From positions 1-22,758 of the IMG/VR virus record IMGVR_UViG_3300017971_000788: a stretch of DNA of 22,758 nt, one strand, 5' to 3'. Each line of letters begins with the position of its first letter. The stretch's first letter is position 1. Below the pieces are notes generated by a model. It had not been told where the DNA came from. It saw only the letters and a program-made list of their open reading frames with translations, and searched no databases. Source of the stretch: a virus. Positions 1-22,758 of this stretch are shown piece by piece. The position numbers and the translations under genes are program-made.

Positions 1-66
1 AGGGGACCGACGCTGGAGGAGGTCAGTGAAGTATGCTGGCCCAAAACAGCAGAGGCATGTAGGTAA
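1..66 (+). CDS. 3' end of an unidentified gene (partial)
   Basis: Frame 1 is open from the first base to a TAA at 64-66 and would encode the last 21 residues of a protein, ending PKTAEACR. Its start lies outside the window. The next plus-strand gene begins 39 nt further on with its own ribosome site, which fits an operon of small plus-strand genes. Frame 2 is also open here, to about base 108, so the frame choice is tentative. No function can be given. Confidence 0.35.
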   Translation, partial: RGPTLEEVSEVCWPKTAEACR

Positions 67-105
67 CAACGGGGTATTACCGCCCCACAGGATACAGAGG
101 ACTGA

Positions 106-429
106 ATGATGCATAAAACCAAAGCCGAAGCCAGCCAACAAAACGCGCCACGCGGTAATGCCTCCGTGTTGAAGCGCCTTGTTATGCGTAACACTGTTCT
201 TAGGATGATCTTCTATCGAGACATTTTGCCGGGCGATATTTTTGAATTCAATGAATTTGACGACGATGAGAGAGACCCATTTAAAATAGATGGCCCGTTT
301 AAGGTGAGGGTTAAGGCCGTGAAGAACGGATACGTGGCCTATGAGCATGTAGCGGGCAGTATGTGGAAAAATGAAAGCATGAAAAGAAGTAGCTTCCTAT
401 TTTGCTACGTACCGACTTTTGACGCATAA
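106..429 (+). CDS. Small phage protein of unknown function (107 aa)
   Basis: I do not recognise a named family. The start is supported by an AGAGG ribosome site 5 nt upstream of the first of two adjacent ATGs. The N-terminal ~35 residues are basic. The rest is acidic then beta-rich: LPGDIFEFNEFDDDERDPF (about residues 41-59), followed by a stretch that looks like paired strands (KVRVKAVKNGYVAYEHV). No signal peptide or membrane segment is visible. It lies on the strand opposite the virion genes, next to another small plus-strand gene, so it is more likely an early or accessory protein than a virion protein. A stem-loop follows directly. Confidence 0.7.
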   Translation: MMHKTKAEASQQNAPRGNASVLKRLVMRNTVLRMIFYRDILPGDIFEFNEFDDDERDPFKIDGPFKVRVKAVKNGYVAYEHVAGSMWKNESMKRSSFLFCYVPTFDA

Positions 430-435
430 CACCGA

Positions 436-462
436 GATAGTGAGCCGAAGGCCTCACTTATC
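436..462. terminator. Stem-loop after the 107-aa gene, possible bidirectional terminator
   Basis: GATAGTGA (436-443) pairs with TCACTTATC (454-462) around an inner GCC-GAA-GGC hairpin, with one bulged base on the right arm at each of two points. It starts 6 nt after the stop codon at 429. On the plus strand it is not followed by a clean T-run (GAGCTGTTAT), so it may be a weak terminator or an RNA-processing structure. Confidence 0.35.
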
Positions 463-554
463 GAGCTGTTATATCTAATATGCACCAAGAATCTTTTAAT
501 TATACGGAGCTATGGTTGTTGGCTAAGGTTAAGTAACACAACAGGAGAAATGAG

Positions 555-863
555 ATGAGCAGTTACGATGAGATAAGACAGCAGGGCGACATTAATGCAG
601 AGATTCACTACCTGAAAGAACGGATTGAGGATTTGGAGTCCCGTATATCGAAAGAATCATGGGAAGATAACGTCAGCAAAGACTATCCTGTGCTGTGTTG
701 GGTTAGGGATGACGATACCATGCCGTTTAACAGAATTAGGGCGATTATCGGCATTGAGGGGGAAGACACATATAAGTATAAGACGTATGATGCTCCATAC
801 GCCCAAGCAGTACCCTTGACAAAGGGAGAGATTCAGCGATTTATGGATAATGCGCCTACCTAG
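555..863 (+). CDS. Small phage protein of unknown function (102 aa)
   Basis: The start is supported by AGGAG at 543-547, 7 nt before the ATG. An out-of-frame ATG at 550 stops at once. The N-terminal ~40 residues contain a charged helix with heptad-like spacing (INAEIHYLKERIEDLESRI), a likely short coiled coil. A predicted beta-rich part follows (DYPVLCWVRDDD, then RIRAIIGIEGEDTYKYKTYD). No catalytic motif, signal peptide or membrane segment is seen. It is the last plus-strand gene: its stop overlaps the 3' end of the convergent exonuclease remnant by 8 nt. It is probably an early or accessory protein; nothing in the sequence allows a firmer role. Confidence 0.7.
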   Translation: MSSYDEIRQQGDINAEIHYLKERIEDLESRISKESWEDNVSKDYPVLCWVRDDDTMPFNRIRAIIGIEGEDTYKYKTYDAPYAQAVPLTKGEIQRFMDNAPT

Positions 864-1248
864 CCATAGCTTTCGCAGGCTTCGAACTCCATGATCCACA
901 ATCATTGCATTGGAATCGCTGTCTTTTTGTTGTGCGAGTCCTGGTGAACCCTCTTCCACTATTGTGACCTATAACAGCATCGGCTTCAGAAAGAACTCTG
1001 TGTAAGGTTTCAACAACACCCTTATCTATTGTCGGGTATCTGGCTGGAGCGGTGAAGGGTTTAAATTCGGGGAAATCTATGACGCTGGTGACGTGTACCT
1101 TGTTGCTGTCAAACCACTTCCAGGCTCCACAGAATATATACCAGTCTTGTAGAATATCTTTGCAGCTAGGGGAGGCTTCGAATAGCTGAAACGTGGTGAC
1201 AATCATGTGAGATGTCTCAATATCCCACTCTAAACTGAAGTACACCAC
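856..1248 (-). pseudogene. Internally deleted YprB/DnaQ-like 3'-5' exonuclease remnant
   Basis: The reading frame resembles phage RNase H-fold exonucleases of the YprB type. It has motif I (WDIETS, residues 8-13), then FCGAWKWFDSNKVHVTSV (39-56) matching the usual 'CxAAKW..' strand, then EADAVIGHN (88-96). In the family IGHN runs straight into the second catalytic Asp (GDxFD), then about 100 residues to motif III and a C-terminal zinc ribbon. Here IGHN is followed within two residues by a zinc-ribbon tail (RGFTRTRTTKRQRFQCNDCG, 99-118). Exo motifs II and III and the first CxxC pair are therefore absent. The start is a GTG with no Shine-Dalgarno sequence, so the N-terminus may be eroded too. 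I infer an in-frame deletion product without nuclease activity. It lies downstream of the lysis genes and converges with the plus-strand genes. Confidence 0.65.
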
Positions 1249-1302
1249 AAAGGAGTAAGGCGACCATTGCTATAGTTAAGCATTAAAGTCGGGATTTGTC
1301 TA

Positions 1303-1698
1303 TTACTTGAACAGACTGGTTGCAAATCTGGCCTGTTTGATGAAGTTTTGAGCTATTTCGTATGTTCTCCCTGGCTTTATATTGGGAATATCAACAGATG
1401 ACTTGGCGATACTCCAGATATCCTCCACCAAAAGACGATCAGCAGCGGATAGATTCCGGCTATTGATCTCTATCTCGACTAATTTAATAAAATCTGCTGG
1501 ATCCATCCCCACCGTTAGGGCTTTTTCTATCTTATTAATAGCCCCATCTATTCTAATGGCCCTCACTCTTGGGTCATCCGCAGCCTGTATGAACTGGGCA
1601 ACCGCATTCCGAGCACCGATATCAACAATTACCTGTCTCTCTGGAGTTAGATTGCAACCCGATAAAATTAGAACAATTGATAGTACAAGGTATTTCAT
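1303..1698 (-). CDS. Lipoprotein in the lysis block (131 aa), possible outer-membrane spanin
   Basis: A short signal peptide (MKYLVLSIVLILSGC) ends in the lipobox LSGC, with the lipidated Cys at residue 15. Asn at +2 gives no inner-membrane retention signal, so outer-membrane sorting is expected. The mature part (~117 residues) is mostly helical and charged (for example DPRVRAIRIDGAINKIEKAL) and is longer and less proline-rich than classical Rz1 proteins. It starts with a 4-nt ATGA overlap with the holin-like gene, after a good GGAGAG ribosome site, so the three genes are coupled. An o-spanin role is inferred from position plus lipobox; a moron-type surface lipoprotein (superinfection exclusion) is the alternative. 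Confidence 0.6.
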   Translation of the reverse strand: MKYLVLSIVLILSGCNLTPERQVIVDIGARNAVAQFIQAADDPRVRAIRIDGAINKIEKALTVGMDPADFIKLVEIEINSRNLSAADRLLVEDIWSIAKSSVDIPNIKPGRTYEIAQNFIKQARFATSLFK

Positions 1699-1889
1699 TT
1701 CTGCTCTCCTTTCACGCCCAAGGCACCGGCTAACCCTGCTGACAGGGCCATCATATACGCCACCATAGGGACTTGTCCTAGTTGGGCTAAGGTCATGCTA
1801 GAACCTCCGTCCATCGTCGTTAGAGAGGCTCCCATTGCGCTACAGAAGCCCATAAGACCTAATAATACTCGTTTAGTAAGTGGATTCAT
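1695..1889 (-). CDS. Holin-like small membrane protein (64 aa)
   Basis: The 64-residue protein has two hydrophobic segments (about residues 8-24, VLLGLMGFCSAMGASLT, and 41-58, PMVAYMMALSAGLAGALG). They are separated by a short polar linker, with positive charge at the N-terminus (TKR) and a charged tail (KGEQK). This fits a class II-type phage holin with both ends cytoplasmic, which would permeabilise the inner membrane at lysis. It is preceded by AAAGGA 6 nt before the ATG, overlaps the upstream spanin-like gene by 4 nt, and overlaps the lipoprotein gene by 4 nt. The assignment rests on size, topology and neighbours, as holins share little sequence. No endolysin is visible next to it. Confidence 0.6.
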   Translation of the reverse strand: MNPLTKRVLLGLMGFCSAMGASLTTMDGGSSMTLAQLGQVPMVAYMMALSAGLAGALGVKGEQK

Positions 1890-2179
1890 TGGCTGTCCTT
1901 TAATAGTCTGTTATGTATCTTCCGCCTATCTGGAGGTATGAACTTCTGCTTTAGTACGTCTGGTGGATCTGGAGGGAATCGCCTGGAATCCCTTAATATA
2001 TCTATCTGCTGTGTATTTTTTAGCACCCTTTCATCTAATGCCTTAAACCGTTCTTGTTGAACGGCTTGGTTCACGGATATGGTATAGACGTGCAAAGAAA
2101 TAAACGACAGAAATCCTATCGCTAACGTCTCATAGAGATTTAGCGAGAAAAAGCGTTTTTCTTTTACTTCCTTTGTCAT
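1886..2179 (-). CDS. Membrane-anchored coiled-coil protein (97 aa), possible inner-membrane spanin
   Basis: A basic N-terminus (KEVKEKR) is followed by one transmembrane segment (about residues 14-36, including LAIGFLSFISLHVY). Then come a charged, coiled-coil-like stretch (QAVQQERFKALDERVLKNTQ) and a proline- and arginine-rich tail (RRFPPDPPDVLKQKFIPPD). An N-in, C-out protein with a periplasmic coiled coil is the i-spanin/Rz architecture, and it begins a three-gene coupled block with a holin-like protein and a lipoprotein. It is shorter than a typical Rz, so it could instead be a holin or antiholin-like protein. The ribosome site is weak. Confidence 0.5.
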   Translation of the reverse strand: MTKEVKEKRFFSLNLYETLAIGFLSFISLHVYTISVNQAVQQERFKALDERVLKNTQQIDILRDSRRFPPDPPDVLKQKFIPPDRRKIHNRLLKDSQ

Positions 2180-2222
2180 TCATCTAGTCTGCGCTGCCTA
2201 ATAATGCTTTAATTCTGTCCAT

Positions 2223-2294
2223 TCAGAGCATCTCCATCTCACTATACAGAACTTTTTCAGGCATAGCATTAAATCCTCTTATAATAATTTTCAT
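2223..2294 (-). CDS. Possible 23-aa mini-ORF in the tailspike-lysis gap
   Basis: The 121-nt gap at 2180-2300 between the tailspike and the lysis block holds an ATG-started frame beginning MKIIIRGFNAMPEK and ending at a TGA. That stop is followed directly (TGAATG) by a 12-codon frame running to 2184. Neither has a convincing ribosome site at its first ATG; an internal ATG at 2264 has AGAGGA upstream. These could be leader peptides, a decayed small gene, or noise. Confidence 0.2.
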   Translation of the reverse strand: MKIIIRGFNAMPEKVLYSEMEML

Positions 2295-2300
2295 GGTCTA

Positions 2301-4028
2301 TTATGGAACTTCATCAACGGACATCACACTACATCTAAAGGCTTCATTAACGGCTATACCAGCTCCAGTGATATTGCCTAGTCTTACTGTCACAGTATCA
2401 GGAGCAGATACAAAAGCAGATATCATCAGACCTGAAGCCAAACTACCATCAGAAGGCCAGGCGACAGCCTGCATTCTATTTGTTAATGCTCCTGTAACGG
2501 TAATGGTTTGATCTGATGTAGAGTTAGCTGCAATAGTTCCGAAATTTAAAGTAGCGGATGCTTGGGCAAAGAAATATAACTCAGCATTACCGCTGTTTAT
2601 CTTTAACTTCTCAATATTGACCGTTAATGTGCCAGTTCCGCCATGCTCTATATTCCACCTTGCATCTAAGTTAGTATTTTTAACTAATGTATTAAAAACA
2701 TAATCCGCGCTAACTGTATCTTCTAGTGAACCTACATAATCAGGATTTCTTAGCTTTCTCTGTATAGCTTGTAATTTACTTGAAGAAGGTTCATTGTTTT
2801 GATCTACACCAAACACTAAATTACCTGTTGAAGCATCAGTATAAGAATCAACTATTCCAGAGATACCATTACAATATAATATATTTCCATAGCCATTGGC
2901 GCCGAATTCCAATTGATTCCCAGTGTTATTCTCCATAAATATAGAACCAGTATTGGAATGAGAATTTATAATAATTCCGCCAGCAGTATTACCAAAAGCT
3001 TTAACCATCAAAAAATTATGGTGTCTGCTTCTATTTGCCAGAGTTCCACTATTAACAATATTTAATCCGTAGCCACCATTATTAGAACAATGAGCAATAA
3101 TCTGCCCATGATTATTGTCAGTATAATTTTCAGTAAATCTTAGACCATCACCATCACAGTTATTAACCAATACTCGACATCTAAAGCTAGGGCCATGCTC
3201 CCATACAAGTCCATGACCACGCATATCTGTTATATGGGTCTCTACTTCTGCCAAAATAGAGTTAGCACCACCATACCCTATAACAATGCCGTTACCACTC
3301 CCAGATGCAACATCACCACCATCTATTTTGCCACCAAGAATTTTTGTTGAATGTCCGGTTATTCTAAAAACATCTGTGTCTACAGAAGGCTTTATAATTG
3401 CGCCTTGAGATAAAATAAACCTGACTCTTTTCCCATCATCTAAAATCGGCTCAGTAATAGTCCATGTGCCATCTGGAATAAATACATCACCACCATCACT
3501 GGGAAGAGAATCTACAGCAGCAGCAATTCCAGTAGAAAGATCAGAGGTCGTAGCGCCATAACGTCTTACATCATGCCTATCTGGGCTATATTCATACTCA
3601 GCAACCCCCGTCTCACCTGATAGGGGAGGGTAGTGCCTAAGAATAGGGCTTGTCGCGTCATTAGAGGGACCCACAAACACTTTATTTAAATTAGAGTGTA
3701 GTGTTGCAGTTGTGCCGGTAGAGTCAACAATATCTGCTACCGTTATAGTAAGACTAGAGACGTTTGATACAGTGCCCCACCGATCGAGCCCACCCGTTAG
3801 CTTAACTCTTCGCCCCACATGAAACTCTGAGGCGTCAGCCACAGTGAAAGTCGAGGTAGTCGCATAGGTGGCTGTTGAAATGTAGATCCAATGTCGATTG
3901 GTGTCTAAATCCCGCTTAACGACGTCTTTTAATTGCCTGAGATGATTATCCCCTTGCGAAATAACATCTGCGCCTGCGGGGTTAGCTTCATCGAGCTCAT
4001 TGATGTGCGTTGCTGATTCTAGTGCCAT
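2301..4028 (-). CDS. Tailspike / receptor-binding protein with right-handed beta-helix (575 aa)
   Basis: This is modular. Residues 1-40 carry a virion-anchor motif (SQGDNHLRQLKDVVKRDL, 24-41) that also occurs in the fibre protein at 9450-10220. Residues ~46-115 are a beta-rich module (TFTVADASEFHVGRRVKLTG) of a type common in phage tail fibres. Residues ~150-400 show the pectate-lyase-like beta-helix entry (DVRRYGATTSDLSTGIAAAV, then GGDVFIPDGTW), followed by Asn- and Gly-rich coils. The C-terminal ~95 residues (ATLNFGTIAANSTSDQTITV through TVTVRLGNITG) look like a beta-sandwich of a kind often found at phage fibre ends. Such proteins bind and often cleave surface polysaccharide; the catalytic residues cannot be identified by eye. 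An AGGT sequence lies 8 nt before the ATG. The gene is visibly AT-richer than its neighbours, as expected for an exchangeable host-range gene. Confidence 0.85.
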   Translation of the reverse strand: MALESATHINELDEANPAGADVISQGDNHLRQLKDVVKRDLDTNRHWIYISTATYATTSTFTVADASEFHVGRRVKLTGGLDRWGTVSNVSSLTITVADIVDSTGTTATLHSNLNKVFVGPSNDATSPILRHYPPLSGETGVAEYEYSPDRHDVRRYGATTSDLSTGIAAAVDSLPSDGGDVFIPDGTWTITEPILDDGKRVRFILSQGAIIKPSVDTDVFRITGHSTKILGGKIDGGDVASGSGNGIVIGYGGANSILAEVETHITDMRGHGLVWEHGPSFRCRVLVNNCDGDGLRFTENYTDNNHGQIIAHCSNNGGYGLNIVNSGTLANRSRHHNFLMVKAFGNTAGGIIINSHSNTGSIFMENNTGNQLEFGANGYGNILYCNGISGIVDSYTDASTGNLVFGVDQNNEPSSSKLQAIQRKLRNPDYVGSLEDTVSADYVFNTLVKNTNLDARWNIEHGGTGTLTVNIEKLKINSGNAELYFFAQASATLNFGTIAANSTSDQTITVTGALTNRMQAVAWPSDGSLASGLMISAFVSAPDTVTVRLGNITGAGIAVNEAFRCSVMSVDEVP

Positions 4029-4031
4029 AAT

Positions 4032-4565
4032 TTAAACCTGATTAACCGCCGGAGCGTATGAAGTTATGGTTAGTGCGCCTATAGGTGCTTGCCATTGCGT
4101 TATATTATTAATTGCTAGCGGGGAGTAAGATGTCAAAGTAAGAAAGCCAGAAGGCAGACTTTCAATAATATTGGATTCATTGTCATGAATAGCGCAGTGC
4201 CAAAATGAAACCCCTTTTGTACAGGTAAGGTGATCATTTATACCTGGACTCCAATCAGCGCCTTGATTGCCTTTAAGATTCGTGTTTGTAAAATCTATGA
4301 TTGTATTGTTATCACCAAAGATAACCGTAATAGTTTGACCCTTAACGCCATCGTTAAAATCTGTGATAGTCGTCGCTGAAGTGTTTGATGTAAAAAAAGT
4401 ACTCCGACCTTTTACCGTCGGAGTCGAGTCACCATCTACAAAATTAATATAGTTATTGGGGTAGATATCTACCTTTTGCAGTATGTCAGAGATTTGGCGT
4501 AGCTGGGTAAATACATCAGAAAAACTCTGTGGTAGAGCTGGCGCATAAAGTTTAACGTTGCTCAT
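4032..4565 (-). CDS. Small fibre-type virion protein with two Pro-Gly repeats (177 aa)
   Basis: Residues 1-40 form a helical start (SFSDVFTQLRQISDILQKVD), perhaps a trimerisation or attachment segment. Residues ~40-125 (TTITDFNDGVKGQTITVIFG, then IIDFTNTNLKG) resemble the beta-structured C-terminal region of phage fibres and tailspikes. The tail holds two copies of a P-x-G-x-L-T-(L/I)-T-S-Y-x-P unit (residues 138-149 and 161-172, 23 apart). The same unit is repeated six times in the 644-aa protein at 15454-17388. The gene overlaps the ejection-type gene upstream by 14 nt and lies 3 nt from the tailspike, so it probably acts in the same adsorption apparatus. Exact function is unknown. Confidence 0.65.
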   Translation of the reverse strand: MSNVKLYAPALPQSFSDVFTQLRQISDILQKVDIYPNNYINFVDGDSTPTVKGRSTFFTSNTSATTITDFNDGVKGQTITVIFGDNNTIIDFTNTNLKGNQGADWSPGINDHLTCTKGVSFWHCAIHDNESNIIESLPSGFLTLTSYSPLAINNITQWQAPIGALTITSYAPAVNQV

Positions 4566-6099
4566 TTTGTTCTTGCTGTGATCTCATAAAGTCAGCGAAG
4601 AACACAGCGTCTGCTGATATCTTCTGTGCTGGCGTGGGACTTGAAATGTTTGTCTTTAAGTTCTTCAAGCTAACCTGGGGCCTCATTAATAGTTCGGTTA
4701 ATTCCTCTACACTTCTTGCTTTCTTGGGAACATTCTTCAAGTACGCTTCAACAACTTTTTTCCCATCTTTCCCAGCCCTGACGACAGCGTTTGCTAATCG
4801 TGAGTTATTCGCCGTCAAAGTCTGTGAAAGCTTTCTTGATACCTGCCCTATAATAGGAACAGCAATAGCCCCAGGGGTTCCAAATGCCGCGCCACCTGCC
4901 ATCATGCCACCAGCAGGAAGAAGCATTCTTACAGCCTGATCCTCACTGAACCCTAGTTTTCCTATTAATTTAGTAAGATTCGCCGCAGTAGTACCCTGAA
5001 CTACTTTCTGCATGGCAGACTTTTCTTCTGCTGAAAATCCGCGCATCTTTTTTTTATTATTTAGCAAAGACCTGAATTGAACTCGAATTCCGTTTTCAAA
5101 TCCTGTCGCCTGGTTTTGGGCCTTACTGATAGCTTCATCAAGTAATTCTGATTTCTTCGCTCGCTGATATAATTGGCGTGCGTCTTTATATTTTGCGCCA
5201 ACACCTTTCGCTGCCCCTTTAGCGAAGTCATGGGGTTTTAGGTCGTCCATGAAGTCATCGATCATATTAACCATTATGGAGCCCATTCTTGCGTCTGCTG
5301 GATCAATACTAGCCGCAGCGCTTTTTGCTATCTTCCTTAGTGTATCCAATTCTGTGGTCGTGAGAGGGTTGTCTTGCGCCTGGATAATCCTGTTTAGCGC
5401 GGCCGTAGATTTTGGGTGTAGAGTAGGGTCGATGCCCTCCCTTGTTGCTTTTTTGGCTATTCCAGCTCCGAGAGAATTAATACGCTTAGAAGTAACAATA
5501 GCACCAGCGTCATCCAGCTCATTATATATCCCCCTTGCTGCTTTCTTTAGGTTTTCCGCTGTAGGCGCAGCATTCTTCAAGTACCTATTAACAACTTTGG
5601 CTGATGCCCGTGGCAATTTTGCCAGCTTCCTTACAGGGGCCGCGCCTGTCGCCATTATTAGAGCGGTTGGAATAGTTTCACCTATAGCCCCACCCACTGG
5701 CCCGCCGACCTTGTATCCAAATTCGCCAGCACTTTCCTGTGCCGACTTTAGCACATCCGTAATGGGCTGCATAAAATCAACCACGTCCTGTAGACCCTCT
5801 TGGCCCTGTTGTGTTCTAGGCTGAAAGGTTAGAGCCTCCCTTGTCTGCTCGACAAATTCAGGCCCTTTACCAAAAGGCAAGCCAACAATTCCAGCCAGCC
5901 CTGACAATGGCTCTGCCAGAATGCTAGAACCAATAGTTAGTGCTGGCTCAACAAATCCAGACAATAATCCGCTAGGTTGCTGGTGCGTAGTTATCCCGCT
6001 AGATGATTGCATAGGGGGCGGCTGCTTTGATGCAAGATACTCTTTTATTTCTTGGTCTGTATAACCAGCCCTTTTTGCTGCTTCTCTGTCAAATGCCAT
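4552..6099 (-). CDS. Internal virion / DNA-ejection-type protein (515 aa)
   Basis: The N-terminus has the AGYTDQEIKEYLASK motif (residues 11-25), which I recognise from large internal virion proteins of podovirus-like phages. Gly/Ala-rich hydrophobic segments at about 48-75, 130-155 and 393-420 (for example GGMMAGGAAFGTPGAIAVP) could insert into host membranes. Between them are long Lys- and Ala-rich helices. It is the last and largest of three ejection-type genes after the nozzle, matching the P22 gp7/gp20/gp16 block in position though not in obvious sequence. A GAGAG ribosome site precedes the ATG. An internal duplication is noted under findings. Role inferred: delivered with DNA to form or aid the trans-envelope channel. 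Confidence 0.6.
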   Translation of the reverse strand: MAFDREAAKRAGYTDQEIKEYLASKQPPPMQSSSGITTHQQPSGLLSGFVEPALTIGSSILAEPLSGLAGIVGLPFGKGPEFVEQTREALTFQPRTQQGQEGLQDVVDFMQPITDVLKSAQESAGEFGYKVGGPVGGAIGETIPTALIMATGAAPVRKLAKLPRASAKVVNRYLKNAAPTAENLKKAARGIYNELDDAGAIVTSKRINSLGAGIAKKATREGIDPTLHPKSTAALNRIIQAQDNPLTTTELDTLRKIAKSAAASIDPADARMGSIMVNMIDDFMDDLKPHDFAKGAAKGVGAKYKDARQLYQRAKKSELLDEAISKAQNQATGFENGIRVQFRSLLNNKKKMRGFSAEEKSAMQKVVQGTTAANLTKLIGKLGFSEDQAVRMLLPAGGMMAGGAAFGTPGAIAVPIIGQVSRKLSQTLTANNSRLANAVVRAGKDGKKVVEAYLKNVPKKARSVEELTELLMRPQVSLKNLKTNISSPTPAQKISADAVFFADFMRSQQEQNEQR

Positions 6100-6100
6100 T

Positions 6101-7090
6101 TTATCTCTCGAATGATGATAATGGAGGCTTGTTTGCCTGTTTCTTGGCGTCAGCTATTGCTTTTGCCATAGTGTTGGCCGTGGAATGTGGGTCAAGGTAT
6201 TTTTCTATATTATTCAGGAACAAATTATAGGCGCGCCATTTTAGTTTGACCGTTTCCGGGTGGTCCCAAGGCTTAGGCTTGAATCTATCGGCGGTATTCC
6301 TCACCTCCTCGGGAGGCATCGCTGCGCCGGTTTCTGTTCTAGTTATCGCCTGTATCCCTAGCTCATACGCCGCCCTAAGTCGCCCGGCCTCCTCTGACAA
6401 GAACATTGCTGATGCGGGGGCAGCATCAATTGTCGCCATTTCAACAATAACACCTCTATTTATATCGCCTTCAGGCGTGAACAAAATAGGCTCTATTGTT
6501 GGTACTTCCGCTTTTGCGGTGTTTATCATTGCTTGCTTGCCAGCAGACTCAGCAGGTCTTGGAGTTTCTTTTAATTGGTATCTGTTGGGGTTACTGATTA
6601 AATCTTGTTCTGTCGTGGCTATGCTAGGCATTCTCCCGGTTTGCGTGTCATACAACTTCTTAAGTGTGTCCAAAGGAACACGCTTGTTGGGGTTTACTTG
6701 ATCGCCAACAATGTTCTGTACTAAAGGTGATTTACCTATTTGCGTAAATTGCTGATAGCTCATATCAGACGGGACAAGGTCAAACTCCTTGGCCTGAAGA
6801 TAGCGGTTGATATTGGCATCCAGTTTTGGTGATTGTGGCGTTGCCGCTTGCAATAATTGTTGGCCCACATATTCGGGTGCACCCGGCAGCAATCCTTTCA
6901 AAACTCCTGCTTGTTGGGGGTTAAGGAACGGTTTAATCTCTGGCCCCATTTGGTCAGAGAAAGGATTCGGGATTGATGCTGCTCCTGTTTGTGCCTGGTC
7001 AATCTGCTCAGCTAGCTTTTGCTGCATTAGTTCTCTCTGGGTAGGAACCCCAAACAGTTCGCCAAGCAAAGTACCTTCTAAGAAAGCCAT
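6101..7090 (-). CDS. Putative internal virion protein (329 aa)
   Basis: No family is recognised. The protein is helical and rich in Gln, Pro and Ala, with a hydrophobic first 15 residues (MAFLEGTLLGELFGV) followed by LMQQKLAEQIDQAQTGAASI. The C-terminal ~100 residues are charged (KPWDHPETVKLKWRAYNLFL) and end in a Lys/Ala-rich helix. No signal peptide cleavage site or catalytic motif is evident. It lies between two other ejection-type genes with 1-2 nt spacing, so a capsid-internal protein or a partner of the ejected complex is the best inference. Confidence 0.55.
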   Translation of the reverse strand: MAFLEGTLLGELFGVPTQRELMQQKLAEQIDQAQTGAASIPNPFSDQMGPEIKPFLNPQQAGVLKGLLPGAPEYVGQQLLQAATPQSPKLDANINRYLQAKEFDLVPSDMSYQQFTQIGKSPLVQNIVGDQVNPNKRVPLDTLKKLYDTQTGRMPSIATTEQDLISNPNRYQLKETPRPAESAGKQAMINTAKAEVPTIEPILFTPEGDINRGVIVEMATIDAAPASAMFLSEEAGRLRAAYELGIQAITRTETGAAMPPEEVRNTADRFKPKPWDHPETVKLKWRAYNLFLNNIEKYLDPHSTANTMAKAIADAKKQANKPPLSSFER

Positions 7091-7092
7091 AA

Positions 7093-7881
7093 TTATCTAC
7101 CTAATTGAATGGGCGCAAAGATCCCAGGACTAGCCGTTGTGCCGCTAGATGAGCTTTGCATGATCGGAGAGCCGAGCAAGGAGGAAAACTGTTGCGCGGC
7201 GGTAAATGGTTGCTGCATTTGCGCCTGCTGCTGTGCTTGTTGTTGTGCGCCAATTCCGCCTAAGAAGTTAGCAGGCATCATGCTTGCGCCAAATAACCCT
7301 GGTACCATACCCAATGCTTGGCCTCTAAGGTCTTGTGCCTGCGTAAAGGCTGGAAGGAATAGCTGATTAAGGGTAGAGCCTAAGTCTCGCTGAAAGGCGT
7401 CTGCGGCTTTTTGAGAGGCTATTCCCGGTCGGGAAGTTGCTCTCCCAGAGGACAACAAAGACCCCCTACGGATACCTGGGATGATATCTTCTCTAAATGT
7501 TTGCCCCATCTGGTCTGCTACACCACTAGCAACAGCTTGATACGGGTCTAGGTTTACATCTCCAGACAAGAGGCTCCCCAGTGCTTGTTGCATACCCTGG
7601 ACTTGTGGCTGAAGTCCTCTGGCAGTTTCAGCCCCCATTTGATGTGCTTCCATCTGTAAGGGGTTAAATCCCGCCAATCGGCCCAATTGACCGCTACCAA
7701 ATAACCCTGAAGCCTCGCCAAAGAGTTCCTGCAAGAATGGCAGCTGAACACCCGCTATGCCTGTTTGTGATTGACTACCCCCCGCACCTCCAAAGAGAGC
7801 ATCCCGAGTCCCGCCCAGGTTCCCGCCAAGAGTCCCAAGAGGATTTACAGCAAAGTTGCCTATTGAGCTAAATAATCCCAT
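7093..7881 (-). CDS. Putative internal virion protein, Gly/Gln-rich (262 aa)
   Basis: This is a low-complexity protein. A Gly-rich N-terminus (GGNLGGTRDALFGGAGGSQS) leads into helical segments, then a Gln-rich run (QQQAQQQAQMQQP, about residues 211-223), and a Ser/Gly-rich end. It follows the nozzle gene after 6 nt and has AAGGT about 8 nt before the ATG. In P22-type phages the genes at this position encode proteins ejected with the DNA, several of which are Gly/Ala/Gln-rich; the assignment rests on that position and composition. Confidence 0.55.
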   Translation of the reverse strand: MGLFSSIGNFAVNPLGTLGGNLGGTRDALFGGAGGSQSQTGIAGVQLPFLQELFGEASGLFGSGQLGRLAGFNPLQMEAHQMGAETARGLQPQVQGMQQALGSLLSGDVNLDPYQAVASGVADQMGQTFREDIIPGIRRGSLLSSGRATSRPGIASQKAADAFQRDLGSTLNQLFLPAFTQAQDLRGQALGMVPGLFGASMMPANFLGGIGAQQQAQQQAQMQQPFTAAQQFSSLLGSPIMQSSSSGTTASPGIFAPIQLGR

Positions 7882-7887
7882 AATATT

Positions 7888-9453
7888 TTACCTTCTGCCT
7901 ACTGGCTGATATTCAATGTCAAAAGAATGGACATTCCAGGCTGTATCTGTGTCAGATTCAAACCGAATCCCAAAGAAACGCCCAGTTACCCTTACATCTA
8001 GTTTGTCGTCTGTTGTTGGGTCGTAACTGTACGTTGTCCACGTATAGCCCTCGCCCTTTGTGTATTCAAATCCCACCTTCACCGTTAGCGCTACATTGGA
8101 GTCCACTCGTGGATATATTCGGGCAATTCGTTTTATTGTTGTTGGGTCGTCAAGGTCAATGCCTGTTTTCTCAACATAGCTAGTGAAGCTAGACCCATTA
8201 AATTGGTTCGTATTATCCGCTTGGAATAGTTTGGTATTCGTTGGATCGGTGATTAAAAGCTTATTTTCTGTTGGGTTAAACGCACGTTGATTCCAAGCAC
8301 CCGAATCTGTATCCCAGGTGTCGGCATCAGCATCCCAGGTGGTGTTCTCTGAGGGGTCTATAATCCCATATCCGATATACGGGGTGTTCGGAAGCTCACG
8401 TACAGCAAAGGAGTTTTCCTGATAATTCCAGACTAATGCGAGATCACAAAATGTAGAACCTGTCGATGGAAAGCATAGCCAGAGTTCATTTTTGGCATAA
8501 TTAGGTACAGTGAAAGACTGATCATAATTGTCAGAATCCAACTGATTAAATAACCACCGTTGCATCCGGCGATTAATAATAGATTCAATATTCGCGCCAT
8601 CGTGAGCAACCACGTCACCCGTAGTCAAACAAACATGTCTACCGTAGATTTCAGAAACGCAGTTTGTGGACAAAAGCCCCGATGTTTTGAAAATCTGCTG
8701 AAAGGAGAAAACATCATTCCCGCCTATGTAAGCCATAGACCATGTGGAGTCTGTGGAATACACCATATTATTATTTCTTAGCGGAAGACAATCGACTAGA
8801 TTCCCGGCAGACTCGCCAAAGTTGGTAAATCCGGCATCCTCTGATGCGTCGGCTTCATCCCAGGTCAAAGGTACGGCTCCCGCTGCTGCGGAGGTGGACC
8901 AACGCATTTTATGCGGGAAATCAGTGCCGCCCTCCACAGTATAGAGGGCAAGCAAAAATTCCCTAAAAGGTCTTATAACTTTAGCGGTATAGCCTTGATC
9001 TTCCCAGGTAACGCCTGAAGAATAAGTTAATGGAGCTAGATCGGTAGTGCCAGCGACGGGCGTGAACATTTGTGGCGCGTCTACCCCGTTTGTAATAACA
9101 GGGATTCCTGATATTAGACCGCCTGTCCATAAATTCGCTGAGTTGCCCGTAAAATCTTGATCACCTCCCCCTGACTGCCTTGTTATATTCCCGTGAGTGG
9201 TTCCGTCTGTGAGATAGACTTTGTCTAATCCCGCATATATCCAATAGTATAGCGAAGTGGTTGGAACAGGCAACACCCAATAAGGCGCAACCGTTGGCGG
9301 ATCATAAGCTACTGAATGGCCTTCAAATTTCTGTGCATAACCATTATGAAATCGGATATTCTGGGCATCTGTCCAGGCGTCATCTGGGATATCGTATTCA
9401 TCAGGATCATTAATTATCCCTAGATCGCCAATATTTAAAAAGCGCTTAATCAT
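7888..9453 (-). CDS. Tail nozzle / packaged-DNA stabilisation protein, P22 gp10-like (521 aa)
   Basis: The protein is beta-rich throughout and of the length usual for phage nozzle proteins. It begins with an N-terminal segment describing an extended strand and loop (IGDLGIINDPDEYDIPDDAW) and then shows recurrent strands with propeller-like spacing, such as NNNMVYSTDSTWSMAYIGG (residues ~228-246) and YGRHVCLTTGDVVAHDG. Such proteins attach below the adaptor to close the short tail and hold the packaged DNA. The position, two genes after the adaptor and directly before the ejection-type genes, agrees. It starts within the stop of the fibre gene upstream (ATGA). The nozzle identity comes from size, composition and order rather than a decisive motif. 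Confidence 0.6.
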   Translation of the reverse strand: MIKRFLNIGDLGIINDPDEYDIPDDAWTDAQNIRFHNGYAQKFEGHSVAYDPPTVAPYWVLPVPTTSLYYWIYAGLDKVYLTDGTTHGNITRQSGGGDQDFTGNSANLWTGGLISGIPVITNGVDAPQMFTPVAGTTDLAPLTYSSGVTWEDQGYTAKVIRPFREFLLALYTVEGGTDFPHKMRWSTSAAAGAVPLTWDEADASEDAGFTNFGESAGNLVDCLPLRNNNMVYSTDSTWSMAYIGGNDVFSFQQIFKTSGLLSTNCVSEIYGRHVCLTTGDVVAHDGANIESIINRRMQRWLFNQLDSDNYDQSFTVPNYAKNELWLCFPSTGSTFCDLALVWNYQENSFAVRELPNTPYIGYGIIDPSENTTWDADADTWDTDSGAWNQRAFNPTENKLLITDPTNTKLFQADNTNQFNGSSFTSYVEKTGIDLDDPTTIKRIARIYPRVDSNVALTVKVGFEYTKGEGYTWTTYSYDPTTDDKLDVRVTGRFFGIRFESDTDTAWNVHSFDIEYQPVGRR

Positions 9454-10220
9454 CCGTTGTATCCATAGCCAACAAGATAAATAGTTATATTCGTGGAGTC
9501 ATTAAATGTACTTACCCAATAAGCTTCAAATACCCTAGAAGTTATTGGTACTTTTACTGAAGAAGTTGTTCTTCCCTGCCCGCTACCATTACTATTTGTA
9601 TATGTATAAACGGTACTTATTAAGTTATCACCACCAATAGTTTCAGAGCTACCATCATCTCTAGCATAAACAAGAATAGCCCGACCTGTATCAGCGGTAT
9701 CGCCTGAACTAACACCCCATGAATCAACTTTAATCTCAATCCAATCAGCATCAGACGGCACACTATCAAGTGCCGTCCAAGTATTAGTAGCGCCTGATCC
9801 TGTCGCACCTATATCCCCACCAACCCACGTTGACTCAGTTAATGAATGAATATTAAATCCTGTATCTGAGACATTCGGATTACCGTTTGCATTATCAGTA
9901 AATACTGGATTGGCTCCGCTTGGAGGTAATAAAGCAGCAGGAATCTGAGCGCTAGCGTTTAGCTGAACCAATAAGCTAGCCGCATTAAAATTGGCTAATA
10001 AGCCAAAATTACCCACAGTTATTGTATGCTGCGCAATCCCTGAGATCAGGTTCAAGTCAGAAGGTGTAGCTGTTACGGCTCCATTCATATTCGGGAACGT
10101 CTGCTTGATCGTTTTTTTGATCAATCTCAGATGGTCATCACCTTGAGATTTTGAGTCCGTCGCCCCAACAGGATTAGTTGTAACAAGATCGGTTATATAG
10201 TCCCCGGTTTCTAATGCCAT
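9450..10220 (-). CDS. Tail fibre-type protein with shared virion-anchor N-terminus (256 aa)
   Basis: The N-terminal anchor motif SQGDDHLRLIKKTIKQTFPN (residues 25-44), followed by MNGAVTATPSDLNLI, is typical of short phage tail fibres and closely matches the tailspike's N-terminus. Residues ~120-256 are a Ser/Thr/Gly-rich beta domain (for example DADWIEIKVDSWGV, and FEAYWVSTFNDSTNITIYL). It has an AGGTG ribosome site 5 nt before the ATG, lies 8 nt after the adaptor gene, and overlaps the nozzle gene by 4 nt. Expected role: a fibre or tail-surface protein attached at the adaptor/nozzle region. The 3' half is AT-rich, suggesting module exchange. Confidence 0.7.
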   Translation of the reverse strand: MALETGDYITDLVTTNPVGATDSKSQGDDHLRLIKKTIKQTFPNMNGAVTATPSDLNLISGIAQHTITVGNFGLLANFNAASLLVQLNASAQIPAALLPPSGANPVFTDNANGNPNVSDTGFNIHSLTESTWVGGDIGATGSGATNTWTALDSVPSDADWIEIKVDSWGVSSGDTADTGRAILVYARDDGSSETIGGDNLISTVYTYTNSNGSGQGRTTSSVKVPITSRVFEAYWVSTFNDSTNITIYLVGYGYNG

Positions 10221-10228
10221 AGAATCAC

Positions 10229-10840
10229 CTAATTAGCCACAGACATTAGCGGCGAACCGCTAACCTTGCGTTTATTATCTTCTTTCTGAATCATGCGTTT
10301 GGCGTTCTGGTATCTCATCTCCCAGTATTCCCTTTCTTTGTCATTACCAATGTACTCCCATGCTTCCACAAGAGACGCCGACAAAAGAATGTCTGGCGCG
10401 TTGTTTGTAAACCAGTTTGTCGTATTGGAATCGCTTAACGCTGTAGGACGGGCATAATACGTGCCAACTATCGTATAGGTTGAGTCTGGATAAGGGCCAA
10501 AAATGAAGTTATCCCCATCTTCGCCGATATATTTAGGCACTGAATCGCTGGACCTCGTTGGATAGTTTCGATAAATCCACTCAGCAGACTGCTTTAACAG
10601 GGGCTTGTCTGGACTTCCTGATATACGGGCATGCTTTAATTCAACATAATCGGAGGGCATAGCGGCTACCCCTGAAGCAATCGTGACACTTAACGCGGTT
10701 TCCATCGTCCTGATGCGTAACTCTCGATAGATTCTATTCTCGCCTAGCGAGATAAATTCAGGCACTCTTGATGTGTGCGCCGTAGAATCTATCCAGTTTT
10801 CTACCGATGTCTGTAATTCTGAGTAATTGGTGATAGCCAT
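10229..10840 (-). CDS. Head-tail adaptor protein (SU10/P22 gp4-like, 203 aa)
   Basis: The sequence matches the pattern of podovirus-type adaptor (connector) proteins. It has an N-terminal helix with Trp and a conserved 'VPEFISLGENRIYRELR' segment (residues ~26-42), then ALSVTIASGVAAMPSDYVEL (49-68), a beta-rich centre with FGPYPDSTYTIVGTYYARP (~113-131), and a C-terminal helical region (EAWEYIGNDKEREYWEMRY). These proteins form the ring below the portal on which the nozzle assembles. It starts in a 1-nt overlap with the TPR-glycosyltransferase stop, with AAGG about 7 nt upstream, and precedes the fibre and nozzle genes as expected. Confidence 0.8.
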   Translation of the reverse strand: MAITNYSELQTSVENWIDSTAHTSRVPEFISLGENRIYRELRIRTMETALSVTIASGVAAMPSDYVELKHARISGSPDKPLLKQSAEWIYRNYPTRSSDSVPKYIGEDGDNFIFGPYPDSTYTIVGTYYARPTALSDSNTTNWFTNNAPDILLSASLVEAWEYIGNDKEREYWEMRYQNAKRMIQKEDNKRKVSGSPLMSVAN

Positions 10841-12210
10841 TAAGAAGCCTTCTTGATTTCGGTTTTTGATGCTTTCCAGTTTTTGAAGGATCGGGTTAAG
10901 TCTTTTATCCCGATATCTCGATACAATTTCACAGAGTTAGCCCAAACATATTTTTTGGGATGGAATAGCCAGCCTGTAATCTTAGGCACCATGACCCAGG
11001 CCTCCTTACCTAAAGCCCCAGCTAGTTGAGTCACCGAAGTAGGGACCGCTATCACAAGGTCTAGCTCAGAGACCAAAGCCGCTGTTAGATCGTAATCTTT
11101 GATTTCGGTAATCCACGGAAAGTGATGAACCTTTATGCCGCGAGTCTTTTCAAATTCCGCTACTTCATCCGAGGCGTCATTATATTGAAGTGAAACCCAC
11201 TGAATATCCTTATCTCTCAAAAGATGCGCCATTGATTCTAGCGTTTTCTGTCTGAATTGCTTTCTGGATTGTTTTGTTCCGCCGGTCCACGCGATACCCA
11301 CCTTTAGCCCATCGCCAAGAGAATCCAAGAGACCTCTCATGGCCTTTCTCATATCAGAGTCAGCTTTCAGGTAAGGCGTGCCAGGGAAGTCTTCGTTTCT
11401 CTTCCGGTAATACTGCAAAGCCCCAGCCTGGGTAATATAGGCATCCGGTTCTACGTGAGATGGTAGCGCCAATTCAGCCTGCCATCTGGAGCCCGCAACA
11501 ATCACATTCTCAGGAAGGGAGCGCTCCATCAAGCCTTTTAATCTGGGCATACCGTCATAAATGACATATTTACAATTCTTAGCCATATCCTCAAAAACTG
11601 AGGAATAAATTAGCTCATCGCCTATCCCTTGCTCACCATTAACAATCACGGTCTGTCCCGGCGTACCGTCCCACATCGGAAGGTCGCCATACTGAATATC
11701 AGGCCTTGAGGCATGTCCGACCATTGAGTGATAGTTTTTCCAGCCTTCCTCCCAATCCTGAAGCATTAAGCAGGCAAAGCCTTTTGTTGATTGTCCTACA
11801 ACGTAATCAGGATCGATTTCAAGGCACTTGTCTATCCACTCCATAGCCGCATCAGGGTTACACATTTGCAGCTCTAATGAGGCCATGTTCGCCATAGCCG
11901 CCAAGGAATCAGGGTTTAACTCAAGGGCTTTTTCTAAACACCATCGGGTAGCCTTCCAGCCTTCCTCATCGTCTGTTTGGCAGCGGGCAAAGTTTACCCA
12001 GACCTCTGGTCTGTCTGGTGTCATTTTGGCACACCTGGCAAAGGCATTATAAGCCAGCCCTTTTTTGGCAGTTTGTATCATGATTCCGCCAAACAGAAAC
12101 AATGCCGGAGCATCGTTAGGATCTTCGTCTAGCAAGTCGTTTACAATATTGAGCGCTTTTTCATATTCGCCTCGCTCATAGGCTTCTTTAGCTTGGATAT
12201 GTCGGTTCAT
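10840..12210 (-). CDS. TPR-repeat glycosyltransferase (GT9/GT41-like fold, 456 aa)
   Basis: Residues ~4-165 contain about four TPR units (for example YERGEYEKALNIVNDLLDED, and ATRWCLEKALELNPDSLAAM). Residues ~180-440 form a GT-B-like transferase: GEQGIGDEL (192-200) matches the N-domain signature of bacterial TPR-glycosyltransferases, followed by GIAWTGG (305-311), SLQY (340-343) and DLTAALVSELDLVIAVPTSV (374-393) leading into QLAGALGK. Enzymes of this architecture transfer sugars from nucleotide donors, often to protein targets recognised by the TPRs. Donor and acceptor cannot be read from the sequence. It lies inside the head operon, coupled at both ends (4-nt and 1-nt overlaps), so a virion or host-surface glycosylation role is inferred. 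Confidence in the fold is high; in activity, moderate. Confidence 0.85.
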   Translation of the reverse strand: MNRHIQAKEAYERGEYEKALNIVNDLLDEDPNDAPALFLFGGIMIQTAKKGLAYNAFARCAKMTPDRPEVWVNFARCQTDDEEGWKATRWCLEKALELNPDSLAAMANMASLELQMCNPDAAMEWIDKCLEIDPDYVVGQSTKGFACLMLQDWEEGWKNYHSMVGHASRPDIQYGDLPMWDGTPGQTVIVNGEQGIGDELIYSSVFEDMAKNCKYVIYDGMPRLKGLMERSLPENVIVAGSRWQAELALPSHVEPDAYITQAGALQYYRKRNEDFPGTPYLKADSDMRKAMRGLLDSLGDGLKVGIAWTGGTKQSRKQFRQKTLESMAHLLRDKDIQWVSLQYNDASDEVAEFEKTRGIKVHHFPWITEIKDYDLTAALVSELDLVIAVPTSVTQLAGALGKEAWVMVPKITGWLFHPKKYVWANSVKLYRDIGIKDLTRSFKNWKASKTEIKKAS

Positions 12211-12518
12211 AGCTTTATCTTATTTGGATTGAGTTTGCGGTTTTCTGCTTTGTTTAGCTGCTTAACAGCATAATCATGCCACCCTCTTGAATAAGGTGGG
12301 TGCCCGCATTGCTGAGACCATTCCAAGACTTTTATTTGCGGTATCGTGCCGACATACCATCGGTTCTTGGTTCTATCCAATTGCCCCTGAGCCCGCATAT
12401 TGGCCTCAAGGATCGGATTCACGTCCTGAACCGATTTTATAATATTCTTCCCGGTTTCCGAGTCTGTATAGAAATAATCAGTTATCCCAGTAAATGGGTC
12501 ATAACCTAGCTTCTTCAT
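12207..12518 (-). CDS. Conserved-type phage protein of unknown function (103 aa)
   Basis: The N-terminus (MKKLGYDPFTGITDYFYTDS) and the following 'SVQDVNPILEANM' (residues ~30-42) resemble a small protein that I recall next to capsid genes in other tailed phages, but I know no function. The middle has VGTIPQIKVLEWSQQCG and the end is basic (NRKLNPNKIKL). The gene starts inside the HNH gene's stop codon (ATGA), with GGAGG 5 nt upstream contributed by the HNH coding sequence, and overlaps the TPR-glycosyltransferase gene by 4 nt. It may be a minor virion or head-completion protein. Confidence 0.7.
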   Translation of the reverse strand: MKKLGYDPFTGITDYFYTDSETGKNIIKSVQDVNPILEANMRAQGQLDRTKNRWYVGTIPQIKVLEWSQQCGHPPYSRGWHDYAVKQLNKAENRKLNPNKIKL

Positions 12519-13135
12519 GTGTCCTCCGTAATATGCTTATGCCTCTTGCCAGTTCTTATTTTTGAAACCATCTGGTCAGATATATTATATCGTTTAGCTA
12601 TATCTCTGCCTGTTTCATGACTGAACTTTATATCTCTTATCTGTTCATCAGTTAAAAACTGATTCCATTGCTTGAACGGTCTGCGGTTCCGTTGTTGCTC
12701 TGACCTGGTGGCCCATCGGCAATTAGATTTCTCATAATTACCATCTGGATCTATGCGATCAATCGTATGCTTATTGGTTGGTGGATCGCCCATATCTTCA
12801 TAGAAATTATCGAATACTAACCATCTGTCACAGACTTTAATGCCTCTGCCACCATAATACTTATACCCAGTAGCTTTTGGATTAGAACATCTTTTTTTCA
12901 TGTCATCCCATGATCTATATACCCTGGTATTCGTCATTCCATGTGTAGTCGCTCTTTCTTTTGAAAGGCAGCCGCATGACTTAACCTTTCCTGATGTAAG
13001 ATCAAATGAGGCGTTTACCTTTTCTGCCCCACAATCACAAATACAAAGCCATTTAGTTTTATTTTTTATTCTAATCGTATCTTTTACAACTAAGCGGCCA
13101 AACCTCTTTCCTTTCAAATCTGCAATTTTTCTCAT
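12515..13135 (-). CDS. Free-standing HNH endonuclease with N-terminal zinc ribbon and C-terminal HTH (206 aa)
   Basis: Residues 28-56 hold a zinc-ribbon-like cluster (KWLCICDCG ... SCGCL). Residues 72-106 show the family block VYRSWDDMKKRCSNP and YYGGRGIKVCDRW. The HNH core is residues 121-149 (HTIDRIDPDGNYEKSNCRWA, with His123 and the Asn residues), followed by SEQQRNRR. Residues 160-196 look like a helix-turn-helix (DEQIRDIKF ... GRDIAKRYNISDQMVSKI) that could give DNA specificity. Such phage HNH proteins nick or cut DNA and commonly act as homing endonucleases. It lies between the capsid gene and conserved structural genes and is AT-rich compared with them, consistent with insertion. Its ribosome site GGAGG lies within the 3' arm of a strong hairpin. 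Confidence 0.85.
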   Translation of the reverse strand: MRKIADLKGKRFGRLVVKDTIRIKNKTKWLCICDCGAEKVNASFDLTSGKVKSCGCLSKERATTHGMTNTRVYRSWDDMKKRCSNPKATGYKYYGGRGIKVCDRWLVFDNFYEDMGDPPTNKHTIDRIDPDGNYEKSNCRWATRSEQQRNRRPFKQWNQFLTDEQIRDIKFSHETGRDIAKRYNISDQMVSKIRTGKRHKHITEDT

Positions 13136-13140
13136 GATAG

Positions 13141-13173
13141 TCCTCCCCAGTACGGCTAATGTACTGGAGAGGA
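13141..13173 (-). promoter_or_regulatory. 13-bp hairpin between capsid and HNH genes, covering the HNH ribosome site
   Basis: In the transcript TCCTCTCCAGTAC (13173-13161) pairs with GTACTGGGGAGGA (13153-13141) around a 7-nt loop: 12 Watson-Crick pairs and one U-G pair. The 3' arm includes the GGAGG that serves the HNH ATG at 13135-13133. The structure would hide this ribosome site and may also protect or define the 3' end of the capsid message. There is no U-run after it, so it is not a standard intrinsic terminator. Confidence 0.7.
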
Positions 13174-13203
13174 TACCATTGCTGATAGGTGATCGTCAAT
13201 CTA

Positions 13204-14166
13204 TCAAGTTAGGACTTCACCTATTTTTCCGCTCGATGCTTCATTCTTCGCTTCCAAAGTTAGCTCAGTAATCAGCATGGCTCGGTCAGAGTCACCCGTT
13301 TTGGCTAGTGGAGCGGTAGACATACCGCGAAGTTCTGCGATAGCCCAATATTCCATATCCAACAGGTAAATCTGATTGGTTGGCATGAATCGATTTGGCA
13401 CAATTGAATGCTCACCAAAGTCGGAAACATACACATCAGCAGCACCCACAACCGTACCTTGTGACTTCCCGGGTACATCTTTGTATAGCGTTGCGATACC
13501 GCTCAGATTTGACAGTTTACGCTTCATTGCAGAACCGACCATGATCACAGAAGGATCACCGCCATTATCCCAGCAGGATGCGATAACAGTCGCCAAAGGA
13601 TCTTCTAACTGTGTTGCAGTAGTGACAGTCAAGCCGGTGCCTGCAACAAACCCAGCGCCACCGCCTGGTGTGGTACCAGTAGATGACATCTTGTGGAAGT
13701 TAGAACCCAACCAAGCACAAACACCACCCAAAGCGCGGGCTGTAGCCGTGGCGGTAGGTGCATCACGATTCTGAGTGCTTAAAAGCGTTTTCTCAATATC
13801 GCGTTTTAGCTCACGACCACGTTTAGCTAGCTGGTATTCATACTCATCAGACCGGCCCGCCGTATTTACAGCACGCTGAGTACCAGAAACACTGATAACC
13901 TTACGGAAAATCTGTGTCCGGTTCCCTGGGCGAGTTGTGGCGGCTGCGGCGTCTGCGGTAGCGTCATCACCTTCAAGGTGAGCCACGGAAGTAGCTGCGG
14001 CTAATGAATCAGTTTGCCATTCATGATTGGTTGCGGTTGCGGTAGTACGTCCGATACCAGAGGCAAAAGGAGTCTCCATCGGAGAGATATCATAAATAAC
14101 GTCCGAAAGGTCTTCACGATTACCAATAGCATCAAACGAAGTAAAAGTATTGACCGGTAAAGCCAT
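13204..14166 (-). CDS. Major capsid protein, SU10/DUF5309 type, HK97 fold (320 aa)
   Basis: The N-terminus (NTFTSFDAIGNREDLSDVIY, residues 6-25, then DISPMETPFASGIGR) and the segment EWQTDSLAAATSVAHLEGDD are characteristic of the DUF5309/SU10-type capsid family. Further support is RKVISVSGTQRAVNTAGRSD (~88-107), the spine-helix-like YQLAKRGRELKRDIEKTLL (~111-129), and LDMEYWAIAELRGM near the end. It forms the icosahedral shell on the scaffold. An AGGAG ribosome site lies 8 nt before the ATG, overlapping the scaffold stop. No protease gene is nearby, so maturation probably does not need one. A hairpin follows it, as does the HNH gene. Confidence 0.9.
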   Translation of the reverse strand: MALPVNTFTSFDAIGNREDLSDVIYDISPMETPFASGIGRTTATATNHEWQTDSLAAATSVAHLEGDDATADAAAATTRPGNRTQIFRKVISVSGTQRAVNTAGRSDEYEYQLAKRGRELKRDIEKTLLSTQNRDAPTATATARALGGVCAWLGSNFHKMSSTGTTPGGGAGFVAGTGLTVTTATQLEDPLATVIASCWDNGGDPSVIMVGSAMKRKLSNLSGIATLYKDVPGKSQGTVVGAADVYVSDFGEHSIVPNRFMPTNQIYLLDMEYWAIAELRGMSTAPLAKTGDSDRAMLITELTLEAKNEASSGKIGEVLT

Positions 14167-14177
14167 GACTTATTCTC

Positions 14178-15221
14178 CTATTGTTTGAATTTTTGTCTAA
14201 AAATTGCAGCAGCATCCTCCATTGATCCGGTTTGTTTTAGCGTCTTTCTTAGCTGGGCTTCTTTTACACCATTAGCTTCAGTTTTTGATGGACGCTTACC
14301 GGGTTTTAGTACTTTAGGTAAAGGTTTCTTTAATTTCTTCTCCGCTGTTGCCTTACCTTGGTCATACAACATAGCCTTGTAAGCTAAGGTGATCGCAGTG
14401 GCATCATTGGTGTTAGAGATCACCTCATCAGAAAGCCCTTGCTCTTTGAGGTAAGAAGTAACCTCTTGAGCTACGTTCTCGCTCCATGTGGGAATGTTTT
14501 TAACAATCTGGTCACGCTGAGCCATAAGATAGGCTTGTTGCTGTTGCTGCATTTCAGCCGCAATCTGCTGGTTTGCCTCAGCTAGTGACTGCTGTGCTAC
14601 GGCCTGCAATTCAGAGAATTTCTGTCTGCGTTCTGCCAGCTCTTGCTTGCGAGCCGCGTACTCAGACGGATCATCTTCTCTCAATTCCTGCCAATTAATA
14701 TTCTCATACGGTGCGAGAAACTCTTTCTCTAAAGTCTCTAAAAGAGTGTTTTGCTGTTGCGCTATTTGTTGCGATCGCTGAACTAATCCACTTAACGCAG
14801 TCTCGCGTTGTTTTTCTAGTTCGGCGATCTTTTTGCTGCGATTGGTAAGGTTTGCGTCTCCCTGGTATGCGTTTATCAGTTGTTCTAGGTTTACGTCGGA
14901 TAAATCCTCACCGTCCTTAACTCGGAAATTCAAAGACCCTTCTTCGTTGATATTCAACCAGTCAGGCTTTGCACCAATTAATTCGGCAAGTTCTTCGGCT
15001 CCTAGCTCAAGTGATTCGGCTCCGGTATCGGCTCCTTCTACTTCGCTGGTTTCCTGAGCTTCCACCTCGGTGGATTGCTCTTGTTCAGGCTGTTCGGTCT
15101 CTATGCTTTCGGTAGGTTCCGCCGCCGCCTCTACGGTCTCTTCAGCACCCTCTTGAGGTGCATCAGTAGATTCTTGAAACATCCCTTTGAATTGCTCTGC
15201 TGCTTGTTCCATTGTGCTCAT
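14178..15221 (-). CDS. Capsid scaffolding protein (347 aa)
   Basis: Directly upstream of the capsid gene. Composition is typical of a scaffold: a very acidic, disordered N-terminal ~80 residues (Glu/Thr/Ala-rich, for example EQPEQEQSTEVEAQETSEVE), then long Gln- and Glu-rich helices with coiled-coil potential (SKKIAELEKQRETALSGLVQ; QQIAAEMQQQQQAYLMAQRD), and a basic C-terminus (KKLKKPLPKVLKPGKRPSK) with a final helix. A positively charged C-terminal helix is the coat-binding part in P22-type scaffolds. The start has a strong GGAGG at 15229-15233, 7 nt upstream, and overlaps the preceding gene by 4 nt. Confidence 0.85.
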   Translation of the reverse strand: MSTMEQAAEQFKGMFQESTDAPQEGAEETVEAAAEPTESIETEQPEQEQSTEVEAQETSEVEGADTGAESLELGAEELAELIGAKPDWLNINEEGSLNFRVKDGEDLSDVNLEQLINAYQGDANLTNRSKKIAELEKQRETALSGLVQRSQQIAQQQNTLLETLEKEFLAPYENINWQELREDDPSEYAARKQELAERRQKFSELQAVAQQSLAEANQQIAAEMQQQQQAYLMAQRDQIVKNIPTWSENVAQEVTSYLKEQGLSDEVISNTNDATAITLAYKAMLYDQGKATAEKKLKKPLPKVLKPGKRPSKTEANGVKEAQLRKTLKQTGSMEDAAAIFRQKFKQ

Positions 15222-15493
15222 TTACTGTCCTCCAGTTTTTGCAAGGCTTGTTTACCATGCGTAATTTCTAACTTAATTGCTCGTTTCATTTCCGACAAAA
15301 CGTGATATTTATTCCAAAGCTCCTCGCGTTCGTCTTTGTCTGCGCTTTTCGTTGATCGCCATTTATCAAGAATATTTTCCTCAATAGCATCAAAGTAATC
15401 CTTTAATATGTTTAGCCGTTCGCCTGCTCTATCGCCTCTAGCGATAACTTCTCTTAGGCCAACATCAGTAGTAGTTCCTCTTCCTCTTCCCAC
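15218..15493 (-). CDS. Small charged helical protein before the scaffold (91 aa, GTG start)
   Basis: The start codon is GTG, chosen because a perfect AAGGAGG lies 6 nt upstream. The first 40 nt overlap the end of the 644-aa gene in another frame: the same GAAGAGGAAGAGG tract encodes EEEE in one and GRGRG in the other. The N-terminus is basic (GRGRGTTTDVGLREVIARGD). The rest is a charged helix with heptad-like hydrophobics (NILKDYFDAIEENILDKW, then MKRAIKLEITHGKQALQKLE). No enzymatic motif is seen. The position before the scaffold suggests a head-assembly or minor virion protein; function is otherwise unknown. Confidence 0.7.
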   Translation of the reverse strand: MGRGRGTTTDVGLREVIARGDRAGERLNILKDYFDAIEENILDKWRSTKSADKDEREELWNKYHVLSEMKRAIKLEITHGKQALQKLEDSK

Positions 15494-17388
15494 GGGTGCC
15501 CTCCTTCCTTCTTGATGCGTGTTTCTGTGCGCTTGATCTGCGAAGCAAGCAGCTTGATTTTTCTGGGGCTCTTGTCTTTAACAACCTCTTCAACCAAGAG
15601 ATCCATCTGTGATTGACGGTATTCCTCCAGCAACATAAGCAACTGTTGCTGGGTTTCTATGAAATACTGATTCCCGCCGATGATGACTTTGCGACGTTTT
15701 GCCCTCTTTCCTCCGCCTGCCGTTGGCTTTACTGTCTCAACAAGAGACGGATTATTAACATTAGGATTAAATGAGACTAACCGCAGATAACCAGGCGGAA
15801 TTTCACCAACAACCGACCCAACAACGTCCGTCTGAGGCGCGTAGCCTGTTAGGGTTAAAGTACCCGCAGGTGGAACCTCGATTGTTGCTGATACTTGGGC
15901 TAGTTGTGGGGCAAACCCTGTAAGCGCTAAGCTCCCCGCCCCTGGAATGGCAACAACATTACCAGCGATAACCGCGTCTGGAGCATAAGAGAATAAGTTT
16001 AAATTTCCCGCAGGGGGCGCTTCTGCTGTGTTGCCAACCTTTGCAACACCTGGAGCAAACCCCGTTATAGAAAGCGACCCAACAGGAGGTAGCTGCTCTA
16101 TCGTGCCATTAAATGTAACGCTAGGCGTTATGCCTGTTAGAGTTAGCGACCCAATAGGCGGCAGTTCCTCTATTGGGCCACCAGCCGCTGCGGCCTTTAT
16201 CGCTATACTCAACCACTGTCTAGCCGTACCATTTACAGTAGTTGGGAAGCTCATATTATAGCCCAAAGAATCGAATGAGCTAAATGAACCCTCTGAGTGT
16301 TTGGCGTATCCGCTTATATAATCATAGACTTGAACAGCGTTAGAGGTCGAATGATTACTGGCTTCATCCGATGTCCCTGCCCCATCATCTGAGGCAATAC
16401 CCGAACAGCTCTCAGTTGTATCATCAAATGCGCCTATTCCGAGATATACTGGGTCATCCGTCTTTAACGTGTTTACTGTTGGCCCGCCCGTCATGCCTAA
16501 TATGACCGCTTGTGGCTCAAAGGCAGGATCTTCTACGTTCCACGTCCCGGTTGAAGTGGGTGAACTTACAACATCAACCGAAACACCATTTGTGTCGCCG
16601 GTATCCAAAGACATAGCGATAAAGTAGTCATTGCCTGGACTGTCGGCACCTGTATTGATTGAGAAACCATTAGCATCAAAATCTTGTGCTGTGCCTGCAT
16701 AGGCTTGGGAATCACTGAAAATTTGCACCAAACACGCATCATTCCTTGTGATTGTTCCAGCTACAGCCGAAGTCTGTCCTGCTCCGTTGTAATAGGCAAC
16801 ACACCCCTGAGAAACAGAGTCCGATGAGTTATTATGCGCAGCACCAAAATTTATAACTGCTTGGGTTCCTATACCTGACGCATTGTAGGCCACGCCAGCG
16901 GTTAAAACTAAATTCGGTTTGAATCCAATACCAGTAAAATCATTAACGCCCGTAGTCGTTAGCTGCAATCTGGAAACATCATAATCAGTGCAGCCCTTAA
17001 TCAATATAACGGTAAGATAATAAGCAAGACCACCGTCAACTGTAGTGAAATCAATGGTTATTCCATTAGTGGCCCATGAGTCAAAATTCCCGGCAACAAC
17101 CGTTCCCACACCATCAATATCAACTAATAAAGATGCCCTGGCTGAATCGGCACGATAAGTGTCAGTAGTTCCTTGATTATCCTCTGCACTAGCCGACATA
17201 CCCTGAGTCGTTGTGCCGTCAGTAAACGAAATACCGATGATGGAATCATCAGCAGGGTTGTTTGTGGTATTCGCCATTGACGTGATAATAATGGCCGCTT
17301 GAGGCGTGCCAAACCCGCTCGACTCAAAGGATTTTGTCGTTGTGGTTGTTGGCGTTGTGCCGTTTACGACTGCAATTTCAATGGACAT
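15454..17388 (-). CDS. Large repeat-built virion-type protein: triplicated domain plus six 24-residue repeats (644 aa)
   Basis: I do not recognise a named family. Residues ~25-132, 155-263 and 289-400 are three diverged copies of one beta-rich domain. Each opens with a GF.P-type strand (GFGTPQAAIII; GFKPNLVLTAG; AFEPQAVILGM) and closes with an 'FDS.G' strand and a hydrophobic strand (YYLTVILIKG; YFIAMSLDTG; WLSIAIKAA). Residues 410-553 are six tandem units of exactly 24 residues with consensus P-P-x-G-x-L-x-L-T-G-(F/Y)-x-P. The C-terminus is a basic hinge (GGGKRAKRRKVIIGG) and a charged helix ending in EEEEELLLMLA. It lacks a signal peptide and starts in a 1-nt TAATG overlap with the propeller gene. 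A capsid or tail decoration role is inferred from context and beta-repeat design. Confidence 0.7.
   Translation of the reverse strand: MSIEIAVVNGTTPTTTTTKSFESSGFGTPQAAIIITSMANTTNNPADDSIIGISFTDGTTTQGMSASAEDNQGTTDTYRADSARASLLVDIDGVGTVVAGNFDSWATNGITIDFTTVDGGLAYYLTVILIKGCTDYDVSRLQLTTTGVNDFTGIGFKPNLVLTAGVAYNASGIGTQAVINFGAAHNNSSDSVSQGCVAYYNGAGQTSAVAGTITRNDACLVQIFSDSQAYAGTAQDFDANGFSINTGADSPGNDYFIAMSLDTGDTNGVSVDVVSSPTSTGTWNVEDPAFEPQAVILGMTGGPTVNTLKTDDPVYLGIGAFDDTTESCSGIASDDGAGTSDEASNHSTSNAVQVYDYISGYAKHSEGSFSSFDSLGYNMSFPTTVNGTARQWLSIAIKAAAAGGPIEELPPIGSLTLTGITPSVTFNGTIEQLPPVGSLSITGFAPGVAKVGNTAEAPPAGNLNLFSYAPDAVIAGNVVAIPGAGSLALTGFAPQLAQVSATIEVPPAGTLTLTGYAPQTDVVGSVVGEIPPGYLRLVSFNPNVNNPSLVETVKPTAGGGKRAKRRKVIIGGNQYFIETQQQLLMLLEEYRQSQMDLLVEEVVKDKSPRKIKLLASQIKRTETRIKKEGGHPWEEEEELLLMLA
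15500..15506 (-). promoter_or_regulatory. Strong ribosome site deciding the GTG start of the 91-aa gene
   Basis: AAGGAGG on the minus strand lies 6 nt upstream of GTG at 15493-15491, inside the coding sequence of the 644-aa gene. It is what makes the GTG start credible and gives the small gene its own entry site rather than coupling alone. Confidence 0.75.
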
Positions 17389-18704
17389 TAGACTTTAAAT
17401 ATATAGACGTTTTCAGTTGTACCATTAACCCCAATATACGCCTGCTTTGATGGGATATACTGGAATCTACCGTAGGTGCCGTTAGGCTGTTTGGTAGTTG
17501 GTGTTACGGTATTCGATGGGTTTATCGTCACTTGTGTGCAGACCCAGGTATCAGGGTCGATTTCGTATAAATTTACACCACCATTCCATAAAACGAATTT
17601 TTCCCTGACCGGATTAAATATAAATCCGGGAGCTTGCGCGTATTCAGGGAACGCATCGCCTGTGGCCGTTCTTTTTGTCCGTATACCACTGGTTAAATCA
17701 CAAGATACTAAACCGTGACTCGAACCCGTTGAGACCATCATCTGCCTAACAGGATCAATAGCTGCTGTGGTGTAGTTTTCTACATATAACGTAGGACCAC
17801 CGATATCAGTCCAGGTATTATCTAATGAGTTATATCGTTGCAGTTTGGCATTGTTGTTATTCCCCACCCACACGTAAGCATTACCCGTCGATGGATCATA
17901 GGCTGTGATTGTGCCAGCATCACCGGGATTGAACGGTAGCAGCGTTTTTGTGCCGTCCCAAGTTAATGTTGATAAATCCAACCCAGGACTGACCGGATAG
18001 CTTAATCCTGTCGGATTTATGCCCTGAACACCAAATGACATTAAAGTGTCAATGCTTTCTAAATAACACAGGGAATTGTAAGAATGGAAAGAGGCTGGGG
18101 TATCGTCTGATTGAAGACCTGAATAAGTGCCAGCGCCACCGGCAAAACTTGGTTCCGTTATTCGTGACCACGAAAGGGAATCAATATCGAACGCATAAAC
18201 CTCATTGCCTGCATAATCCCCATGACCTCCACCCATGACTAGCAATCTATTTCTGGTGGTATCGTAAGCACCGCCTGACCAAGTGGTCATAATAGATGCT
18301 GGATCGCCAGCCGGAACGGGATCAGGATAGACCGCAGATAAGTTACTTCCAGTAACCTCTAACCAAGTGCCCGGTGCCATAGCATCTATGGCATTAATCG
18401 TGCCTCCCGATAATTCTACAATCCGCGCCTTGACAACCGATTTTGTGTGATAATTAAACATATGCCTCTCTGCGAGCATAAACAGAGAATGAATATAATG
18501 CAGAAACTCACTTTTATTCGGCGCTGCATCTAATTTTCCCTTCAACCAATCCAACTCAGATTCTTCATCAGCCGTGATTGAGAATGTAGTAATGAAATCC
18601 TGTCTGGATATTTTTGTATCAGTCCATTCAACAAATGCCGCCCAGAATTGATGGACGGGAAGTCTTGGCCTTTCAAGACCGGATAAACGATCTAATATGC
18701 TCAT
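17388..18704 (-). CDS. Kelch/galactose-oxidase-type beta-propeller virion protein (438 aa)
   Basis: Two adjacent ATGs (18707 and 18704) are possible. The second is preferred because AGGGG then sits 5 nt upstream. Positions here count from the first. Residues 1-97 are a separate helical domain (LPVHQFWAAFVEW, FLHYIHSLFMLAER) of a type I recall as a stand-alone small phage protein. Residues ~140-439 show repeated Kelch-like blades: WSGGAYDTTRNRLLVMGGG (143-161) with GNEVYAFDIDSLSW (168-181); TITAYDPSTGNAYVWVG (266-282) with LQRYNSLDNTW; FIFNPVREKFVLWNGG (362-377) with LYEIDPDTW. Galactose-oxidase copper and Tyr-Cys residues cannot be confirmed, so a binding rather than an oxidase role is likelier. 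The propeller may bind host glycans or decorate the virion. Confidence 0.7.
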   Translation of the reverse strand: MSILDRLSGLERPRLPVHQFWAAFVEWTDTKISRQDFITTFSITADEESELDWLKGKLDAAPNKSEFLHYIHSLFMLAERHMFNYHTKSVVKARIVELSGGTINAIDAMAPGTWLEVTGSNLSAVYPDPVPAGDPASIMTTWSGGAYDTTRNRLLVMGGGHGDYAGNEVYAFDIDSLSWSRITEPSFAGGAGTYSGLQSDDTPASFHSYNSLCYLESIDTLMSFGVQGINPTGLSYPVSPGLDLSTLTWDGTKTLLPFNPGDAGTITAYDPSTGNAYVWVGNNNNAKLQRYNSLDNTWTDIGGPTLYVENYTTAAIDPVRQMMVSTGSSHGLVSCDLTSGIRTKRTATGDAFPEYAQAPGFIFNPVREKFVLWNGGVNLYEIDPDTWVCTQVTINPSNTVTPTTKQPNGTYGRFQYIPSKQAYIGVNGTTENVYIFKV

Positions 18705-18711
18705 CATTCCC

Positions 18712-19053
18712 CTATTGGACGGTAAACGTCAAACTCTGCGGATTCCATGACTGATACGTGTGGCTAATAAACGCCTCGCCGATTTTTGCACCGTTTTTTG
18801 TTACCCATACGCGGCAATGAATAATATCGTTATGATTTACCTCTCTACCGAATATCTCAGTCGTTCCGCTAACGCTTGTTTCAGTGCCAGGGACTGTTCC
18901 AACTCGCGCCTCGGCTCCATCGTTAACCCTGCAATTTGTTTTCATGCTCACATCAGGGTCTGGAAATGGATTCCACCCGATAGTGAAGGAAAACGTATCC
19001 GCTACAGCCGGTAACGCCGTAAATAATGCTAAAATCAAAATTAATCTATTCAT
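18712..19053 (-). CDS. Sec-exported small Ig/Fn3-like protein (113 aa)
   Basis: The start at 19053 is preferred over an in-frame ATG at 19086 because it yields a classic signal peptide (MNRLILILALFTALPAVA, then D19) with an AVA cleavage site and an AGAGG sequence 10 nt upstream; it also follows a mini-ORF stop by 1 nt. The ~95-residue mature part is beta-rich with a Trp in the first strand (FSFTIGWNPFPDPD) and two cysteines, in TNCRV and IIHCRV, that could form a disulfide in the periplasm. The strand pattern suggests one Ig or fibronectin-III-like domain. Export is unexpected amid virion genes: it may be a periplasmic or surface factor such as a superinfection-exclusion or moron-type protein. 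No family is recognised. Confidence 0.65.
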   Translation of the reverse strand: MNRLILILALFTALPAVADTFSFTIGWNPFPDPDVSMKTNCRVNDGAEARVGTVPGTETSVSGTTEIFGREVNHNDIIHCRVWVTKNGAKIGEAFISHTYQSWNPQSLTFTVQ

Positions 19054-19054
19054 A

Positions 19055-19153
19055 TCAGCTAAGCCTCTTTGTAATACGCTGCTCATAAAGCGTTTTTACC
19101 TGCTCTATTTTCTCATGATTGCGGCTTAACTGTTCCATGCTACACCCCATCAT
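19055..19153 (-). CDS. Mini-ORF coupled to the exported protein (32 aa, or 27 aa from an internal ATG)
   Basis: This frame fills the 110-nt space between the beta-sandwich gene and the exported protein. It starts MMGCSMEQLSRNHEKIEQ and is a charged helix. It ends with a TGA 1 nt before the ATG of the exported protein (TGATATG), a typical coupling arrangement. GGGGTG lies 5 nt before the third Met (19138), so a 27-residue product is the better-supported start. It may be a real small phage protein or a leader controlling the downstream gene. Confidence 0.4.
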   Translation of the reverse strand: MMGCSMEQLSRNHEKIEQVKTLYEQRITKRLS

Positions 19154-19163
19154 CGTAAGTGCT

Positions 19164-19601
19164 TTAATTAAGCTCGAAGCAAACAGGATTAGGTGAGATA
19201 TGTAACTCTGTACCCGCTGGGACAGTGATCTCTGCCGTTGATAGCTGCGACCAGCACACCAGAATAGAGGCAGTCTGAGTCATGATTACCGCAAACTTAA
19301 CATTGGTCATCGCGGAGCCTGCTGGAGCCGTCCACACAACCGTGTTAAATGTCCACGAATAGGTGGAAGTTGTGGTTTTAACTGACCAGTTCACCGTCAA
19401 TGGCCGAATAGTGTAGCCGTTATCTGTGGCGGTTAGCTCGTTAGTTAATTGACCACCTGAAACAAGTGAGGCTGTGGCTGCATTACTAGCAGATGAGTAC
19501 AGCCGCATAGTGAATGAGGTGTTCGAGCCGGATAGATCAATAGAGCCACTACCCAAGGCACTCTTAAAATTGTTATAAAATTCCCAGGCAGTAGTTGCCA
19601 T
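19164..19601 (-). CDS. Small beta-sandwich virion-type protein (145 aa)
   Basis: It begins with a short helix (MATTAWEFYNNFKSALGSG) and continues as a Ser/Thr/Ala-rich beta protein: TSFTMRLYSSASNAA, NGYTIRPLTVNWSV, TYSWTFNTVVWTAPAGSAM, and TVPAGTELHISPNPVCFEL at the end. This strand layout resembles small phage proteins usually annotated as hypothetical, and I know no experimental function. AGGGG lies 6 nt before the ATG and the upstream gene ends 2 nt away. Its place at the start of the accessory block suggests a decoration or fibre-associated protein. Confidence 0.6.
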   Translation of the reverse strand: MATTAWEFYNNFKSALGSGSIDLSGSNTSFTMRLYSSASNAATASLVSGGQLTNELTATDNGYTIRPLTVNWSVKTTTSTYSWTFNTVVWTAPAGSAMTNVKFAVIMTQTASILVCWSQLSTAEITVPAGTELHISPNPVCFELN

Positions 19602-19602
19602 A

Positions 19603-20433
19603 TTATTCCCCTTTGCCGCCTTCGCGGATCATTGTTGCAATTAAACCAGGACCGTGAACCTTTAAGTTCCAGTCTTGCCCGAATGCTTTTACCATCGTCA
19701 TGAAATCCATTGATTGCTGGACCATCCATGCCGACACTGTGAAGATGTGATCGTTTAGTTTGATTTGTACGCTTTCCTGATTATCCGCGTTTGGCTGGTC
19801 ATAAGCATGATGTTTTCCGTCCAGAAAACAGGAATCAAGCCCGAATATCTCAAAGTTTGAATAGCCCATGATTTGCAATAAGCGAATAGCTCTCAAGGCT
19901 ATCGTGGACCCGCCCTGAATAGGGACCCATTGATCTGTGTACTCATGGATGATCTCGAACTCCTCTGTTGAATTCATCGCGTGCCAGATTAACACCCGTT
20001 GACCTTCCAGCTTATCGAATACCGCAGGGTCACACTGGGAGGCAACAAAATAGGTACACCCCTCAACATCGTGAATGAAGTTCTCATTATTTGGCTTGGC
20101 GTCAAGGAGTACCTGTGCAGAGGGCTTAATGCCGTGATCCAGCAAGGTCTTGACCGTGTTTGCTAGGGCGACAACTTTTCCGCCATTGGCCTGAACTTCC
20201 TTTAGTTCGTCCAGCGTATCAACAAGACTAGGGCCACCAGCCACTAGAGCGACAACTGTATCCTGCTCCTTATGCGGCCATACCTGCGGCAAATCCCGCT
20301 TGAGGTTCGTTACAATGTTTTCCTTGATTTTCTCCGATGGAGTATTTAGGGATGCAAATATCTTTAACCCTAACTCTTCGTACTCTATTTCCTGCCATTC
20401 ATTATCCGATTGAGGTAGCTCGACCTGCTGCAT
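19603..20433 (-). CDS. MptE/DUF115-like protein (276 aa)
   Basis: The core matches the DUF115 (6-hydroxymethylpterin pyrophosphokinase MptE-like) domain shared by archaeal MptE and bacterial Maf flagellin-glycosylation proteins. It has a nucleotide-site loop VALVAGGPSL (61-70), then LLDHGIKPSAQVLLDAKP (97-114), and the C-terminal signature GGSTIALRAIRLLQIMGYSN (174-193) leading into FEIFGLDSCFLDGKHHAY (194-211). In Maf proteins this domain is linked to transfer of nonulosonic acids to flagellin. In phages its substrate is unknown. The gene overlaps the portal 3' end by 31 nt and has AAGGTG about 7 nt upstream. Along with the TPR-glycosyltransferase it suggests glycosylation of virion or host-surface structures; a pterin- or nucleotide-pyrophosphokinase role is the alternative. 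Confidence 0.75.
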   Translation of the reverse strand: MQQVELPQSDNEWQEIEYEELGLKIFASLNTPSEKIKENIVTNLKRDLPQVWPHKEQDTVVALVAGGPSLVDTLDELKEVQANGGKVVALANTVKTLLDHGIKPSAQVLLDAKPNNENFIHDVEGCTYFVASQCDPAVFDKLEGQRVLIWHAMNSTEEFEIIHEYTDQWVPIQGGSTIALRAIRLLQIMGYSNFEIFGLDSCFLDGKHHAYDQPNADNQESVQIKLNDHIFTVSAWMVQQSMDFMTMVKAFGQDWNLKVHGPGLIATMIREGGKGE

Positions 20434-22729
20434 CGCGTTTCACCTTTTTGTTTCCGATTGAAATAATACGTCCTTCGCTGTCCCTTACGATTTCCTTAGA
20501 CGTGTTGAGTTCTGATGATAGCCTGTCAATCTCGTCCATCAGATCACTAATTAGTGCGTTTGTCGCGCCCATAGCCTCTTTCGGTGCGTCTTTCATTTGC
20601 GCTTCCAGCAGATCGGTCTGTGAGGAAAGATCCGCCTTGTATTGCTCTATAGCTAGCTTGGCAGAGGCTTCATTGCGATCAATAATCTGCTGCTGCTGTT
20701 TTAATTGCGCCTCTAGCTCTGCTGAGCGAGCAGACATTTGGGCCTTTATCTCATTGTTCTGCGTGTCTGACATTAGCTTAGCTTCAGCCAGCTCATTTTT
20801 TATCCGGTCAACCTCGGCCTTGGCCATGTTGGTTTGTGCGGTAACTTGTAACTGTTGAGACTTTATTTGTGCTTCTAGTTCGGCCTTTTGAGCGTCTAGT
20901 TGAATCCGCTGCATTTCTACCTGCCGCTTGTCAGCCTCTATCTGCTGATTGGATTGAATCAGCATCATATTAGGATCAGGCTGGGGCGGGGCCGGGGGTA
21001 TTGTTTGCGGATCAGTGAAGGCCATTTGAGGCGAAGGATGAGACATTAACTCGGCAAACCGTTTACCCGTATCATAGAGGTTTTGAGGTGTAGCAAACCC
21101 CATCTGTAGGGCTTCCACTTGCTTTTGCCATAACGCGTCAAGATTAGCCAGATTCTCTCTGGACCCCTTAACCCCAAGACCTACTTTGACTGTAAAATTT
21201 GTTCTTTCGCGCCATTCTGTAGGATTGACCGGAACCCAATCATTTCTTAGCTTGACGATTTCCTCTTTATGTCCATGCTTTCTAGCCAGCTCATGGAGGT
21301 CCCTAAATAAGCCCTTTACGCCGGTTTCAGCAAAGATACGAGCAATCATCTCCACCTTGGCCTTGGCTTCCTGCATCATGCCCATAACAACGCCAGTGTT
21401 AGCTTGCGCTAATACGTTAGGATCAAGCTGGGCCTGGAAGTCGCCAACACGTTCATTCTTGAGCTGGTCAGTCATTTCAAAGAGAGTAAAGGCTTGAGCC
21501 GGAAGGCCGCTAGACTGTCTTTCTAACACTGCATCATGAGGACTTCCATCAACCGCACGCAACCCAAACGGCTTAGAGGTTAGAAGGTCATCAACATTAA
21601 CCTTATTCTCATCATAATAGGTGGTCCCGTTAATTAGTTGATTAACGTTATCCATGTAAGACCGGAACAGCCCGGTCCTGATTTCTTGTAAATCCTTCAG
21701 GATATCGGCAATCGATAGTCCAAAGAACTTATGAGTCAGAATAATAGGCGTAATTGCGTTAAATGGAACCTGGTCAACTTCCTCATACTCAATGAAGTCG
21801 CCGCTCCTAAACACCTTTAATAGTTCGGCAACTCCGTCACCGTTCTGATCTACGCGAATATATCCCTCAACAACAAAGACCTTACGCATTTGCTGGTTGA
21901 TTGTGTCGGTGTAGGTGTCCTCATCAGATAAATGATATCGAGACTGGTTTTCCTCGGTATCGGGAATGTCCTCTACAGCCATCTGCTCTATATCAGACTC
22001 GGAGTAACCCATCTCCCGTAGTTCAGAGATCGTGTAAGTAGTTTTATGGGCGGTAAATCTCGCCTTCTTGGGGTCTACAGAGCATGCATCATTGGAGATT
22101 AGAAACTCTTCTGGAGGCATAACCTCAATAAGAATGTCCTTCTTTTCTTCGGTACGGATAAACGTGGCATTGTGTAGTGTGATGGGTTCGCCAGTGTCTA
22201 AGACGTCCTGCTCTTTCTCGTACTCAATGAGTTCTAAGTCGTCCTGGGTATTGAGGTACTGGAACTCTACATCTGTCAGATCCTTGTAGGATTCTCTGGT
22301 TTGCTTCTCGCCTTCCTCAACATAGTGCTTTGTAATGCCGTTCTTCTGTAGCAGCGCATCTTTAAACCATGAGTATAGGATAAGAAATCCATTATTCTTT
22401 TTATAAAATACGTGGTTTAGGTAGTCTGTTTCCTGTTCGGCTTGCTTCTCATCTTCAGGCCCTACGGGCTCAATATCCACTGCTGAGTCTGCATCGGTGA
22501 AGATTCGGATTAATGAGGGCAAGATCCACTCGATAACGTCCATGACATCACGAGTCTGAACCTGGGATCGGCCTTCCATCTCCGTTCCCATAGGCTCGGC
22601 AAGATAGCGCTCCATCGCTGTTGATCGCTCATCTGATAGCTCGCCAGCCCACTCTCCCATAGCCGAACTGTATTCAGCGTCGAAGATTGCTTTTAGCTCT
22701 ACATCTGAGAGCGATTTTTTATCAGCCAT
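20402..22729 (-). CDS. Portal protein, podovirus (P22/SU10-like) type (775 aa)
   Basis: The dodecameric portal is the DNA gateway at one capsid vertex. Family-type features include the N-terminal DVMDVIEWILPSLIRIFTDA (about residues 63-82), the segment GLSIADILKDLQEIRTGLFR (~336-355), then TYYDENKVNVDDLL, and QLDPNVLAQANTGVVMGMMQ followed by AKVEMIARIFAETGVKGLFR. Residues ~590-730 are a long Gln/Lys/Glu-rich coiled coil (RQVEMQRIQLDAQKAELEAQ), fitting the extended C-terminal barrel of P22-type portals and the large size. The C-terminus ends with two similar units, RDSEGRIISIG and RDAAGRATSIG. It is the first full late gene in the window; terminase is expected just upstream. Confidence 0.85.
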   Translation of the reverse strand: MADKKSLSDVELKAIFDAEYSSAMGEWAGELSDERSTAMERYLAEPMGTEMEGRSQVQTRDVMDVIEWILPSLIRIFTDADSAVDIEPVGPEDEKQAEQETDYLNHVFYKKNNGFLILYSWFKDALLQKNGITKHYVEEGEKQTRESYKDLTDVEFQYLNTQDDLELIEYEKEQDVLDTGEPITLHNATFIRTEEKKDILIEVMPPEEFLISNDACSVDPKKARFTAHKTTYTISELREMGYSESDIEQMAVEDIPDTEENQSRYHLSDEDTYTDTINQQMRKVFVVEGYIRVDQNGDGVAELLKVFRSGDFIEYEEVDQVPFNAITPIILTHKFFGLSIADILKDLQEIRTGLFRSYMDNVNQLINGTTYYDENKVNVDDLLTSKPFGLRAVDGSPHDAVLERQSSGLPAQAFTLFEMTDQLKNERVGDFQAQLDPNVLAQANTGVVMGMMQEAKAKVEMIARIFAETGVKGLFRDLHELARKHGHKEEIVKLRNDWVPVNPTEWRERTNFTVKVGLGVKGSRENLANLDALWQKQVEALQMGFATPQNLYDTGKRFAELMSHPSPQMAFTDPQTIPPAPPQPDPNMMLIQSNQQIEADKRQVEMQRIQLDAQKAELEAQIKSQQLQVTAQTNMAKAEVDRIKNELAEAKLMSDTQNNEIKAQMSARSAELEAQLKQQQQIIDRNEASAKLAIEQYKADLSSQTDLLEAQMKDAPKEAMGATNALISDLMDEIDRLSSELNTSKEIVRDSEGRIISIGNKKVKRDAAGRATSIG

Positions 22730-22737
22730 TTATTTTC

Positions 22738-22758
22738 TCATTCATTATCATCAATTTC
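22738..22758 (-). CDS. Possible 3' end of the gene upstream of portal (partial)
   Basis: One minus-strand frame entering at the right edge encodes EIDDNE and stops with TGA 8 nt before the portal ATG. By gene order this would be the acidic C-terminus of the terminase large subunit, but six codons cannot prove it and another frame is also open. Confidence 0.25.
   Translation of the reverse strand, partial: EIDDNE

Follow-up and report, generated by a model that had tools for sequence, protein, structure and literature searches.

A glycosyltransferase-like gene with a predicted N-terminal TPR superhelix (TPR-GT) stands at one junction of the head operon of SU10-type phages, and sequence comparison marks it as a recurrent feature of this phage group, not a one-phage oddity. 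Sugars are probably added by these phages to their own particles, a reading that draws on sequence and predicted structure and that we hold probable because relatives of the gene are widespread, because its place is kept in most of the 80 best loci, and because an unrelated sugar enzyme sits in the same slot elsewhere.

The stretch of DNA that we analysed (the window) comprises 22,758 bases, IMG/VR virus record IMGVR_UViG_3300017971_000788, and belongs to an uncultured short-tailed phage; a second contig, IMGVR_UViG_3300017963_001551, encodes the same TPR-GT protein (100%). On its minus strand the window carries an SU10-type head operon with a portal protein (20402..22729; SU10_portal PF23899, E 6e-177), a head scaffolding protein (14178..15221; phrog_3927, E 1.3e-37), an SU10-type major capsid protein (MCP), the candidate acceptor (13204..14166; SU10_MCP PF17236, E 1.4e-94), a small core head-operon gene termed p3982 (12207..12518; phrog_3982, E 1.1e-6), an SU10-type adaptor, or head-tail connector (10229..10840; SU10_adaptor PF24175, E 1e-33), and the virion structural protein phrog_3287 (7888..9453; E 2.3e-122). 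TPR-GT itself (10840..12210, minus strand) is a real ORF of 456 aa, whose ATG overlaps the 3' end of p3982 by 4 nt and whose stop overlaps the ATG of the adaptor by 1 nt; downstream of it come the adaptor, the fibre-like phrog_6465 and phrog_3287. The original prediction had placed the gene among conserved head genes, which the adaptor, MCP, portal and scaffold bear out, but the overlapping upstream gene turned out to be the uncharacterised small phrog_3982.

All three motifs named in that prediction, GEQGIGDEL, GIAWTGG and LDLVIAVPTSV, are present in the window protein, and its proposed architecture of TPR units followed by a GT-B domain agrees with the Pfam, AlphaFold2 and Foldseek results. 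The TPR superhelix spans aa 3-149 (11764..12204, minus strand) as helix pairs, from H3-12 to H137-149 in the model, with Pfam TPR matches far above chance (TPR_19, E 2.1e-13; TPR_14, 1e-10). The catalytic domain spans aa 165-456 (10843..11718, minus strand), as judged from the model's secondary structure and from fold matches to 3tov, 1psw, 4rb4 and 2h1h. In a Pfam scan of the window protein this C-domain had no match at E<1 and thus no glycosyltransferase family, and Glyco_transf_9 (PF01075) was matched by 8 of 60 relatives at E<=0.01 (best 1.8e-5). Searching the PDB sequences with a profile of the aligned C-domains likewise gave no match, so structure comparison was needed. The full-length AlphaFold2 model, with 60 relatives as its alignment, reached a pLDDT of 96.7 and a pTM of 0.93, and the model of the C-domain alone a pLDDT of 96.3; a GT-B cleft is predicted, in line with the structural check suggested earlier. 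In Foldseek the full-length model was closest to SPINDLY/OGT (7y4i, E 2.9e-10), with a TM-score of at most 0.45, indicating a different arrangement of the domains. The C-domain model, in contrast, matched GT9 structures (3tov, 6.1e-7; WaaF 1psw, 1.0e-6; TibC 4rb4, 2.7e-5; WaaC, 2.1e-4) with moderate TM-scores of 0.4-0.6, and the 50 matches listed for it included GT9 enzymes, fucosyltransferases and epimerases and no OGT. The predicted fold of the C-domain is therefore GT-B with GT9 structures nearest, and the likeness of TPR-GT to GT41 lies in the order of a modelled TPR superhelix and GT-B domain, the catalytic domain not being nearest GT41. The kinship with GT9/GT41-like enzymes that had been proposed is thus supported.

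GEQGIGDEL (aa 192-200; 11611..11637, minus strand) contains D198, the presumed catalytic base, which is kept in all 83 aligned sequences, including members without the exact search motif GEQGIGD; W308, G310-G311, R320 and D384 are near-invariant in the same alignment. From its motif (GIGD) and position, D198 would be the equivalent of WaaC Asp13 and TibC Asp110. Further along, VPTSVTQLAGAL (aa 389-400; 11011..11046, minus strand) is, by hhalign and family counts, the counterpart of the GT9 D-T-G-x-x-H nucleotide-binding motif. Alignments to WaaF (probability 8%) and WaaC (16%) were weak matches covering this C-terminal nucleotide motif only, WaaC V-D-T-G-L-S-H standing opposite V-P-T-S-V-T-Q without gaps over the motif. 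The window protein thus lacks the GT9 C-lobe motif D-T-G/S-x-x-H, having P-T-S-V-T-Q, and its clade carries P390 and Q395 where WaaC has the motif Asp and His. Accordingly, ADP-heptose cannot be assumed as the donor, and GT9 likeness is no guide to the sugar. Across the 83 sequences, position 390 carries Q, H, C, P or T in most members (Asp in two), and position 395 is His in 63 and Q in the window clade; since the former varies family-wide and the latter is His in most other members, the motif change is local.

Relatives of TPR-GT are encoded in 398 viral-contig stretches, and we examined the best 80 of these as loci. The adaptor was found in 72, p3982 in 69, MCP in 65, scaffold in 58, phrog_3287 in 53 and portal in 41, all lower bounds, since many contigs are fragments. 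The gene order runs portal, a small gene, scaffold, MCP, p3982, TPR-GT, variable genes, adaptor, phrog_3287, and the placement between p3982 and the adaptor is fixed in most of the best 80 loci. The synteny survey that had been suggested therefore speaks for a strongly conserved place in the head operon, so that, with a GT-B cleft predicted as well, none of the refuting outcomes open to computation came about; the expectation that such an enzyme would be uncommon there was not supported. The interval from TPR-GT to the adaptor holds at least one ORF of at least 100 aa in 62 of 72 loci; among 104 interval ORFs (Pfam, families overlapping) were 22 Methyltransf_23, 14 GT8, 8 FkbM, 4 GT9, 2 DegT aminotransferase and 4 radical SAM/SPASM proteins. 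No such ORF lies in this interval in the window and its nearest relatives. The radical SAM/SPASM proteins, found here in a phage head operon in several of loci L014-L086, are possible peptide-modifying enzymes.

An optional companion of TPR-GT in the window is an MptE-like/DUF115 gene (19603..20433, minus strand; PF01973, E 3.4e-21), whose domain also occurs in Maf flagellin glycosyltransferases. Such a gene lies near the portal in six loci (the window, L010, L011, L012, L098 and L103), all of which also carry TPR-GT; general co-occurrence, put forward for checking in the original prediction, was nevertheless rejected, as only 4 of the 80 TPR-GT loci have the gene. We also rejected p3982 as a dedicated partner, because it adjoins the adaptor in phages without TPR-GT. 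Neither p3982 nor the DUF115 gene had a tblastn match among isolate phages.

We then sampled from the capsid side, with the capsid protein as query, so that loci were not chosen by TPR-GT, and with HTVC106P and ctXG6705 added. Among the matches listed, 60 complete MCP-to-adaptor spans contained TPR-GT in 4 cases, a GT-A-like gene in 22 and neither in 34, and none contained both. Since 56 of these 60 spans lack TPR-GT, head assembly in this group does not depend on it. The GT-A-like protein (22 loci among L115-L174, for example L117:1927-2580) is phrog_1574, with a DSDM motif and weak Glyco_trans_2_3 matches below the Pfam cut-off; it is unrelated to TPR-GT in sequence, presumably also in fold, and is like it in being glycosyltransferase-like and in occupying the same slot between p3982 and the adaptor. 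The two occurred together in 0 of 80 TPR-GT loci (Fisher p 1.7e-10, loci counted as independent). Neither enzyme accompanies p3982 and the adaptor in Pelagibacter phage HTVC106P and ctXG6705. By gene content, TPR-GT is therefore an optional addition to a conserved head operon, inserted at a single junction, where an unrelated enzyme, apparently of the same kind, can replace it. This slot logic, two unrelated glycosyltransferase-like genes for one place, is the new point of our analysis. In the isolate Microcystis phage Mel-JY34 (PP438425), whose host is named, a GT-A-like gene directly follows the capsid gene (L178:4968-5663). In the database phrog_1574 is annotated as of 'unknown function', and on its sequence it may deserve a glycosyltransferase annotation.

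The head-operon TPR-GTs form one clade together with ctDrO704 and a Nitrospiraceae-binned phage contig (62 sequences, support 0.957), separate from other phage glycosyltransferases and from a small sample of bacterial TPR-GTs; support for the window clade was 0.996. The Nitrospiraceae entry (L088, OMJK01000028.1), labelled as a bacterium, has phage adaptor and phrog_3287 genes beside TPR-GT and is a contig of phage origin assigned to a bacterial genome bin. Bacterial matches were compared by ORFs, and those in Rhodospirillaceae and Azospirillaceae (L089, L090, L091) were tandem arrays of at least three TPR-glycosyltransferase genes, one protein having two GT domains. For six close pairs with usable divergence, TPR-GT dN/dS was 0.03-0.11, similar to that of MCP; by this measure the head-operon gene is under purifying selection. 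Pairwise distances of TPR-GT and MCP correlated with rho 0.63-0.76, more strongly than any other pair involving MCP; on the same locus sets, MCP gave lower values with scaffold, portal, phrog_3287, p3982 or adaptor. The correlation would fit MCP as the acceptor but may simply reflect linkage. The MCPs of phages with TPR-GT are slightly longer than those of phages without it and show no Ser/Thr enrichment (0.181 vs 0.195 without TPR-GT), which lends no support to an obvious O-glycosylated insert.

We favour, at somewhat better than even confidence, the view that TPR-GT is an active soluble glycosyltransferase that modifies a protein of the virion, MCP being the likeliest single acceptor. Given the gene, its predicted fold, synteny, constraint and the slot alternative, we infer its activity, acceptor, sugar and timing as follows. 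The TPR superhelix would bind the acceptor protein, as in OGT, and the GT-B domain, GT9-like in fold, would transfer a sugar from a host nucleotide-sugar with D198 as base; made late and alongside the head proteins, the enzyme would glycosylate the virion protein before or during assembly. In many relatives, neighbouring enzymes (methyltransferases, FkbM, GT8, a second GT9) would extend or modify the glycan; the window clade has TPR-GT alone, or perhaps together with the DUF115 gene. We counted in favour of a virion glycosyltransferase the full conservation of D198 and the near-full conservation of W308 and R320, the low dN/dS, the single clade, the confident GT-B model, the fixed slot with its glycan-type neighbours and GT-A-like alternative, the covariation with MCP and the precedent of mycobacteriophages; we counted against it the GT9 motif Asp and His missing from the window clade, the missing Pfam glycosyltransferase match, the moderate TM-scores, MCPs no richer in Ser/Thr and the gene's absence from most MCP-sampled spans. 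Our tentative extension, to which we give a little less than an even chance, is that many environmental SU10-type phages, as one large group, share a dedicated virion-glycosylation slot between p3982 and the adaptor. Either TPR-GT-B with a glycan cassette of varying content or a GT-A-like enzyme unrelated to it would fill this slot, and capsid glycosylation would have been gained there more than once, in a serotype-like diversification.

A narrower form of the favoured explanation, which we regard as rather unlikely, places the sugar on a component of the tail (fibre, adaptor or nozzle) instead of the capsid, so as to tune adsorption. The adaptor, fibre-like phrog_6465 and phrog_3287 do come next in the operon, and SU10 tails consist of adaptor, nozzle and fibres (PMC9509320), but a fibre gene was present in only 7 of 80 TPR-GT loci, and adaptor distances track those of TPR-GT poorly (rho 0.18-0.25), MCP doing so best. 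It is unlikely, too, that an active enzyme serves, at a late stage of infection, to change a surface glycan or a protein of the host and so, for instance, to keep out superinfecting phages or stop progeny from re-adsorbing. GT9 enzymes commonly build LPS, and this usual role favours a host target, as do the arrays that bacterial TPR-GT relatives form in alphaproteobacteria and the existence of serotype-changing phage glycosyltransferases (PMC12619734). It is opposed by the position of TPR-GT, which in most of 80 loci is flanked by core head genes, by the other glycosyltransferase-like gene filling the same slot, by the covariation with MCP and by a model that is all-globular, TPR plus GT-B. 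Serotype-converting glycosyltransferases, moreover, usually lie in lysogeny modules.

That catalysis has been lost, leaving TPR-GT as an assembly factor or a sugar-binding virion part, we consider quite improbable: motif residues have given way to P390 and Q395 in the window clade, TPR proteins often serve as scaffolds and translation of the gene is coupled to that of head genes, but D198, W308, G310-G311 and R320 are nearly always kept, glycan-type enzymes are common beside TPR-GT in relatives, and the two altered positions are, respectively, variable family-wide and His in most other members. Glycosylation of hypermodified phage DNA in the manner of T4 is highly improbable; phage glycosyltransferases often modify DNA (PMC12619734), but no base-modification gene was seen in the window, a record that is itself a fragment, the gene's position in the head operon is late, and TPR domains bind proteins.

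Virion glycosylation by phage enzymes is already known from mycobacteriophages, and TPR-GT would be a variant of it. According to PMC12363180 and PMC12619734, citing Freeman 2023, mycobacteriophages (Che8 gp110, Corndog gp38, Myrna) attach sugars to their capsid and tail-tube proteins by means of their own glycosyltransferases. The outcome proposed for TPR-GT, a phage-encoded glycosyltransferase acting on virion proteins, is the same, but here the phage is uncultured and SU10-type, the gene is fixed in the head operon and the protein has a TPR domain. TibC/BAHT, which has a protein acceptor, a four-Cys iron finger and an N-terminal beta-barrel (PMC4358343), resembles TPR-GT in its GT-B fold and, as we infer, in a comparably placed catalytic Asp, but the C-domain of TPR-GT has too few Cys for such a finger, and its N-terminus is TPR and not a beta-barrel. 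Bacterial TPR-GTs of Rhodospirillaceae, Azospirillaceae and Synechococcus share the domain order, C-domain homology to the phage profile (E down to 1e-128) and 26-31% identity, but fall outside the phage clade and, in several genomes, form their tandem arrays away from head genes. In the literature that we searched we found no TPR-glycosyltransferase in phage head operons. The earlier observation is thus confirmed and its interpretation partly supported. If the favoured view is right, virion glycosylation would be widespread in environmental phages, beyond mycobacteriophages, and could be read from sequence through a fixed genomic slot; the use of a sugar-coated phage head where antibodies are absent would become a testable question, and a compact TPR-GT would be available for protein glycosylation.

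Several other features of the window are of note. An HNH-homing-endonuclease-like ORF (12515-13135), recognised by eye and without a Pfam match, lies between the capsid gene and p3982; a few other loci have similar ORFs, and in ctDrO704 (L004) an annotated endonuclease adjoins TPR-GT. The head operon also holds a Kelch-type beta-propeller gene (17388-18707; Kelch_6, E 2e-5), which, among the loci examined, the window phage shares with its near-identical contig alone. Finally, an ORF at 856-1248 (minus strand) appears by eye to begin as an RNase H-like exonuclease ('WDIETS', 'GHNSG') would and to pass directly into a zinc-ribbon-like tail, possibly through an internal deletion.
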